Source: Segetibacter sp.
Lineage (GTDB): Bacteria; Bacteroidota; Bacteroidia; Chitinophagales; Chitinophagaceae
Assembly (NCBI GenBank): GCA_028288485.1
Contig: JAQBNO010000163.1
Span: forward strand, 1-64,000
Direction of reading: 5' to 3'
DNA: 64,000 bases
Shown: positions 1 to 64,000 of the stretch, piece after piece
Numbering within the stretch: the stretch's first letter is position 1
Layout: each line of letters begins with the position of its first letter
Translations under genes and position numbers: made by a program
Notes under the pieces: model-generated
What the model saw: the letters and a program-made list of their open reading frames with translations, nothing else
What the model was told of the DNA's origin: nothing
Databases searched by the model: none

Positions 1-707
1 GCCTGGATGACGAGCATGTCTGCACCACTTTTGGTAACAGCTCCTTTCTCCACTCCTTTTCTTAAAAAAATTGTTTCTGCCGGGTTATATACCAGGTCAT
101 ATAAATAATGCTCATTCCCCAGGGCTTCGTAAGGAATGTCAGGAAAAGAATTAATGTCGGGGTACATTCCTAAAGGCGTAGTATTGATAATGAGCTTGTG
201 CTCCTTAATTACAGCCTGAGTTACCTCGGAATAAGCAAGTTGATTCATACCGGGCCTGCTATTTCTCGAAACAAACAGGAAATCGATATTTAATTTTTGA
301 AGCACGTATTCTACTGCCGCTGCGGCCCCGCCAGTGCCCAATACCAGCGCTTTTGTATGTTCTTTTGAAAGGTGAGGTAGCAAAGATTTTTCAAAACCGA
401 CCACGTCGGTGTTATAGCCTGATAAAGTACCATCCTTAATTTTAATGCAGTTACAAGCGGCCATTTTACTAACTGCGTCGGTACTTTTCGTTAATAAAGG
501 AATTACCTGTTTTTTATACGGAATTGTTACATTAAGACCTTCTAACCCAGGGTTATTTTCAATAAGCGCGAAGAGGTGGTCAATGTTTTCTAATGGAAAG
601 GCATCATAGGAACAATCAACATGTCCTTCCCGCGCAAATTTTTCGGCAAAGAAGGCAGGCGAAAAGGAATGTGATAAAGGATATCCAATTAATCCAAACT
701 TTCGCAT
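1..707 (-). CDS. aroE: Shikimate 5-dehydrogenase (3' end cut by window edge)
   Basis: The protein should reduce 3-dehydroshikimate to shikimate with NADPH, in cytosolic aromatic amino-acid synthesis. The translated minus strand shows the N-terminal substrate motif SHSFSP, then NVTIPYK with the catalytic lysine, GYNTD with the catalytic aspartate, and the dinucleotide loop GTGGAAAA. About 235 residues are visible; the family is usually around 245-290, so only the last part lies outside the window. The start ATG shares one base with the TAA of the upstream phosphosulfolactate synthase gene (TAATG), which suggests translational coupling. The identification is firm; only the C-terminus is missing. 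Confidence 0.95.
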   Translation of the reverse strand, partial: MRKFGLIGYPLSHSFSPAFFAEKFAREGHVDCSYDAFPLENIDHLFALIENNPGLEGLNVTIPYKKQVIPLLTKSTDAVSKMAACNCIKIKDGTLSGYNTDVVGFEKSLLPHLSKEHTKALVLGTGGAAAAVEYVLQKLNIDFLFVSRNSRPGMNQLAYSEVTQAVIKEHKLIINTTPLGMYPDINSFPDIPYEALGNEHYLYDLVYNPAETIFLRKGVEKGAVTKSGADMLVIQ

Positions 708-1477
708 TACATCGTTATTTTATCAAGAAATAGGTCAAAAGTGTCTCCACGTAACCCGATGCGCATTGCCTCAAGAGGGATTATTTCGGTGGGAGCAATA
801 TTGCCTAGGTTAACGTTACAGCCTATTAGTTCAAGAAAGTACAATTGCTGATTTTTTTGCGGCGCTTCCCAGATGATCTTTTCTGCAGGTATTTGAGTAA
901 GAATTTCCTGGACCAGACCTTCCCGTACTTCACCCGTTCCACGGTAGATACCTACGGTGCCTGCTTCCCTTGCCTCTGCAATTACATACGTAGATCCAGC
1001 TTCCAGTTCTGCACGCATTAGTTCAATCCATTTGTAAGGAGGAATAATATGTGCTGCATCTTTGCTTCCAACTTCACTTAGTACCGTTCCGAACTTTGTA
1101 AGTTTTTCGATGTAGCCGCATTTTTCAGCATGAGGGATATTCACAGAACCGTCGCTCACTTCCACATGTTTAATACCATAATCCCTCATCATGGCCACGT
1201 ATGAGTCAAACTCATTCCTAATCAAAAAAGCTTCAAACAGAGTTCCGCCAAAATAAACAGGAATACCTGCTTCCTGGTACACCTCTATTTTAGCACGAAG
1301 ATTTGGAGTAACGAAAGCGGTACCAAAACCAAGCTTTATAATATCAATATGAGGACTACCTACACTTAGAAGATTTTGAGCTTCAGCGATGCTTAAACCC
1401 TTATCCATAATCATCGTTATACCATGCTCTCTCGGCTTAGGTGTTCTTAAAGGTATCTGGCTTAAGTTAAAGTTCAT
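707..1477 (-). CDS. comA: Phosphosulfolactate synthase (ComA family)
   Basis: ComA enzymes add sulfite to phosphoenolpyruvate to give (2R)-phospho-3-sulfolactate, the first step of coenzyme M synthesis in methanogens. The 256-residue length is typical. Family-like motifs are KLGFGTAFV near residue 48, YFGGTLFEAF near 75, VEVSDGSV near 105, EVGSKD, IAEAREAG and NLGNIAPTE near the C-terminus, consistent with a complete TIM barrel. A GGAG lies four bases before the ATG, unusual in this window. The gene is coupled to aroE by a TAATG overlap. Bacteroidota do not make coenzyme M, so a role in sulfonate metabolism, perhaps cysteate for sulfonolipids, is an inference only. Confidence 0.85.
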   Translation of the reverse strand: MNFNLSQIPLRTPKPREHGITMIMDKGLSIAEAQNLLSVGSPHIDIIKLGFGTAFVTPNLRAKIEVYQEAGIPVYFGGTLFEAFLIRNEFDSYVAMMRDYGIKHVEVSDGSVNIPHAEKCGYIEKLTKFGTVLSEVGSKDAAHIIPPYKWIELMRAELEAGSTYVIAEAREAGTVGIYRGTGEVREGLVQEILTQIPAEKIIWEAPQKNQQLYFLELIGCNVNLGNIAPTEIIPLEAMRIGLRGDTFDLFLDKITM

Positions 1478-1626
1478 TTTCTCCGCTAGTTATTATTTTG
1501 TGCACGCAAAAATAGGGATTGAAGGTGAAAGTATAATTTTAGGCTGTCAACCGGGTTACAGGCGTTTTGAAAAGATCAATGCTTTATTTTTGGTCGCATA
1601 TTTGACAACGATTAATAAAATTTTTA

Positions 1627-2139
1627 ATGAAACCATTGTTTTTTCTTCTGATCCTCGCGGTTTTTTCCTTCCCGGCAACGGCGCAACCCGGTACAGGCTC
1701 TACGTCAAATGATACATTGGCCCCTTATCAAAAATCTCCTTATATTCCGTCATTCACCATTCAACAGCCCGACAGTTCCTGGTTTTCGAAGCAGAATCTT
1801 GATACAAAAAAACCAACACTGATCCTATACTTCAGCCCCGATTGCGGCCATTGCCAGTTGGAAACAGAAGCAATTCTAACGAAAATGAAGGATTTAAGTA
1901 ATCTGCAGATCGTAATGATCACCAGCAGGCCGTATCAAGACATGTTAAATTTTGCGAACAATTATAAAATTACCCGCTTTCATGGTATAAAAATCGGCAG
2001 TGATCCTGCGAGATTAATTACGAGGTTTTATGATGTAAAATTTACTCCGTTCTCTGCTTTGTACGATAAAAAAGGGAAACTGGTGAAAGTGTATAAAGAC
2101 GGCATTAATATGGAAGAGTTAATTGCTTTACAAAAATAA
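1627..2139 (+). CDS. Secreted thioredoxin-like (TlpA-type) protein
   Basis: The 170-residue product starts with a cleavable signal peptide (MKPLFFLLILAVFSFPATA) and should act in the periplasm. A thioredoxin fold follows, with the segment LILYFSPDCGHCQLE around residues 66-80. The redox motif is CGHC rather than the CGPC of thioredoxin; CGHC is more typical of oxidising or isomerising disulfide enzymes. The conserved cis-proline region appears as FTPFSALYDKKG. The ATG at 1627 directly precedes the signal peptide, so the start is well supported. The gene is divergent from comA-aroE, sharing a roughly 150-bp upstream region. The substrate is unknown; a TlpA/DUF5106-like thiol-disulfide protein is the best description. 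Confidence 0.8.
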   Translation: MKPLFFLLILAVFSFPATAQPGTGSTSNDTLAPYQKSPYIPSFTIQQPDSSWFSKQNLDTKKPTLILYFSPDCGHCQLETEAILTKMKDLSNLQIVMITSRPYQDMLNFANNYKITRFHGIKIGSDPARLITRFYDVKFTPFSALYDKKGKLVKVYKDGINMEELIALQK

Positions 2140-2647
2140 ACAGTATCAATAATAGTCTTATTCATTAGTTTTAACCCTAATTAATGAATAGTTAATTTGC
2201 CGTTCTCTGCTATAACTTTCGCCCGAATAAAATAAAGATTAGTGCTTTTCTCTCCGATATTGTTAATCGAGCGATACGAATCGTTCGAGCCAGGGTAATT
2301 AGTTTCTCTCCTTTTTCACTTCTCTGCCGACGAAAAAACCACAGGTACAAGGGAGCCCGGCCCGACGGGTACCATGTAGATAAAGTGTTTCTGCCGGAAC
2401 ATAAAGATTCCTGCAAAGTTGACGAAATGCGTCACCTGGAACGATTAGCAAGAAAAAGACAACTACTTGTTTCTTAAAATGTTATCACAATACAACGTAA
2501 ATTACAAGTATAGTTTTTGCAGTAATGTTAGCCTTTGAAACTAGCGAGGAAGAAATATCACTAAAAGTGGTTATAATTGAACCAGCGTGCGTATAGCAGG
2601 TAATACAATTAGAATACATATGTTATTATTTTGTAGAATCCTATACG
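2140..2647. other. Intergenic gap before tamB
   Basis: I see no gene, RNA or clear terminator in these 508 bases. On the plus strand one frame stays open from about 2190 to 2477 without an ATG, ending in a charged stretch (HLERLARKRQLLVS). It could be a decayed fragment or chance. The promoter and leader of tamB must lie here or just inside the annotated start. Confidence 0.5.
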
Positions 2648-5600
2648 TTGTTGGTGCGGCAAATTCGTTTCTTTATTTTTACAAAAATCAAATTCGTCTT
2701 TCTGAAAAAATTTGTAATCATACTGGGTAGAACGGTTTTAAGCTTGATAGCACTGCTACTGCTGCTATGGTTAGTTATTCAAACAGTACCGGTGCAAAAC
2801 TGGATTGTAAAAAAAGTTACGAAACGTTTGTCCAACGACCTTCATACCGAGGTAAAAATCAGGCAGGTGGGCTTTACGTTTTTTAACAGCATGAACCTTG
2901 AAGGCACCCTGGTAAAAGACCTGAATAAAGACACTCTTCTGTATGCCGAACAGGTTAAGCTGAGAATAACCGACTGGTTTTTTTTAAAAAATGAGTTGGT
3001 TTTGAAATATGTGGGCCTTGAAGATGCTTACGTAAATATGTACCGGAAAGATACGACCTGGAACTACCAGTTCCTCGTTGATTACTTTTCCCCGACGAAA
3101 CCTAAAAAAGAGAAGAAAAAAAGCAACTTAAAATTCAACCTTAAAAAACTGGATTTTAAAAACATTGCATTCAAAAAAAATGATCTGTGGGTCGGCACCC
3201 TAATGGAGATCCGGTTAGGAAATATGCAGCTCGACGCCAATGACTTTAATCTTGATGAAAACAAGATCGACATTAAAGAACTTAATCTTGATAAACCTTA
3301 CTTTTCACTATCCGATTTTCCCGGCTTGAGGCCCCCTGTTGTTAAGAAGAAAAAAGAGAAACCGGACACGGCAATGTATTTTAATGAGGGAGACTTGAAA
3401 TTAACCGTTAATAGAGTTACTGTTAAAAACGGTTCTTATCAAAATTTAAAACCGTTAGACCGCGGTCCCTATCCATATTTTGATGCGCTTTATTTAAAGT
3501 TTGATAAGATCAATGGGTCGCTTTCAAATGTCAGCTTTCTAAAAGATACTATCAAAGCAAATATTGATCTTGCAGCAAAAGAAAGAAGTGGGTTAGATCT
3601 GCGTAAATTTAAAACCAGCTTCAAACTTACCCCGCAAATAATGGAGTTTGCAAAACTTTCATTAGTTACTCCAAAAAGCCGCCTTCAGAATTATTTTGCA
3701 ATGAGGTTTTCCGACTTTAACGAAGATTTCAAAAACTTTGTTGAAAAGGTGTCGATGGATGTGAATTTTAATAATACCGAAATCAATAGCGACGACCTTG
3801 CTTATTTTGTTCCGGCCGCAAAAACCTGGAAGAAAAGCTTATCAATTTCAGGGCACGGGAAGGGAACGGTTGGAAACATTGCCGTAAAAAAACTTTTTGC
3901 CAGGGCGGGTAACAACACGGTGGTTAGCGGCGATATTTCGATGGTTGGCTTGCCCGATATTAATAAAACCCTGATCGATTTTCAATCAGGAAACATACAA
4001 ACGACTTACCGGGATGCTGTGTTATTTATTCCGGCAATCGGTAAGGTAGAGGTTCCATCGTTATCAAGCCTGGGTGACGTGAAATTCAAAGGAAACTTTA
4101 AAGGCACCATTTCGAAGTTCGCCACCAATGGAAATTTCAGCACGAACCTTGGGGCAATTAGCGCTAACGTGCTAATGGAACTACCGGCTAAAGGGCCCTC
4201 GATATACAGCGGCCGTGTGGTTACACCCAAATTTAACCTCGGAAGATTCCTGGCAATAAAAGACATGGGCACCCTGTCGTTCGACGGGTCGGTTAAAGGC
4301 GTAGGATTAAGCCTAAGCACATTAAGAACTACCGTGACGGGCAACATCGGACAGTTAAACTTTAAAGATTATACCTATAAAATGATCAACGTTGAAGGAA
4401 CATTTCAACGTAAACAATTTGATGGAACTGTAAAAATTGATGATGAAAACCTGAATTTTTTTACAACGGTAAAAATGGATTTCAGAAACGCCCAACCGCA
4501 GTACAATGTGTTGGGTGACCTTGCCAACAGCAACTTCCAGAAATTGAATTTATATAACAAACACCTGGAAATAAGCGGCTTGTTTGACCTTAACTTCAGC
4601 GGAAATAACATTGACCAGTTTCTTGGCTCTGTAAAAGTGTACAACGCAAACCTAGTGCAGGACAGTGTCCAACTAAACTTTGATTCTCTTAGTCTTCAAT
4701 CCCACTTCGAAGGCAAACGCAGAACACTATCATTAACCAGTAACGAATTTGAAGCTTCAGTTGAAGGAGAATACAATATCCTGGGCTTGCCAAATACATT
4801 CCAGACTTTTTTACACAAATACTATCCTGCTTATATCAACAAACCCCGCCAGCTGGCAAAAGACCAGGAATTTAACTTTATCGTAAACACGAAAAATATT
4901 GAAGGCTATACGCTTCTTTTTAATAAGGATCTGAGAGGTTTCAGTAACAGTAGCATTACGGGAACTATCAATACCGTTGATACCGTTTTTGAACTCAATG
5001 CCGACGTTCCCGAATTTTCTTTAAAGAAAAACAGGTTTAATAATATCAGCTTTAACGGTAGAGGGAACCTGGATGTATTACAGTTGAATGGAACAATAGA
5101 GAACATCTGGATAAGTGACAGCTCAGGCTTTCCGAATACCACAATTAATATTCTATCTCAAAAAGACCTGTCGAGAATCAGTATTAAGACAAAGGCAAAT
5201 AATACTTTGAATGAGCTCAACCTTAATGCTGATCTGACCACCTTTTCCGACGGTATAAAAATTAAATTCAATCCTTCTGATTTTGTCATTAATGACAAAA
5301 GATGGGTGCTGGAAAAAGAAGGAGAAATTGTGGTGCGGAAAAACTTTGTTTCTGCCGACAATGTACGGTTCAGACAAAACGATCAACTGATCGAAGTTAG
5401 AACCACCTATGACGAAGAGTTTGACAAAACAAATCTCCTCGTGAGTTTACAAAACCTGAATATTGGCGACTTCTCTCCGCTGGTTACAAAAAATCCTCGC
5501 CTGGAAGGTCTTGCTTCAGGCCAGGTTATTATGAGCGATTTTTTTGGAAAGTTTAAAATTGATGCAGACCTTAAAGCCGACCAGTTTAGGATAGACAACG

Positions 5601-7495
5601 ATTCGGTAGGCCTGGTAAATATAAAAGGAAACTATAATAGCCTAAACGGGAAGATTGGCTTTAATGTAGTTTCAACAAATGATCTATACAATTTTATTGC
5701 CGACGGTAGTTACGATCTGAAAGACTCGCTAGGTACTCCCCTGCTAACTTCTATTAAATTAGATAACACTAAAATAAATATTGTAAACAAGTTCTTAAAC
5801 ACCATTTTCACCAATATCCAGGGACTGGCAACGGGTGAACTGCAAATAAACGGAAATCCTAAAAGCCCTGACCTTTTAGGAACGGTGAAATTAACGAAAG
5901 GAAGCCTGGTGGTGAATTTTACTAAAGTGGAATACCGTATTGATTCTGCCGTTTTTGTATTTTCTCCCACCGGTATTGATTTTGGCCGGTTTAACATTAG
6001 GGACAAATTTGGAAACACAGGTAATGTGTCGGGCAAACTGTTCCAGCGCCAGTTTAAAAACGTACGTTACGATTTTGATATCACTTCAAACCGGTTACTG
6101 GTAATAGATACAAAGGCCAACGACAATAGCCAGTTTTACGGAACTGCTACCTGTAAAGCTGCAATGAGTATTACTGGTCCCCAGGAAAACATGCACATGT
6201 CTATTGCGGCCGAACCTGTTGACAGTTCGCATATCTACATTCCGACAACTACAGCGCGTGAAAGCGCAGATGCCGATTTCATAGTTTTTAAGCAATATGG
6301 AACTGAAATGAAAGCACAGGCCCTTGCAAGTGAGTCAAATGTAGTTGTCGACCTGGACTTAACCGCAAACCCGCTAGCAAAAATTGATGTGATTTTAGAC
6401 CCTGTAACGGGTGATATTATAAAGGCAAACGGAAACGGGCGGTTAAGAATTCATGCAGGAACAGTTGATGCGCTTACGATAAAAGGAAGATATGAAGTTC
6501 AAAAAGGAAGTTATGATTTCAATTTCCAGTCGTTTATTAAGAAGCCATTTATTTTAAGAGAAGAGGCGAATAGTTTTATAGAATGGAACGGTGATCCTTA
6601 TGATGCAAAAATCCAGGTGGAAGCGTTATACATTGCAGAAAATGTACGACTCGGAGATCTGGTTGGCGGACAGAATTTAAGCGGAAATATACAGGGATAC
6701 CAGGGAGATGTATATGTAATTGCAAACATCAGCGGCAACCTCACACATCCAAGTATTCATTTTCAGATCGATTTCCCTGCTGGCGAACAGGTAAAAAACG
6801 ATGAAACTTTCAACCAGTTTTTAACCAAGCTGGAGAAGGATGATAATGAAATGCTGAAACAGGTAACTTACCTCATCGTTTTTGGCTCCTTTGCCCCATA
6901 CGGTGAAGGAAGAAATATTGGAACTAACTTTACCACATTAGGTGTAAACACCATTTCTGAAATGATCTCGAAGCAGGTAGATAATCTGGTTTCAAATGTT
7001 TTATACAGGATCACCGGTGATCGAAGTTTACAGTTTGATGTTAGTACCACCTCTTATAACAGCAGTAATTTGTTTGCCGGAAATGTTACTGCAACTAATG
7101 CGATCGACCGCACCAAAGTAAACTTCAAACTTGGCAAAAGTCTCTTTAATAATAAGGTCGTGGTAACCTTTGGTGGTGATCTTGATTTTAGAATGGGCAG
7201 TAATACCGCCACCTCGCAACAATTAGGAAACCTTCAATGGCTGCCCGATTTAACGGTAGAAATCATTCTCACAAAAGATCGTAAAGTAAGAGCTATCGTT
7301 TTCAGCCGCAATAACCTCGATATTACTGCCGGTGCAGTTGGTCGCAGAAGCCGCCAGGGAGCAAGTATCTCTTACCGGAAAGATTTCGAAAGAATTCTTG
7401 GTAAACCAAAGGAGGAAAGTAACACGATCCCCGCCCCTGTTGCCTCTCCCGCTACACTTACCAAGAATGAAGAAGAAAAAACCAGGGAAGAATAA
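2648..7495 (+). CDS. tamB: Translocation/assembly module protein TamB
   Basis: TamB is a large inner-membrane-anchored periplasmic protein that works with a TamA-type outer-membrane protein in envelope biogenesis and possibly lipid transport. The 1615-residue product has an N-terminal basic region and one membrane anchor (LSLIALLLLLWLVIQTV, near residues 32-48). About 1,200 residues of repetitive beta-rich sequence follow, and then the conserved C-terminal TamB domain with many DFN, GxG and beta-strand repeats to about residue 1570. The C-terminus is a short charged tail. The start is uncertain: no in-frame ATG precedes the anchor, so translation must begin at TTG 2648 or 2651 or GTG 2654. 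The partner tamL lies about 35 kb downstream, not next to it as tamA-tamB in enterobacteria. Confidence 0.9.
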   Translation: MLVRQIRFFIFTKIKFVFLKKFVIILGRTVLSLIALLLLLWLVIQTVPVQNWIVKKVTKRLSNDLHTEVKIRQVGFTFFNSMNLEGTLVKDLNKDTLLYAEQVKLRITDWFFLKNELVLKYVGLEDAYVNMYRKDTTWNYQFLVDYFSPTKPKKEKKKSNLKFNLKKLDFKNIAFKKNDLWVGTLMEIRLGNMQLDANDFNLDENKIDIKELNLDKPYFSLSDFPGLRPPVVKKKKEKPDTAMYFNEGDLKLTVNRVTVKNGSYQNLKPLDRGPYPYFDALYLKFDKINGSLSNVSFLKDTIKANIDLAAKERSGLDLRKFKTSFKLTPQIMEFAKLSLVTPKSRLQNYFAMRFSDFNEDFKNFVEKVSMDVNFNNTEINSDDLAYFVPAAKTWKKSLSISGHGKGTVGNIAVKKLFARAGNNTVVSGDISMVGLPDINKTLIDFQSGNIQTTYRDAVLFIPAIGKVEVPSLSSLGDVKFKGNFKGTISKFATNGNFSTNLGAISANVLMELPAKGPSIYSGRVVTPKFNLGRFLAIKDMGTLSFDGSVKGVGLSLSTLRTTVTGNIGQLNFKDYTYKMINVEGTFQRKQFDGTVKIDDENLNFFTTVKMDFRNAQPQYNVLGDLANSNFQKLNLYNKHLEISGLFDLNFSGNNIDQFLGSVKVYNANLVQDSVQLNFDSLSLQSHFEGKRRTLSLTSNEFEASVEGEYNILGLPNTFQTFLHKYYPAYINKPRQLAKDQEFNFIVNTKNIEGYTLLFNKDLRGFSNSSITGTINTVDTVFELNADVPEFSLKKNRFNNISFNGRGNLDVLQLNGTIENIWISDSSGFPNTTINILSQKDLSRISIKTKANNTLNELNLNADLTTFSDGIKIKFNPSDFVINDKRWVLEKEGEIVVRKNFVSADNVRFRQNDQLIEVRTTYDEEFDKTNLLVSLQNLNIGDFSPLVTKNPRLEGLASGQVIMSDFFGKFKIDADLKADQFRIDNDSVGLVNIKGNYNSLNGKIGFNVVSTNDLYNFIADGSYDLKDSLGTPLLTSIKLDNTKINIVNKFLNTIFTNIQGLATGELQINGNPKSPDLLGTVKLTKGSLVVNFTKVEYRIDSAVFVFSPTGIDFGRFNIRDKFGNTGNVSGKLFQRQFKNVRYDFDITSNRLLVIDTKANDNSQFYGTATCKAAMSITGPQENMHMSIAAEPVDSSHIYIPTTTARESADADFIVFKQYGTEMKAQALASESNVVVDLDLTANPLAKIDVILDPVTGDIIKANGNGRLRIHAGTVDALTIKGRYEVQKGSYDFNFQSFIKKPFILREEANSFIEWNGDPYDAKIQVEALYIAENVRLGDLVGGQNLSGNIQGYQGDVYVIANISGNLTHPSIHFQIDFPAGEQVKNDETFNQFLTKLEKDDNEMLKQVTYLIVFGSFAPYGEGRNIGTNFTTLGVNTISEMISKQVDNLVSNVLYRITGDRSLQFDVSTTSYNSSNLFAGNVTATNAIDRTKVNFKLGKSLFNNKVVVTFGGDLDFRMGSNTATSQQLGNLQWLPDLTVEIILTKDRKVRAIVFSRNNLDITAGAVGRRSRQGASISYRKDFERILGKPKEESNTIPAPVASPATLTKNEEEKTREE

Positions 7496-7534
7496 TAAAT
7501 CCTAAAAGGTAGCTTAGAACGCCGGTAAAAGATC

Positions 7535-7565
7535 TTACAGTTGAAGTGTGCGACGCAACACTGTC
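7535..7565 (+). repeat. Dispersed intergenic repeat, copy 1
   Basis: This copy of the ~25-bp family reads AAGTGTGCGACGCAAC in its core. It lies in the gap after tamB, in inverted orientation to copy 2 at 7668, with a long hairpin between them. Confidence 0.6.
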
Positions 7566-7614
7566 GAAAAAAGCATTCGAGCCCACCCCCAAAGCTTTTC
7601 CTTATTCTTAAGAA

Positions 7615-7666
7615 AAAGCTGGTGAAAGCATATTTTGTTACCAACAATATCGCTTCCACCAGCTTT
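7615..7666. repeat. Long imperfect hairpin after tamB
   Basis: The arms AAAGCTGGTGAAAGC (7615-7629) and GCTTCCACCAGCTTT (7652-7666) pair at 14 of 15 positions, and the loop itself contains a weaker inverted repeat. There is no T-run behind it on either strand, so it is not a standard intrinsic terminator. It may still protect the 3' end of tamB or ribBA mRNA. Confidence 0.6.
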
Positions 7667-7667
7667 G

Positions 7668-7687
7668 GTTGTGTCACTCACTTGTAC
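7668..7687 (-). repeat. Dispersed intergenic repeat, copy 2
   Basis: On the minus strand this reads GTACAAGTGAGTGACACAAC. The same 20-mer recurs at 16003-16028 (minus), 32775-32802 (plus) and 53632-53658 (plus), always between genes. Confidence 0.75.
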
Positions 7688-7820
7688 AGGCCGTAAATAT
7701 ATTCAACAAAAACGCACAACAAACAGAATTCAATTTTCAATACTCAATTTCACATTCCTACCTCTTACTTCCTAAATCTTCCTTCCTAATTCCCAAATTT
7801 CTAAATTTCTTACTCTCCAC

Positions 7821-9029
7821 TCACAAAATATCATTCAGGATCTCATGCCCCATCTTATCGCGCTTTGTCTGCAAATACTTCTCATTATGCGGGTTCGACT
7901 TTACTTCTATCGGAATAATGTCAACAATTTCAAGACCGTAACCTTTTAATCCTGCTCTTTTTTTCGGATTGTTACTCATTAACCTCATCCGGGTAACATC
8001 AAGATGTCGTAAAATTTGTGCACCTATGCCGTAGTCTCTTTCGTCGGTTCCAAAACCCAGGTGAATATTTGCCTGAACGGTGTCCATTCCTTCTTCCTGC
8101 AGTTTATATGCCTTCAGTTTATTTACGAGGCCAATTCCACGTCCTTCCTGGTTCATATACAAGATCACCCCCCTGCCCTCATCTTCTACCATCTTCATAG
8201 CTTTATGCAGTTGCTCGCCGCAATCGCAGCGAAGACTTCCCAAAATATCGCCGGTAAAACAACTACTATGAACCCGGGTAAGTATTGCATCTCCTTTTTG
8301 CCAATCTCCTTTAATTAATGCAAGGTGTTCCCTTTGTGTAGTTTTTTCTTTAAACGCCACCAGTTTAAAAGTCCCATATTTTGTCGGCATTTCAACCCTT
8401 ACAATTTCCTCGATCAACGAATCTTTTTTGAGCCGATACTCTATCAGGTCTTTAATCGAAACAACTTTTAGATTAAACTTTTTCGCAATTTCCTCTAATT
8501 GCGGCAGTCGCGCCATTGTACCATCTTCATTCATTATTTCTACCAAAACCCCTGCAGGCTCAAACCCTGCCAAACGTGCAAGATCAATAGCAGCTTCAGT
8601 ATGACCGGTCCTTCTTAATACCCCACCTTTTTTAGCTCTTAACGGGAAAATATGCCCCGGTCTTCCAAGGTCTTTAGGTTTGGTCTGCGGGTCAACCAAA
8701 GCCTGTATTGTTTTTGCCCTGTCGTGGGTAGAAATGCCCGTAGTGCATCCATGACCCAGCAGGTCGACCGAAACGGTAAAAGGAGTTTCATGGAGAGAAG
8801 TATTACTATTGACCATGAGTTCAAGTCCAAGTTCATCGCACCTGTCTTCAATAAGAGGTACGCAAATTAGTCCCCTTCCCTCCCTGCTCATAAAATTAAT
8901 AACTTCAGGAGTAACCATTTTAGCTGCTATAATAAAGTCTCCTTCATTCTCTCTATCCTCGTCATCCACCACAATTACCATTTTACCCTGGCGGATGTCT
9001 TCAATTGCACTATCAATAGAATCTAACAT
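7821..9029 (-). CDS. ribBA: Bifunctional DHBP synthase / GTP cyclohydrolase II
   Basis: This cytosolic enzyme supplies both precursors of riboflavin: 3,4-dihydroxy-2-butanone 4-phosphate from ribulose 5-phosphate, and the pyrimidine from GTP. The N-terminal RibB domain (about 1-200) carries [22 protein letters not shown] and [13 protein letters not shown]. The C-terminal RibA domain (about 205-400) has the zinc-cysteine cluster [18 protein letters not shown] and the motif NQEGRGIGL. The 402-residue length is standard. I chose the ATG at 9029 ([13 protein letters not shown]) because it matches the usual N-terminus; an upstream extension of the frame to 9200 has no family likeness. No FMN riboswitch was recognised upstream. 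The gene is divergent from the TonB receptor. Confidence 0.95.
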
Positions 9030-9055
9030 AAATCGAATTTTAGCAAAATTACGTT

Positions 9056-9084
9056 CAAAGATTTTAAACTTTAAAATATAACAA
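9056..9084 (-). promoter_or_regulatory. Possible Bacteroidetes-type promoter of ribBA
   Basis: On the minus strand a TTG (9082-9084) is followed after 18 bases by AATCTTTG (9056-9063). This is one mismatch from the Bacteroidetes -7 consensus TAnnTTTG, about 27 bases before the ribBA start. Confidence 0.35.
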
Positions 9085-9240
9085 GTTGGGATGAATAAGG
9101 GTTCACTTTTACATGTTTTTGCCTTTTTTAATGCAGCATTCCCCCGTTTGAAACTGCCTAAGCAGTTACAATTTGTTAACATACTGGTGAATGCGTTCAA
9201 CTTTTATTTGTTTTCTTTGCACACGAAAAATTACTTTTTT

Positions 9241-12200
9241 ATGCTAATCAGAAGAATTTTACCTATTATCCTGGTAATATTTGCGCCATTATATATGCTT
9301 GCGCAGGTAACTACCAGTAGTATTACAGGAACGGTCAGATCGACAAACGGACCGCTGGCTGGCGCTACCATTACTGCCACCCACACTCCTACCGGAACGG
9401 TTTACCGGACGGTAACCTTAACAAAAGGAGTTTATAACCTGGTTAACTTGCAGCCGGGAGGGCCATATAAAATAGAAGTTTCTTTTGTAGGCTACCAACC
9501 ATTTACGCAAGACAGCGTTTCTTTAGCTCTTGGTGAAAACACAAGATTTGACGCGGATCTTAGCAGCACAAGTAGTACACTCGCTGAAGTTGTTGTAACA
9601 ACAACCGGGTCGGGAGCAAGAAGAAAGACAGGTGCAGCTACCAGCATTAGCCGGGCCCAGATTAATGCACTTCCATCTTTAAACAGAAGTTTACAGGATT
9701 ATACAAGACTAACACCACAAGCTAACGGCAATTCATTTGGCGGCGTTAGTAACAGGTTTAATAATATTACCATTGATGGAGCAGTTAATAACGATGTGTT
9801 TGGTTTGTCGGGTTCTGGTACACCCGGCGGCGGTGCAGGAACTACTCCGATTTCTTTAGACGCTATACAGGAAATACAAGTTGTTCTCGCTCCTTATGAT
9901 ATTACTTACGGCAATTTTACAGGGGGTGGTGTAAATGCAGTTACACGTTCAGGAACCAATAAGTTAGACGGTTCGGTTTATTATTTTCTGAGAAATCAAA
10001 ATACAGTAGGCAAAGACCCTGTTTCAGGAGTAAAAACAACCGATTTTAGCGATAAGCAGTATGGCATACGGTTAGGCGGGCCCATTGTTAAGAATAAACT
10101 ATTCTTTTTTGTAAACGGTGAATTGGCAAGAAGAACAGCACCTACATTATTTAATGCCGGAGAAACAGGAGCTTTAATTACAACTGCAGAAGCACAGGCA
10201 CTTGCGGATACAGTACAGAGAAAATATGGATACAATGTTGGCGGCTATGATGCTTTTAGTGCTGCCACGCAGAGTGATAAATTGTTTGGCAGGTTAGATT
10301 GGAACATCAATGATAAGCACAGGTTAACGCTGCGCCATAATTATATCAAAGCTTTCGACGATAACATTTCCCGTTCGGCTACCTTATTCCGTTATGGTAA
10401 TAACGCTTACCGTTTTAACAATACCCAGAATATAACCGTAGCAGAATTACGAAGCAGGTTTAGCAACAGGCTTTCAAATAATTTAATACTTGGCCTTCAC
10501 AAAATCAGGGATTTCCGTTCAACTTATGGAACCTTATTTCCTTCTGTAGAAATAACGCAGGGTTCGGGCACCATTCAATTTGGGTCCGAAAGAAGTTCAA
10601 CTGCAAACGAACTCGACCAGGACATTTTTGAGGTTACGAATAACCTGAAATATTTTAAAGGAAAACACACTTTTACTGTAGGAACACATAACGAGTTTTT
10701 TAAATTCAGGAACCTTTTCATTAATAACCTCAACGGAAGATGGTCGTTCAATAGTGTTGCAGATTTCTATGCTAACAGGCCCAGACAGGTTCAGGCTACG
10801 TACTCTAATGTTCCTGGTGAAACAAAACCTTCTGCAGCATTTAGCGCTGCTCAACTAGGTTTTTATGCACAGGACGAAATACAGGTTAATTCGAAATTCA
10901 GGGTTACAGCAGGTTTACGTGTAGACGTACCGGTTGTTGGAGACAGGCCTTCTTTTAATAAAATAGTTGACTCAACTTTCAAAAGCCAATATTCAACTTC
11001 AAACATTCCTAATAAGCAGTTGTTATGGTCTCCGAGACTTGGATTTAATTATGATGTTACAGGAAACAGAGATCTGATACTTAGAGGAGGCGCGGGCATA
11101 TTTACCGGTCGTGTTCCGTTTGTGTGGATCTCGAACCAATTCTCAAACACCGGCTTGTTACTAAGTACAATAAGCAATACTACTATCCCCGGAGGCTTTC
11201 AACCTGATCCTACAAAACAAGGTACCCTTGGTACTGCAGGAAGAAATTTTGAAGTTAACCTGATTGATAAAGACTTTAAATTGCCGCAAGTTGCCCGTTT
11301 TAATCTTGCTTCAGATATAAAATTACCTGGCGGTATAAATGCAACTCTTGAAGCTATCTACTCTAAAACAATAAATAATGTTTTATATAAAGACATCAAT
11401 CTTGCTCCACCTACTGGAATTGTAGATCAGACGTTTAATAACGGCGCAGATAAGAGAATAGCGTTTTCATCATCTACAAATGCCGGCGGCAGGAGAATAA
11501 ATCCTGATATAACTAATGCTATCCTAATCTCAAATACGAACCAGGGTTATACATATAATCTTACAGCACAGTTAAGTAAAACCTGGAAAAATGTTTTTGC
11601 TTCCGTTGCATACAATTACAACGATGCAAGGGAGGTAAACAGTGGTGCCAGTTCTACTGCGTTATCTAACTGGGAATTTGTGCAGGTAGTTGGTGATCCT
11701 AACAATCCACCTTTGTCGCGTTCAAACTATGCATTACCTCATCGCATTACTGCTGTCTTGTCTACTAACTTAAATTACAGCAAATTCATGAAAACCTCGC
11801 TTTCATTCTTTTATGTAGGCAACTCAGGTACAAGACTTACCTACTTGGTGAATGGTGATTTAAACAGCGATGGCCGCTTTGGTAACGACCTGTTATATGT
11901 TCCAAAAAACACCAGCGAGATCACTTTTGCTGATTTCCTGAACGCAAACGGAACAGTGCGATATACTGCTGCTGTACAGGCTGCTGCTTTTGAAAAATAC
12001 ATCAGCAGTAACAAATATCTTAACAGCAGGAGAGGTACATATACCGAAAGAAATGGAAGCAGCACGCCCTGGGAGCATGTGATAGATATGAGGATCGCTC
12101 ATGATTTCTTTATTACCCGCGGTGAAAACAAACACGCCCTTCAAATAACCTTCGACGTATTTAACTTCACAAACCTGATAAATCAAGACTGGGGCAGACA

Positions 12201-12366
12201 ATATGCTGTTACAAACCAGGCCTACAATATTCTAAGCGTAGTAAACAGAACAAGTGGTGCTAATATCGGGAAAGGATATAATTTCAGTATAGGACAAGAG
12301 CCATGGAATACAACCTTTGGTTCAAGGTTCCAGGGACAATTGGGTTTGAGGTATTCTTTCAATTAA
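9241..12366 (+). CDS. Oar-type TonB-dependent outer-membrane receptor
   Basis: The 1041-residue product is a TonB-dependent outer-membrane transporter of the Oar/carboxypeptidase-regulatory type. It begins with a signal peptide ending near LYMLAQ. A CarboxypepD-regulatory-like beta domain follows (SITGTVRSTNGPLAGATITA, about 24-110). The plug domain includes ITIDGAVNNDVFGL and the segment QEIQVVLAPYDITYGNFTGG. The beta barrel runs to a C-terminal aromatic residue (LGLRYSFN). I placed the start at ATG 9241, where the signal peptide begins; the open frame reaches back to 9091 without one. It is not a SusC, since no SusD gene follows. The substrate cannot be told from sequence; Oar proteins elsewhere act in adhesion, protein secretion or peptide uptake. 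Confidence 0.88.
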   Translation: MLIRRILPIILVIFAPLYMLAQVTTSSITGTVRSTNGPLAGATITATHTPTGTVYRTVTLTKGVYNLVNLQPGGPYKIEVSFVGYQPFTQDSVSLALGENTRFDADLSSTSSTLAEVVVTTTGSGARRKTGAATSISRAQINALPSLNRSLQDYTRLTPQANGNSFGGVSNRFNNITIDGAVNNDVFGLSGSGTPGGGAGTTPISLDAIQEIQVVLAPYDITYGNFTGGGVNAVTRSGTNKLDGSVYYFLRNQNTVGKDPVSGVKTTDFSDKQYGIRLGGPIVKNKLFFFVNGELARRTAPTLFNAGETGALITTAEAQALADTVQRKYGYNVGGYDAFSAATQSDKLFGRLDWNINDKHRLTLRHNYIKAFDDNISRSATLFRYGNNAYRFNNTQNITVAELRSRFSNRLSNNLILGLHKIRDFRSTYGTLFPSVEITQGSGTIQFGSERSSTANELDQDIFEVTNNLKYFKGKHTFTVGTHNEFFKFRNLFINNLNGRWSFNSVADFYANRPRQVQATYSNVPGETKPSAAFSAAQLGFYAQDEIQVNSKFRVTAGLRVDVPVVGDRPSFNKIVDSTFKSQYSTSNIPNKQLLWSPRLGFNYDVTGNRDLILRGGAGIFTGRVPFVWISNQFSNTGLLLSTISNTTIPGGFQPDPTKQGTLGTAGRNFEVNLIDKDFKLPQVARFNLASDIKLPGGINATLEAIYSKTINNVLYKDINLAPPTGIVDQTFNNGADKRIAFSSSTNAGGRRINPDITNAILISNTNQGYTYNLTAQLSKTWKNVFASVAYNYNDAREVNSGASSTALSNWEFVQVVGDPNNPPLSRSNYALPHRITAVLSTNLNYSKFMKTSLSFFYVGNSGTRLTYLVNGDLNSDGRFGNDLLYVPKNTSEITFADFLNANGTVRYTAAVQAAAFEKYISSNKYLNSRRGTYTERNGSSTPWEHVIDMRIAHDFFITRGENKHALQITFDVFNFTNLINQDWGRQYAVTNQAYNILSVVNRTSGANIGKGYNFSIGQEPWNTTFGSRFQGQLGLRYSFN

Positions 12367-12390
12367 TATTAAAAGATCAATTCTTTACAT

Positions 12391-12427
12391 AAAAAGAGGC
12401 GGCTTTACAAGGCCGCCTCTTTTATTT
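12391..12427. terminator. Bidirectional intrinsic terminator
   Basis: The perfect 12-bp arms AAAAGAGGCGGC and GCCGCCTCTTTT enclose an 8-base loop and are flanked by T-rich sequence on the plus strand and A-rich on the other. It lies between the TonB receptor and the convergent esterase and can serve both. Confidence 0.9.
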
Positions 12428-12444
12428 TTGTTGAATAGTTGAAG

Positions 12445-13254
12445 TTATTCTCCCCAACCCCATTTTAAAAATGTTGGAAACGCTCTTCCCCAGGTTTCCA
12501 TATCGTGCCTGCCATCTTCTAATTCAAGATACGCTATTTGTTTATCAGTATAACCAATGCCTTTAAGATCTTCTATCAGATCAGTTGTATCTTCAATAGA
12601 GTCAATTATTCCATTATTATTCCTGTCTGCGGTTTCATCTAACCGGCCACATTCAAAGAAAAATTTCAGACCCGGTTTGTAAGAACCCTTCTGTACCTGC
12701 AGATGCATAATGCGGTCTTTGTCACCGTCATAACCTTCTTCTTCATATCCACGCCTTCTCCACCACAAAGAGCCGCTGAAAACACCGACTTTTGAAAACT
12801 CATTGGGGTAGTTCCAGGCTAGGTCAATTGCACTTAACCCGCCCAGGGAAAAACCTGCAACAGATTTTTCCTTTATTGACCTAATCCCAAAGGCCAGTTT
12901 CAAAAAAGGCAACAGTTCGTCCAAAATAAATTTACAGTACAAACCGGCCTTTGCTCCCCTACCCTTGTAATCCGGTCTGCAAATGGTTCCATACTCATTC
13001 ATTCTGTCGGCATTGCAATGAATACCAACACAGATTAAAAACTTCGGTGTTTTTGTTCCTAACGCTGAATTCAAAATTTCAGCAAAATTTATCTTTCTTA
13101 AATCCTGGCCGTCGTTGATTAGTAATAGTTCTGCCTCTTCACCAGGGTGAGATTGTTTTGGCAGGTAAACATCAATTATTACTTCCCTCTCAAGAAACTC
13201 AGAATAAATCATCTTCTGTTTTACACCGACAATAGAACTTTCTATACCCGCCAT
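12445..13254 (-). CDS. Esterase-family alpha/beta hydrolase (enterochelin-esterase-like)
   Basis: The product (269 residues from the chosen start) belongs to the putative esterase family of Fes, antigen-85 and S-formylglutathione-hydrolase type enzymes. The nucleophile elbow is GFSLGG near residue 145; downstream acidic and His positions (FECGRLDET near 210, DGRHDMETW near 250) complete a plausible triad. The segment DRNNNGIIDSIEDT resembles a calcium-binding loop. No signal peptide is seen, so it is probably cytosolic. I chose ATG 13254 because AGAGGA precedes it by four bases; 13272 or 13329 are alternatives. It is divergent from the ATP-grasp gene and is the first member of an amidoligase neighbourhood, where such esterases may release or trim the ligated product (inference). 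Confidence 0.75.
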   Translation of the reverse strand: MAGIESSIVGVKQKMIYSEFLEREVIIDVYLPKQSHPGEEAELLLINDGQDLRKINFAEILNSALGTKTPKFLICVGIHCNADRMNEYGTICRPDYKGRGAKAGLYCKFILDELLPFLKLAFGIRSIKEKSVAGFSLGGLSAIDLAWNYPNEFSKVGVFSGSLWWRRRGYEEEGYDGDKDRIMHLQVQKGSYKPGLKFFFECGRLDETADRNNNGIIDSIEDTTDLIEDLKGIGYTDKQIAYLELEDGRHDMETWGRAFPTFLKWGWGE

Positions 13255-13674
13255 TACATCCTCTTCGTTCATAAATTTTAAAATATTTTCTGCCAGTACT
13301 GCTTTTTGTTTATACAAAAGATGACACATGAAACCTGTTAAAACTTTCGCTCTCCCGTCCCTCTGTAGCCTGGATCTCCCTTTTTAAAAAAGAAGGATTA
13401 TTTATAATAATAAAAGGAAGGTCAGCTTCAGTTTGCGAATTGCATTTTGCAATAAACGGACCGCAAGGAAAAGAAATTGTTTAACTTTATTTGGACCGGT
13501 AAAATTGAGGAATGATATTTTTACCAAACGTAGTAGTTTGATTAAAAATTTGTAGGATTAAACCTACATTGATGACCATTGCAGCAGTTTTGTGTTTTTC
13601 ATCTCCATTTTATGGTAGAGCGAAGGAAAAATTAGATCGTGCTGTAAATTTCCTCACATTAAACAATTTCGCTT
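13255..13674. promoter_or_regulatory. Divergent control region of the amidoligase cluster
   Basis: These 420 bases separate the esterase from the first ATP-grasp gene. They contain a small palindrome, TGTAGG-ATTAAA-CCTACA (13551-13568), which could be an operator. A weak TTTG (13490-13493) with a TATTTTT 21 bases on may be a promoter. No coding sequence is seen. Confidence 0.35.
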
Positions 13675-14631
13675 ATGAACAAAATTGGAATTCTTTTTGG
13701 AAAAGAACGAAGTTTCCCCCACGCATTAATTGAAAGGATTAACAGCAAAGGAATCGATGGCATTCTTGCAGAACCTGTTCATATAAATAAAGTGATGCAG
13801 GGTGAAACTACTGATTATGCCGTTATACTCGACCGCATCAGCCAGGATGTTCCGTTTTACCGCGCTTATCTTAAAAATGCAGCCCTTTGTGGTACGGCAG
13901 TAATTAATAATCCTTTTTGGTGGAGTGCTGATGAAAAGTTTTTCAACAATTGCCTTGCAACTAAAATAGGCGTTCCTGTTCCAAAAACAGTCATTCTACC
14001 TTCTTACCAGTTGCCGGCTGATACTTCAAATGAATCTTTCAGTAACCTTGATTACCCTTTAGATTGGGAAGCCATCTTTAATTACATCGGTTTCCCGGCT
14101 TATATGAAGCCTTTTGCCGGCGGCGGTTGGAAGAGTGTTTACAGGCTGGACGACATGCAAAAATTTTCCGAAACTCATCCCGAAACAGGTGAATTAGTGA
14201 TGATGCTACAGGAAGAAATTATCTTCGAAGAATATTACCGCTGCTATTGCATCGGGGGGAAATATGTAAGGATTATGCCTTACGAACCTCGCAACCCTTT
14301 TCACCTTCGGTATGTCGCCGATTTTTCTCCTTCCGAAGAAAAGCTGAAGGAAATGGAGAGTATCGTGCTAAAGATCAATAAATACCTCGGTTATGATTTT
14401 AATACCGTCGAACTGGCTTTAAGGGATGGTGTTCCTTACGCCATCGACTTTTGTAACCCTGCACCAGATGCAGACATCAACAGCGTTGGACAAGAAAACT
14501 TTGACTGGGTTGTTGAAACAGCGGCCAATTTTGCTATTGAAAAAGCACAGTCCAACAAGCCCGGCAAAGACAACCTTACCTGGGGCGAATACGTAAAAAG
14601 AAGCAGTGGCGGTGCTGACTCTTTAATTTAA
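13675..14631 (+). CDS. ATP-grasp domain amide ligase
   Basis: The 318-residue cytosolic protein shows an ATP-grasp fold of the kind that joins a carboxylate to an amine through an acyl phosphate. The N-terminal pre-ATP-grasp region runs to about residue 100. The nucleotide-binding strands are GFPAYMKPFAGGGWKSVY (near 140-157, with lysine and a glycine loop) and MMLQEEIIFEEYYRCY (near 182-197). The metal-binding end is YAIDFCNPAPDADINS near 260-275, where D and N stand in the usual E-x-N positions. The start MNKIGILFGKE matches a family beginning. The gene is followed after 54 bases by the YbdK-type ligase. The amine and acid substrates are unknown. It resembles RimK-like and glutathione-synthetase-like ligases only at fold level. 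Confidence 0.8.
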   Translation: MNKIGILFGKERSFPHALIERINSKGIDGILAEPVHINKVMQGETTDYAVILDRISQDVPFYRAYLKNAALCGTAVINNPFWWSADEKFFNNCLATKIGVPVPKTVILPSYQLPADTSNESFSNLDYPLDWEAIFNYIGFPAYMKPFAGGGWKSVYRLDDMQKFSETHPETGELVMMLQEEIIFEEYYRCYCIGGKYVRIMPYEPRNPFHLRYVADFSPSEEKLKEMESIVLKINKYLGYDFNTVELALRDGVPYAIDFCNPAPDADINSVGQENFDWVVETAANFAIEKAQSNKPGKDNLTWGEYVKRSSGGADSLI

Positions 14632-14685
14632 TTATACTACTAAGAACTGTTGCCTGCCTTTATACTTTAATCTTAATAACCATAC

Positions 14686-15795
14686 ATGGCACCCTTTAAC
14701 TACAAACATTTCACGCTCGGTATTGAAGAAGAATATATGGTAATTGACCCGAAAACGCGGGAATTAAAAAGCCACGAGCAAAAAATCGTCACTGAAGGTC
14801 AAAAGGTAATCAGGGATAAGGTTAAAGCAGAAATGCACCAGGCAGTTGTAGAAGTAGGAACCGACATCTGTGAAAATATTGAAGTAGCATACCGCGATGT
14901 ATCAACGCTGAGAACTACAATTTCGCAAATAGCCGGAGACCTCGGCCTTTGGGTAGGAGCCTCAGGTACACACCCTTTCAGCCATTGGGAACGACAGTTG
15001 ATAACCGACCATGCACGTTATAATGACATTGTAAACGAGTTACAGGAAGCAGCAAGAAGTAACCTTATTTTCGGTCTTCACGTTCACGTTGGTATGGAAA
15101 GCCGCGAAATGGCCATTCATATTGCTAATTCTGCCCGGTATTTTTTACCCCATGTGTACGCACTTAGTACCAACTCCCCTTTCTGGGAAGGCAGAACGAC
15201 AGGCTACAAATCATTCCGGACCAAAGTTTTCGATAAGTTTCCGCGAACAGGTATCCCTGATTTTTTCGAAAGCATCGAGGCTTATGATAATTACATAAAA
15301 CTGCTGGTAAAAACGAATTGTATTGATAATGCCAAAAAAATATGGTGGGATCTGCGGGTTCACCCTTTTTTCAATACAGTAGAATTCAGGATCTGCGACG
15401 TGCCAATGAATATTGATGAAACCATTGCTATTGCCGCCCTTTTCCAGGCAATTTGCGCCAAACTGTACCTGCTTCGAAGCAAAAACCTCAATTTCATGAT
15501 GTATTCGCGGCTGTTGATCAACGAAAATAAATGGCGCGCCGGCCGTTACGGAATAGACGGAACGATGATAGACTTTGGCAAAGAATCGGAAGTAAATACC
15601 CGTGTACTAATTTATGAACTTCTCGATTTTGTAGATGACGTAGTGGACCATCTCGGGAGCAGGCCCGCCATTTCTTATGTTCATAAAATTCTTGAAAGAG
15701 GCACCGGTGCCGACCGGCAACTGGCGGTATTTAAAGAAACAAATGACCTGGTAGCCGTAGCAGATTACATTCATGATCAGTTCCTCGTGAAATAA
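14686..15795 (+). CDS. Carboxylate-amine ligase, YbdK/GCS2 family
   Basis: This is a glutamate-cysteine-ligase-type 2 fold enzyme of the YbdK group, which forms amide or gamma-glutamyl bonds with ATP. The 369 residues match the family length. Typical motifs are LGIEEEYMVID (9-19), GLHVHVGM (about 129), NSPFWEGRTTGYKSFR (about 161), WWDLRVHPFFNTVEFRICDVP-like sequence (about 224, divided here as WWDLRVHP and TVEFRICD) and NKWRAGRYGIDG (about 284). The catalytic acidic and histidine residues appear intact. It lies 54 bases after the ATP-grasp gene, probably in one transcript. YbdK itself has weak glutamate-cysteine ligase activity in E. coli; the true substrate here is unknown. Confidence 0.9.
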   Translation: MAPFNYKHFTLGIEEEYMVIDPKTRELKSHEQKIVTEGQKVIRDKVKAEMHQAVVEVGTDICENIEVAYRDVSTLRTTISQIAGDLGLWVGASGTHPFSHWERQLITDHARYNDIVNELQEAARSNLIFGLHVHVGMESREMAIHIANSARYFLPHVYALSTNSPFWEGRTTGYKSFRTKVFDKFPRTGIPDFFESIEAYDNYIKLLVKTNCIDNAKKIWWDLRVHPFFNTVEFRICDVPMNIDETIAIAALFQAICAKLYLLRSKNLNFMMYSRLLINENKWRAGRYGIDGTMIDFGKESEVNTRVLIYELLDFVDDVVDHLGSRPAISYVHKILERGTGADRQLAVFKETNDLVAVADYIHDQFLVK

Positions 15796-16230
15796 TTTCC
15801 GGGAAAAAGAATAGTCGTTTCGAAGGCAAAAAATTGACTAGCCGCTACGATGGAAGATCAACATAGAACAAAAAGACAAAACGGAGCGTCGCAACAATGC
15901 GTCATTACACTTAGATAGTTCGTTCAATAAATGTATTTAAATATTAATTCACGGCTATAGATGTAATAGTTGTTTTTGTTCTAAGCTTAAGTTATACCAT
16001 TAAACATTGTTGTGTCACTCACTTGTACCGCTATTACTTCCTTGAGCCAGGAAGAAGTGGAGCTGTATTTATTTTAAAGAACCAAAGAACAGGAACAAAG
16101 TTTTACGACGAAAAACTTGTTAAAGCTATTCCTAAATTTATTTCATTTAATAGCCATTAATGATGGCACAACATCGTTTTAACCTGCCTAAAACACCCTA
16201 TACCGGCAAAAGCAGCTAAATTTGCAAGCT
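15796..16230. other. Gap with inverted repeat copies and a coding remnant
   Basis: The gap holds a weak plus copy (15879-15901) and a good minus copy (16003-16028) of the dispersed repeat. Directly after the second copy an open frame of 43 codons (16029-16160) reads as protein-like sequence (YYFLEPGRSGAVFILKNQ...) to a stop without any start. It could be the tail of a lost gene. Confidence 0.45.
16003..16028 (-). repeat. Dispersed intergenic repeat, copy 3
   Basis: On the minus strand it begins GTACAAGTGAGTGACACAAC and continues AATGTT. It is identical over 20 bases to copies at 7668, 32775 and 53632. Confidence 0.75.
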
Positions 16231-17067
16231 ATGAATTGGAATGAGGATCATAAAATAAGCATTGCCCTTCTCGATTTGAATGAAGGACGCGAGAACCAGG
16301 GAATGCGGTGCTTGCGGGAAATTGTGAAGCAGTGGGCCGAAATCAACAACTATAATGTGGATGTAAAAGAGTTTGATGTTCGGGTAAAAAATGAGGTTCC
16401 GGGTACTGGTTTCGACATATATATTTCTTCTGGAGGACCGGGTTCTCCTTTAGAAAGCATAGGAAGTGAATGGGAAGCCCGTTATTTTAACTGGCTTACT
16501 GAGATAGAAAACTGGAACAAGAGCGATAATTTTCCTAAAAAGCATGTTTTCTTTATTTGCCATAGTTTTCAGTTAGTGTGTCGTCATTATAATATTGGCG
16601 AGGTAGGTAAAAGAAAATCAACTTCTTTCGGGGTTTTCCCGATACACCTGATGCACGATGGAAGCGAAGAAGTGGTCTTTGAAGGATTGCATAATCCTTT
16701 TTACGCTGTTGACAGCCGCGACTTCCAGGTGATTGCGCCTAAGCATTCGAGGATTACTGAGATGGGTGGCAGAATATTAGCGCTGGAAAAAGAAAGGCCG
16801 CATGTTCCTTTTGAAAGAGCGATAATGGCGGTACGTTTCAACGATTATTTTATCGGTACCCAATTTCACCCTGAAGCAGACGCAAGAGGAATGAGCATGT
16901 TGTTGCAAAGAGAAGACAGGAAGAAAACGGTGATTGAAAACTTTGGCCAGGAAAAATGGAAGAGCATGCTCGAACACCTGGAAGATCCCGATAAAATATT
17001 ATATACCTACAGCCATATCTTGCCTAACTTTTTGAATGAAGCGGTGAATGATTTAGTGGAGGCATAA
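16231..17067 (+). CDS. Class I glutamine amidotransferase
   Basis: The 278-residue protein has the triad-type glutamine amidotransferase fold that releases ammonia from glutamine. The nucleophile elbow is FICHSFQLVCRHY near residues 108-120, with the catalytic cysteine in CHS rather than the usual GxCxGxQ, and the His-Glu pair is in GTQFHPEAD near 210. SSGGPGSP near residue 67 forms the oxyanion region. No synthase domain is attached, so it must donate ammonia to a partner or act as a gamma-glutamyl hydrolase like PuuD. The ATG at 16231 is preferred to a TTG nine bases upstream. The gene is in the same direction as the two ligases upstream, 435 bases after them. Confidence 0.82.
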   Translation: MNWNEDHKISIALLDLNEGRENQGMRCLREIVKQWAEINNYNVDVKEFDVRVKNEVPGTGFDIYISSGGPGSPLESIGSEWEARYFNWLTEIENWNKSDNFPKKHVFFICHSFQLVCRHYNIGEVGKRKSTSFGVFPIHLMHDGSEEVVFEGLHNPFYAVDSRDFQVIAPKHSRITEMGGRILALEKERPHVPFERAIMAVRFNDYFIGTQFHPEADARGMSMLLQREDRKKTVIENFGQEKWKSMLEHLEDPDKILYTYSHILPNFLNEAVNDLVEA

Positions 17068-17172
17068 AAACCAGTAATCCTGTTCTTCGGTCATAAGCCC
17101 TGCAACGGCTAACGCTGCATATTCAGCAGGGGTAAAAAAAGCTATCGCATCTTTTAACAAACCAGACTTCAT
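17053..17172 (-). CDS. Candidate 39-residue peptide gene antisense to the cluster
   Basis: A minus-strand frame begins with ATG at 17172 and ends inside the 3' end of the amidotransferase gene. The peptide starts MKSGLLKDAIAFFTPAEY, is rich in hydrophobic and acidic residues, and ends WFLCLH with one cysteine. An A/T-rich leader (AAACTAAAATATA) precedes the ATG, as before many Bacteroidota genes. I do not recognise it. It could be a small peptide of the amidoligase cluster, the start of a decayed gene, or chance. Confidence 0.25.
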   Translation of the reverse strand: MKSGLLKDAIAFFTPAEYAALAVAGLMTEEQDYWFLCLH

Positions 17173-18053
17173 TATATTTTAGTTTCTCACCATCGTTGCA
17201 TCGTAGGTAATAACACCTGCGACGGCGTAAAGAAACAAACAAGCCACCGGCTCTTTACAGCCAATGGCTTCTTTAATCTTATCTTCTTGCTCACGCTACA
17301 GTTGTTGATCATAACACGCGACAACGGCGAAGCGGCGTACACCAACACGGGAACAGACACTGCAACGCCTGACTCTGCAACACCAACACAGGGGTACATT
17401 GCGATGGCCGACTCTGCAACATCAAACCCGGCAAAAAGGGCTTACGCCGCAACACCAACACGGGCAAAACACTGGCACAATACATCCCATTATTAACCTT
17501 TCCTATATTAGTTAATAAAGCAAGTCGAATTACAATTTTTTCTATTTTTTATTTTTCAAATTGCAGCTATCTACATACATATAGAAGGTCTGCTATATGT
17601 ACCGACAATCAAAAGTTTGCTGTTTTACCAGGTGCTACATTAACTAACGGCAGGTCAATTTTTGGAACGCGAAGACCTGTTTTACAGTTCATCTGCCTTG
17701 AGAACGAAGCAAAGTCGTGCAACGGTGTTGGAGAAAAGTTTTAACTTACGATAGGTTTATACTGCAATAAAAACTAAGCCGACCAATGATCTTACAGTCA
17801 AAACGGAGCGTCGCAATCCCTGCCTCGGTAAGATGAAAGGCTGGCAACTAAAAATCCATCGCATAGTACGGGCAATTTCTTCTACCACTTATCCAGCCAT
17901 TCTCTTTCCAACTTAATCCCGCTGCATGATTCGTGTACTCATAAGCAGGTTATATAAATTTTTAGAATCATAGCTTAAGTAAACGAGTTAAATATCCGAT
18001 CCCTGTATGTTGGCAGGGATTTTTTGTTTTACATCATTATCAAAACAACTTGC
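17173..18053. other. Repeat-rich non-coding stretch in the amidoligase cluster
   Basis: The first part carries a degenerate repeat copy (17187-17207, minus) and four degenerate ~22-base units (17332-17463) with the core CAACACCAACACGGG. A frame around 17590-17745 reads ICTDNQKFAVLPGATLTNG... to a stop and could be a coding remnant. Weak plus copies of the dispersed repeat lie at 17703-17730 and 17793-17817. The stretch ends in a terminator-like hairpin. No intact gene is supported. Confidence 0.45.
17999..18027 (+). terminator. Terminator-like hairpin before second ATP-grasp gene
   Basis: The arms ATCCCTG (17999-18005) and CAGGGAT (18014-18020) with an 8-base loop are followed by TTTTTTG. 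It sits only 27 bases before the start codon at 18054, so it may stop upstream transcription or act as an attenuator of that gene. Confidence 0.6.
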
Positions 18054-19250
18054 ATGGTTCCGTCAATAAGAAACCGGTTTAATGCTTCTTTTACCGAAAA
18101 AAAATACCAGGAATATCTACGGGAATTAAATGCTCCCCACGCTGGGCAGCTCGATTTCCGCGTTGCTGAAACTCCTGTATTTTGTGATAGGGCTTTTACG
18201 GCTAAGATGCTTTCGGCGTGTGAAAGTATTGTTGATGTAATTGTAAGTCAAGGCTTCAAGCAGGAGTCCGAAAAAGCTATTCCGCCCACTGTAAATGTTC
18301 GCGGTGAAAACGCTGTCAGCCATTTTATAGCATTCGACTTTGGCATTTGCGAAAATGAAAAGGGTGAGTTGGAGCCGCAACTAATAGAAATGCAGGGTTT
18401 CCCTACCCTGTTTGCTTTCCAGGTTTGGCAGGAGGAAGTAGCCCGTACAATTTTCTCAATTCCCGCTAATTATGACAGCTATTTAAACGGTTTTAATAAA
18501 GAAAGTTATAAGCAATTGTTGAAGGACATTATACTTAATGGACATGAGCCGGAAAATGTAATCTTGTTAGAGATTTTTCCCGAAAAGCAGAAAACCAGGA
18601 TCGACTTTTTCTTTACAGAAGATTATACCGGTATTAAACAGGTTTGCATAACTGCTTTAATAAAAAAAGGCAAGAAGCTATATTATTCGAATAACGGGGT
18701 GGAAACAGAAATTAAGCGAATTTATAACCGGGTAATTTTCGATGACCTGCAACAACAAACCCCCGAGGTACAGGAGAAAGGTAAAGTTTTATTGGAAGAG
18801 CTCGAAGTGGAATGGGTTCCGCATCCCAACTGGTTTTTCCGTATTAGCAAATACACATTGCCCTTTATTAATCATCCTTACGTTCCGCAAACAAGGTTTT
18901 TAAGTGACCTGAAAGAAATTCCTGCAGATTTGGAAAATTACGTACTAAAGCCATTATTTTCTTTTGCCGGGCAGGGAGTTGTGATTGATGTAACCATGGA
19001 AGATATCGAAAACGTACAGGAACCGAAAAACTGGATCTTACAACGTAAGGTAAAATACGCAGATATTATTGAAACACCAGATGGGCCTGCAAAAGCAGAG
19101 ATCCGTATTTTTTATTTTTGGAAAGACGGAGAGCCCAGACCCGTTGCTACTAACAACCTGGCAAGAATAAGTAAGGGAAAGATGATTGGTGTTCGATATA
19201 ATAAAGATAAAAGCTGGGTTGGCGGTACATTAGCTTTTTTTGAGAAATAG
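18054..19250 (+). CDS. Second ATP-grasp family protein of the amidoligase cluster
   Basis: The 398-residue protein looks like a glutathionylspermidine-synthetase-like or RimK-like ATP-grasp enzyme. The nucleotide-binding parts are NYVLKPLFSFAGQGVVIDV near residues 285-303 (lysine plus glycine-rich loop) and NWILQRKVKYADIIETPDG near 321. The acidic metal-binding part is AEIRIFYFWKDGEP, and the C-terminus is RISKGKMIGVRYNKDKSWVGG. The N-terminal half contains LEPQLIEMQGFPTLFAFQ near residue 110. The start is ATG 18054 (MVPSIRNRF); a frame extension to 18024 runs through the hairpin and is unlikely. It lies in the same orientation as the other cluster genes and converges on a TlpA gene 15 bases away. 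Substrates are unknown. Confidence 0.7.
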   Translation: MVPSIRNRFNASFTEKKYQEYLRELNAPHAGQLDFRVAETPVFCDRAFTAKMLSACESIVDVIVSQGFKQESEKAIPPTVNVRGENAVSHFIAFDFGICENEKGELEPQLIEMQGFPTLFAFQVWQEEVARTIFSIPANYDSYLNGFNKESYKQLLKDIILNGHEPENVILLEIFPEKQKTRIDFFFTEDYTGIKQVCITALIKKGKKLYYSNNGVETEIKRIYNRVIFDDLQQQTPEVQEKGKVLLEELEVEWVPHPNWFFRISKYTLPFINHPYVPQTRFLSDLKEIPADLENYVLKPLFSFAGQGVVIDVTMEDIENVQEPKNWILQRKVKYADIIETPDGPAKAEIRIFYFWKDGEPRPVATNNLARISKGKMIGVRYNKDKSWVGGTLAFFEK

Positions 19251-19265
19251 TAGTCGGGCGGCGAG

Positions 19266-19745
19266 CTAGAGCATTCGCTTCAGCCATTTTTCCAGTTCGT
19301 CATGCTGCAGTCCACCAGCAACAATTCTTCCTTCCTTATCAATTAAAAATGTGGAAGGAATGTAACGAAGGTTCCAGGTTTGCGTTAATTCATTACCGTT
19401 CGCTGCTTTGGTGTCAATCACCTGCAGCCAAGATATGTTATCTTTCTTTACCGCGTTTGTCCAGGCCTTTTTATTTACGTCTATTGATACGGCATATACT
19501 TCGAGCCCCTTGTCTTTAAACTGTTGATAAACTTTGACCATTTCCCGGTTGCTGATGCGGCAGGGCCCGCACCACGACGCCCAGAAATCTAGAACTACTA
19601 CCTTTCCTTTCAAAGACGAAAGTTGTACAACCTGGCCATTGGCGTTAGGAAGCGAAATATCAGGTGCGAAACTGCCGATGGGTGGTTGAGCATTCACCAC
19701 AGACTGCAGCATTAAAAATCCAAGTATAAAAAAGAGTGTTTTCAT
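19266..19745 (-). CDS. TlpA-family thiol-disulfide oxidoreductase
   Basis: The 159-residue periplasmic thioredoxin-like protein has a signal peptide (MKTLFFILGFLMLQSVVNAQ). An AhpC/TSA-type fold follows, with VVLDFWASWCGPCRISNREM near residues 50-69; WCGPC is the reducing-type motif. The cis-proline loop is YIPSTFLIDKEGRI near 128. Such proteins reduce apocytochrome c or other periplasmic disulfides. It ends 15 bases from the convergent ATP-grasp gene, and the HMA-domain gene lies upstream in the same direction. Confidence 0.9.
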   Translation of the reverse strand: MKTLFFILGFLMLQSVVNAQPPIGSFAPDISLPNANGQVVQLSSLKGKVVVLDFWASWCGPCRISNREMVKVYQQFKDKGLEVYAVSIDVNKKAWTNAVKKDNISWLQVIDTKAANGNELTQTWNLRYIPSTFLIDKEGRIVAGGLQHDELEKWLKRML

Positions 19746-19933
19746 TAATTTATTTATTGCAAACTAATTTTTGCCGCTTATGCGCGTACCTAACCGACAG
19801 CTGCTACTTAATTAATGCTCAACTACAAGCTTTTATTGCCTAAAGAAAGAAAAGTAAAATATTAATCACCAGCAAAACTAATTTTGGGCAAAACAATATG
19901 AATGAGCAAGTATTCCTGTTCATTCTCTCCACC

Positions 19934-20299
19934 TTAATTGCTTTTTACTTCAGTGGTTGTTGCTTTTCTATCGTACTGGCAACACTCGGGTAGTTTGTCA
20001 TACGCCTCTTTGGTGCTGGTTTCATGTTCGGTATCATAACCACTTCCAGCAACAGATTTTTCAATTTTCGCTAAACTCCCCTTTGCAGGATTAAATGAAA
20101 CAGTAAGAACTTTACTATCAACGTCCCATTTTGCTGAAGATGCGCCTGCACCCTTTGCCGCTTTTTCAATTCTCGATTGGCACATCTCGCAATTACCGTA
20201 CACTTTTACAGTTTCTTTTTTATCTGTTTGCTTGTCTTGTGCAGAAACAGAGAAAGATATAGCTAAAAAAAAGGCTAGAAAAACGGGCAGTTTTTTCAT
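19934..20299 (-). CDS. Secreted heavy-metal-associated (HMA) domain protein
   Basis: The 121-residue protein has a signal peptide ending SVSAQ and an HMA-type fold. The metal-binding motif is GNCEMCQSRIEKAA near residues 35-48, a CxxC as in copper chaperones and P-type ATPase N-domains. A second cysteine pair occurs in LPECCQYDRK near residue 103. It should bind a soft metal, probably copper, in the periplasm. It lies upstream of, and in the same direction as, the TlpA gene, 188 bases apart. The metal specificity is not shown by sequence. Confidence 0.85.
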   Translation of the reverse strand: MKKLPVFLAFFLAISFSVSAQDKQTDKKETVKVYGNCEMCQSRIEKAAKGAGASSAKWDVDSKVLTVSFNPAKGSLAKIEKSVAGSGYDTEHETSTKEAYDKLPECCQYDRKATTTEVKSN

Positions 20300-20460
20300 T
20301 CGATCAGAAATTAAAATAATTTATGGAGTAAAAGATGTTTACAGAAACAAATGTACAATGCCCAAGATTTCTGTTATAAGAATTAACGAATTGATTTGTG
20401 GTTGAAATGAAAAAACAGAAGCGACGTAACGCCGAGGCCAAATGGAGACGATAATAATCC

Positions 20461-21093
20461 CTATTCAACAACGAAAACCGTCATCATTTTCGGTCCGTGT
20501 GCGCCTAAAACCAATGATTGTTCTATATCAGCAGTTTTTGACGGTCCAGCGATAAATACTGCAAAGCCATATTCTTCATCAGCAATTTTATCGTAGGCAT
20601 CATGCATTGTTTCTACAATATTTTTTTTATTGATTACCAAAGCTATTTCCTGTGCTATAAAAGGAAGCACCCTTTCCGATAACTGCTTGTCTGTTATCCA
20701 GGCAGCTCCATTTTCCGCAACAGCAAGGTTGGAGGAAGTAATAAACAAGTCAACATCTTCGAGTAGGTGCGGATCTTCATACATTTTATTTATTTCAGCT
20801 ATGGAAGCGAGTTCATCACAGGTGGAAACGATTCTTCTTGCATCAGCAAAATTCTCCTTGATGATACCGGCGATTTGGTCATAGCCTTCAACCACATACA
20901 CCAACGAACCAATACCGCGTAACACTGTTATGAATTTTTCTGCAACATCATCATACTCTTGCTTAAAATTTACTATAGCCGGTAAGTCAGTAAAGTCGGG
21001 TTGGTTTTGCTTTACCAATGCTAAAATTCTTTCTTTGCTATCCCCAGCTCCTAAAGAGGTGTATCGATTGTTTGAAGAAGTATGGTGATCCAT
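20461..21093 (-). CDS. lutC: L-lactate utilisation protein LutC (LUD domain)
   Basis: The 210-residue protein carries the LUD domain of LutC/LldG, one of three subunits that oxidise L-lactate to pyruvate in the cytosol. The C-terminal region AVFIAGPSKTADIEQSLVLG and HGPKMMTVFVVE is characteristic (TADIE with the GPS loop). The N-terminus (KERILALVKQNQ) also matches LutC. It follows lutB by 59 bases in the same direction and is the last gene of the lut and rhamnose group. The identification rests on family motifs and on the two neighbours. Confidence 0.92.
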   Translation of the reverse strand: MDHHTSSNNRYTSLGAGDSKERILALVKQNQPDFTDLPAIVNFKQEYDDVAEKFITVLRGIGSLVYVVEGYDQIAGIIKENFADARRIVSTCDELASIAEINKMYEDPHLLEDVDLFITSSNLAVAENGAAWITDKQLSERVLPFIAQEIALVINKKNIVETMHDAYDKIADEEYGFAVFIAGPSKTADIEQSLVLGAHGPKMMTVFVVE

Positions 21094-21152
21094 AAATAAT
21101 AGGACAATTGTTGAAGTTAGTAAATGAGCTTTTTTATTCCCCCTTTAGAGAG

Positions 21153-22535
21153 TTAGGGGGTTGGTTTCCTGTTTTTTTTATACCATTCAGTAAATGAGTT
21201 TGCAGGAGGTTCAGGCATTTCACGCTGCTTAAACCACGGGTTCATTTTATTGCTTACAACAAAGGGAATATTTTTCATCATCCACCTCCCTGCCTTCCCG
21301 GCAATGTGATAAATTGATGGGTTTGATAACGTAAAGGTCATTCCCTGCATTCCCATCTTTTTTACTGCAGGCGCATGCCCCTCTTTTACCAACACCTGCC
21401 GCCATTTGTATAGCTGCTCGTGTATATCAATCTTCACCGGGCAAACATTGGTGCAAGAGCCGCACAGGGTAGATGCAAATGGAAGATCTGCATATTTGGT
21501 CATGTCTAAATTAGGTGCAAGGATAGAGCCTATTGGCCCGGCAATAGCAGTGTGATAACTATGACCGCCACTTCTTCTATAAACGGGGCAGGTATTCATA
21601 CACGCACCGCAACGGATACATTTCAATGAATTCCTGAAATCTGCTCTTCCCAATTGACGACTTCTCCCGTTATCAACTAAAACAATGTGCAATTCCTGGC
21701 CCTTACGCGGCTGTTTAAAATGGCTTGAATAAGTGGTAATGGGCTGACCCGTTGCACTACGTGCAAGCAACCGTAGGAAGTACCCAAGATGTTTTCGCTG
21801 CGGAATTATTTTTTCGATTCCCATGCAGGCAATGTGTACGTCTGCGAGGTGTGCTCCCATATCTGCGTTGCCTTCGTTGGTACAAACGACGAATTCACCT
21901 GTTTCTGCGATGGCAAAGTTTACACCTGTTAGAGCAACCTTGCGGGTCAAAAATTTATCACGAAGATGAAGCCTTGCAGCATTGGTTAAAAACTGCGGAT
22001 CAGCATTTCCCTTGGGCGTTCCCAAATGTTCATGAAACAATTCGCCGATCTCTTCTTTCTTTTTATGGATGCATGGTAAGACAATATGGCTCGGCGCTTC
22101 ACCTGCCAGTTGAACAATCCGTTCTCCCAGGTCTGTATCAATCACCTCTACGCCTTGATGTTTAAAATATTCATTCAGGTGACACTCTTCGGTGAGCATT
22201 GATTTGCTCTTGATGATCTTATTGAGCCCATGCTTTTTTAAAATGGAATGAACAATTTGGTTATGTTCGTTTGCATCTGCGGCCCAGTGTACAATTACCC
22301 CATTTGCGATGGCCTTCTCTTCAAACTGCAATAAGTAAGCGGCCAAATTAGAGAGAACATTGTTCTTTATTTGCGAAGCCGCCTCCCTTAACTGTTCCCA
22401 CTCGGCAATTCCGTTTGCCGCTTTGTCCCTTTTCTGCCGAACCCACCACAATGTTTCATCATGCCATTCAACACGCCGTTCATCTTTATTAAAATCTTCT
22501 GCAAGCCCTGCATGATCTTTTGATTCGTTATGCAT
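21153..22535 (-). CDS. lutB: L-lactate utilisation iron-sulfur protein LutB
   Basis: This 460-residue subunit of the LutABC lactate oxidase complex has an N-terminal LUD-type domain and a C-terminal ferredoxin-like region. Two 4Fe-4S clusters are shown by CIRCGACMNTCPVY near residue 310 and CGSCTNVCPVKIDIH near 361. The motif TNEGNADMGAHLADVHI near 217 is typical of LutB/YkgF. Length agrees with the family. It sits between lutA (415 bases upstream) and lutC (59 bases downstream). It would oxidise the lactate made by the rhamnose pathway genes upstream. Confidence 0.95.
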   Translation of the reverse strand: MHNESKDHAGLAEDFNKDERRVEWHDETLWWVRQKRDKAANGIAEWEQLREAASQIKNNVLSNLAAYLLQFEEKAIANGVIVHWAADANEHNQIVHSILKKHGLNKIIKSKSMLTEECHLNEYFKHQGVEVIDTDLGERIVQLAGEAPSHIVLPCIHKKKEEIGELFHEHLGTPKGNADPQFLTNAARLHLRDKFLTRKVALTGVNFAIAETGEFVVCTNEGNADMGAHLADVHIACMGIEKIIPQRKHLGYFLRLLARSATGQPITTYSSHFKQPRKGQELHIVLVDNGRSRQLGRADFRNSLKCIRCGACMNTCPVYRRSGGHSYHTAIAGPIGSILAPNLDMTKYADLPFASTLCGSCTNVCPVKIDIHEQLYKWRQVLVKEGHAPAVKKMGMQGMTFTLSNPSIYHIAGKAGRWMMKNIPFVVSNKMNPWFKQREMPEPPANSFTEWYKKNRKPTP

Positions 22536-22950
22536 AATGTTATTTTACCGTCAACCCTGACAGACGATTAGTTTTTATCTTTTACCAGCCTTAGAACCAC
22601 TATTTAGCTCCCGTGTGTCACTCCCGTCGGAACGGTTAAGCTCACCGTGCACTTGTACTTTCAGCTCTCTTTGTGGGCGGGTTAGAATCACAAAGGCGGA
22701 AAGGCCTTAAAGAGTCACAAAGTTTTCGTGAAGCTTTGCTTTTTTCGTGTCTTTGTATTTAGAAAAAGCTCCCAAAAGATGTACAGTACAAGAGTGCGAC
22801 GCAACGATGTTAGAAGGAGTTATATGGCTCACCTCCAAAAACCTGCTTTAAAATTAGTCCATAGTCCATAGTAAAAAGGTGAGACAGTAAAACATCTCGA
22901 AGTTTAAGGCTTTTACTATGGTCTCTGGCTATTGACCATGGACTTCCTCC
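22536..22950. other. lutA-lutB gap with several repeats
   Basis: The gap holds an interrupted minus copy of the dispersed repeat (22611-22658), a plus copy (22785-22811) and an inverted repeat built on CCATAGT words (22856-22944). It also contains a fragment of the common CACAAAG...GTGTCTTTGT intergenic type. No coding sequence is seen. The gap breaks an otherwise close lut operon. Confidence 0.6.
22785..22811 (+). repeat. Dispersed intergenic repeat, copy 4 (GC variant)
   Basis: The core reads ACAAGAGTGCGACGCAAC followed by GATGTT, the second main variant of the family. Confidence 0.75.
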
Positions 22951-23685
22951 TCAGCCGCCATTCAAAATCTCTGCAATATGCTTTACCTGCACCTTACTTT
23001 TTTGTCTTCGTAAAATTCCCTCCATGTGCATGAGGCAACTCATATCGCCACCGGTTATAAACTCGGCGCCATGTTGCAGATGATCGTTTACCCTGTCTTT
23101 TCCCATCTTCACGCTTACCGCTTCTTCAGCAACGCAGAAAGTGCCACCGAAACCGCAACATTCATCCTGACGTCCCAAATCGACCAATTCCAGGCCTTTT
23201 ACCATATTTAGTAATCTGCCGGGCTTCGAAAAAGGTTCAGCTACCAGTTCGCTCATTTGTGATAACTTCAATCCTCTCTGGCCATGGCAACTCTGGTGCA
23301 TTCCCACTTTATGGGGGAAAGTTGCATTTATATTTTCAACCATTAAGATATCGGTAAGGAACTCTGTCAATTCAAATACTTTCGTGCGGATCGATTTTGC
23401 TTCTTCCTCCCGCTTTTCATCATGAAGGTGATCTTTAATATGCAAAACGCAGCTTCCTGAAGGACAAACGATGTAATCGAAACCGGCAAAATTCTTTATA
23501 AAAAGCTCGTTGCACCCTTTGGTTAAATGCTCAAAACCAGAGTTTGCCATTGGTTGCCCGCAGCAGGTTTGCTTAAGGGGAAATACTACGTTCACACCCA
23601 GCTTTTCAAGAAGCTGTAAAGTAGCAATAGCCACATTGGGGTAAAACTGGTCGACATAACAAGGAATAAAAAGGCCAACTCTCAT
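22951..23685 (-). CDS. lutA: L-lactate utilisation protein LutA (CCG domain)
   Basis: The 244-residue protein has two cysteine-rich CCG domains of the heterodisulfide-reductase-B type. Cluster ligands are CCGQPMANSGF near residue 41 with a second cysteine at SGSCVLH, then HQSCHGQRGLK near 130 and DECCGFGGTFCV near 178 with SCLMHMEG near 217. In Bacillus, LutABC oxidise L-lactate to pyruvate. It is the first of the lut genes and lies 144 bases downstream of the GH105 gene on the same strand, so it may belong to the rhamnose regulon. Confidence 0.95.
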   Translation of the reverse strand: MRVGLFIPCYVDQFYPNVAIATLQLLEKLGVNVVFPLKQTCCGQPMANSGFEHLTKGCNELFIKNFAGFDYIVCPSGSCVLHIKDHLHDEKREEEAKSIRTKVFELTEFLTDILMVENINATFPHKVGMHQSCHGQRGLKLSQMSELVAEPFSKPGRLLNMVKGLELVDLGRQDECCGFGGTFCVAEEAVSVKMGKDRVNDHLQHGAEFITGGDMSCLMHMEGILRRQKSKVQVKHIAEILNGG

Positions 23686-23829
23686 ATGTGTTAAGTATGG
23701 TAAATCTTTTTTATCACAGCTGCTCTTTTTAATGCAACAATGGTTTTAATAGAAGAAATTGCAATATAAAGAAACCGCATCCTCGAACCATCCTGTAGTT
23801 ACAGGAATAAAAAAAGGTTTACAATTAGA

Positions 23830-24957
23830 TTACTTCAGCTTATAAACTTCGGTACCTGCAAGTAAAAAACAGCCCAATCCATAATCTTCAAAATCGGGCG
23901 TGCTGGTATAAGTAACAGGCTGACCGTCTTTAGGTTCTTTACCGGTTCCCTGTACATAGCCTAAAAATCCATTCGCATGAACTGCATCTTTTACCATCGC
24001 GTTCCAGGCCTTTACAATAATGGGTCGATATGTTTTTTTATCGAGCAAGCCCTTGCCGATACCCCATGCAAAACCATAGGTAAATAGGGCGGTTCCCGAA
24101 GTTTCCTTTCCACCGAAGTGTGTAGAGTCGTGAAGGCTCACATTCCAGAAGCCATCAGCCCTTTGCAATGGAACCAGTGCAGCGCACATATCCTTAAAGT
24201 CCTGTAAATACTCGTGGTAATGCGGATCTTTTTTGGGCAGCAGTTGCAAGGTTCTTACAAGTGCTGCGATCACCCAACCGTTACCCCGGCTCCAGTAACA
24301 GTCTTCGCCGTTTGGCTCTTTGTATGGCGGATCGAAATCTTTATCCCGCCACCATAAATGGTCAGCAGGATTGTACAAACCTTTTTCACCATGTTTGTAC
24401 TTGGCAAAACTGTACAGGTCATACATCTTGCTGAAATAGCTGGTGTCCTTATATAACACGCCTAACTGGGTAAAAACGGGCATGGCCATCTGGATAGCAT
24501 CGATCCAGTTCCAGTCATCGCTTTTATCACTGTTTACCATCAAGTCAACCGATGCCTTTATATCTTTAATCCGCTCCGGCTTTTTATCAATCAGGTAAAG
24601 GTCGATGTAAGTTTGGCCACAAGCCTGGTCGTCGGCATTACGGTTATTAACGCCATTTCTTAAACCCCATTTATGTTTCTCACCCCATTGTACAGCATAG
24701 TCGTAATATTCCTGCTGTTTATCGATATTATACAACGCCATGAGCCCTTCGTAGTACACGGCACGTGTCCAAATGTTGCTCGGCCTTTCCCTGTTGGTAA
24801 TGATCGACTTACCCGCGTCAGGCCATTTATTCATAAAGTACTTGTTCGTTAGCCGAAGTGGTTTAAGTGTTTTGGTTTTAGAAGGTAACTTCTGCGCGGG
24901 AACGCTAGTTGAAAAAATCAGCACAAAAAGAAGAAGTAAAAAATACTTTGTATTCAT
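23830..24957 (-). CDS. GH105 unsaturated rhamnogalacturonyl hydrolase
   Basis: The 375-residue secreted or lipid-less periplasmic enzyme has a signal peptide (MNTKYFLLLLFVLIFSTSVPAQ) and the (alpha/alpha)6 fold of GH88/GH105. Family-like segments are WTRAVYYEGLMALY near 63, ADDQACGQTYIDLY near 108 with the catalytic-type aspartate, GEDCYWSRGNGWVIAAL near 218 and HFGGKETSGTALFTYGFAWG near 285. It would cleave the unsaturated galacturonyl residue from oligosaccharides made by rhamnogalacturonan lyases. It is next to the GH28 and GH106 genes on the same strand. GH88 is less likely given the sequence and context. Confidence 0.88.
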   Translation of the reverse strand: MNTKYFLLLLFVLIFSTSVPAQKLPSKTKTLKPLRLTNKYFMNKWPDAGKSIITNRERPSNIWTRAVYYEGLMALYNIDKQQEYYDYAVQWGEKHKWGLRNGVNNRNADDQACGQTYIDLYLIDKKPERIKDIKASVDLMVNSDKSDDWNWIDAIQMAMPVFTQLGVLYKDTSYFSKMYDLYSFAKYKHGEKGLYNPADHLWWRDKDFDPPYKEPNGEDCYWSRGNGWVIAALVRTLQLLPKKDPHYHEYLQDFKDMCAALVPLQRADGFWNVSLHDSTHFGGKETSGTALFTYGFAWGIGKGLLDKKTYRPIIVKAWNAMVKDAVHANGFLGYVQGTGKEPKDGQPVTYTSTPDFEDYGLGCFLLAGTEVYKLK

Positions 24958-25061
24958 AATACCAATTTTGGCGGTTTATGCCCTGGTTTAAATAAAGTAA
25001 AGAGTTACAAATAATAACAGAGAAAACTTATTTTGCTTCAAAACTCCTTCTAAGGCCCGCC

Positions 25062-26507
25062 TTACTTCAACCGTTCTTCCTGTTCTATACCAAGAGGTTT
25101 ATTCGATGCAGGGGCAGGCTTGTTTGTAACATTTATAACCATATTATTGAACTTCCAGCCCTTAGTGTACTCCATGGTGCCGAATAATGCAGCGGAAACA
25201 TTACTATTGGAGAAAATGAAATTTTCTAACAAAGATTGTTTCAACCCGCTTCCGACAAAAGCATTGGTGATATTTGTAGCAGTAACATTATTTACATAAA
25301 TATTCTTAGCGTAAGGTGTACCTTTTTCAGCCGGTTCTACTTTATGTAACATCGACTTCCAGTGAGCAGGAAGAGAGTCATAAACATAACCGCGGGGAAG
25401 TTCGGAATAACTATAGGCCGGGTTCCAATTCAAGTTGAACTGGAAGGCATTGTTTACAGAGTCGAGGATGGTGTTTTGAAAGTAAATATCTTCGATAGTT
25501 CCACCGCGGGTTGTGGCAGACTTTATTCTCAATCCATTATCGGTATGCTTTGCCGAAAGACCAGTAGCTAATACATGTCGTATGCCTCCTGAAGTTTCAC
25601 TTCCCAATGTAACAAGTCCGGCACCTCTGCGGGCAATTGAGTTTCTTATAACAACGTATTCTGTAGGAATATTCACGCGAAGTCCGTCCCAGTCGCGGCC
25701 TGATTTCAAGCAAAAATTATCGTCATTACAATCTATGTCACAATTTTCAATCAGCACCCAACTCGATGAATCAACATCAATTCCATCGGTACTTGGACCG
25801 CTGCCATCTTCATTGTTCCTGATCACAACACCGTTCACGGTAATTTTCTTTGAATATAACAATTGAACGGTCCAGAAACCCGCGTTTGAAAAGGTCAACC
25901 CCCTTAATGTAATATTGGAAGAGCGCTGGCAAAGAAAAGTTCTAACGCGTTCGGCGTCGTAATCCACGATCCAACGCAATCCTTTTTTCTCATACTCTTT
26001 TCGCATAGCCCAATATAGGTCCCAGCAAAATTTTCCCCGAGCATTTACTTTTCCGTGGCCAGTAACAGCAACATTGTCGTGCCCGATAATATTTATTAAT
26101 GCAGCAGGCCACTTCATTTCAATTCCTGCAATACGTGTATCAATGCGGGGATAATCATCAAAGTTTTGGGAACCTAAAATAGTCACCCCTTTGTCGATTC
26201 TTAAATGCACCCCTGATTTTAAAAATATTGATCCGGTAACATAAGTGCCCGGATTGAAGACTACAATACCTCCGCCTTTAGCAGCACAGGCATCAATGGT
26301 TTGTTGAATAATAGTCGTGATGACTTTACCAGTATCGCTTGTTGCGTTAACCTTATAAATGGAAGAACCTGCGGGAAATTTGCCGGCGCCAACTTTCGAT
26401 ACCCACGCCAGAGAAGAAGAAACAGCCGCGGCTTTCTGGGCTTTACTATCGTGGAAAATAATAGTTGTTGCTATCGTCAGCAAAAGAGCTGTTCTTATTA
26501 TTTTCAT
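25062..26507 (-). CDS. GH28 polygalacturonase/rhamnogalacturonan hydrolase
   Basis: The 481-residue protein has a signal peptide and the right-handed beta helix of GH28. Catalytic-region motifs are GPSTDGIDVDSS near residue 237, NDDNFCLKSGRDWDG near 260 (paired aspartates) and LRIKSATTRGGTIED near 327. In place of the GHG motif it has LGSETSGGIRHV near 300, as in exo-acting bacterial GH28 enzymes. The N-terminal region shows the pectate-lyase-3-like start (VVFNPGTYVTGSIFLKSGV). It should hydrolyse the galacturonan or rhamnogalacturonan backbone; exact specificity is not decidable. It lies in a run of three glycosidase genes. Confidence 0.9.
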   Translation of the reverse strand: MKIIRTALLLTIATTIIFHDSKAQKAAAVSSSLAWVSKVGAGKFPAGSSIYKVNATSDTGKVITTIIQQTIDACAAKGGGIVVFNPGTYVTGSIFLKSGVHLRIDKGVTILGSQNFDDYPRIDTRIAGIEMKWPAALINIIGHDNVAVTGHGKVNARGKFCWDLYWAMRKEYEKKGLRWIVDYDAERVRTFLCQRSSNITLRGLTFSNAGFWTVQLLYSKKITVNGVVIRNNEDGSGPSTDGIDVDSSSWVLIENCDIDCNDDNFCLKSGRDWDGLRVNIPTEYVVIRNSIARRGAGLVTLGSETSGGIRHVLATGLSAKHTDNGLRIKSATTRGGTIEDIYFQNTILDSVNNAFQFNLNWNPAYSYSELPRGYVYDSLPAHWKSMLHKVEPAEKGTPYAKNIYVNNVTATNITNAFVGSGLKQSLLENFIFSNSNVSAALFGTMEYTKGWKFNNMVINVTNKPAPASNKPLGIEQEERLK

Positions 26508-26550
26508 TTTTTACAATTATTACCGGTTTTTATTTTGTTCCTGCAACTCC

Positions 26551-29370
26551 TTATTTCAAAGGTGCAATAGTTACAGGGCCTAACAGTCCTGAAGGTAATG
26601 GTTCCCAGGCAGAAGCATCAAAAATGCCGTCCTTTACATTCTCCCGCTTTCTTGCCGACATGTTGATGTTATAAAACTTCTTCCATGGAATATTATTCTT
26701 ATCCATATAAATGATCCTATTTGCCATCAGGTTCGACACTACAATTTCCAAAGCGTTCGTTTCCTTCAATTCCGCTGCAGGAATAACAACATGGAAAGAT
26801 GGGCCGATAAGCGTTGCAAGCTTCTTTCCATTCAGAAAAACCTCTGCAGTTTCGTTTACTTTGCCAAGGTCCAATAACCAGCCGTTTGCATTTCCCGCGG
26901 GCCGGGCAAAAGAAAGTGAATATTTGGCCGAACCGGAAAAATGCTTATAAGTTTCTCCTTCGTGCCCTGTCCACGATCCTAATTGGCTTGTTGTAACCGT
27001 TGCAGGTAAAACCGGCCCCCCTTTAATGAAAGCGATTGTCCAGTTGCCTTTAAGCTCCTGTTCCTTTTTACTTGTTTGAATATATTGAAATTTGTTTCCG
27101 GTCTTTTTTGAATTGTATAGCTGTACAATTGTTGATTCATATGGTTGCAATTGTATCATTACTTCAACTTTTTCCTCTCCCGTTGTCTTGTAATTAGCTA
27201 ACCCGCTTTTTCCCGTCATTGGATTAAACAATGCTGCTGAGGCTGCTTTTGCACTTAATGGAACCCATTCGTTAATTTCCTTATTACTTCGGTTTGCGAT
27301 AAAGTAGGTTAGCCCCTCAATATTTTTTCTCCTGATTGATTGCAATCCTCCGGGCAAAGTTTCCACCCGTATTCTTCCCGCTTTTAGTAAAGCCTTCATA
27401 TCATCAGCTATTATAAACGAACCTTTTCCAATCGATGCTTTCCTAATTCCTTCTCCCTCAATAAACTTTAGTTGCTTCAATAAATTTTGAAACAAACTTC
27501 TTCTTTCCGTAAGTCTGCCATACCCGGGCACATCTCCGGGAAGACTTTTATAAACAAGAATTTGTGCACCGTTTTTAGCAAGATCTACCAGCTTTCGAAA
27601 TGACCTTTCGGTAATAAATTTATTAGCCGGCAATAAAATAGCCTGGTAGTTATTTCCGCCTGAAATTAAACCCTTACCCGCAGAAGTGAAGTTTTGCAAT
27701 TGTTTGTCGGAGAAGAAATCAAAACTATATCCGTGCTCCTGCATCCATTCGGATACCTTTTCGAAATCGGTACCTTTGAACTCTCTACCGATTCCATCGA
27801 AATGCTGCAGCATTTCTTTTTCGGGAATTGAATAACGGTCGGCCAAAGGATAATAAACGAGAATGTCATTATCGGGCTTACCCGTTTGCAAGAAAGATTG
27901 AGCACGGGTTACATAGGTGTTTAACGCATGAAAATCTTTCCATTGCGGGTTAGTCTGTTGAAAATGTACGGCGGCATAAAATAACCATCCCGGCCATTGC
28001 TCATTTTTAGGAGAGTAATTTACACCATGATAAAAAATATGATTAACACCGCCTAAAATAAACAGGTCAAGCGCCTTTTTTACATCTGCCCATGAAGAAA
28101 GAAAATGTTCATTCAACCAGGTAGCAGATTCTGAAGAAGCTAACCTCTTACCTGTTACATGAGCAGCCGAGGTGGCAAACTTAAAACGAAGTATGTCATC
28201 GCCTTCAGTTTCCGGGATGTCAATAGCGGCATACAGGTCTAAAAGGTTAGCAGGCGATCCATGCGATTGGTTACGGATGGTAGCACCTTTAGTTGTACCC
28301 CATTTCTTCCATTCCTGTGTAAAATCCTCCAGGATTAGTTCGCCTATTGTGGTCCGGTAATCGTACAAGATCCTGCTATTGGTTTCGTCGTCGGCCTTTT
28401 GAAATAACGCCGGCAGGTAATTTTTCAAATCATAACCCCGCCGCGTCGTGAACTCCTCGAATAATTTTGGCGTCCAGTTCGATTGCCCTCTTGCATCGTC
28501 CACTTCGTACGAATCATTAAACAGCGCTCTTATATACGATAGATCATGGCCTTTAAAAGCGTCATTAAACCTTTTGAAATAATGTTGCAATGCTTCCGCC
28601 GAGAAATGATCGATTGCATACCCTTCTCCCCCCGGAGCCGCCCGTTCTACCATTTTTCCATGTAATCCGACGAAGAGCGCAAATAACTTCCAATTTCCCA
28701 CAGGTGCCTTCCAGCTAAGTTTACCCTTAGAATTCACCTTATCGGTCAGGTTTACCACACTTCCTTTATCGCTGTAGGCCATCAGCACTTGCAATGGAAG
28801 CGCTCCTGCAAATTTTACCTGGTCAAGTGCAAAAGCCTGCAAATCTTTATTTTCAGCAATAACCGGTTGTACATCCGCTGGTTGTAATGGTTTATTGTTA
28901 GCTGTTCTTACAAATCCCTCCTGTTTAAAAATAATAGGCTCCTGCAATTCTTCGCCTTCCTTAAGCTCGTACGATTTATATTCTACGGTTTTGCTGGCAT
29001 ACTTGTCTGTAATTGTTGGACCACCAAAAGGCCAGCCGGTTCCATTTGCCAGGTCGATACCAAGTCCCAACCGCTTAGCTTCTTTGAGGGTATGATCAAG
29101 CATTTGCATCCATTGCGGCGAAAGGAAATCGATGAATTGCTTTTCATAACCGTAAGCACCGTAAATAGGAGTCACTTCCAGTCCACCCAGGCCGGCAGCT
29201 TTATATTCCTCCATGTTTGCCGTAAGGTCCTTTTTATTGACCGCGCTTCCCATCCACCACCATCGACCCCACGGTTTTGTTTCCTGTGTAACGGGGGGCC
29301 ATTTTATTTGAGCATTCCCGGTTACAATTAAACAGCCTAATGATATTGAAAGTATTATTTTTCTTAGCAT
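26551..29370 (-). CDS. GH106 alpha-L-rhamnosidase
   Basis: The 939-residue product has a signal peptide (ending TGNAQ) and the GH106 beginning KPWGRWWWMGSAVNKKDLTA, followed by GLGGLEVTPIYGAYG and a TIM-barrel segment LGLGIDLANGTGWPFGGP near residues 106-123. The C-terminal third has galactose-binding-like beta-sandwich features (WLLDLGKVNETAEVFLNGKK). GH106 enzymes remove alpha-L-rhamnose from rhamnogalacturonan side chains or glycosides. The gene is 43 bases upstream of GH28. It supplies rhamnose to the catabolic genes on the same strand. Confidence 0.92.
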   Translation of the reverse strand: MLRKIILSISLGCLIVTGNAQIKWPPVTQETKPWGRWWWMGSAVNKKDLTANMEEYKAAGLGGLEVTPIYGAYGYEKQFIDFLSPQWMQMLDHTLKEAKRLGLGIDLANGTGWPFGGPTITDKYASKTVEYKSYELKEGEELQEPIIFKQEGFVRTANNKPLQPADVQPVIAENKDLQAFALDQVKFAGALPLQVLMAYSDKGSVVNLTDKVNSKGKLSWKAPVGNWKLFALFVGLHGKMVERAAPGGEGYAIDHFSAEALQHYFKRFNDAFKGHDLSYIRALFNDSYEVDDARGQSNWTPKLFEEFTTRRGYDLKNYLPALFQKADDETNSRILYDYRTTIGELILEDFTQEWKKWGTTKGATIRNQSHGSPANLLDLYAAIDIPETEGDDILRFKFATSAAHVTGKRLASSESATWLNEHFLSSWADVKKALDLFILGGVNHIFYHGVNYSPKNEQWPGWLFYAAVHFQQTNPQWKDFHALNTYVTRAQSFLQTGKPDNDILVYYPLADRYSIPEKEMLQHFDGIGREFKGTDFEKVSEWMQEHGYSFDFFSDKQLQNFTSAGKGLISGGNNYQAILLPANKFITERSFRKLVDLAKNGAQILVYKSLPGDVPGYGRLTERRSLFQNLLKQLKFIEGEGIRKASIGKGSFIIADDMKALLKAGRIRVETLPGGLQSIRRKNIEGLTYFIANRSNKEINEWVPLSAKAASAALFNPMTGKSGLANYKTTGEEKVEVMIQLQPYESTIVQLYNSKKTGNKFQYIQTSKKEQELKGNWTIAFIKGGPVLPATVTTSQLGSWTGHEGETYKHFSGSAKYSLSFARPAGNANGWLLDLGKVNETAEVFLNGKKLATLIGPSFHVVIPAAELKETNALEIVVSNLMANRIIYMDKNNIPWKKFYNINMSARKRENVKDGIFDASAWEPLPSGLLGPVTIAPLK

Positions 29371-29432
29371 GCTTTTGTAGTATGATGAGGTATGAAGCAG
29401 GATTTTTTGAGCCGGGCAGCAGGATTCGTAAG

Positions 29433-29522
29433 TAACATTGTTGCCACGCTCGGTTCACATTCAGTTTTTCATAGCAGCGTGGCAGTTTATCCTGTGCCTG
29501 TCGAAAGATCGCACACTTGTAC
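29433..29522. repeat. Stem-loop intergenic element with repeat fragment
   Basis: The arms TGCCACGCT (29442-29450) and AGCGTGGCA (29476-29484) form a 9-bp stem. The element resembles that at 59633-59760, where the third stem pair is changed on both arms. A partial dispersed-repeat end (GCACACTTGTAC) follows at 29511-29522. Confidence 0.55.
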
Positions 29523-29544
29523 TATAACAAGGTGGAGGTGCAAA

Positions 29545-30936
29545 TTATAACAACACATCATGCGTAACCGAATAAAATTTCAATTCAACAATATCGTTCG
29601 GTAACGGCTTGTCGTTCCACGAACGATGAATGGCCAAGGCAGTTCCCACGGCAGTTGCCTGGGCCATAGAAGCTGCAAAAACTTCCATTTCTGGAAAAAA
29701 TGAAGCGAGTAAGTTCATATAGATCGCGTTCTTGCTAAATCCACCATCTACAAAAATGCGACGAGCATTTGTTCCCTTCAATACAAACTGGGTAGAAGTA
29801 TATTGTTGTGTAACAATATCGTAAATGAGCTGGTGATAAGCTTCTTCTTCATTTGCAAAAGACGCCAGATCCCGCTGCTCAAAAAGTGAAGTCTTCAACA
29901 TCTTAGTCTCTTTTGTCTCTGAAAACAAAGCATGCTTTTTCTTAAGCGCAGCAATTATTTCCTGGTTAAACTCCATACTTCTAAATCTCCCCGCGTTTTG
30001 ATTAAAGTAATCGCCAATCCTCTTCACCTGTTGCTCGTGTTCATAACCGGCGAATAACCTTGAAGCCTTAACCGGCTTACCCTGGTAGCTCAGGAACGAC
30101 AAACAATCGTTCTTAAGTTCTTCTTTGGTTAAAGGCGTATCGTTAAATGGATTTAATGAAATACACCAGGTTCCGGTAGATATTAAAACAAACGGGTCAT
30201 GAAAATTTACGAGGTAAGGAATCAGAGCGGCTGAACTATCGTGAAGACCAACTCCGACGGAATAATTATTGCCCGGAAAAAATGCAGGAACAACTTCATT
30301 GGATGCAACAATTGGCGGAAGCTTTTCAAGAACGCCCTCCTGCCTTACCCAATCGTGGTAATCATTTTTTGTAAAATCCCAAAGATTTGTGTGGCAACCT
30401 ATACTGGTAAGATCGCTGCATACATTACCAGTTATAAGGTAGCTTATATACTGCGGCAAGTGCAATGCATATTTTATCTGACTGAATAATTGTGGCTTTT
30501 CATATTTAAGCCTGTACAGTTGCATCCCCGAATTCAGGTTTCCTAAAACAGGTGAGGCAGTACGGGACGAAAATTCTTCTTCCCCGCCATAAGTATCATA
30601 AAACTGTTTTTGCAGTTCCGGAGAGTATTTTTTTAAATAATTGTATAAGGGACCAACAGTGCGACCATCCTCATCAATATAAACAAAACTAGCTCCGTAC
30701 GCCGAGAAATTAACGGCCTTTATTTCAAACTCTTTCAGCCGCAGAACTTCGCGAAGCGAATCAAAGACAGATAAGCGAAGTGTGTCCACATTTTCGCATG
30801 GATCACCATCTTCATCCACCATTTCAGTAAAACGAGCTGAACGTTCATAAACCATCTTATAGTTCTGATCGAACAGGAACAGTTTCTTGTTGGTTTTACC
30901 AACATCAAATACGGCAATTACAGGTGTGGCAGACAT
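29545..30936 (-). CDS. rhaB: FGGY-family carbohydrate kinase, probable L-rhamnulokinase
   Basis: The 463-residue cytosolic kinase should phosphorylate L-rhamnulose at O1. The ATP-binding loop is FDVGKTNKKLFLFD near residues 9-22, the catalytic-type region is GVGLHDSSAALIPYL near 228, the adenosine motif is STGTWCISLNPF near 255, and the C-terminal motif is VDGGFSKNAIYMN near 402. It diverges from enterobacterial RhaB and might be placed with the generic FGGY group, so function rests largely on position between the rhamnose isomerase and the GH106 gene. The start is ATG 30936 (MSATPVIAVFDVGK); a longer frame runs into a GTGAGTGG tandem repeat that is not coding. Confidence 0.85.
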   Translation of the reverse strand: MSATPVIAVFDVGKTNKKLFLFDQNYKMVYERSARFTEMVDEDGDPCENVDTLRLSVFDSLREVLRLKEFEIKAVNFSAYGASFVYIDEDGRTVGPLYNYLKKYSPELQKQFYDTYGGEEEFSSRTASPVLGNLNSGMQLYRLKYEKPQLFSQIKYALHLPQYISYLITGNVCSDLTSIGCHTNLWDFTKNDYHDWVRQEGVLEKLPPIVASNEVVPAFFPGNNYSVGVGLHDSSAALIPYLVNFHDPFVLISTGTWCISLNPFNDTPLTKEELKNDCLSFLSYQGKPVKASRLFAGYEHEQQVKRIGDYFNQNAGRFRSMEFNQEIIAALKKKHALFSETKETKMLKTSLFEQRDLASFANEEEAYHQLIYDIVTQQYTSTQFVLKGTNARRIFVDGGFSKNAIYMNLLASFFPEMEVFAASMAQATAVGTALAIHRSWNDKPLPNDIVELKFYSVTHDVLL

Positions 30937-30962
30937 GGTGAGTAGTGAGTGGTGAGTGGTGT
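30937..30962. repeat. Short GTGAGTGG-type tandem repeat
   Basis: Three to four imperfect copies of a 7-8 base unit (GTGAGTAGTGAGTGG...) lie directly before the kinase start codon. The array falls in the leader of the gene on the minus strand and might change spacing if it varies. Confidence 0.6.
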
Positions 30963-31012
30963 GAATGGGCAATGGTAACGGGCTTCAGTCATACCCTTTT
31001 GTCACATAACAT

Positions 31013-32287
31013 TTACAAACCTGTGGCAACCGTTTTTAAGCCTCTCCGGTTAATTAGGGTTTCTCTTACTTTCGCCTGGCGGAACACTTGTATTGGATTC
31101 AGTGCTCCACCGGCACGGATTCTTGCTTCAGCAACAAGCGGCCTTACATCGGTTCGGTACACTCCCTGGATTATTTCCTGCGCCTTCACCACGTCATTTT
31201 CCATGCGGGCTGCTTCCAGTTCTTTAGTGTCGACCAACAACGCTTGTGCGTATGCAATCTGGATTGCTTCAACAGACTGCAAAAGATCTTCAAGCGGGTC
31301 TTTTACGTTGTGAGATGCATCTATCATCCAACCGAGATCTGTTGCATGGTTCATTCCCCTTGCATCCATTCCTTCCACCAGTTCGTTAAAGATCAGGAAC
31401 AATTTATAAGGGTCGATGCTGCCAACGGTAAGATCATCGTCACCATATTTCGAGTCGTTGAAATGGAAGCCTCCAAGCTTGCCTTCCATTAATAATAAAG
31501 AAACAATCTGCTCGATATTTGCATTGGGAAGATGGTGACCAAAGTCAACCAATGTAAAAGCTTTAGGTCCCAGTTTATTTGCCAGTAATAAAGATTGTCC
31601 CCAATCAGCTATGGTTGTTGAATAGAAATTAGGCTCGTAAGCTTTATACTCCACCAGCATTTTCCAGTTTTCGGGCAACGCTGCATAAATCTCTTCGAGG
31701 CTTTCAAGCACGTTCTGAAAGGCCTTCCTGAAATTTAACTGGCCGGGGAAGCTTGAGCCGTCTGCGAGCCACACGGTAAGTGCATCAGACCCTAATTCGA
31801 TGCCCTGTTTAATAACCTCAATATTATGCTCGATCGCTTGTTTACGAATCGCTTTATCAACGTTTTGCAGCGAACCGAATTTATAGGTATGCTGTTGGTC
31901 GGGCTGGTCCTGGAAAGTATTTGAATTAACCGCATCGAAACGCAAACCGTGTTGGGCAGCCAGTGCTTTTATGGAAGCAACATTACCGGGGATATCCCAT
32001 GGGATGTGCAAAGAAATGCCGCCACTTGACTGGTTCAACTGGTGAAGCAATCCTACGTCTTCAATTTTTTCTTCCAGGCTGCGTGGTTCTCCGCCACCCG
32101 AAAATCTTCCGAACCTTGTTCCACCGGTTCCTAAGGCCCAACTTGGAATCGCTATTTGAAAATCAATTAGCTTTTGTAAAACTTCCTCAACATTTTTTGC
32201 TGACGAAGCAATGAATTCGAATCTTCGCTGGTGTTCATCCCAGCCATTTTGATTGAATTCATCAATCTTATATTTTTCAATTAACAT
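31013..32287 (-). CDS. rhaI: L-rhamnose isomerase, RhaI type
   Basis: The 424-residue protein belongs to the sugar isomerase family of Pseudomonas stutzeri-type L-rhamnose isomerase, a metal-dependent TIM barrel that converts L-rhamnose to L-rhamnulose. Metal-ligand-like segments are SDALTVWLADGSSFPGQ near residue 168, MLVEYKAYEPNFYST near 210, TLVDFGHHLPNANIEQ near 245 and GGFHFNDSKYGDDDL near 273. It is 17 bases downstream of rhaM and 76 bases upstream of the kinase gene, all on one strand. It is unlike RhaA of E. coli in sequence. Confidence 0.93.
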   Translation of the reverse strand: MLIEKYKIDEFNQNGWDEHQRRFEFIASSAKNVEEVLQKLIDFQIAIPSWALGTGGTRFGRFSGGGEPRSLEEKIEDVGLLHQLNQSSGGISLHIPWDIPGNVASIKALAAQHGLRFDAVNSNTFQDQPDQQHTYKFGSLQNVDKAIRKQAIEHNIEVIKQGIELGSDALTVWLADGSSFPGQLNFRKAFQNVLESLEEIYAALPENWKMLVEYKAYEPNFYSTTIADWGQSLLLANKLGPKAFTLVDFGHHLPNANIEQIVSLLLMEGKLGGFHFNDSKYGDDDLTVGSIDPYKLFLIFNELVEGMDARGMNHATDLGWMIDASHNVKDPLEDLLQSVEAIQIAYAQALLVDTKELEAARMENDVVKAQEIIQGVYRTDVRPLVAEARIRAGGALNPIQVFRQAKVRETLINRRGLKTVATGL

Positions 32288-32304
32288 GACAAGCTTTTTA
32301 AAAT

Positions 32305-32619
32305 TTAAGGTAAATAAAAAACCTCTTTTAATGGTATTTGTACCGGGGAATTATCAGGGTTGGCTTCCATGATATCGGCCATATACTTCCACCATTTTTG
32401 CATAACAGCGGTTGCCGGCAGATCGTCGAGCTTTGCAGGATCATCTGCTTTCATTACGCCAAAAAGGTTGTTGGTAGTTTCATCAAGAAAAATGGAATAA
32501 TCGCTGATCCCCGCTTCTTTTAACAAGCTTTGCAGTTCGGGCCACAGCGCGTCGTGCCTTTTTTTGTACTCTTCTTCGAAGCCTTTGTATAACTGCATTT
32601 TAAAAGCGATTCGATACAT
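32305..32619 (-). CDS. rhaM: L-rhamnose mutarotase
   Basis: The 104-residue product matches the RhaM family, dimeric alpha+beta proteins that interconvert the anomers of L-rhamnose. Typical sequence is YRIAFKMQLYKGFEEEYKKR (residues 2-21), HDALWPELQSLLKEAGISDY and LDETTNNLFGVM, with MQKWWKYMADIME near the end. Key His and Tyr/Trp residues are present. It lies 17 bases before rhaI, in one operon. Confidence 0.96.
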   Translation of the reverse strand: MYRIAFKMQLYKGFEEEYKKRHDALWPELQSLLKEAGISDYSIFLDETTNNLFGVMKADDPAKLDDLPATAVMQKWWKYMADIMEANPDNSPVQIPLKEVFYLP

Positions 32620-32774
32620 AGAACCGGGATTTATTGGATTAGTTAGATTTTGATAAAATCAAATAATTTTCCTGGAAACACTAAGGCACGGAGGAACAAA
32701 ATTGCACAAAGTATTTCGTGCTGCTTTGTGTTCTCTGTGTCTTTGTGGTTCAATTAGATGCTTAAAGAACTAAA

Positions 32775-32802
32775 AGTACAAGTGAGTGACACAACGATGT
32801 TG
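32775..32802 (+). repeat. Dispersed intergenic repeat, copy 5
   Basis: The copy contains GTACAAGTGAGTGACACAAC followed by GATGTTG and lies between rhaEW and rhaM. It follows a CACGGAGG...GTGTCTTTGTGG low-complexity stretch. Confidence 0.75.
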
Positions 32803-32882
32803 ATTAAATAAATAAGGCTGGTACCAAAAGAACATCCTTATTTCTGCCCAATCAAATAAAAATTCAACAAATCCTGGTTCTA

Positions 32883-35006
32883 TTATCTCATAAACGCGGC
32901 GGCTACACCACCATCAACATTCAGTACATTACCTGTAGATTTATTCAACAACCCGCCAACAAACGCATAACACGCGTTGGCAATGTCATCGGGAAGAATG
33001 CTTTCATTCATTAAAGTCCGTTTTGCATAATAGGCCGGCAATTCTTCAACGGTGATGCCATAAGCTTTGGCGCGACCTTCGGCCCAGCCACCTGCCCAAA
33101 TGTTTGAGTCGGCAATTACAGCATCGGGATTAACGATGTTTACACGAATTCTATCAGGACCGAGTTCGGCAGCAAGCAGGCGGCTCATATGCGCCTGGGC
33201 GGCTTTTGCAGAACCATAACCGGCATTATTCGGACCGGCAACAACAGAATTTTTTGAAACGATGTTCACAATATCACCGCCCAAAGCCTGTTTGCGCATG
33301 ACCTTGACACCCGCTTTAGAAACAAGGAACTGGCCCTTCACAAGAATATTATACAGTTTATCCCAATCTTCGATTGTGTGATCGACCAACGCCTTGGAAG
33401 TGCTGATACCGGCATTATTAACGACGATATCTACACCACCGAAAGCCAGGGCACTTGCATCGAAAGCCTTTTCTATTGTTTCTTCATTGGTTACATCGAG
33501 CAAGGTAGAAGCAGCAGTGTCGCGACCAAAAAGCTTGTTAAACTCGGCCATTGCGCCCTCCATTCTTTCGGTGTTTATATCGTTGATGATGACACAAGCA
33601 CCTTCTTCGGCAAACTTTTTAGCGATTGCTTTACCAATTCCACCTGCACTCCCGGTAATTAAAGCGATGCGGCCGGAAAGAGATTTTGGCTTTGGCATTC
33701 GTTGCAGCTTGGCTTCTTCGAGCAACCAGTATTCAATATTGAAAGCTTCCTGCCGGGGCAATGAAGTGTATTCTGAAATGGCTTCAGAACCGCGCATTAC
33801 ATTAATAGCATTTATATAAAATTCAGAGGCAACACGGGCAGTTTGTTTGTCTTTGCTGAAAGTGAACATACCTACACCACGGAAGATAATTACAACAGGA
33901 TTTGCATCCCTCATAGCAGGACTATTCGGGTGCTTACAGGTGTTATAATAATCGGCATACATTTTACGGTAAGCTTCGAACTGCGGCTGCAGTTTTTGTT
34001 TAATCGCATCGATATTGCTCAAATCGTCCTGAGCACCAATTTCTAAGACCAGCGGGCTTATTTTAGTACGCAAAAAATGGTCAGGACAACTGGTTCCCAA
34101 GGGCGCCAACCTGTCAAGATCGTTTGAATTGATGTATTGCAGAACACGGTCATCATCGGTAAAATGACCGATCATTTTTACCTTGCTTGAACAAAAACCA
34201 CGCAGTACCGGAGCTAACGCCGCAGCTTTTGCAAGGCGCTGTTCTTTAGGCAACGATTCCATTTTTTGTCCACCAAATACATCCGGCTTTTTGCTTACAG
34301 AATCTTCGATATACTGCGCACACCGTTCAACTACTTCAAGGGTATTTATATAAGATTCGTAAGCGGTATCGCCCCAGGTAAACAAACCATGAGAACCCAG
34401 CATAATTCCACGAATTCCAGGATTTGCATCCAAACATTCTTTCAATTGCAGACCTAAATCAAAACCAGGTTTTTGCCAACCTACCCAACCAATCGTGCCG
34501 TTAAACAACTCTTCAGTTATCTTCTGACCGTCTTTAGCTGCTGCAATGGCAATCGCCGCATCAGGATGAAGGTGATCGATATGTTTAAATGGTAGAAATC
34601 CGTGTAATGGCGTATCGATAGACGGGGCTTTGGAAGCAAGATCATAGATGGTATGATTAAATAACTCCACCATTTCATCTTCATGCTCTAATCCACGGTA
34701 AACGTTCTTTAAACTGCGCAGCTTATCTACATATAAAGCAGCTAAGCCGCTTTTCTTTAAAGTACCAATATCGCCGCCCGATCCTTTTACCCACATCACT
34801 TCGGTTTCTTCGCCCGTCAACGGATCTTTCGCCATTGCCTTGCACGACGTGTTTCCTCCGCCATAATTCGTAAGTCGCAGATCAGCCCCTAACAAATTCG
34901 AGCGATAAATTAGCAAGGCCACCTCATCACCTTCAAGTTTTGCAGCTTCTTGTTCGTTCCACAAATAGCTTACATGTTTAAAGTCGGTTGACGTAGTTAT
35001 TTCCAT
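32883..35006 (-). CDS. rhaEW: Bifunctional rhamnulose-1-P aldolase / lactaldehyde dehydrogenase
   Basis: The 707-residue fusion has a class II aldolase domain (about 1-430; GADLRLTNYGGGNTSCK near residue 38, PLHGFLPFKHIDHLHPDA near 137 with zinc histidines). A short-chain dehydrogenase domain follows (about 445-707; TGSAGGIGKA, NNAGIS, and YGSAK with the catalytic Tyr and Lys). The aldolase splits L-rhamnulose 1-phosphate into DHAP and L-lactaldehyde, and the dehydrogenase oxidises lactaldehyde to L-lactate, as known for RhaEW. It lies 26 bases after rhaT. The lactate produced is the substrate of LutABC encoded further down the same strand. Confidence 0.95.
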   Translation of the reverse strand: MEITTSTDFKHVSYLWNEQEAAKLEGDEVALLIYRSNLLGADLRLTNYGGGNTSCKAMAKDPLTGEETEVMWVKGSGGDIGTLKKSGLAALYVDKLRSLKNVYRGLEHEDEMVELFNHTIYDLASKAPSIDTPLHGFLPFKHIDHLHPDAAIAIAAAKDGQKITEELFNGTIGWVGWQKPGFDLGLQLKECLDANPGIRGIMLGSHGLFTWGDTAYESYINTLEVVERCAQYIEDSVSKKPDVFGGQKMESLPKEQRLAKAAALAPVLRGFCSSKVKMIGHFTDDDRVLQYINSNDLDRLAPLGTSCPDHFLRTKISPLVLEIGAQDDLSNIDAIKQKLQPQFEAYRKMYADYYNTCKHPNSPAMRDANPVVIIFRGVGMFTFSKDKQTARVASEFYINAINVMRGSEAISEYTSLPRQEAFNIEYWLLEEAKLQRMPKPKSLSGRIALITGSAGGIGKAIAKKFAEEGACVIINDINTERMEGAMAEFNKLFGRDTAASTLLDVTNEETIEKAFDASALAFGGVDIVVNNAGISTSKALVDHTIEDWDKLYNILVKGQFLVSKAGVKVMRKQALGGDIVNIVSKNSVVAGPNNAGYGSAKAAQAHMSRLLAAELGPDRIRVNIVNPDAVIADSNIWAGGWAEGRAKAYGITVEELPAYYAKRTLMNESILPDDIANACYAFVGGLLNKSTGNVLNVDGGVAAAFMR

Positions 35007-35032
35007 GATGGTAAGAATTTTAGATTTGATAT

Positions 35033-36109
35033 TTATTTTATAGAATTTCCGTACCCGACTACGAATACGGATAGTATAATTATTAGTATACCTGCTACAA
35101 CTGTAGAAAAAGTCTTCTTAGTAACGCCTTTCCATTCTTTTACAGCTATACCCCAAAAGTTAGCAATTAGTATAATGAAGGCCATGTGCAGTATCCACGA
35201 ACTGGCTCCATTACCGAGTTTGCTCTCTCCCATTCCGTAAAAGAAGAACTGGAGAAACCAGGTAAGGCCGGCAAGGGCCGAAAAAAGATAGTTTTTTAGT
35301 AAGGGTGTATTTTTATTGGTATAGTCGCCAAAAGACTTGTTGCGTGCATTTAGTATCATACACCAGATGAGGTTGGTAGTTAAGCCGCCCCAAAGAATAA
35401 TGATATAAGTTACATTGTTTTGAAAAAGAAATTCGCCTTGCCCGGGGTTAACACCTTTCCAGATCTCGTTGGCTTTATTAGCCATATCTTTTCCGGCGTC
35501 GATACCAAATGCAAAGCATGCACTAAGAACCCCTGAGATAACCGAAACAAAAAGACCGAGACCGATCTTAAAATCTTTGTTTTCTTCATCAGTTCTGTTA
35601 ACAGCGAGGTCTTTTTCCTTCATAGCACCGGCCTTACCGCAAATGGCTATTCCGAATATACATATTGCTACACCCAGTAAAACTACCTGCCCCCAGCGAT
35701 TTGAAATCAGATCGGTAAAAGAATCTTTACCAGCCTGTGGAAAGAAATTGTAATAGATGGATGGAACTAAGGCGCCGAAAACAGAGCAAAGACCTAATAT
35801 GATTGAACTGCCTAAAGCTACTCCAAGGTACCGTACACCAAGGCCGTAGGTTAAGCCTCCAACGCCCCATAATAAACCGAAGAAAAAAGTGAGACCTAAT
35901 ATGTTTGCAGGTGTATTTCTAATGATTTCTGGAAAGCCGCTAATGGTTATCCAGGCAGCAAGAGGAGGAACAATCAACCACGAAAAAAGACCGCCAACGA
36001 TCCAGTAGCTTTCCCAGTGCCAACCCTTAACTTTCTTATATGGAATGTAAAAACTACCGGAAGCAAAACCCCCAATAAAGTGAAAGATAACCCCAAGAAT
36101 TACTTGCAT
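35033..36109 (-). CDS. rhaT: L-rhamnose/proton symporter RhaT
   Basis: The 358-residue inner-membrane protein has about ten hydrophobic segments and family-like motifs: FASGSFYIPYKKVKGWHWES near residues 15-34, GLLWGVGGLTYGLGVRYLGV near 78, and LAGLTWFLQFFFYGMGESKLG near 284 (WFLQFFFYGMG). It imports L-rhamnose with a proton. It is the first gene of the rhamnose operon and is divergent from the GntR-type regulator across 141 bases. Lack of an outer-membrane SusC partner in the locus means rhamnose entry into the periplasm relies on other porins. Confidence 0.93.
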   Translation of the reverse strand: MQVILGVIFHFIGGFASGSFYIPYKKVKGWHWESYWIVGGLFSWLIVPPLAAWITISGFPEIIRNTPANILGLTFFFGLLWGVGGLTYGLGVRYLGVALGSSIILGLCSVFGALVPSIYYNFFPQAGKDSFTDLISNRWGQVVLLGVAICIFGIAICGKAGAMKEKDLAVNRTDEENKDFKIGLGLFVSVISGVLSACFAFGIDAGKDMANKANEIWKGVNPGQGEFLFQNNVTYIIILWGGLTTNLIWCMILNARNKSFGDYTNKNTPLLKNYLFSALAGLTWFLQFFFYGMGESKLGNGASSWILHMAFIILIANFWGIAVKEWKGVTKKTFSTVVAGILIIILSVFVVGYGNSIK

Positions 36110-36144
36110 TTAAATGATTTTCAATATGGAATGGCAATAAGTTC

Positions 36145-36192
36145 TAAAAGTAGAAGGAATGTATTTTCTTTCCGTCATGTACTATCATGCTT
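36145..36192 (-). promoter_or_regulatory. Possible promoter and operator of the rhamnose operon
   Basis: On the minus strand TACTTTTA (36145-36152) resembles the Bacteroidetes -7 box about 35 bases before rhaT. The -33 region overlaps CATGTACTATCATG (36175-36188). ATGTAC recurs at 36221-36226 before the regulator gene, so this may be a binding site for it. Both calls are inferences. Confidence 0.3.
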
Positions 36193-36200
36193 AAAAAAAA

Positions 36201-36231
36201 TTTGAAAAAGAAATTGAATTATGTACGTTTG
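36201..36231 (+). promoter_or_regulatory. Bacteroidetes consensus promoter of the GntR regulator
   Basis: TTTG (36201-36204) and TACGTTTG (36224-36231) are separated by exactly 19 bases and match the Bacteroidetes primary-sigma consensus TTTG-N19-TAnnTTTG. Transcription should start a few bases later, leaving a leader of roughly a dozen bases before ATG 36251. Confidence 0.75.
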
Positions 36232-36250
36232 ACCGCGACGACACACTTAT

Positions 36251-37282
36251 ATGAAAACTTCTCCATTTTACCGGCTCATAAATTTTGACGAATTTTCCGC
36301 GACCCCAAAATACCTTCAGTTGGCAAATTCCATTATCAATGCCATTGAAAACCGTAAGATCCAAATCGATGACGTTCTTCCCTCGATCAACGAATTAAGT
36401 TCCGAGTTTGAGATTTCCAGGGATACTGCCGAAAAAGGTTATAAGTATTTAAAAAGAATGGGAATCATTGCCTCTGTGCCCGGCAAAGGTTATTTTATAA
36501 AAAATGTAGATGTTGAAAGAAAGATCAAAATTTTTTTACTGGTCAATAAGTTAAGTGCCCATAAGAAGATCATCTACGATTCCTTAGTCGCCAAACTTGG
36601 CCAGGCGGCCGCCATCGATTTTTATATTTACAACAATAACTTTTCTCTCTTTAAAAAGCTCATCGAAAACTGCAAGAGCGATTACCATTATTACGTTATC
36701 ATTCCTCACTTTTTAGAGAGGACAGAAAGTGCCTGTAATGTTATAAACACCTTGCCCAAGGAAAAACTTATTTTACTTGACAAGCTTGTACCGGGCGTTA
36801 CCGGAAACTATGGAGCCATTTACGAGAATTTCGAAGATGACATATATAATGCGTTAGTGGAGGCGCTGCCGCAGCTGGCCAAATACAACACCATAAAAAT
36901 CACTTTCCCCGAGTATACTTATCATCCCGATGAGATTTTAATTGGCTTTAAAAAGTTTTGCCAGGATTATGCCTTTCACTCGAAGGTGGTGCATAGAATA
37001 GAAAATGAACCCATCAAAAAAGGTGAAGTATATATCAACTTAATGGAAGATGACCTGGTAACGCTAATTGAAAAAATACTGGATACCGATCTTAAAATAG
37101 GTGAAGACGTAGGTGTGATCTCTTACAACGAGACAGCTTTAAAAAGAATCATACTGAATGGCATTACTACTATTTCAACCGACTTCCATATGATGGGTGA
37201 AAAAACTGCCGAACTTATTTTAAACAATTCTGTCGAACATATTGAAGCAAGGTTTTTCTTGACCTTGAGGAATTCGTTGTAG
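36251..37282 (+). CDS. GntR-family regulator with sugar-binding-type sensor domain
   Basis: The 343-residue protein has an N-terminal GntR winged helix (about 10-80; NSIINAIENRKIQIDDVLPS and EISRDTAEKGYKYLKRMG). The C-terminal domain resembles LacI/periplasmic-binding-protein sensors (VGVISYNETALKRIILNG, TTISTDFHMMGEKTAELIL). Such architecture is common in Bacteroidota sugar regulators. It is divergent from rhaT and the rhamnose operon, so it probably senses rhamnose or a derivative and controls these genes. The start is supported by a canonical promoter immediately upstream. Confidence 0.88.
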   Translation: MKTSPFYRLINFDEFSATPKYLQLANSIINAIENRKIQIDDVLPSINELSSEFEISRDTAEKGYKYLKRMGIIASVPGKGYFIKNVDVERKIKIFLLVNKLSAHKKIIYDSLVAKLGQAAAIDFYIYNNNFSLFKKLIENCKSDYHYYVIIPHFLERTESACNVINTLPKEKLILLDKLVPGVTGNYGAIYENFEDDIYNALVEALPQLAKYNTIKITFPEYTYHPDEILIGFKKFCQDYAFHSKVVHRIENEPIKKGEVYINLMEDDLVTLIEKILDTDLKIGEDVGVISYNETALKRIILNGITTISTDFHMMGEKTAELILNNSVEHIEARFFLTLRNSL

Positions 37283-37659
37283 TGATAAAAGAAGGGGAAT
37301 ATTTTTGGTACCTGGCTTTTAAACTTTAATTTATCTGCCGTTGCGTCGCACTCTTGTACGTAAGGTTCTTTAAGGCTCTTTTTTACCTCATCCTCGGTCC
37401 TTCTCGATAGGAGAAGGAGGCCAGGCAGGATTGATAAACTGACTTTTGCATTATCCGGTCAGCTATTATTTAACCTTCTAAAAACGAATGAAAAGCTATT
37501 GGCATTATCTCTTTGCGTTTCTTTGCGGCTTCTTAGCGTCCTTTGCGGTGCTTTTCAGATCGATCCACCAATTTAAATAATTGGGAGGTTTTTTTGCAAA
37601 AGAACGCAACGAGAATTAAACCATGAAATTGAATTTGTAAAAAAATAAACAAATTAAAA
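37283..37659. other. Gap with dispersed repeat and low-complexity words
   Basis: The gap holds a minus copy of the dispersed repeat (37339-37359) and a CTTTGCGTTTCTTTGCGG-type stretch (37512-37555). The latter is related to low-complexity intergenic words also seen near 22700 and 32730. No gene is seen. Confidence 0.6.
37339..37359 (-). repeat. Dispersed intergenic repeat, copy 6 (GC variant)
   Basis: On the minus strand it reads GTACAAGAGTGCGACGCAAC, identical over that length to the copy at 22785-22811. Confidence 0.75.
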
Positions 37660-38787
37660 ATGAATAAACGTGTTTTGCTTTCCCTTTGTCTTGCCTTCTC
37701 ATTATGTATAATCCTACCGTCACACTCGTTTGGCCAGGCAACTACAGGTTCTGCTGAGTCTTCAACATTTACCGTACAAAAACTATATGAAGATTTCAGT
37801 AATCCATGGGGCATGGCATGGCTTCCCGACGGAAGAATGCTGGTAACTGAAAGAGCCGGACAAATCCTTGTTTTTAAAAACGATAAGTATACCGGCCAGA
37901 AGCTCGTTGGGGTACCAAAGGTCTTCAGCCAGGGGCAAGGTGGCTTGCTCGATATCAAGCTTCACCCTGGTTACGCAAAAAACAAATGGATCTATATCTC
38001 GTATTCAAAACCGGTTGAAGGTGGAGCAACTACGGCTATTATGCGTTTTAAACTTGTTGGAAACGAATTAACAGAGAAAAAAGACATTTTTTTAGCCAGG
38101 CCATTCATTAAAGCTGATTACCATTTTGGAAGCAGGATCGTTTTTGATAAAGACAACTTCCTTTACTTCAGTTCAGGAGAAAGAGGTACACAGCCAAAAG
38201 TTCAGCAACTCGATAATGACCACGGCAAGATCCATAGGATCTATGACGACGGACGTATTCCTGAAGACAACCCGTTTGTAGGACAAAAAGATGCACATGG
38301 TTCTATCTGGACTTACGGACACCGTAATCCACAGGGAATGGTGTACGATGCCGAAAACAATACCATTTGGGCAGTCGAGCATGGCCCGAAAGGCGGAGAC
38401 GAACTGAACCTGATCGAAAAAGGCAAGAATTACGGCTGGCCCAAAACCTCGTATGGAATAAACTACGACGGGTCCGTTCTTACGAAAGATAAAGAGCTGG
38501 AGGGTATTACCAATCCTGTCCGTTACTGGGTTCCTTCAATCGGCCCTTGTGGAATGGCGCTTGTAACGAGTGACCGATACCCTGAATGGAAGGGTAATTT
38601 GCTGGTGGCTGCGCTTGCCTTCCGCCATATTGCCCGTGTTCAACTCAATGGAACCACTTATGCAACAGAAGAAAAATTACTTCAGGATACAGGCCGTTTC
38701 AGATGCGTAGGGCAAAGCCCCGATGGTTATTTGTATGCGATAACAGAAGGCCCGGGATTATTGCTGAAGTTGATTCCAAAGCGTTAG
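37660..38787 (+). CDS. PQQ-dependent sugar (aldose) dehydrogenase
   Basis: The 375-residue periplasmic protein has a signal peptide (ending HSFGQ) and the six-bladed propeller of soluble PQQ sugar dehydrogenases such as E. coli YliI/Asd. Family segments are NPWGMAWLPDGRMLVTERAG near residues 47-66, GQGGLLDIKLHPGYA near 92, YGHRNPQGMVYD near 213 and EHGPKGGDELNLIEKGKNYG near 233. It should oxidise aldoses outside the cytoplasm using PQQ. No PQQ synthesis genes are in the window. A strong terminator follows, so it is monocistronic. Confidence 0.92.
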   Translation: MNKRVLLSLCLAFSLCIILPSHSFGQATTGSAESSTFTVQKLYEDFSNPWGMAWLPDGRMLVTERAGQILVFKNDKYTGQKLVGVPKVFSQGQGGLLDIKLHPGYAKNKWIYISYSKPVEGGATTAIMRFKLVGNELTEKKDIFLARPFIKADYHFGSRIVFDKDNFLYFSSGERGTQPKVQQLDNDHGKIHRIYDDGRIPEDNPFVGQKDAHGSIWTYGHRNPQGMVYDAENNTIWAVEHGPKGGDELNLIEKGKNYGWPKTSYGINYDGSVLTKDKELEGITNPVRYWVPSIGPCGMALVTSDRYPEWKGNLLVAALAFRHIARVQLNGTTYATEEKLLQDTGRFRCVGQSPDGYLYAITEGPGLLLKLIPKR

Positions 38788-38801
38788 AGCGAAAAAATCT
38801 T

Positions 38802-38855
38802 TTTTTTAAACAGGAACGGCTGACTTGCCTAAGTCAGCCGTTCCTGTTTAAAAAA
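38802..38855. terminator. Strong intrinsic terminator after the sugar dehydrogenase
   Basis: Arms of about 25 bp (38802-38826 and 38831-38855), perfectly paired around a 4-base loop (GCCT), with an A/T-rich base. The symmetry lets it work on both strands. Confidence 0.9.
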
Positions 38856-38902
38856 TACCGAAGTTTATGAAGCCTTTAATTTAATTGTTATTGCACCAAT
38901 CA

Positions 38903-39409
38903 TTATAACCCGATCATATTCGCAAAAAAGATAGCATTCATGAATATCTTGTTTGTACCAAACCAAAATGCCCTAAAGTTTACATTATCAACCATCGAAA
39001 TAATACGACCGCGCCCCAACTGGTCGATATTTATATCAGCAGAATTCTTTATCAGGTCTTTATGACCCCGATACATATAACCACTTGTAAAGGATTACCT
39101 GTAAACATCACCGGAGAATCGTACGAATAGTTATTCTGATCCATGAACAACGTATTACTTTTAAAAATGCTGAGTGTTGGTGAAATATATCCATAACACA
39201 GAGGATGGGTAACATCGATACGGGCCTCAAATATAGAACCTCTCATATCCTTTGCACGTGTTTCATCCGACCGTAAATGGTACGCCATCATCGTGGTGGT
39301 ATCCTTCTTGGCAGAGTCTGACTTAAAATGAACCTTTGTAAGTCCATTCGTGCTTAACCATTTTACTGCATCGTCGGTGGCCACTACAGCAGGAAAGTTA
39401 TCTTTTTTT
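38903..39409 (-). pseudogene. Remnant of a zinc carboxypeptidase (M14) C-terminal part
   Basis: On the minus strand the frame ending at 39052 reads FPAVVATDDAVKWLSTNGL, FEARIDVTHPLCYGY and MFTGNPLQV. After a frameshift near 39065 a second frame continues HKDLIKNSADINIDQLGRGR and NVNFRAFWFGTNKIFMNAIF to a stop at 38903. Together these resemble the C-terminal region of Bacteroidota M14-family zinc carboxypeptidases. The catalytic part is missing upstream, where the frame breaks off near an A/T run at 39410. It is a truncated, frameshifted fossil, not a working gene. Confidence 0.65.
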
Positions 39410-39655
39410 TATATAACAAAGATTACTTATTTATCTTCATACTTACAAGTACCCGCCCCGTTCCAATTAAAGTATTGTCGCCTTTATCTTATAGCAAAAA
39501 AATGTTAAGCGGAATATTTAATATCAGCTTCAAAGACCGTACAGTTGTCGGTCGTCATATATTCAATTGTACGCTTCTTTTAGCATTAACTGGTTAAGCA
39601 ATAAATAACAGCTGTTCTAAATATCCCCGTTATCAACTCTCAATTACTGCCTTCC

Positions 39656-39832
39656 TTAATTATTGGTGGTTTGTCCTTCTTCCTCTTCATTTACTATTTC
39701 GTTTTGCTCCTGTTCATTTACAATATCCTCTTCATCTCCGGGCTTACCTAATACATTCGCCATTTCTGAAAGATGCATTCCAGTAAAATGCTCATCTTTT
39801 TCGGCTTTATTTGGGTGTTTATCGTTTTGCAT
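39656..39832 (-). CDS. Small acidic hypothetical protein (58 residues)
   Basis: A minus-strand frame from ATG 39832 encodes 58 residues starting MQNDKHPNKAEKDEHFTGMH and rich in Glu, Asp and Asn towards the C-terminus (DEEDIVNEQEQNEIVNEEEE). There is no signal peptide or membrane segment. I do not recognise the family. The clean composition and position before other small stress-type genes on the same strand (CsbD) support a real gene. Confidence 0.5.
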   Translation of the reverse strand: MQNDKHPNKAEKDEHFTGMHLSEMANVLGKPGDEEDIVNEQEQNEIVNEEEEGQTTNN

Positions 39833-40213
39833 AATTGTAATGTTGTAAGTTGAAATAAACGGTTTGGTTTTCTACAAAGTTCTGCATTTCCAGCATCCTT
39901 TACTGGTACTATTGCTAAAGCAGGGAAAAACGGGTCGTCGAATGTCTAATCAACGTTGTTGATTTAAGCCACTCTTGTAAGACATCATTTGTGTAACAGC
40001 CTCCTATATGCAAGGTTTGTTCCTTTCATTTCGTTGATGAAAAGAAGCTAACCCACAGTAAAAATCGGGTCGGGCGACGAAAATCCGGAAAGAAACGATA
40101 ACATCGCGTTTCTTTCCTTGTAGCACCAGGCCAAATAATTCTGTAAGTAAACGATATTGGATGTCTAATGATTACTGATCCTGCCGAAATAGTTTGAGGT
40201 AAACTCCGGCCAA
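39833..40213. other. Gap without recognised features
   Basis: Apart from a partial dispersed-repeat end (CACTCTTGTAAG near 39971) I see nothing in this stretch. Confidence 0.5.
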
Positions 40214-40243
40214 CGAAAAAGGCTTCCATAAAATGGAAGCCTT
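40214..40243 (-). terminator. Intrinsic terminator of the CsbD gene
   Basis: The perfect 11-bp arms AAGGCTTCCAT and ATGGAAGCCTT enclose a 3-base loop, followed on the minus strand by a T-run. It lies 24 bases after the csbD stop codon. Confidence 0.85.
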
Positions 40244-40266
40244 AAATTAATTTTAGCAAAACAAAC

Positions 40267-40455
40267 TTAACCGAGAGACCTGATCCAGGCAACAACTTCA
40301 TCTTTTGTTTTTCCAAGTTTCTGCTGTAATCTTCCAAAAAATTCATCGTCTTTTCCTTCTTCGTACTCCACGTCGTCATCGGTTAGTCCACCGTGGGCTT
40401 GTTTCAATTTCCCTTTAAATTCATTGATATCGCCCTTAAATTCTAACTTGTCCAT
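40267..40455 (-). CDS. CsbD family stress protein
   Basis: The 62-residue hydrophilic protein matches the CsbD family of general-stress proteins ([20 protein letters not shown] at 9-28, then [16 protein letters not shown]). Its biochemical role is unknown; related genes are induced by general stress. It is monocistronic, with its own terminator. Confidence 0.9.
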
Positions 40456-40569
40456 AATATTAAGTTTAGAAAATCAATAAAAAAACTGTGCCTTTATTTC
40501 CTCCTGAAGATTTTTTTCGCAATCTCAGAATACTTAGAATGAGGCACTTCTTTGGCCATAGCACCTGGA

Positions 40570-40830
40570 TTATAAAGCACCTACACTTTCGCTTACTTCC
40601 ATTTCGTTTGCTGAAATCGCATGAAAAACGCCTGCGCTGATCTCGGTTTTTTCAACAGGAAACGAATTACCTTTTGCTAAACTCCAGCATCCTTCACCAT
40701 CCTTTTCTACTACAAGTAGCGCTGGATTTGCATTTAAATTTCTTACAAACACGTTATACCTTATCGGGTACAACAGTCTTTCAAATTCAATTTCATGTCC
40801 TTGAATTGTTTTTACGAAGGATTGTTTCAT
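40570..40830 (-). CDS. Small hypothetical protein (86 residues)
   Basis: From ATG 40830 the frame encodes MKQSFVKTIQGHEIEFERLL and then YNVFVRNLNANPALLVVEKD, with no signal peptide or membrane segment. I do not recognise the family. The open frame extends to 40932, but the upstream part has no support. Just after the stop a second frame (40494-40569) reads LYNPGAMAKEVPHSKYSEIA to a basic end, which could be a lost C-terminus after a frameshift or a separate 22-residue peptide. Confidence 0.55.
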   Translation of the reverse strand: MKQSFVKTIQGHEIEFERLLYPIRYNVFVRNLNANPALLVVEKDGEGCWSLAKGNSFPVEKTEISAGVFHAISANEMEVSESVGAL

Positions 40831-41192
40831 ACTGTAAATATTAGAGTAAATAATTGGTACTGGTATGTTGGAACCCGCAATTCGAAATATGGTGCGGCAA
40901 GTATAAAAATTTGATATAGGAAAGTTAGACAACGAAGATCACCAACCAAAAAACATTCTGATAAATATTAATCTCTTAACATAGATCATTCTTTTATACT
41001 GTGTAACGCCTTCAAAGATTAAAAAGTTAGAATAAAAGCTAAAGGACGGATTAGACACCTCCTTATCGGCGCGAAAGGCAGAATTGCAATGTTTTGGAGC
41101 AGTTCCGCTATTTGCTGAACTGCTAAAAAGATTACAAAAAGTACAAGAGGGCCCTTCGACTTCGCTCAAGATCCGTGTTCAATAATGCGTTA

Positions 41193-41221
41193 CAGTACAA
41201 GCGAGCGTGGCAAGGATGATG
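41193..41221 (+). repeat. Dispersed intergenic repeat, copy 7 (diverged)
   Basis: The core AGTACAAGCGAGCGTGGCAA followed by GGATGATG keeps the pattern of the family with several substitutions. Confidence 0.55.
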
Positions 41222-41641
41222 CTTTAAAAAACAAATGTTTGTAACAAAAAATAATTCAATTCTTTAATTCCTGGTTCTCTAATTCAATATCGTTTACTTA
41301 AGAATTATTTTCCTGTTCTCGTACTTGGCAACATTAGCCATAGTTGTTCATGTTTTACTGATCATGTTTTGTTTTTCTTTTTTTCTTCATAAAAAAAGAA
41401 ACAAAAAAATCAAGACTGCATCGAAAAGGCTAAAAATTAGCAGAACAGGCTAAAATGAAATAAGTCACAACGGCAGAATATAATCGGGCTTTAGTAGGAC
41501 TTACAGAGTAAGAACATTAGCAGGCATCTGGAACATCTATTTCATTTCTTAACGCCTGTCCCGCTAATTTTCTTAACGCCTTTTCGATGAGGTCGGGGGA
41601 AGAAAAAAAGTTTTTGTTTATAATTAAACTACGGCCAGTAA

Positions 41642-41687
41642 TTATGCGTGTTCTGTTTGATTGGCTATCCGAACAGAACACGCATAA
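41642..41687. repeat. Perfect 16-bp inverted repeat
   Basis: The arms TTATGCGTGTTCTGTT (41642-41657) and AACAGAACACGCATAA (41672-41687) are perfectly complementary around a 14-base spacer. No T-run follows on either strand, so it is not an intrinsic terminator. Confidence 0.85.
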
Positions 41688-41909
41688 GAAACAAATGCTG
41701 AAGCCACAGTAGCACGCCAGCTTAATCAAGGAACAATGAAAGGAACGGGCTGTTTCGTTCCTTTCTTGAATTTTCTTTGGTTACTTTCTTTTTTTCAAGA
41801 AAAAGAAAGTGACAAACTTGGCATGTAAGCAGGCTTGAAATTAACTAGCGTCTTACAAAGTCGCTTAAGTAAACGAGATTCATTCCTAATTCCTAATTGC
41901 AATACCCTC

Positions 41910-42638
41910 CTACCCATTCACCAAACACCCCACAATAATCCCCGTTGCAATTGCCGCATTTAACGACTCCGCTTTGCCAACCTTTGGAATAGTAACCGGG
42001 TGCGTAATCTTCGAAATAAAAGGTTCGCGTATACCTTTTGACTCATTGCCGATTACCAGCAAACCCTCGTTAACTTTACCGACCGAATAAATATTTTTGC
42101 CATTTAGCAACGCTCCATAAACATTTATATCAACCCCCGGTTCCCAATGGTTCAAATCTTTATACCAGCAGTTCACCCTCATAATGCTTCCCATAGTAGA
42201 TTGAACCACTTTAGCATTATATATGTCGACACAATCGTTGCTGCAAATAATTTGTTGTACGTTAAACCAGTCCGCAATTCTAATGATTGTTCCCATATTG
42301 CCCGGATCCTGGATCCCATCCAACACTATAGTCAGCTGATCGTTTAAAACCGGTTCACCTGGCGGTGTGCGTTGATTCGCAATTACCACCACTTCGTGTG
42401 GTGTTTGCAGCTGGCTGATACGACTTAATTCGACAGCAGAAATTTCGCTTACCGGAACTTTTACAGCGGTATTTTTTTCAATCCATTCACGAGTTGCGTA
42501 TATATGCTGAACACCAGGTTGGTTGTGTAGCAGTTCTTCTGCAAGCTTTGGTCCTTCGGCTATAAAGAGCGACGCCTGGTCCCTTTCTTTTTTGTGGCCT
42601 AAAGATTGAATATATTTGAGTTCATTTTTAGTTAGCAT
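41910..42638 (-). CDS. TrmH/SpoU family RNA 2'-O-methyltransferase
   Basis: The 242-residue enzyme transfers methyl from S-adenosylmethionine to a ribose 2'-OH in tRNA or rRNA. It has an N-terminal substrate-binding part (ASLFIAEGPKLAEELL near 22-37) and the SpoU knot motifs DGIQDPGNMGTIIRIADWF near 105, GLLVIGNESKGI near 193 and NAAIATGIIVG near 227. I chose ATG 42638 (MLTKNELKYIQSL); an ATG at 42653 would overlap the divergent tamL start. The exact target nucleotide is not known. Confidence 0.9.
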   Translation of the reverse strand: MLTKNELKYIQSLGHKKERDQASLFIAEGPKLAEELLHNQPGVQHIYATREWIEKNTAVKVPVSEISAVELSRISQLQTPHEVVVIANQRTPPGEPVLNDQLTIVLDGIQDPGNMGTIIRIADWFNVQQIICSNDCVDIYNAKVVQSTMGSIMRVNCWYKDLNHWEPGVDINVYGALLNGKNIYSVGKVNEGLLVIGNESKGIREPFISKITHPVTIPKVGKAESLNAAIATGIIVGCLVNG

Positions 42639-42644
42639 ATTAAT

Positions 42645-45083
42645 ATGTTTCATTTGTACGGGACGCCAAAAAACCCTTTTTTACTGCTTTTCATTGCAAT
42701 CGTGCTGCTGGCATCGTGTACAACTGTAAAAAGCATCATGTTAGACGTAAAGGAATATCCCCCAAACACGCCTTTTGTTTTCAAAAATAACATTACTGTT
42801 ACCGGCGAAGTATCGAAAGACGAAAAAAAACGACTTGAAACGGAATTGTATAATTACTGGGACGATAGCCTGAAAGTAAACGCCATACTTAAATTTGGTA
42901 TTAGAACGGTTATAAAAAACCCCTACGTTTTCGACAGCGCGAACATTAACCGGAGTATTACTTTCATGAACTCGTACCTGAATACGCAGGGTTATTATAA
43001 TGCTGAGATTACCCCCGCTCCCGTTATAATTGATACAGTAGGAGACGAACTCAGAACAACTGTACAAATGGATATTGATGTAAAAAAGAATTTAAAGATC
43101 GACTCCATTACTTATGATTCCTTAGCTACACCGGGATTACAGCAATTAACCGAAGAAAATAAAAAAGAAAGTTTATTAACCAGGGGCAAACCGTTTACGA
43201 AAGCAACTATATCGGGCGAATTAGACCGGCTGGTTTCGTTATATAGGAAAAATGGTTACTATAAATTTACCCGTGAAAATATTTATGCTGAAGTTGATAC
43301 AACTAATGTTTCACTATTGGAGCTTACCCTCGATCCTTTTGAACAGGCAAGAAGGATTGCGGAAGCAGAGTCGAAGCGAAGAGCAAACCCAACCATTAAT
43401 GTAGTTATTAAACAACGCTCCACTCCCGATAGTAATGCCTTTGCCAAGTATTATGTTGGCAAGATTTATTACTATCCCGAAACAAGGATAACCGATGTGC
43501 CGGATTCTCTGATCCGTACAACCTTTCCCCTGGTTGATACAGCCAGAGAGTTTACATTAAAGCAAAAAGTTCGCGACATAAAAATGAGGCCTTTACGCGA
43601 ACATACCTATCTGAAAGAAGGCGTATTATACGACGAACAAAGTTATTTTAAAACAGTAAATGCCTTTTCACAGATGGGTCCGTGGAACCAGGTAGACATA
43701 CGAACAATAAACAGGAAGGATCTTCGGCGTTTTGCAGGCACAGATTCAGTCAGCACAGATTCGACAAATATTCTTGACTTTCACTTTTTTCTTACCCCCG
43801 CCCCCAAGTATTCTTTCGGGTACGACCTGGAAGTGAGCCGCAATAGCGGGAGCATCATTACGGGCAATCTTTTAGGCGTTACAAACGTGGTAACACTGCG
43901 TAACCGAAATGTATGGAAACAGGCAATTCAGTCTGCAACCAACCTTAGGGCCGGTGTTGAACTTGGGTTTTCTGATACTCTTTTGCAAACTTTCCAAACC
44001 AGTGTTTCCCAAACATACAGCATACCCCGCTTCTTAACTCCCTGGAGAATCAGGGGTGTAAAACAATTAGACGATTATAAAACCGTAGTAAATTTTAATG
44101 CTTCATATACTGACCGCAGAAACTTTTTCAGGCTGCGTTCTGCCGTTGCATCATGGGGATATGAGTGGAAGAAAAAGAACCACGTATGGCTCTACCGGCC
44201 GCTGAATGTGGAGTTATACAGCCTCGATACCTTGCAGGGATTGCGCGAGGCTTTTGTCTCGAACCCGTTTTTACGAACTGCATTTAATACCGGGTATGTT
44301 GTTAGCCAAAACCTCACTTACAGCATCACTTTCCCCAACAAAAACCGTCCTAATATCATAAATAACTTTCGCATTTCAGGCGAGGAAGCAGGTGGACTTC
44401 TTGGTAGGTTTCCCGGGCTAAGAGACAAAATTTACCAATACTTAAAAGTGGAGGCCGAGTTCAGGCAACTTAGAAGCTGGACAAAAACCGCCTTTGCCTA
44501 CCGCTTTTTTGGTGGAATTGGAATTAATTATGGAGACACATCAACCGCAATAGGTAAGTCACTACCTTTTTTTAAGCAATTTGTTGCAGGCGGCCCGTAT
44601 AGCATGAGAGCCTGGGGGATTCGACAACTGGGATTAGGCTCGTCTTTGCGAAGCGATACCTCTACTACCTTTCGCGACCGGTTTGGAGATATACAACTGG
44701 AAATGAATTTCGAGTACCGTTTCCCAATCACAGCGATAGGTGGTGTAAAAATAAACAGCGCTTTATTTGCTGATATAGGCAATATCTGGAACCTTAAAAA
44801 TGTTGTCGAGAACCCCGAAAACAGCAAGATTACCCTTAGCCGGTTCTACAGAGACATAGCTGTTGGGGCCGGGACCGGCCTTCGTTTCGACTTTAACTAT
44901 TTCCTTGTACGGTTCGATTTTGCCTACAAAGTAAAAGACCCGGCTCGAACCCGCAACAACGGCTGGATGAGCATCCGCGACTTTGAATGGCGAAACCGTG
45001 AACATGAGGTCATGGATGGTAACGGGAGGTCGCTAAAAAGGAATAACTTTTCGTTCCAGCTAGGTATAGGCATGCCCTTCTGA
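42645..45083 (+). CDS. tamL: Lipidated TamA-type outer-membrane assembly protein (TamL)
   Basis: The 812-residue BamA/TamA superfamily protein begins with a lipoprotein signal (FLLLFIAIVLLASC, lipobox LASC), the mark of the Bacteroidota TamL variant. POTRA-like domains follow (about 45-330; one ends in RRIAEAESKRR). The C-terminal 16-strand barrel region includes FFGGIGINYGD, FVAGGPYSMRAWGIRQLG (the VRGF/Y-like loop motif) and GAGTGLRFDFNYFLVRFDFA, ending in an aromatic residue (IGMPF). It should work with TamB, encoded at 2.6-7.5 kb. Its 3' end overlaps convergent truB by 24 bases. Confidence 0.92.
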   Translation: MFHLYGTPKNPFLLLFIAIVLLASCTTVKSIMLDVKEYPPNTPFVFKNNITVTGEVSKDEKKRLETELYNYWDDSLKVNAILKFGIRTVIKNPYVFDSANINRSITFMNSYLNTQGYYNAEITPAPVIIDTVGDELRTTVQMDIDVKKNLKIDSITYDSLATPGLQQLTEENKKESLLTRGKPFTKATISGELDRLVSLYRKNGYYKFTRENIYAEVDTTNVSLLELTLDPFEQARRIAEAESKRRANPTINVVIKQRSTPDSNAFAKYYVGKIYYYPETRITDVPDSLIRTTFPLVDTAREFTLKQKVRDIKMRPLREHTYLKEGVLYDEQSYFKTVNAFSQMGPWNQVDIRTINRKDLRRFAGTDSVSTDSTNILDFHFFLTPAPKYSFGYDLEVSRNSGSIITGNLLGVTNVVTLRNRNVWKQAIQSATNLRAGVELGFSDTLLQTFQTSVSQTYSIPRFLTPWRIRGVKQLDDYKTVVNFNASYTDRRNFFRLRSAVASWGYEWKKKNHVWLYRPLNVELYSLDTLQGLREAFVSNPFLRTAFNTGYVVSQNLTYSITFPNKNRPNIINNFRISGEEAGGLLGRFPGLRDKIYQYLKVEAEFRQLRSWTKTAFAYRFFGGIGINYGDTSTAIGKSLPFFKQFVAGGPYSMRAWGIRQLGLGSSLRSDTSTTFRDRFGDIQLEMNFEYRFPITAIGGVKINSALFADIGNIWNLKNVVENPENSKITLSRFYRDIAVGAGTGLRFDFNYFLVRFDFAYKVKDPARTRNNGWMSIRDFEWRNREHEVMDGNGRSLKRNNFSFQLGIGMPF

Positions 45084-45782
45084 TAATGCCTCATTTTTTA
45101 TTTTATGGGCCAGTTGTTCCATTCCCAGTGCGTCTTCAGCAGTAAATTCTCCAATTCTCGTACGCCGCAGGCTGCTTAAATACCCCCCGCACCCCAACTG
45201 TTTTCCATAGTCGTGTGCGAGGCTTCTTATGTAAGTACCTGTTGTACAAACCACTTTAAAATAAACAACGGGCAATTCTATCTTCTCAATCGTGAAACTT
45301 TTTATAGTGATCGTTCTTGCTTCAAGTTTTACATCCAGGCCTTTTCTTGCCATAAGATAAACCGGCTTACCATCTTGTTTTATTGCCGAATGAATAGGGG
45401 GAACCTGTTGAATTTCTCCTGTAAACGGCCCTGTTGCCGCATGTATTTGTTCTTCGGTAACATTCGAAAAGTCTTTAATTTCAACCGGTTCACTTTCCAG
45501 GTCGTACGTAGGCGTAACAGCGCCCAAAGTAAAAGTGCCGGTGTACTCCTTTTCCATGCCCATGTATTCGTTGATCTTCTTGGTAAACTTCCCCGTGCAC
45601 ACAATCAGCAAGCCGCTCGCCAACGGGTCAAGCGTTCCCGCATGTCCTACTTTCTTAATTTTTATAAGATTGCGAATTTTTCTAACCACGTCAAACGAAG
45701 TCCAGTCTAAAGGCTTATCCACCAAAATCACCTGCCCCGCTTCGTATTTATTCAGTTCCTTTTCCAACAGCTTTTTTGGCAA
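45060..45782 (-). CDS. truB: tRNA pseudouridine-55 synthase
   Basis: The 240-residue enzyme makes pseudouridine 55 in tRNA. The catalytic loop is GHAGTLDPLASGLLIV with its aspartate near residue 52, preceded by DKPLDWTSFDVV near 22. The second motif is QVPPIHSAIKQDGKPVYLMAR near 124 (within it PPIHSAIK and YLMAR), and RSLAHDYG follows near 195. The protein is short, as in Bacteroidota that lack the C-terminal PUA domain. It overlaps the tail of tamL by 24 bases in convergent orientation. Confidence 0.96.
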   Translation of the reverse strand: MPKKLLEKELNKYEAGQVILVDKPLDWTSFDVVRKIRNLIKIKKVGHAGTLDPLASGLLIVCTGKFTKKINEYMGMEKEYTGTFTLGAVTPTYDLESEPVEIKDFSNVTEEQIHAATGPFTGEIQQVPPIHSAIKQDGKPVYLMARKGLDVKLEARTITIKSFTIEKIELPVVYFKVVCTTGTYIRSLAHDYGKQLGCGGYLSSLRRTRIGEFTAEDALGMEQLAHKIKNEALSEGHAYT

Positions 45783-46339
45783 ATGTAAATATTGCCGGGG
45801 AGTTGAGTGAGATTATGTAATTGCAGCGGTCGTAGTTACTGTGTTATGTGCCGGGCTCGAGTTTTTCATGACCCGAACGTGCCGTATATAAATTTGCTCT
45901 TTTGATACCCAGCGTTCGGTACGGCGGGCATCGGCCGTTGCGTCGCACAGCGTGTGCGGTATAACTTTTAGGAGCGGAATACCTTGCCACCAACCTTATG
46001 GTAAACCAACAGGTATAAGAGTAAGTACAAGAGCTATTAGGGCATAGCAATTTTAAAACTATACCCTATACCTATGTGAGTATAAGAAAGATCAGTAGCG
46101 TTGAAAGCGGCCCAAACCGCCTAATGGAATAAGAATACTATTACGGTATTGATGTTGGAAACAGTGCGCAATTAACCTTGAACAAATCGCGTTATTAGTG
46201 TTAGATACGCTGCTTAATTTGATATTGAAAACATTGGGTAATGATCTTGGATAAATTGTAGAATTTGAGTCGGTGGTTACTGAATAATTTTCCTTGTAAA
46301 TTTTAAGAAACGGAATTTTGTATCTGTAAATATCTGAAA
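45783..46339. other. Non-coding stretch after truB
   Basis: A partial minus copy of the dispersed repeat (GTTGCGTCGCAC, 45937-45949) is the only recognised element. I see no gene. Confidence 0.5.
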
Positions 46340-46770
46340 ATTAACGGGTTATATTTTTCTTAAACGGCTATAATTGCATTAATATAGCCGTTAGCTGTAA
46401 TTTAAGGCAAACGCCAACCTGTGTAGTAGAAGGAGTTTCCGGGATAACCAAAATTCATAGATTTGATAGGGAACCAGATCAGTCAGGCTCACTCGAACTT
46501 ATTGGAGGAGGAATGGGAAGTGGAGGCTTTAGTGCAAGTGACCACAGTCTGACAGCTAACCTAACGCCTACTTTATTATTATTATTTTATATATACAATG
46601 CCGGGGACATAATGCAGAACGCAAGCAATATTCAGAGGGAGCCGAATTAATAACTCGTGAGGCCCAAGAAAAGGAAGTAGAAAAAAAGAAAAAGCGGAAG
46701 CGGAAAACAAGAAGTTGCCGATAAAAGAGAAGGCGAGCTCTTTTAAGTCGGTAACAAAATAAAATAGACG
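46340..46770 (+). pseudogene. Frameshifted remnant of an unknown gene
   Basis: An open frame without a start runs from about 46343 and reads NGYNCINIAVSCNLRQTP, then REPDQSGSLELIGGGMGSGG and FSASDHSLTANLTPT. At a TTA microsatellite (46571-46586) the coding sense seems to pass to another frame (CRGHNAERKQYSEGAELITR, EAQEKEVEKKKK). At an A-run (46680-46695) it passes to a third (AEAENKKLPIKEKASSFKSV) that stops near 46760. Both breaks are at slippage-prone runs. The coiled-coil-like end resembles in style the secreted coiled-coil protein just downstream. I do not recognise the family. Confidence 0.4.
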
Positions 46771-46969
46771 AACACACTTCAAATGATACAAGCTACCGCT
46801 AACAGTGTGTCTATACAATTGTGGCGGGACATTAAGTATTCAATTATAAATCACTATTCTGCTTCAATGGCTAATTGTTCAGCCGTTTTTCAATTGCCAC
46901 AATTTCATAAACACTTTAACGTTGTTAGCAACCTTATACCTAACAAACCCTAAATTCGATAACACTAAC

Positions 46970-48508
46970 ATGAAATGTTTTATTTTCTTATTTATTATCT
47001 GTTGTGCATTCACAAGCAATGGTCAAACATCGGGGACCAGTTACATCAGTTCCATTGAATCCAAAGCCAATACCATCGCAAACCTGCAAAACTCAATAGC
47101 ACAATTAGAAACCAGTTTAAAAAGATGGCGGCTCGAGCGCTTGGCCCAGGATGATTTGCTACAAAAAAAATTAGCCGAAAAACTAAACGAAATAGAAAAT
47201 AGCCGGGTTTGGATCAACAGGCTAAAATCGGCGCAAAGCGGGTGGAAAGAATACAACCCCGGCTCATGTGGTGCCGGTGGACCGCCGCCAATTTGCCCGG
47301 TGAATCACTGGCACAAGGTATCGGTAAGTGATGCTATGAGAGAATACAACGAACTTAAAAATAAAGAACTGGAAAAAATACATGATGCCATAGACCAAGC
47401 TAAAAAAAATTACGACGAAAAAATTGACAAGGCAGAAAGAGACGTGCCTAAACTTTATGATGAGATTGATAAGCTAAAAGCCGAAATAGTGCAGATGAGC
47501 AAAGACTACAAAGAAGTGGTGGTTAAATCAGCTGGAAATGTACAAACAATTTATTTGGCGGAGTTAATGCGTATTGTAGCTGAAAAACATTTTATTGAAG
47601 ACCGCCTTAATATTATCACTGCAAAAATTGCAGATCTTAACATAGAAGAAACAAAAGCATTAAATGAATCCGCCGAAAAAGTACGCCGGCAAAACGAAGA
47701 GGAGAAGCAAAAAATCAGCAGCCAGATTGAGGGTAATAAGTTAAAACTGCAACAGCTTTTGCAAAGACAGCTCTCCAAACTGGATCCTTTAAAACTTGAA
47801 GACGGGAATTTGAAGCAACAACTTTTTAATATTAATAAGCAGTTGCAGGATGTTTCGAAATTAACAGCTGACCAGGTAAAAACACTAGAGGCAGAAAGAA
47901 CTACTCTTGAAGGCAGAATAGCGCAGATCCAAAAGAGCATAGAGTCTTATGAAAATGATTATACTACAAGTAAGGAACAAATTAACAACGAAAACAGGGC
48001 GTTGGAAGATAAAAAATGGAACCTCACCGTCAATCTTGCTAAAAGGCAACAAGAGACTTCGGAGTTATTAAAAAAAGCATTTACGTTAAGAAGGAAAATA
48101 TTGGAAGATGCAAAAATTGCCCGGCAAACAAACCTACAGTCAACAGGAGAGCTTTTGCTAAGCAAAAAAGCAGCAGCCCGAAAAAAATTTATGGAGTATG
48201 CCACCGACGCAGACAATGAAAGAGTAAGATTAGTAAGAGCATGCCAAAAGGCAGGGTGCGGCTGTTATGGTATTGATACCCACGGTACAATTGTAGGTAA
48301 CTGGAACAAGGCAGAAGGTTGCGTAGCCGAAATGGAAGCGGCACATTTTACCACCGACCCTATTTATGGATGTGTGGAAGAAACCGCCGTTTACAGGCAA
48401 AGTTATTCATCACTTATTAATGGCTTATCAGATGCTGATATCCAGGCATTGCAAAAACAATCCGGTAAAATCAGGTACGATTTAATATTGAAAAAGATAT
48501 CCAACTAA
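46970..48508 (+). CDS. Secreted coiled-coil protein with cysteine clusters, unknown function
   Basis: The 512-residue protein has a signal peptide (MKCFIFLFIICCAFTSNGQ) and is mostly a long coiled coil from about residue 25 to 430, rich in Lys, Glu and Gln. Two cysteine-containing parts interrupt it: GSCGAGGPPPICPVNHWHK near residue 99 and, after the coil, RACQKAGCGCYGIDTHG near residue 423 with a further GCVAEMEAAHF and YGCVEETA. I do not recognise a family. The ATG at 46970 opens the signal peptide. It is followed after 10 bases by a TPR/barrel gene, so the two form an operon and may make one envelope assembly. Confidence 0.75.
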   Translation: MKCFIFLFIICCAFTSNGQTSGTSYISSIESKANTIANLQNSIAQLETSLKRWRLERLAQDDLLQKKLAEKLNEIENSRVWINRLKSAQSGWKEYNPGSCGAGGPPPICPVNHWHKVSVSDAMREYNELKNKELEKIHDAIDQAKKNYDEKIDKAERDVPKLYDEIDKLKAEIVQMSKDYKEVVVKSAGNVQTIYLAELMRIVAEKHFIEDRLNIITAKIADLNIEETKALNESAEKVRRQNEEEKQKISSQIEGNKLKLQQLLQRQLSKLDPLKLEDGNLKQQLFNINKQLQDVSKLTADQVKTLEAERTTLEGRIAQIQKSIESYENDYTTSKEQINNENRALEDKKWNLTVNLAKRQQETSELLKKAFTLRRKILEDAKIARQTNLQSTGELLLSKKAAARKKFMEYATDADNERVRLVRACQKAGCGCYGIDTHGTIVGNWNKAEGCVAEMEAAHFTTDPIYGCVEETAVYRQSYSSLINGLSDADIQALQKQSGKIRYDLILKKISN

Positions 48509-48518
48509 AATTATACAA

Positions 48519-50141
48519 ATGAAATTTTACTTATTCGTTGCACTTATGTTTTTTTCTGCGTTTGCATTTGGCCAAACCACCACATTTGATACTATTCAGG
48601 TTAAAGTAAATGAGTGTGTTACAAAATCGCAGTGGGACGAACTGCTAGTAACAGCACCTGAGTTAATAACTGCAGCCCCAACAAAACCCGATGGTTATTT
48701 TTTTACCGCCCTGGCATTTTCTAAACTCCAGGAAAATGAGAAGGCTTTGGAATATTTAACAATGGCCGAGCAACTTGCGGATGAATCTTTTAAGAAAAAA
48801 ATTGCAGACTTGAAAGTTGAAATTTCGAATGGTACAAAAGCCAGTAAGATAGCAGCAACGATCAATAAAAATGGGGAAGATAAAAATGCAGCTGACGATT
48901 ACAGAAAGCTATGGGAGATAGATAAAACAAAAATAGAGTTTGCCTTAAATGCTGTAGAGTTGTACGTAGAACAGGAAAATTATGTTGCCGCACTGGAAAT
49001 ACTCAACTCTCCTTCAATCGCAAGTGATCCCCAGGCCAAAATACTGATAACGAAAATTAATCAAAAACCAAAAATGATTGCGTTTAATGGATACAACAAA
49101 GCCATGAAGGAAGGTGATGAAAAATTTAAACAACAAGCTTATCAAACAGCTATCGATAAATTTGAAGAAGCAATGACATTTTATGCAAAAGATGCAAAGG
49201 CAGGTTCTTACAAGCGTAAAGCACAGGAAGAATTAGCGTGGCAGACTGCAAGTAATCTTAACTCTGTTGAATCTTACAAAAGTTATTTGGCAAAATATCC
49301 TTTAGGTAAATATAAAAATAATGCAGATGATATACTGCAACGGGCATATTTAAAATTTGCCAGGGATTATGTAAAAGAAAAAAAGTTTGCGGAAGCCGTA
49401 AATTTTTACCAGGTCTACCAAAACAGTTATCCTGAAGGCCCGCACATAAATACTGCAAATAAGGAACTGTGCGAATTGTATTTTGCCGAAGCACAAAGAA
49501 ATGAAAAACTGAAACAGTCTTACAATATGACGCTGGCATTAGAACAGTATGGGCTGGCTAAAAAATGTGGTATAAACCGGGTTAGTAGTGCACATTTAAA
49601 ATCGCTTAAGCGTAAAGAAGTAAGATGGAGCAGGGATGATATGGCTTTTTTGGGGTGGCATGCCGATGAGACAAATTTATTGGGTATGATGTCTGGCTCA
49701 CTTAACAACAGAAAGCTGGGTATGTATGTGGCTTTAAGGGTAAGTGATGATATTTGGCAAACCGGAGATGCTTATTGGGAAACCAATAACAGCAATAGTT
49801 TGGTCGGGTCGCCTGATAAGAATAAAAAGTATAATGGAAAATCTTACGACCGTGTATTTTTTGGCACCATTGGAATTACTAAAAAAATTACATACCCTTT
49901 TTGGATTTATGCCGGTGCGGGTGTATGTATAAACTCACAGGTAAAAGAATTTGAACATAATACCACGGGCCAAATTGAGTATGTAAAAAACAAGGACCTT
50001 GATTATATAGCTGCTAATCCAGAAATTGGATTGCAGGTAAGGCTTGCTTTTTTAACTATAAGGTACGGTATTAATAAACCCATTACACCGTTATTTAAAG
50101 ATCAGTTTATGGAGCACTTTGGAGTGGGAATTAAATTTTAG
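48519..50141 (+). CDS. TPR protein with C-terminal outer-membrane-type domain
   Basis: The 540-residue protein has a signal peptide (ending FAFGQ). A helical repeat region of TPR type runs from about 25 to 350 (PDGYFFTALAFSKLQENEKA, AYQTAIDKFEEAMTFYAKDA, FAEAVNFYQVYQNSYPEGPH). The last 180 residues look like short beta strands of a small outer-membrane barrel (GMYVALRVSDDIW, YDRVFFGTIGITKKI, FWIYAGAGVCIN) and end in GVGIKF. The gene is 10 bases after the coiled-coil gene and is followed by a strong terminator. Function is unknown; a periplasmic scaffold anchored in the outer membrane is a guess. Confidence 0.75.
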   Translation: MKFYLFVALMFFSAFAFGQTTTFDTIQVKVNECVTKSQWDELLVTAPELITAAPTKPDGYFFTALAFSKLQENEKALEYLTMAEQLADESFKKKIADLKVEISNGTKASKIAATINKNGEDKNAADDYRKLWEIDKTKIEFALNAVELYVEQENYVAALEILNSPSIASDPQAKILITKINQKPKMIAFNGYNKAMKEGDEKFKQQAYQTAIDKFEEAMTFYAKDAKAGSYKRKAQEELAWQTASNLNSVESYKSYLAKYPLGKYKNNADDILQRAYLKFARDYVKEKKFAEAVNFYQVYQNSYPEGPHINTANKELCELYFAEAQRNEKLKQSYNMTLALEQYGLAKKCGINRVSSAHLKSLKRKEVRWSRDDMAFLGWHADETNLLGMMSGSLNNRKLGMYVALRVSDDIWQTGDAYWETNNSNSLVGSPDKNKKYNGKSYDRVFFGTIGITKKITYPFWIYAGAGVCINSQVKEFEHNTTGQIEYVKNKDLDYIAANPEIGLQVRLAFLTIRYGINKPITPLFKDQFMEHFGVGIKF

Positions 50142-50240
50142 GATGTTTACCGGGTCGTAATAATTACATTTATAAACATAAGAGACAGACTAATGAATTG
50201 TGCCCTTAACAAATACTAAAGAGTCAGCCTACAAAATAAA

Positions 50241-50330
50241 GAGGAGTTGACGAAAAGCCCCAAAACGAAGCCCCGGTAAGAACCACTTACCGGGGCTTTT
50301 TGTTCTAATCGTGTTGACGTAGCCGACAAA
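50241..50330 (+). repeat. Direct repeat copy 1, contains the operon terminator
   Basis: About 90 bases that recur in degraded form at 50575-50661. Shared words are GACGAAAAGCC, AAAACGAAGCC, ACCGGGGCTTTTTGTT and GTAGCCG. Confidence 0.75.
50268..50304 (+). terminator. Intrinsic terminator of the coiled-coil/TPR operon
   Basis: The arms AAGCCCCGGTAAG and CTTACCGGGGCTT are perfectly paired (13 bp) around AACCA and followed by TTTTGTT. An upstream AAAAGCCCC (50254-50262) could pair with the same right arm, so two folds are possible. Confidence 0.9.
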
Positions 50331-50574
50331 ACACAATTTATTTACAAGAAAATAACTCACTGACATGGGAAAGTATCGAAGAAATTAGAATAGCAGGAAC
50401 AGTAAATTCCAAAGTAAGGAATTTTGCTACTCAACATGGATCAATTGATGCCACCCATTTGTCTGGGGACAAAAAAATTGGACGTAAAAAGCAGGTTCAT
50501 ATTCCTTGGGACGAAAGAAAAATGCTGCAACCTTCTCCCGAACCAACAACAACTAAAGTTGCGTCCAACATTAA

Positions 50575-50661
50575 GCGGAGTAGACGAAAAGCCGCTAAAA
50601 CGAAGCCTCCGCAAGAACGATTTACCGGGGCTTTTTGTTGTATTCCATGTTGGCGTAGCCG
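50575..50661 (+). repeat. Direct repeat copy 2, decayed terminator
   Basis: Same order of words as copy 1, but the left hairpin arm has changed (GCCTCCGCAAG against GCCCCGGTAAG), so the stem no longer forms, while the right arm ACCGGGGCTTTTT is kept. Confidence 0.7.
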
Positions 50662-50979
50662 TAATTGTTAGTGGGTTCAAAGTAGAGATTTGTTTATCTT
50701 ACCAATTGAGAATCTAAACAAGCTTTTTAACTCATTTTATTAACCTTTTTCGCTATAGAAAAAGATGGTAATGTTATTTGTAGAACGTGCGGGTTAAAAA
50801 GATATGGTATGTTTTTTAACCAAAGCTTGATTGATAACTATAACGAAGTGAAAGGAAATTTTTGACATCCTTTTTTTACATATTCGGGTTTGATAATTGT
50901 CATTTTAATTGTCGTCTCAATCATTTTCGCTGCAATATCCTGACCTATTAAACACTATAAACACGCGGAAGCTTTCAAA

Positions 50980-51516
50980 ATGACCAAAGAATTTCCTATA
51001 ATAAAAACGGAAAGACTTTTACTTCGACAGTTTGTTGACAGCGACCTTGTAAACGTATTTCACGGTCTTTCACATCCAGAAGTTATAAAATATTATGGAG
51101 TAAGTTATAAGTCTTTGGAAGCGGCGAAAAAACAAATTAAGTTTTTTGCAGACCTTGAAAGAAATGAAAGAGGAATTTGGTGGGCTGTATGTTCATTAGA
51201 CAATAAAGTGTTTTATGGTGCCGGTGGACTAAACAGCCTGAGTAAAGAGCATAAGAAAGCTGAAGTTGGCTTTTGGTTACTTTGCGAATATTGGAACCAG
51301 GGAATTATGACAGAAGCAATGCCGCTGATTTGCAATTATGGATTTGACAAATTAGGGCTACACAGAATAGAAGGTTTTGTAGAGACCGAAAATAAAAATT
51401 GTAAGAAGGCAATGCTCAAACTCAATTTTCAATACGAAGGAACAATGCATGACTGTGAAATCAAAAATGAACAATTCATTAGCATTGATATTTATGCGAA
51501 AATTAAAGTCCCCTAA
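50980..51516 (+). CDS. GNAT-family N-acetyltransferase (RimJ/RimL-like)
   Basis: The 178-residue cytosolic protein has the GNAT fold of ribosomal-protein or amino-group acetyltransferases: IIKTERLLLRQFVDSDL near the start, AEVGFWLLCEYWNQGIMTEA near residues 88-107 with the acetyl-CoA loop Q-x-x-G-x-x-T, and LHRIEGFVETENKNCKKAML near 125. It ends with a typical LNFQYEGTMHDCE. The substrate is unknown. It stands alone, with non-coding sequence on both sides. Confidence 0.92.
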   Translation: MTKEFPIIKTERLLLRQFVDSDLVNVFHGLSHPEVIKYYGVSYKSLEAAKKQIKFFADLERNERGIWWAVCSLDNKVFYGAGGLNSLSKEHKKAEVGFWLLCEYWNQGIMTEAMPLICNYGFDKLGLHRIEGFVETENKNCKKAMLKLNFQYEGTMHDCEIKNEQFISIDIYAKIKVP

Positions 51517-52477
51517 CATCAAATATTTAGGACAATTGCAAATTGTGGCTAAAAGAACAGTCGCTAAACGACATATCTTTAACAACCAAAACATCGGCTG
51601 AAGCATAAGCAACCAAATACTCAACCATGAGCGCGCCTGATTTGTTGCGGGATTTCATTTGACACAGTTCCTAAACGTCGTCGGGATAAATGAAGACCTA
51701 ATAATAGTTTGTCTTTTTATAACTTCATCGAAGGCAACTGGTCAGAATAACATAAAGCCTAAAATCTATATTTTTGAACATACCTTCTAAAATATAACGC
51801 TCATTATGCTTAGCAACTGTTCTTTGCTAACCAAATCTTATCATCGAGAACTTCAAAGGGAATTATGAATCCCAATCCTTATATTGCCAGCTTCCTCGAG
51901 TTATTCTTGTAATTTTTGCAAGTTGCACGACTTCATCTTTCTTAATACTTAAACATCTTTACCCGGGCAACAAGAGCGGACAAGAGTTTTGCGAATAGGG
52001 GGATGCAACGTAAACAATAAGGGAGTCGGATTTGCCAGCCTCTCTCTTCGGTGGAAAGAACGCAAATAAGAGTGCCGTGTCGGACTTCCTGATTTTAGTT
52101 CTAAAACTAATTCAATAGCCTTTTCAAGTTTTAGCGAGAAAATTTAATGCTTCAAAAAAACTGTTTAACGCCTGATAAATGGGTGTTGTGTCGGCGGGTG
52201 AGAATGGCTTAAATAAAGTATGGGATACTAAAAATACAGATGGACTGTTCTTCCGATCAGTGAAAAAACCTGTGATGAAAAAAAATGGGAAACCGGTTTT
52301 AAACAACGGCTTAAAAAGATTTACTAAAAAAGAAGGCGACACTTAAATGACCTGTAAAACCGGGGCGGAAAATAAAAATTGAACTGATTATCTTTAATCT
52401 ACCAGAAGTGCAAAAGGAAACATCAGGAAACAAAACGGATGTTCAAAGAGTCGAAACGCTACCAACAAATTATAATC
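51517..52477. other. Non-coding stretch with a coding remnant
   Basis: No gene is supported in most of this kilobase. At 52196-52347 a plus frame without a start reads AGENGLNKVWDTKNTDGLFF and later VMKKNGKPVLNNGLKRFTKK to a stop; this looks like the tail of a lost gene. Confidence 0.5.
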
Positions 52478-52945
52478 ATGAAAATAAGAAATGGAATTAT
52501 AGTAATTGTCACAGTATTCATGTCTTGCAATTCAAAAACCGAAGGCAGTTTATCAAAGCCACAGGCGATGCCAATAGTGGGTACGTGGCAGCTTATTACA
52601 GGAACTTTAATAGAAAAGGGCGATACTGTAGTGACGGACTATACCAAAAAAATATCTTTCATTAAAATCATTAACGATACCCACTTTTCTTTTTTGCAGC
52701 ATGATTTGAACAAAGGAAAGGACTCTGCCGCTGTTTTCGCTTCAGGTGGAGGAAGATATTCACTAGCAGACTCTTCGTATACCGAACATCTGGAATATTG
52801 CAGCGACAGGAACTGGGAGGGTAATGATTTCAAATTCGGTGTTGAAATAAAGAATGATACATTAATTCAACGGGGAGTCGAAAAAGTGGAAAGCGCAGGA
52901 GTAGACAGGGTAAATATTGAAAAGTACGTCAGGGTGAAGGCATAA
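52478..52945 (+). CDS. Lipocalin-like lipoprotein, hypothetical
   Basis: The 155-residue product starts MKIRNGIIVIVTVFMSCNSK, a lipoprotein signal with lipobox FMSC. The mature part begins IVGTWQLITGTLIEKGDTVV, as in lipocalin-like domains of Bacteroidota, and has FSFLQHDLNKGKDS and the strands of a small barrel. It should sit in the outer or inner membrane facing the periplasm. Ligand and role are unknown. The open frame reaches back to 52439, but ATG 52478 fits the signal. Confidence 0.7.
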   Translation: MKIRNGIIVIVTVFMSCNSKTEGSLSKPQAMPIVGTWQLITGTLIEKGDTVVTDYTKKISFIKIINDTHFSFLQHDLNKGKDSAAVFASGGGRYSLADSSYTEHLEYCSDRNWEGNDFKFGVEIKNDTLIQRGVEKVESAGVDRVNIEKYVRVKA

Positions 52946-53023
52946 CTAGCGGCAATCTCATAGGGCTGGTACAAACGGGAAGAACTTAGAAAAATGTAAC
53001 AATTACCTATAAATTTCATTTGT

Positions 53024-53407
53024 ATGACAACTGCCAAACCTGCTACCATTGACGAGTATATTGCCGGTTTTCCCAGGCCTGTGCAGGAAGCCATGGAACA
53101 AATCCGGGCCACCATTAAGAAAGCTGCACCTGAAGCTGAAGAAATAATCAGTTATGCAATGCCCACTTTCACGCTTAATAAAACTTACCTGGTTTACTTT
53201 GCAGGCTACAAAAATCATATTGGGTTTTACCCAGCACCGGTAGAAAACGAAACATTTAAAGAAGAATTTTCTGCTTACAAAACAGGAAAAGGAACCGTTC
53301 AATTTCCGCTTGACAAGCCCATGCCTTTAGACCTGGTTACGCGGATTGTAGAATTCAGAATAAGGGAAAACTTAGCCCGCACAAACAAAAAAAGAAGTAG
53401 ATCATAA
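53024..53407 (+). CDS. DUF1801 (YdhG/YjbR-like) protein
   Basis: The 127-residue protein matches the DUF1801 family: TIDEYIAGFPRPVQEAMEQI near the start, PEAEEIISYAMPTFTLNKTY near residues 38-57 and FAGYKNHIGFYPAP near 62, ending KPMPLDLVTRIVEFRIRENL. A Bacillus homologue, Fra, was proposed to be an iron chaperone; otherwise function is unknown. It is 78 bases downstream of the lipoprotein gene. Confidence 0.9.
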   Translation: MTTAKPATIDEYIAGFPRPVQEAMEQIRATIKKAAPEAEEIISYAMPTFTLNKTYLVYFAGYKNHIGFYPAPVENETFKEEFSAYKTGKGTVQFPLDKPMPLDLVTRIVEFRIRENLARTNKKRSRS

Positions 53408-53732
53408 ATTGAACATTGGAAAACAGCACACCTGTAGATCAATTGGGAACTGTAATACCTGGACCCGAAAGATTACTTTTGAGTCAATTTACAGTTGAGT
53501 ATCATACCACCACAGAGTTATTGGAAAGAATCGTACGTAGTATGAATTTACGTTTGTAAGTAAAGACACAAATGAGGAGGTTTTTATTTTACGGGAAGGA
53601 TAACAATGAGAAAGCCCAATAATGCTTTGCCGTACAAGTGAGTGACACAACGATGTTGAAAAGAGATCTTAAGATGGTAGCCAAATCTCCCATATTGCTC
53701 AAACCCTACAAAATTTATCAATCGCGGTACTA
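53408..53732. other. Gap with dispersed repeat
   Basis: A short plus frame (53416-53559, 47 codons from a TTG) ends in protein-like sequence (LSQFTVEYHTTTELLERIVR), possibly a remnant. A full dispersed repeat lies at 53632-53658. Confidence 0.45.
53632..53658 (+). repeat. Dispersed intergenic repeat, copy 8
   Basis: The copy contains GTACAAGTGAGTGACACAAC followed by GATGTTG, identical over 27 bases to 32776-32802. Confidence 0.75.
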
Positions 53733-55610
53733 TCAATTTACTATCAATACCGGTATCTTCAACCTATGCCTTACCTGCTCCACAGTTTCACCATATAAGT
53801 AATCAAAAACGCCGCTATGCCGATGTGCGCCAAGTACCAGCATATTTGCATTCCCCTCTTCAACCAAACGTACAATTTCGGTTATACGATTTCGGTAGCC
53901 TAACCTGCCTTCAACATTGTATCCCTGTACCTGCAACTGCTGTATATACGAATCAAGATGTTGCTGATCTTTTCTTGTTTCGTAATCATCCGATGCTTCT
54001 CCAAGCATTTTTGCTGAAGCGCTTTCAACGATATGCACCAGCAAATATTTTGTTACGTGGTTTCCCTGGCTTAAGGCATGAGCAATAAGCTTTTCATCGT
54101 TTTTTGTAAACTCGAGCGCTACTGCAATGCAATCTACCCTGGGAATGGTAAATTGTTGCAGCACTGCAGGTTCTTTATGCATCCGAACATTGTCTTGCCG
54201 CTGCCTTTTCTTAATAACGGGCAGTATGGTCATCAGCAAAAACAAGACGGTGAACAATATGGCAGCGACAATTATGGTGGTTTTCCAAAGCCAGTTTCCG
54301 TCCTGGGCAAATACCGACCCTACTTCATTAGCAACCATTCTTACATTTAAATAAATAAGGACGCCTGCAATTAACCATGCAAGCATTTTTACATGCCATT
54401 TTATAGCAAAATTGCCCATTGTTTCTTTATCGCTTACGAAATGTATAAGTGGAATTACAGCGAAACCTAACTGCAGGCTAAGTACAACCTGGCTAAGAAC
54501 CAAAAGACTGTCTACCCTTCCTTCGCCAAAAACGAGGATACAGATGACTGCAGGAACAATAGCAAGTAACCTCGTTATTAACCTTCGTATCCATGGATTA
54601 ATTCGCAGGTTAAGGTAACCTTCCATTACTATTTGCCCGGCAAGCGTGCCCGTAACCGTAGAACTCTGCCCCGCAGCAATTAAGGCAATTGCAAACAATG
54701 TGGGGGCAAGTTTATTACCCAATAATCCGTCTAATAAATGATGCGCTTCTTTTAGCTCGGCAACACCGGTATTGCCCGTTTTAAAAAAAACGGATGCAGC
54801 GAGTATTAAGATGGCAGCATTTACAAAAAAGGCGGCATTCAATGCTATAGCGCTATCGAACATGTTATATTTCAGCGCCTTTTTTATGCTGTTATCGTCG
54901 TTTTTTATTTTCCTGGTTTGAACAAGAGCAGAATGCAGGTAAAGATTGTGCGGCATAACGGTAGCGCCAATAATAGCAATAGCAATATACAACGCTTCAT
55001 CGTTTGGAATGGACGGTATAAAACCGGTTACAACTTCCCCTAAATTTGGCTGAGCCATAATTATCTCTGCTAAAAAAGAAAGTGCGATAATCGCTACCAA
55101 AGCAATAATGAAGGCTTCCATTTTTCGTATACCGAGCCTTTGCAGGTATAAGAGTAAAAATGTATCGAGTATAGTGATGGAGACGCCCCATATTAATGGT
55201 AACCCAAAAAGCAGTTGAATACCTATTGCCATTCCCAACACCTCTGCAAGGTCTGTTGCAGCAATAGCCAGCTCGGCAAGCAGGTACAAAGCAAAATTTA
55301 TAAAGCGGGGATAGACTTCGCGATTCGCCTGGGCAAGATCTCTTCTTCGAACGATACCTAACCTTGCACTCAAGCCCTGTAGCAGCAAGGCCATAAGATT
55401 GCTCATGAGCAGCACCCATATAAGTGCATAACCAAAACGTGCGCCCCCGGCAAGGTCTGTAGCCCAGTTGCCTGGGTCCATATAGCCAACACTTATAAGA
55501 TACGCCGGTCCTAAATATGCTAAAATTCTTTTCCAGCCTTTCCTGGGCTTTGTTACATCCACACTTTCGTGTACTTCACTAAGAGATGCTTCCGACGATT
55601 GTTGAACCAT
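53733..55610 (-). CDS. mntH: Nramp-family divalent metal transporter with C-terminal UspA domain
   Basis: The 625-residue protein imports Mn2+ or Fe2+ with protons. The N-terminal 470 residues are an 11-TM Nramp unit with the TM1 metal motif DPGNWATDLAGG near residue 47 and the TM6 motif GATVMPHNLYLHSALVQTR near 215. After KKRQRQDN a cytosolic UspA-like domain follows (about 490-625; VDCIAVALEF, LLVHIVESASA, LVLGAHRHSGVFDYLYG and IPVLIVN), a nucleotide-binding-type fold of universal stress proteins. The gene starts inside the 3' end of the mntR-type gene (32-base overlap), so the two are co-translated. Confidence 0.94.
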   Translation of the reverse strand: MVQQSSEASLSEVHESVDVTKPRKGWKRILAYLGPAYLISVGYMDPGNWATDLAGGARFGYALIWVLLMSNLMALLLQGLSARLGIVRRRDLAQANREVYPRFINFALYLLAELAIAATDLAEVLGMAIGIQLLFGLPLIWGVSITILDTFLLLYLQRLGIRKMEAFIIALVAIIALSFLAEIIMAQPNLGEVVTGFIPSIPNDEALYIAIAIIGATVMPHNLYLHSALVQTRKIKNDDNSIKKALKYNMFDSAIALNAAFFVNAAILILAASVFFKTGNTGVAELKEAHHLLDGLLGNKLAPTLFAIALIAAGQSSTVTGTLAGQIVMEGYLNLRINPWIRRLITRLLAIVPAVICILVFGEGRVDSLLVLSQVVLSLQLGFAVIPLIHFVSDKETMGNFAIKWHVKMLAWLIAGVLIYLNVRMVANEVGSVFAQDGNWLWKTTIIVAAILFTVLFLLMTILPVIKKRQRQDNVRMHKEPAVLQQFTIPRVDCIAVALEFTKNDEKLIAHALSQGNHVTKYLLVHIVESASAKMLGEASDDYETRKDQQHLDSYIQQLQVQGYNVEGRLGYRNRITEIVRLVEEGNANMLVLGAHRHSGVFDYLYGETVEQVRHRLKIPVLIVN

Positions 55611-56268
55611 ATACAGGATTTACAAATAAAGTTTGTGCCAACTGCTGGCTAATAGAAAAGGGAGGAAAATTTTTAATGCGTATCTCGATAGAATTATCGA
55701 AGGAGAACTTTCTTATTACTTCCAATACAGTTCCTATACCGATGTTTTTATGCCTTAATAATTCCAATAATTCGGTTGACTGGCTGCCCACGGCACTCAC
55801 TTCCGCTTCACGGTTCAGTTCAAGGTCGATCAGGTTGATCTGTTTGGTGACCTCCATCTTACCGTTGATGTCAGGAATTGGATCGCCGTGCGGATCAAAC
55901 TTTGGAAAGCTTAAATAAGCATCAAGCTTTTCAATAAGTATAGGGCTGTTGATGTGTTCTAGTTCTTCAGCTATTTCATGCACCTCATCCCAACCGAAAC
56001 CCAGGTTCTGCACGAGGAAATACTCCCACAGCCGGTGCTTACGAACAATTCCAAGCGCTACCTTTCTTCCCTCCTCGCTTAAGGTAAACCCCTGGTAAGG
56101 CTCGTAATTCAGAATTTTTTTGGCTTTCAGCTTTTTCAACATGTCGGTTACCGACGCGGCTTTTGTCTGCAGTTCTGCTGCCAGTTCATTGGTGGTGACT
56201 AGTTCTGTTGAATGCTGAAGATGGTAAATTGCCTTGATATAATTTTCCTCGCTTGTTGAGAAGTTCAT
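55579..56268 (-). CDS. mntR: DtxR/MntR-family metal-dependent repressor
   Basis: The 229-residue repressor has an N-terminal winged helix (SEENYIKAIYHLQ, ELAAELQTKAASVTDMLKKL), a metal-binding dimerisation domain (VRKHRLWEYFLVQNLGFGWD, EVHEIAEELEHI, with His and Glu ligands) and a C-terminal FeoA/SH3-like region. It is upstream of and overlaps the Nramp gene by 32 bases. A palindrome upstream covers its -7 box. It should repress mntH when Mn2+ or Fe2+ is plentiful. Confidence 0.93.
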   Translation of the reverse strand: MNFSTSEENYIKAIYHLQHSTELVTTNELAAELQTKAASVTDMLKKLKAKKILNYEPYQGFTLSEEGRKVALGIVRKHRLWEYFLVQNLGFGWDEVHEIAEELEHINSPILIEKLDAYLSFPKFDPHGDPIPDINGKMEVTKQINLIDLELNREAEVSAVGSQSTELLELLRHKNIGIGTVLEVIRKFSFDNSIEIRIKNFPPFSISQQLAQTLFVNPVYGSTIVGSIS

Positions 56269-56284
56269 GCCAGCTGAAATTAAA

Positions 56285-56302
56285 ATTTAGACAAATCTAA
56301 AT
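56285..56302 (-). promoter_or_regulatory. Predicted MntR operator overlapping the -7 promoter element
   Basis: ATTTAGA-CAAA-TCTAAAT is a perfect 7-bp inverted repeat 16 bases before the mntR start. On the minus strand it contains TAGATTTG (56292-56299), an exact match to the Bacteroidetes -7 box. A repressor bound here would block its own promoter. Confidence 0.7.
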
Positions 56303-56394
56303 ATTTTTTCTATTTATTTCTTTTTTCCTGGAATTAATTTCATTAATCTGCATTGTGTTTAATGCGTAATTTTATTTTGCAATAAATTATTTTC

Positions 56395-57348
56395 ATGAGG
56401 AAATACCTGGTTTCAGTAGTTTTAATAATCGCATTGTTCGCGTGTAAGGATGACAAAACATCGGGTGATGATAAACAAACTGAAGCCTCCGGATTTTACG
56501 CAGCTTACGGTAAGTTGAAATTGCCCTTTTCTGTAACCGATACCAGTATTATCGATGTTGCAGATACCAGTACGATCAGTTACCCAATTTTTACGAAGTT
56601 TATTCCTGACACTATTTTTAATCACCCTTTTGGAAAAGACCGGAAACTAACGATACATCCCATTGGCAAAATTGAGCAAAAGGGCAAGGAAACTTATCTC
56701 GTTACACTTGTTAAAAGCAAAAGCAGGTCGGCCATTTACCTTTCGGTAATCGACAAAGATAAATTCACGACGAGCATGCCATTGGCCATTAGTAATGAAG
56801 ATGAGATTGTTCACTCTGCGGCCATAGATAAAAAACTTACTATCGTTATAAACGACGAATGGACGATAAAGAACGATATCTACTACGAAAGAACGATCTA
56901 CGCATATAATAATGTAGGTATTTTCACGGTTGTTCTTACTGAAACCAACAAAGAAAGAAATACTGAAACTGCAATCCTAAACCCACTGGATACTTTTCCC
57001 AAAAAATATAAATACAGCGGCGACTATGCAAATGGAAGTAAAAAGGTATTATTTATTAGAGATGGACAACGACCCGACGAGTACCGGTTTTTCGTTCATT
57101 TTACCAATGAAAACCAGGATGACCCCTGCGGTGGAGAATTAAAAGGACAGTTTAAAATGGTTTCGGATAAAGCGGGTGTCTATAATGGTAACGGCGACCC
57201 TTGCGTACTTGATCTTAGCTTTTCAGGCAACGAAGTGAGAGTAAAGGAAACGGGCAGTTGTGGAAATTACCGCGGCATCCGGTGCTTCTTCAACGACACT
57301 TACACTAAAAAGAAAGAGCCAAAAACTTCAGCAAAAAAGAAAGTATAA
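56395..57348 (+). CDS. Hypothetical lipoprotein (317 residues)
   Basis: The protein starts MRKYLVSVVLIIALFACKDD with lipobox LFAC, so it is a lipoprotein. The mature part is beta-rich, with regular cysteines near the end (DPCGGELKGQF, GDPCVLDLSF, TGSCGNYRGIRCFF), probably two disulfides, and a lysine-rich tail. I do not recognise the family. It is divergent from mntR; a TTG-N17-TATTTTGC (56353-56380) just upstream may be its promoter. Confidence 0.7.
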   Translation: MRKYLVSVVLIIALFACKDDKTSGDDKQTEASGFYAAYGKLKLPFSVTDTSIIDVADTSTISYPIFTKFIPDTIFNHPFGKDRKLTIHPIGKIEQKGKETYLVTLVKSKSRSAIYLSVIDKDKFTTSMPLAISNEDEIVHSAAIDKKLTIVINDEWTIKNDIYYERTIYAYNNVGIFTVVLTETNKERNTETAILNPLDTFPKKYKYSGDYANGSKKVLFIRDGQRPDEYRFFVHFTNENQDDPCGGELKGQFKMVSDKAGVYNGNGDPCVLDLSFSGNEVRVKETGSCGNYRGIRCFFNDTYTKKKEPKTSAKKKV

Positions 57349-57768
57349 GCTAAAGCGGTTATTTAATAACCGGCTGTTCTACATTTATGCTTCATGTTTT
57401 TTTGCCCGAGGCCGTAGTCTTATACCAGGCATTGTTGCTTCCGATACGCCGAACAGCTCAAATCTAGTTTTTCCGAGCATCGTAACCGTTTTTTGCCTGG
57501 CGCGGTTGAAGGTGCTGGGGCCGTCTAACAGTCCCACTCTTGTACTTATATAACATTGTGCGGCCAACAACAGGAAACAAACGGCATATTAATCTCCTAA
57601 ATCTGCACATTAAATTAACGACACACTTCTTGCTTAGCTCAAAAAAAGGGCTTATTCAATTCTCTCCTTCACTCCTTTATGTACGTATCTTTTTAGCGCA
57701 ATTTCCGGGAAAAAAGAAATTGTTGATATTTCCATATCTTGCAGCCCGTTTGAAAGAAAAAAACTACT
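57349..57768. other. Gap with stem-loop family fragment
   Basis: A word resembling the 62629 element (GCTTCCGATACGCC, then GAACAGCTCAAAT) lies at 57437-57465, and a partial dispersed-repeat end (CACTCTTGTAC) at 57535-57545. No gene is supported. Confidence 0.45.
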
Positions 57769-59424
57769 ATGAACTTCAGAAATTACTCGGTTCCTTACAC
57801 GGTGGATGACCGTTATTCAAAACGTGTAGCTTATTTCTCAATGGAATTTGCTATTCACCAACCTTTAAAAATATATAGTGGGGGACTTGGATTTTTAGCA
57901 GGTTCGCATTTACGTAGTGCTTACGAATTGCGGCAGAATTTAATTGGTATCGGCATCTTATGGAAGTACGGTTATTACGACCAAACGCGTAACCAGGACC
58001 AAAGCCTTCAGCCGATGTGGATGGAAAAAATTTACAGTTATCTTGAAGATACAGGAATAAAATACCAGATCTTAATACACGATTCACCTGTTTGGGTTAA
58101 AGCATATTATTTGGCTCCTACCGTTTTTAACAGTGCGCCTCTCTTCCTGTTATCAACCGACTTGCCCGAGAACGACTATATCTCGCAAACCATTACTCAC
58201 CGGTTGTACGACGGAAACGTATCAACAAAACTGGCACAATCTATCTTGTTAGGTGTCGGCGGCGCAAAATTAATTGACGAGTTAAACTTCAATCCGGAGA
58301 AATATCACCTGAACGAAGCGCACGGCGTTTCTGCAGCTTACTACTTGTTGAATAAATTTAAAAATCTCGAGCAGGTCAGGGAACACCTCGTATTTACAAC
58401 CCATACTCCGGAAGAAGCAGGCAACGAAAAACACGACTTGTATCTTTGCCACAGCATGAGCTTTTTCTGCGGATTAAGCCTTGATGAAGTAAAAAGAGTA
58501 ACCGGCATTGAAGACAGCGTATTCAACCATTCGCTTGCAGCCTTACGTTTTGCAAAAATTGCCAATGGTGTATCACAGTTACACGGTCATGTAAGTCGTG
58601 ATATGTGGAAGCACTACGAAAACATTTGCCCCATTAAATCGATCACAAATGCGCAGAACTGGCTGTATTGGGCCGATAAGCAGTTGTACAATTACATGGA
58701 GCAAGGCAACGATGTGCTTTTCGACGACAGGAAAAAACACCTGAAGAAAAGAGCTTTTGAAATTGTTGCCGATCAAACCGGTAAACTTTTCGATCCAAAT
58801 GTTCTCACCATTGTTTGGGCACGCCGCTTCGCAGGTTACAAAAGAGCCGACCTTATAACAAGAGATATTGAAAGGTTTAAAAAGTTAACGAGTAATACAA
58901 AATACCCGGTGCAAATTATTTGGGCAGGTAAGCCTTACCCACTCGATTACCCGGCAATCTCCGACTTCAATAACCTGGTACATTTAAGCAAAGGATATAA
59001 AAATGTAGCTGTACTGGTTGGTTACGAACTGGGATTAAGCAAACGTCTTAAGCAGGCAGCTGATATCTGGCTTAACAACCCGAGAGTGCCAAGAGAAGCT
59101 TCCGGAACAAGCGGCATGACTGCATGCATGAATGGAGCCGTTAACCTTAGCACCGATGATGGATGGATCCCGGAATTTGTAAATCACGGTAACAATGGAT
59201 TTGTTGTTCCACAGGCTGACTACGAAAAACTGCATGTTCAGGAACAGGATGAACACGATTTAAACAAATTGTACGAAATCCTTGAAAATGAAATTCTGCC
59301 GGTTTATTACGCCAAAAAAGATACCTGGCGCCAGGTAACCAAAAATGGTATGAGAGACGTTCGTTTCCAATTCGACAGTAACAGGATGGCTGACGAGTAT
59401 TACGAAATGATTTACAAATACTAA
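57769..59424 (+). CDS. glgP: Alpha-glucan phosphorylase-family protein lacking the PLP lysine
   Basis: The 551-residue protein belongs to the short, bacterial branch of the glucan phosphorylase family (GT35-like). Recognisable parts are YFSMEFAIHQPLKIYSGGLG near residues 27-46, HLNEAHGVSAAY near 184, VWARRFAGYKRADL near 350 and NNPRVPREASGTSGM near 434. In phosphorylases the segment continues with a lysine that binds pyridoxal phosphate (GTGNMK or GTSGMK). Here the codon is ACT, giving GTSGMTACMNGA. Without that lysine it may not be a phosphorylase; a glucan glycosyltransferase or regulatory role is possible. A terminator follows. Confidence 0.8.
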   Translation: MNFRNYSVPYTVDDRYSKRVAYFSMEFAIHQPLKIYSGGLGFLAGSHLRSAYELRQNLIGIGILWKYGYYDQTRNQDQSLQPMWMEKIYSYLEDTGIKYQILIHDSPVWVKAYYLAPTVFNSAPLFLLSTDLPENDYISQTITHRLYDGNVSTKLAQSILLGVGGAKLIDELNFNPEKYHLNEAHGVSAAYYLLNKFKNLEQVREHLVFTTHTPEEAGNEKHDLYLCHSMSFFCGLSLDEVKRVTGIEDSVFNHSLAALRFAKIANGVSQLHGHVSRDMWKHYENICPIKSITNAQNWLYWADKQLYNYMEQGNDVLFDDRKKHLKKRAFEIVADQTGKLFDPNVLTIVWARRFAGYKRADLITRDIERFKKLTSNTKYPVQIIWAGKPYPLDYPAISDFNNLVHLSKGYKNVAVLVGYELGLSKRLKQAADIWLNNPRVPREASGTSGMTACMNGAVNLSTDDGWIPEFVNHGNNGFVVPQADYEKLHVQEQDEHDLNKLYEILENEILPVYYAKKDTWRQVTKNGMRDVRFQFDSNRMADEYYEMIYKY

Positions 59425-59445
59425 TTAGTTTATAACATATCGGTT

Positions 59446-59476
59446 CAAAAAGCTCACTCAAAAGGTGGGCTTTTTG
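59446..59476 (+). terminator. Intrinsic terminator after the phosphorylase-like gene
   Basis: The arms AAAAAGCTCAC and GTGGGCTTTTT pair with one G-T and end in a T-run (CTTTTTGCTTTT). Confidence 0.8.
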
Positions 59477-59632
59477 CTTTTAGACCTACGTTCATTGGAG
59501 TTGTGCCTGATAAAGTTTAAAGTATTTTTTGTAGCAAGCCGAAGAAAACTATGAAGCTTTTCTACTAATGAACTTGTTTTTACTGTCTTGATTTTTACTG
59601 TTTTTTTGATACCGGCTTTTTGTACTACAAGA

Positions 59633-59760
59633 ATCATCGTTGCTACGCTCAGTTCAACTTTTCATTCTTTGATAGAACTTTGCGTAGCCTTTTTTTTAGC
59701 CTGAGCGAAGCCGAAGGGTACCTGAGCTAAGCCGAAGGGTCGCAATGCTTTCACCTGCAT
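59633..59760. repeat. Stem-loop intergenic element with tandem GAAGCCGAAGGGT units
   Basis: The arms GCTACGC (59642-59648) and GCGTAGC (59682-59688) form a stem. Two units CCTGAGCGAAGCCGAAGGGT (59700-59719) and CCTGAGCTAAGCCGAAGGGT (59721-59740) follow, then CGCAATGCTTTCACCTGCA. The same order recurs at 62629-62756. Confidence 0.65.
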
Positions 59761-59998
59761 CGCTACTGGCAACAAAAGAGTAAAGTTGGTGCCTGTTTTT
59801 ATGGATTGGTATTATAATATTCGCTTCTGGCAACAGTTATTGCATAAAGGAGATAAGCCGGTTGGGTGCCAGGCGAAGGAAGGCATGCTGAAACCAGCGG
59901 GCGGAGTCCCGTTGCAGTAACGAAGCCACGCGGCTTGAGCCATAGATGATCGCGCCAAAACTTTATTTTGCATGGTTTGTGGGCCGCCCAGTAAGGTT

Positions 59999-60019
59999 CC
60001 TTGCGTCGTACACTTGTAC
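59999..60019 (-). repeat. Dispersed intergenic repeat, copy 9
   Basis: On the minus strand it reads GTACAAGTGTACGACGCAAG, a one- to three-base variant of the family core. Confidence 0.65.
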
Positions 60020-60252
60020 TGTATGGCATTGTTCTCCGGGGTGTGCTGTCTCAAACGGGAAACAAATGTAAGTTGCCAGCAGAGGTCGTCCGTCTAGTGC
60101 AGTTTTGTCTTAAGCCACAGCACCACGGTAATAATAATTAATGCATCGATTTGAGCTGGCATATCAATTGCCTTCGATTAGCGACGGTATACGTAATCTT
60201 GTTCACGCATTACTTTAAAAGAGTCCTTTATTAATCTTTTCTTTTTCTCAAT

Positions 60253-61395
60253 ATGTCTTCTTCCAATAAAACCGTTCGCTCAAAGCCGGTAGTTAAAAAA
60301 CTGCAGGTTGATGACAGGCAAAAGTTCCAGCCATTGCCAAAGCCAACAGGGCAATATCCTTTTCGTTTTAAACCTGAAGAACTACAGGATGTTGCGGTAG
60401 GGGGAAAAATGGTTTTCCATATGGTAGGCGATACCGGTAGTGTTCGTCAACCCGAATTCCAGCGGATTGTAGCCAGGGAAATGATTAAGCAATACCAACA
60501 GGCAACATCATCACAAGACCGGCCGCTGTTTCTTTATCACCTGGGCGATGTGGTTTACAATTTTGGAGAAGCGGAACAATATTACCGGCAGTTTTTTGAG
60601 CCTTATAAAGATTATCCCGGCCCTGTATTTGCCATTCCCGGCAATCACGATAGCGATGTTAATCCCGACAGTCTTCATCCATATCGTAGTTTGGATGCAT
60701 TTACCCAGGTTTTTTGTGATACCCGGTCGCGGGAAATTACTTTAGCCGGGGATACCGGCAGGAAAAGTATAACCCAACCCAATCTCTACTGGACGCTTCA
60801 AACACCACTTGCTGATTTTATCGGTCTCTATGGAAATGTACCAAAGTATGGAGTAATTACAGATGAGCAAAAAGATTGGTTCATTTCAGAACTGAAAGCG
60901 GCAGCAACCGAGCGGGCAGAAAAGGCGATTATCGTTTGTTTGCACCACGCGCCATATTCAGCCGACATAAACCATGGCGCAAGTATAGCAATGATACAAT
61001 TTTTGGAGGCGGCCTATAAAGAAGCCGGTGTGAAGCCCGATATCGTTTTTAGTGGTCACGTGCACAGTTACCAGCGTTTTAGCAAACAGTATGATGATGG
61101 GCGCAAAATTCCTTACATAGTTGCCGGTGCCGGAGGTTTTGCCGACTTGCATGCTGTCGCAGCAGTAGACGATCCTGCTTTCCTTGACGATAGCAATTTG
61201 TTTGACAACGTTGTTCTCGATAATTACTGCGACGATAAACATGGATTTCTGAAAATAGCTATTGAAAAAACATCAACTGGGTTACTGATTTCAGGAGAGT
61301 ATTATGCAATGCCCCATACTATGGATACCGGCGCCAGCTCAGCCGCATCCTTCTTTGACCAGTTTACGGTTAACCTGCCTCGTCTACGTGAATAA
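60253..61395 (+). CDS. Calcineurin-like metallophosphoesterase
   Basis: The 380-residue protein has all five metallophosphoesterase motifs: GDTG near residue 59, YHLGDVVYNF near 96, FAIPGNHDSD near 127, CLHHAPYS near 232 and VFSGHVHSYQRF near 268. This indicates a two-metal phosphatase or phosphodiesterase, resembling purple-acid-phosphatase-like enzymes (GHVHSYQR). No signal peptide is seen, and the N-terminus is lysine-rich and low-complexity. The substrate is unknown. Confidence 0.9.
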   Translation: MSSSNKTVRSKPVVKKLQVDDRQKFQPLPKPTGQYPFRFKPEELQDVAVGGKMVFHMVGDTGSVRQPEFQRIVAREMIKQYQQATSSQDRPLFLYHLGDVVYNFGEAEQYYRQFFEPYKDYPGPVFAIPGNHDSDVNPDSLHPYRSLDAFTQVFCDTRSREITLAGDTGRKSITQPNLYWTLQTPLADFIGLYGNVPKYGVITDEQKDWFISELKAAATERAEKAIIVCLHHAPYSADINHGASIAMIQFLEAAYKEAGVKPDIVFSGHVHSYQRFSKQYDDGRKIPYIVAGAGGFADLHAVAAVDDPAFLDDSNLFDNVVLDNYCDDKHGFLKIAIEKTSTGLLISGEYYAMPHTMDTGASSAASFFDQFTVNLPRLRE

Positions 61396-61626
61396 CTAAG
61401 CTGCCGCGTTGCTATTGTTCTTCGAACTTTTAGTGCATTCCGTCTATAAAAATTTATTCATCTCATCACAAATACAGGTAGTAGTCTTCTACTGCTTCGA
61501 GATATGGTCCCGACTTTCTTACTTTTTGTTGTAATTTTAAAACTTACACCAATAATGATTGAGCTTGTAGCTTTTTTCGACAAATTAAAAATGAAACCTT
61601 GGTTGGTTAATTAAATGCATAACTAT

Positions 61627-62376
61627 ATGAATAAACGTCTTATTACTTTTTCTTTGCCTGTTATTATTGTAATTTTTTGCCTTACCCTAATGCAATGCAA
61701 GGTAAATTCAACCGCCGGAACAAAAGGGAATTCGAAAAGTACCCGGGTTCTGGTTGTTGGAGGTGGAAGCTCGCACGATTTCGACAAATGGTACCGGCAA
61801 GCTGACGTGGCAACACTCGAAAGGGACGGCTTTGCTACTGCAACATATACTACCAACATCGATTCGATACTCTATTTTTTGCCAAATGTCGACGTGCTAT
61901 ATATGGTCACCAACCAATCAATCAATAACCAGAATGTGCGAAAGGCAATTTTTGATCACGTAAATTCAGGGAAAGGACTGGTTATCGGTCACGCAGGTTT
62001 ATGGTATAGTTGGAAAGACTGGCCCGAGTATAACCTGCAATTAGTAAGTGGGGGAGCCCGCGGTCATAACCGTTACGGACCATTTGATGTAACTGTTACA
62101 AACGACAATCACCCGGTTACTCAAGGTGTTGATAAAACATTTGGCCTAAAGGATGAGTTATATTATTACATCCCCGATCCGGCGGGTCCGGGCCTCGAAG
62201 TTCTGGCAACCGCCAAGGCTACCACTTCCGATAAGGTTTTCCCTTCAGTTGTTATTGTTAAGCATCCAAAGGCAAGGATCGTAGGCATAGCATTGGGCCA
62301 CGATGGGGCAGCCCACGATTTTGCTCCTTATCAAACCCTATTACGTAATGCCATAAAATGGGCTGCACATAAATAG
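61627..62376 (+). CDS. ThuA-like domain lipoprotein
   Basis: The 249-residue product has a lipoprotein-type signal (MNKRLITFSLPVIIVIFC, then LTLMQC). A ThuA-like (trehalose-utilisation type, glutamine-amidotransferase-like) fold follows, with RVLVVGGGSSHDFDKWY, VDVLYMVTNQSINNQNVRKA, GKGLVIGHAGLWYSW and IVGIALGHDGAAHDFAPYQT. ThuA-like proteins are frequent in Bacteroidota near carbohydrate or sulfatase genes; the activity is not established. ATG 61627 fits the signal better than ATG 61615 four codons upstream. Confidence 0.85.
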   Translation: MNKRLITFSLPVIIVIFCLTLMQCKVNSTAGTKGNSKSTRVLVVGGGSSHDFDKWYRQADVATLERDGFATATYTTNIDSILYFLPNVDVLYMVTNQSINNQNVRKAIFDHVNSGKGLVIGHAGLWYSWKDWPEYNLQLVSGGARGHNRYGPFDVTVTNDNHPVTQGVDKTFGLKDELYYYIPDPAGPGLEVLATAKATTSDKVFPSVVIVKHPKARIVGIALGHDGAAHDFAPYQTLLRNAIKWAAHK

Positions 62377-62804
62377 GAATCTTAGTGCTCCCTAATCTTG
62401 TTGTGATACATCTGACACTGCTTGTGCCCATGCCGTTAATAAAATTACAATTGAGACTGACAAAATAACTGTAGTTATTGTGAAGCTGTGACGAATAATG
62501 GTAAGAGAATCAATATTCGATTTTGACTGATACCACTATCAACCCTTTCAACTGCTTCAAATTTTAAAACGCGTGAAGCTTTTAGATTTAATTTTTAATA
62601 CAGGCATTAGACTTTCATAGCCTCGTCGCTGCTTTCGATACATCGGAACAGTTCAAATTTTTATTATGAATTGAGCTAAGTGCAGCAGTTTTTACCCTGA
62701 GCTTGCCGAAGGGTACCCTAAGCAAAGCCGAAAGGTCGCAATCACTTCATCTGCAAAACAAGAAGCATCTTTAGCCTTAGTTGCCCCGATAATCAAATTG
62801 CCTT
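62377..62804. other. Gap with stem-loop/repeat element
   Basis: The element at 62629-62756 occupies the second half. The first part shows nothing. Confidence 0.5.
62629..62756. repeat. Second copy of the stem-loop/GCCGAAGGGT element
   Basis: TCGCTGCTTTCGATAC, CAGTTCAAATTTTT, two diverged units (CCTGAGCTTGCCGAAGGGT and CCTAAGCAAAGCCGAAAGGT) and the tail CGCAATCACTTCATCTGCA follow the order of the element at 59633-59760. Confidence 0.6.
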
Positions 62805-64000
62805 ATGCGAAATACAATTATTCTATTTTTCCTTCTCCTCTGTTCTTGTTCCGATGCCCAGCAATTGGTCGATCTCTCAAAGTATAACGCAGAAAACGGA
62901 ACAAAGGTGGCCGTGAATGGAAATATAATAACCATTACCTGGCCCGTGAGCAAAGCTGAAAATGGAAGACTCCTAATTGATCTTGAAAAGGATAAACCAA
63001 TTTTTAAAAGCATAGAATTAAGCAATCAAGGATCTTTTAAAAAAATTTCTCAAAACCTTGATCCTGCTTTTATATTAACGATAGGCAAAAGGGACCTTGT
63101 TTCTCAAAACGGGTGGAACATATTTTTTGATAAGGTTCCCAGTAAACCGCATCAATCATATAACATCGAATTCAATAAAAAAAATGCTGCTGTAACATCT
63201 TCTGGTTCACGAACAATTGTTAGGATTGGAGAAATGCAGTCAGCATCTTTCAAAGGAGCACTGGAAATAACTTTATATAACAGGAGCCCTTTATTTAATA
63301 TAGCCGCTGTAATGTCTACAGATATTGATTCCACCGCCATTTTGTACGATGCAGGCCTCACAACTAAAAGCGCCGATTGGAACAGTATTGCGTGGTCCGA
63401 TACAAAAGACCGGTTGCAAACTACCAGGGCAAACCAAAATGATACAAGCAAAAATATTGAAGTCAAATACCGGGCTGTAATTGGTGAAACTGACGGGGGA
63501 AGCCTTGCCGTTTTTCCTGCACCTCATCAATATTTTTACCCGCTTGATGAAGCTTTTAACCTCAGGTTTGTTTGGTACGGAAGTAACTACAGGAAGATGA
63601 TCCCGCAGTTCGGACTTGGGATCCGGCAAGACCTGTATGGCGACCGGCGTTTTGTTCCATGGTTTAACGCACCACCCCAAACCTCGCAACGCTTAAATTT
63701 CTTTTGCCTGTTAAGTAGCCACAAGGCAGCAACTGCTTTGGAAGAGGTGAAAAAATTTACGCATAGTGATAAATATGTTTCGCTTCCCGGTTATAAAACA
63801 ATGTCGAGCCATTTTCACAACGAATATGTTATGAAACACCTCCTGGCCAAAAAGCCTGCAGAGGCAAACCCCGGCTTCATGAAAGTTTTTAAAGCCAGTG
63901 GTATTGATATCGTTCACCTGGGCGAGTTTCATTACACCGCCCATCCAAAGGGACCGGATTCGACTCGGTTACTCGAGCTTAAAACGCTATTCGACATGTG
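62805..64000 (+). CDS. Large secreted protein of unknown function (3' end outside window)
   Basis: From ATG 62805 the frame is open to the window end (398 codons). It begins with a signal of lipoprotein type (MRNTIILFFLLLCSCSDAQ; a Cys pair may be the lipobox). The next 300 residues are beta-rich (VDLSKYNAENGTKVAVNGN, ALEITLYNRSPLFNIAAVMS). Then come a segment SLPGYKTMSSHFHNEYVMKH and GIDIVHLGEFHYTAHPKGPD with several histidines that could bind metal. I recognise no named family. It lies 428 bases after the ThuA-like gene. Confidence 0.75.
   Translation, partial: MRNTIILFFLLLCSCSDAQQLVDLSKYNAENGTKVAVNGNIITITWPVSKAENGRLLIDLEKDKPIFKSIELSNQGSFKKISQNLDPAFILTIGKRDLVSQNGWNIFFDKVPSKPHQSYNIEFNKKNAAVTSSGSRTIVRIGEMQSASFKGALEITLYNRSPLFNIAAVMSTDIDSTAILYDAGLTTKSADWNSIAWSDTKDRLQTTRANQNDTSKNIEVKYRAVIGETDGGSLAVFPAPHQYFYPLDEAFNLRFVWYGSNYRKMIPQFGLGIRQDLYGDRRFVPWFNAPPQTSQRLNFFCLLSSHKAATALEEVKKFTHSDKYVSLPGYKTMSSHFHNEYVMKHLLAKKPAEANPGFMKVFKASGIDIVHLGEFHYTAHPKGPDSTRLLELKTLFDM

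Follow-up and report, generated by a model that had tools for sequence, protein, structure and literature searches.

A co-conserved set of ligase genes in Segetibacter and other Bacteroidota that probably makes a small peptide-like metabolite

Five neighboring genes form the locus under study in the window, by which we mean the whole 64,000-nucleotide stretch of Segetibacter sp. (Chitinophagaceae) DNA that was analyzed. They encode an esterase (ES), an ATP-grasp ligase (A1), a GCS2-family ligase (GC), a protein of the class I glutamine amidotransferase fold (GA), and a second, permuted ATP-grasp protein (A2). All five open reading frames are intact at the positions where the first-pass annotation had placed them, and its grouping of four ligase and amidotransferase genes on the plus strand with a divergent esterase holds, given these intact frames and the strong co-occurrence in relatives described below.

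ES (12445–13329, minus strand, divergent from A1) is an alpha/beta hydrolase of the Esterase family (PF00756, 82.4 bits), in which Ser161, within the motif GFSLGG, and His275 are invariant in all 21 aligned sequences. Its true start is probably internal to the open reading frame, since for most homologs the alignment begins near residue 30. GC (14686–15795, plus strand) is a YbdK-related member of the GCS2 family: It scores 200.7 bits against PF04107 (gathering score 21) and 526.3 bits against the carboxylate-amine ligase family NF010039 (cut-off 371). The motifs NSPF.EG...G[FY].S.R and RTG..P are common to GC and plant glutamate-cysteine ligase (GCL) and are lacking in Escherichia coli YbdK, although over its sequence GC is much nearer to YbdK than to plant and eukaryotic GCL (E = 8e-66 and 2e-05, respectively).

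The two ATP-grasp proteins are recognizable mainly from their predicted structures. A1 (13675–14631, plus strand) matches no Pfam family in the profile search, and at 34.6 bits it falls well below the NCBIfam cut-off for RimK (TIGR00768, 143.4), as it also falls below the curated cut-off for LysX. A sequence search of the PDB gives marginal matches only (best E = 0.0012). Its structural model (pLDDT 87.9) nonetheless has the RimK/LysX fold, matching RimK (7qys) with Z = 21.9 and an rmsd of 2.8 over 263 aligned residues. Residues K145, E246, D258, and N261 are invariant in 31 out of 31 sequences and are likely to be catalytic. A2 (18054–19250, plus strand, counted from the first ATG; the frame is open from a TTG at 18024) matches no Pfam or NCBIfam family at E up to 0.001. 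Extending the Pfam search to E up to 10, where HMMER filters can still drop very weak matches, adds one unrelated weak family and no match to the glutathionylspermidine synthase family; the PDB sequence search finds no significant solved relative (best YgiC, E = 0.019). That A2 is a second ATP-grasp protein, as first annotated, is borne out by the structural model and not by any sequence family. The model (pLDDT 94.1) matches YgiC (7uk8) over essentially the whole length (Z = 26.1, rmsd 3.3, 340 of 398 residues aligned). Among solved structures it is closest in fold to YgiC, YjfC, and glutathionylspermidine synthetase (GspS); the top Foldseek matches also include glutathione synthetases of yeast, human, and plant (human GSS 8fbz, Z = 23.9). 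Six residues (E112, Q114, R226, K299, E349, and R351), likely catalytic, are invariant in all 44 sequences.

GA (16231–17067, plus strand, from the first ATG; the frame is open from a TTG at 16222) is a stand-alone protein. Both its PF00117 score (34.9 bits; gathering score 22.8) and an intact triad, Cys110, His213, and Glu215, invariant in 32 out of 32 sequences, place it in the class I amidotransferase fold. The sequence carries a GGPGS segment and a Gln at Cys+4. These features suit a glutaminase and equally suit hydrolases of the same fold, so they do not decide what GA does.

The spacing of the genes is uneven. A1 and GC are separated by 54 bp, GC and GA by ∼430 bp, and GA and A2 by ∼990 bp, the last gap containing only short, weak repeats. 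Just 5′ of A2 lies a terminator-like hairpin with a T tract (17998–18021, plus strand), a consensus match that suggests separate transcription of A2 here. With the wide gaps, it indicates that the four plus-strand genes are probably not a single transcript in this genome. A second hairpin of 14 pairs (12392–12423), likewise a consensus match, separates ES from a convergent outer-membrane protein gene; the consensus scan finds 13 terminator-like sites in the region compared with 7.6 in shuffled sequences. Promoter scans gave no signal: A Bacteroidota-type pattern matches at three sites in the window, fewer than the 5.1 expected and none of them inside the cluster, a shorter Bacteroidota motif is not above chance, and a sigma-70 scan does no better than shuffles. 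Nor did we identify a transporter, regulator, or carrier within the window's cluster. At ≥35% identity, the outer-membrane barrel gene (9091–12366) recurs upstream in 32 of the 54 named loci that could be tested, but we rejected it as the pathway exporter: RibBA recurs likewise (30 out of 50 testable named loci, >40% identity), and the recurrence of the barrel therefore looks like shared synteny. An anti-phage defense role was also rejected, PADLOC matching none of the five proteins at E up to 0.001.

Among 79 related genomes, GA and A2 occur in an identical set of 45. A1 is found in 43, GC in 41, and ES in 38, all within the same 45 genomes; ES matches below ∼39% identity were dropped and the best match per genome kept, and one 36% match to A1 (in G023) was dropped before counting. 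Every gene pair is associated at P < 1e-12 (Fisher's exact test, which takes the genomes as independent although they are related). GC is missing from four f18 genomes and A1 from two relatives. Of the 38 relatives with ES, 32 have it no more than 2.5 kb from A1, and ES is present in 71 out of 72 testable named loci.

The association extends over the phylum. In 395 Bacteroidota genomes we find A1 in 127, GC in 110, GA in 86, and A2 in 114, after removal of nine low-identity A1 matches, seven GC matches at 46%–47% identity, 12 GC matches at 33%–38%, and one weak GA match. GC and A2 occur together in 109 genomes, and the trio A1, GC, and A2 in 105, of which 64 also have GA; 263 genomes have none of the four genes. 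Presence can be patchy within a genus: In g76, two genomes (G214 and G290) have all four genes and one (G226) has three, A1 not being found, and six (G097, G101, G131, G141, G157, and G242) have none, while g82 comprises two genomes with all four and one with none. Homologs scattered without co-conservation, which the first-pass annotation had named as the mark of an accidental grouping, are thus not what we observe in either genome set. By co-occurrence the core is the trio A1, GC, and A2, and GA and ES look accessory. The five-gene grouping originally proposed is real but incomplete, since other genomes carry a larger set.

Gene order is also conserved. Of 60 loci inspected, 18, belonging to nine families, show a same-strand run A1-GC-GA-A2 within 5.5 kb, and of the 30 loci that hold both GA and A2, 29 have GA 5′ of A2 on one strand. 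The larger sets seen elsewhere add a second alpha/beta hydrolase, a third ATP-grasp protein, and M17 or M29 peptidases. The second hydrolase (c4) has no clear ortholog in the genome of the window, where the best matches are 33% (with a stop) and 30% identical. In the six loci read that lack GC and A2, another permuted ATP-grasp protein (d14) lies between A1 and GA each time.

We favor, with somewhat better than even confidence, the reading that these genes form the Chitinophagaceae variant of a route, spread across the phylum Bacteroidota, to one conserved small peptide-like metabolite, built without ribosomes or nonribosomal peptide synthetases by ligases that form successive amide bonds. Three adjoining ATP-dependent acid-amine ligase folds support the amide or peptide product originally suggested, and since joint retention or loss of the genes is common across the phylum, a single peptide-like compound is probably made. 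GC would phosphorylate a glutamate-type carboxylate and couple an amine through a gamma-glutamyl or similar bond; A1 may then attach a further amino acid, and A2 could form another amide at the peptide carboxylate. GA would either donate ammonia to A2, yielding a terminal amide, or remove a gamma-glutamyl group, and is dispensable in many genomes. ES and, elsewhere, the second hydrolase and the M17 or M29 peptidases may process or recycle the product, which is probably a gamma-glutamyl peptide or amide. Outside the window's family, A1 and GC are 52%–72% and 49%–76% identical to the window proteins, which favors a fixed set of substrates over a diversifying secondary metabolite. GA (42%–57%) and A2 (33%–55%) are less conserved, and variable last steps fit this as well as a single product does. 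Four variants break the scheme: the f18 genomes without GC, the trio without GA, the relatives without A1, and A1 with GA alone.

The role of GA as ammonia supplier, part of the first-pass proposal, is one of two candidate functions. GA is missing from 41 of the 105 trio genomes, and in four GA-less loci from four families (L101, L104, L110, and L111; confirmed by Pfam for L104) an M29-type peptidase fills the slot between GC and A2. Both observations suit a different function, to which we give a substantial but less than even chance: GA would be a gamma-glutamyl peptidase like plant GGP1, stripping, after A1 and A2 have acted, a gamma-glutamyl group that GC had added for protection or activation. 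Butirosin offers a parallel for such addition and later removal, and the stand-alone state of GA with its intact Cys-His-Glu triad is consistent with it. Against this, GA adjoins A2, or d14 where GC and A2 are absent, the position expected of an ammonia donor, and 16 of the 395 genomes pair it with A1 in the absence of GC and A2 (in seven of these a GC-like gene is present, at 46%–47% identity). Either function of GA is compatible with the peptide-like metabolite.

It is unlikely that the product is a new glutathione-like thiol cofactor, in which GC would make gamma-Glu-Cys, A2 add a third residue, and A1 a fourth. The GCL motifs retained by GC and the eukaryotic glutathione synthetases among the best A2 matches point this way, as do the ResA/TlpA-like thioredoxin gene adjoining A2 in the window and a redoxin-domain protein beside A2 at locus L096. 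However, the likeness of GC to plant GCL is one of motifs alone, from which cysteine specificity does not follow, and the TlpA-like neighbor recurs in just two of 56 testable named loci. Moreover, BshC of bacillithiol synthesis is present in all 24 genomes tested (12 with the cluster and 12 without), so that a thiol buffer already exists; for the same reason we rejected the cluster as a bacillithiol substitute.

A peptide-polyamine conjugate has a similarly low probability. Here A2 would couple a polyamine to a short peptide that GC and A1 have built, as its nearest solved folds do, YgiC and YjfC being peptide-spermidine ligases according to excerpts of PMC12568646. But A2 is only 11%–15% identical to these enzymes and GspS, the same excerpts have Cp1B, of the same fold, joining an amino acid instead, and no polyamine-synthesis gene is found among 17 Pfam-typed neighbor proteins, most neighbors being unannotated. 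Less probable still is protein or peptide tagging, in which A1 would extend a protein as RimK, one of its nearest folds with LysX, extends ribosomal protein S6, and the other enzymes would edit the tag: No family of open reading frames shorter than ∼160 amino acids recurs in at least three of the 60 loci (frames below 70 amino acids were not called), and substrates of GC- and GSS-type ligases are usually small molecules. The chance that unrelated ligases have assembled by accident is negligible; the wide gaps and the hairpin 5′ of A2 would suit it, as would the window's own family, where just 14 out of the 36 genomes that have A1 and GA keep the two within 12 kb of each other (farther apart or on different contigs in the others, for some of which draft contig ends may account), but the joint presence and absence in 79 and 395 genomes and the fixed order in nine families contradict it.

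Returning to the small peptide-like metabolite, its conservation is implied by a ligase trio jointly kept or lost in about one-quarter of the sampled Bacteroidota, two of whose ligases remain half to three-quarters identical between families. Annotation leaves it unnamed: Neither A1 nor A2 scores above the cut-off of any curated family. We found no description of the cluster among the literature matches listed or in the portions read of PMC12568646, PMC5442658, and PMC4431377. A bolder idea, which we consider doubtful, is that plant-GCL-, RimK-, and glutathione-synthetase-like ligases here make an undescribed phylum-wide small peptide cofactor or solute whose function matters as much as that of glutathione or bacillithiol. 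Few genes are involved, and culturable named isolates carry them, among them Pedobacter cryoconitis and Niastella vici with all five at a single locus, so that gene deletion combined with LC-MS offers a way to look for the product.

Several parts of the cluster resemble known systems and depart from them. A1 shares the fold of RimK and LysX (Z = 19–22) but is only 13%–18% identical to them. A2 shares that of E. coli YgiC/YjfC and glutathionylspermidine synthetase (Z = 24–26 over ∼340 residues), from which it differs in its low identity, its lack of a Pfam family match, and its gene context. It also has the permuted ATP-grasp fold of the E-64 ligase Cp1B (9cjn, Z = 22.9), which makes a pseudodipeptide (excerpts of PMC12568646) but is fungal, belongs to another pathway, and is 13% identical. 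Glutathione synthesis in plants and other eukaryotes pairs a GCS2-type GCL with a eukaryotic GSS, as GC motifs and the A2 fold recall, whereas the cluster adds a RimK-fold ligase, GA, and an esterase, and its GC is nearer to YbdK. In gene content the cluster resembles the amidoligase neighborhoods of Iyer et al. 2009 (doi 10.1039/b917682a), which reportedly combine ATP-grasp and GCS2-type ligases with hydrolases or peptidases in conserved neighborhoods; taken as at least two amidoligases of different folds, conserved together and with hydrolases, such a neighborhood is what the cluster presents.

The five genes grouped in the first-pass annotation are intact ORFs, each at the position it had assigned, and their source genome (G000) is a draft of 6.4 Mb in 220 contigs. 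Profile searches place ES in the Esterase family of alpha/beta hydrolases (PF00756), GC among the GCS2-family carboxylate-amine ligases, and GA in the class I amidotransferase fold. No Pfam family matched either ATP-grasp protein, A1 or the permuted A2; A1 has only a weak match to RimK/LysX models, and the family profile search with A2 returned nothing related. The closest matches to A1 in the named collection include Segetibacter MAGs (82%–88% identity). Between GA and A2 lies a gap of nearly 1 kb (17068–18053) with two terminator-like hairpins, in which we found no convincing ORF. A terminator-like hairpin upstream of A2 counts against a single unit; the GA–A2 spacing in relatives ranges from <100 bp to unlinked. 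A ResA/TlpA-like thioredoxin-fold gene (19266–19745) adjoins A2 and recurs in only two of 56 named loci; in locus L096 (family f45), A2 is adjoined by a TPR plus redoxin thioredoxin-fold protein (L096 10622–12511). Many loci from Chitinophagaceae also carry, upstream of ES, RibBA (7821–9200) together with an outer-membrane beta-barrel protein that has a carboxypeptidase-regulatory domain (9091–12366, convergent with ES).

The proposed association of the genes is borne out by their co-occurrence in 79 relatives. GA and A2 are present in an identical 45 and jointly missing from the other 34, and A1 (43 relatives), GC (41), and ES (38, counted as present at about 39% identity or more) all fall inside those 45. 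It counts against the scheme that GC is missing from four genomes of family f18, and A1 from two relatives. Starts lie ≤2.5 kb apart for A1 and GC in 37 of the 39 relatives with both, for ES and A1 in 32 of 38, and for GA and A2 in 33 of 45. Only 16–18 relatives have both halves of the set (the A1 side and the GA/A2 side) ≤12 kb apart; within the window's own family the A1–GA distance is ≤12 kb in 14 of 36 genomes, a split in most genomes that counts against one unit. Among 80 named loci, picked by A1 similarity and mostly Chitinophagaceae by title, ES is present in 71 of the 72 having 2 kb of upstream sequence, GC in 74 of 74 having 1.5 kb downstream, and GA and A2 in 19 and 17, respectively, of the 56 having 8 kb downstream.

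Across 395 genomes of the phylum, counted after low-identity matches were dropped, A1 is present in 127, A2 in 114, GC in 110, and GA in 86. All four occur in 64 genomes, A1, GC, and A2 (the trio) without GA in 41, A1 and GA only in 16, other combinations in 11, and none in 263; GC and A2 are discordant in just six. Beyond the window's family, identity to its proteins is about 52%–72% for A1, 49%–76% for GC, 42%–57% for GA, and 33%–55% for A2. The set is patchy inside two genera (g76 and g82) and is therefore more than a deep clade marker, although related genomes are not independent.

Gene order was inspected in 60 loci, most around A2 matches and picked to span families, and in a further 20 centred on A1. 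The same-strand order A1-GC-GA-A2 is found in 22 of the 60 (within 5.5 kb in 18, from nine families); eight have A1-GC-A2 without GA in the locus, two A1-GA-A2 without GC, and 15 A2 alone. Another permuted ATP-grasp, d14, with a weak CP_ATPgrasp_2 match, lies between A1 and GA on the same strand in all six A1-centred loci from genomes with A1 and GA but no A2; it was not found in the 60 mostly A2-centred loci. In these six loci (L121–L126, from families f39, f42, f46, f50, f63, and f65) d14 takes the place of GC and A2; it is about 450 aa long and resembles type-2 ATP-grasps in circularly permuted form. Over all 80 inspected loci, a second alpha/beta hydrolase (c4) is immediately upstream of A1 in 23, a third ATP-grasp occurs in seven, an M17 aminopeptidase in five, and an M29-type metallopeptidase-like protein between GC and A2, in GA's place, in four (L101, L104, L110, and L111). 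An amidohydrolase of the PF07969 type directly adjoins A2 in families f45 and f48 (L096, L097, L119, and L100), and in L043 and L044, both from Chitinophagaceae, a relative of this amidohydrolase separates GC from GA. Ten deep-family A1 loci (from f43, f45, f48, f49, f57, f68, f69, and f75) have no partner genes beside A1, save GC about 3.5 kb off in L136 (f57), and none were found in four loci (L127–L130) with A1 homologues at 32%–43% identity. Such homologues, also present without the other genes in genomes G023, G425, and G437, may form a paralogous family that serves a different role.

The AlphaFold2 model of A2 (44 aligned homologues, mean pLDDT 94) best matches E. coli YgiC over nearly its full length (Z 26.1, rmsd 3.3, 340 aligned), and also YjfC, glutathionylspermidine synthetase, and eukaryotic glutathione synthetases (Z about 24). 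The A1 model (31 homologues, pLDDT 88) matches RimK (Z 21.9, rmsd 2.8, 263 aligned) and LysX. Likely catalytic residues are invariant in all sampled members: K145, D258, and N261 of A1 (31/31), C110, H213, and E215 of GA (32/32), E112, Q114, K299, E349, and R351 of A2 (44/44), and S161 and H275 of ES (21/21). By analogy with their families, these positions would bind ATP, magnesium, or substrate.

Enzymes of the three ligase folds activate a carboxylate as an acyl phosphate and then hand it to an amine. Because these folds are inherited together, the simplest reading is a short amide-bond chain built stepwise on one molecule. The ligases would add amide bonds one after another, on substrates that we infer: GC would form a gamma-glutamyl bond, as its motifs suggest, and A2, judged by its fold, would extend or cap a peptide carboxylate, while trimming, release, or recycling of the product would fall to the esterases and peptidases. 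None of the family, fold, or motif matches of the set names a substrate.

The role of GA is the least certain part of this proposed pathway. Its absence in 41 of the 105 trio genomes, and the M29-type peptidase that fills its slot in four loci, would suit a gamma-glutamyl peptidase of the kind that plants have in GGP1 (PMC5442658). GA could also be an ammonia donor, since it adjoins A2 or d14 and its triad is intact. That the product is a thiol cofactor, as the thioredoxin-like gene adjoining A2 in the window might suggest, is an idea weakened by the bacillithiol gene BshC, present in 24 of 24 tested genomes with or without the cluster.

The nearest relative of GC by sequence is YbdK (E = 8e-66); the match to plant glutamate-cysteine ligases is more distant (E = 2e-05), yet GC has the motifs NSPF.EG...G[FY].S.R and RTG..P in common with them, and YbdK differs at these positions. 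Conserved amidoligase neighbourhoods are an established kind, reportedly described by Iyer et al. 2009, where this set may already be drawn. Titles, beginnings of abstracts, and a few passages of the literature yielded no functional study of this gene set. We conclude that it is an uncharacterised, unusually well conserved member of the amidoligase neighbourhoods.
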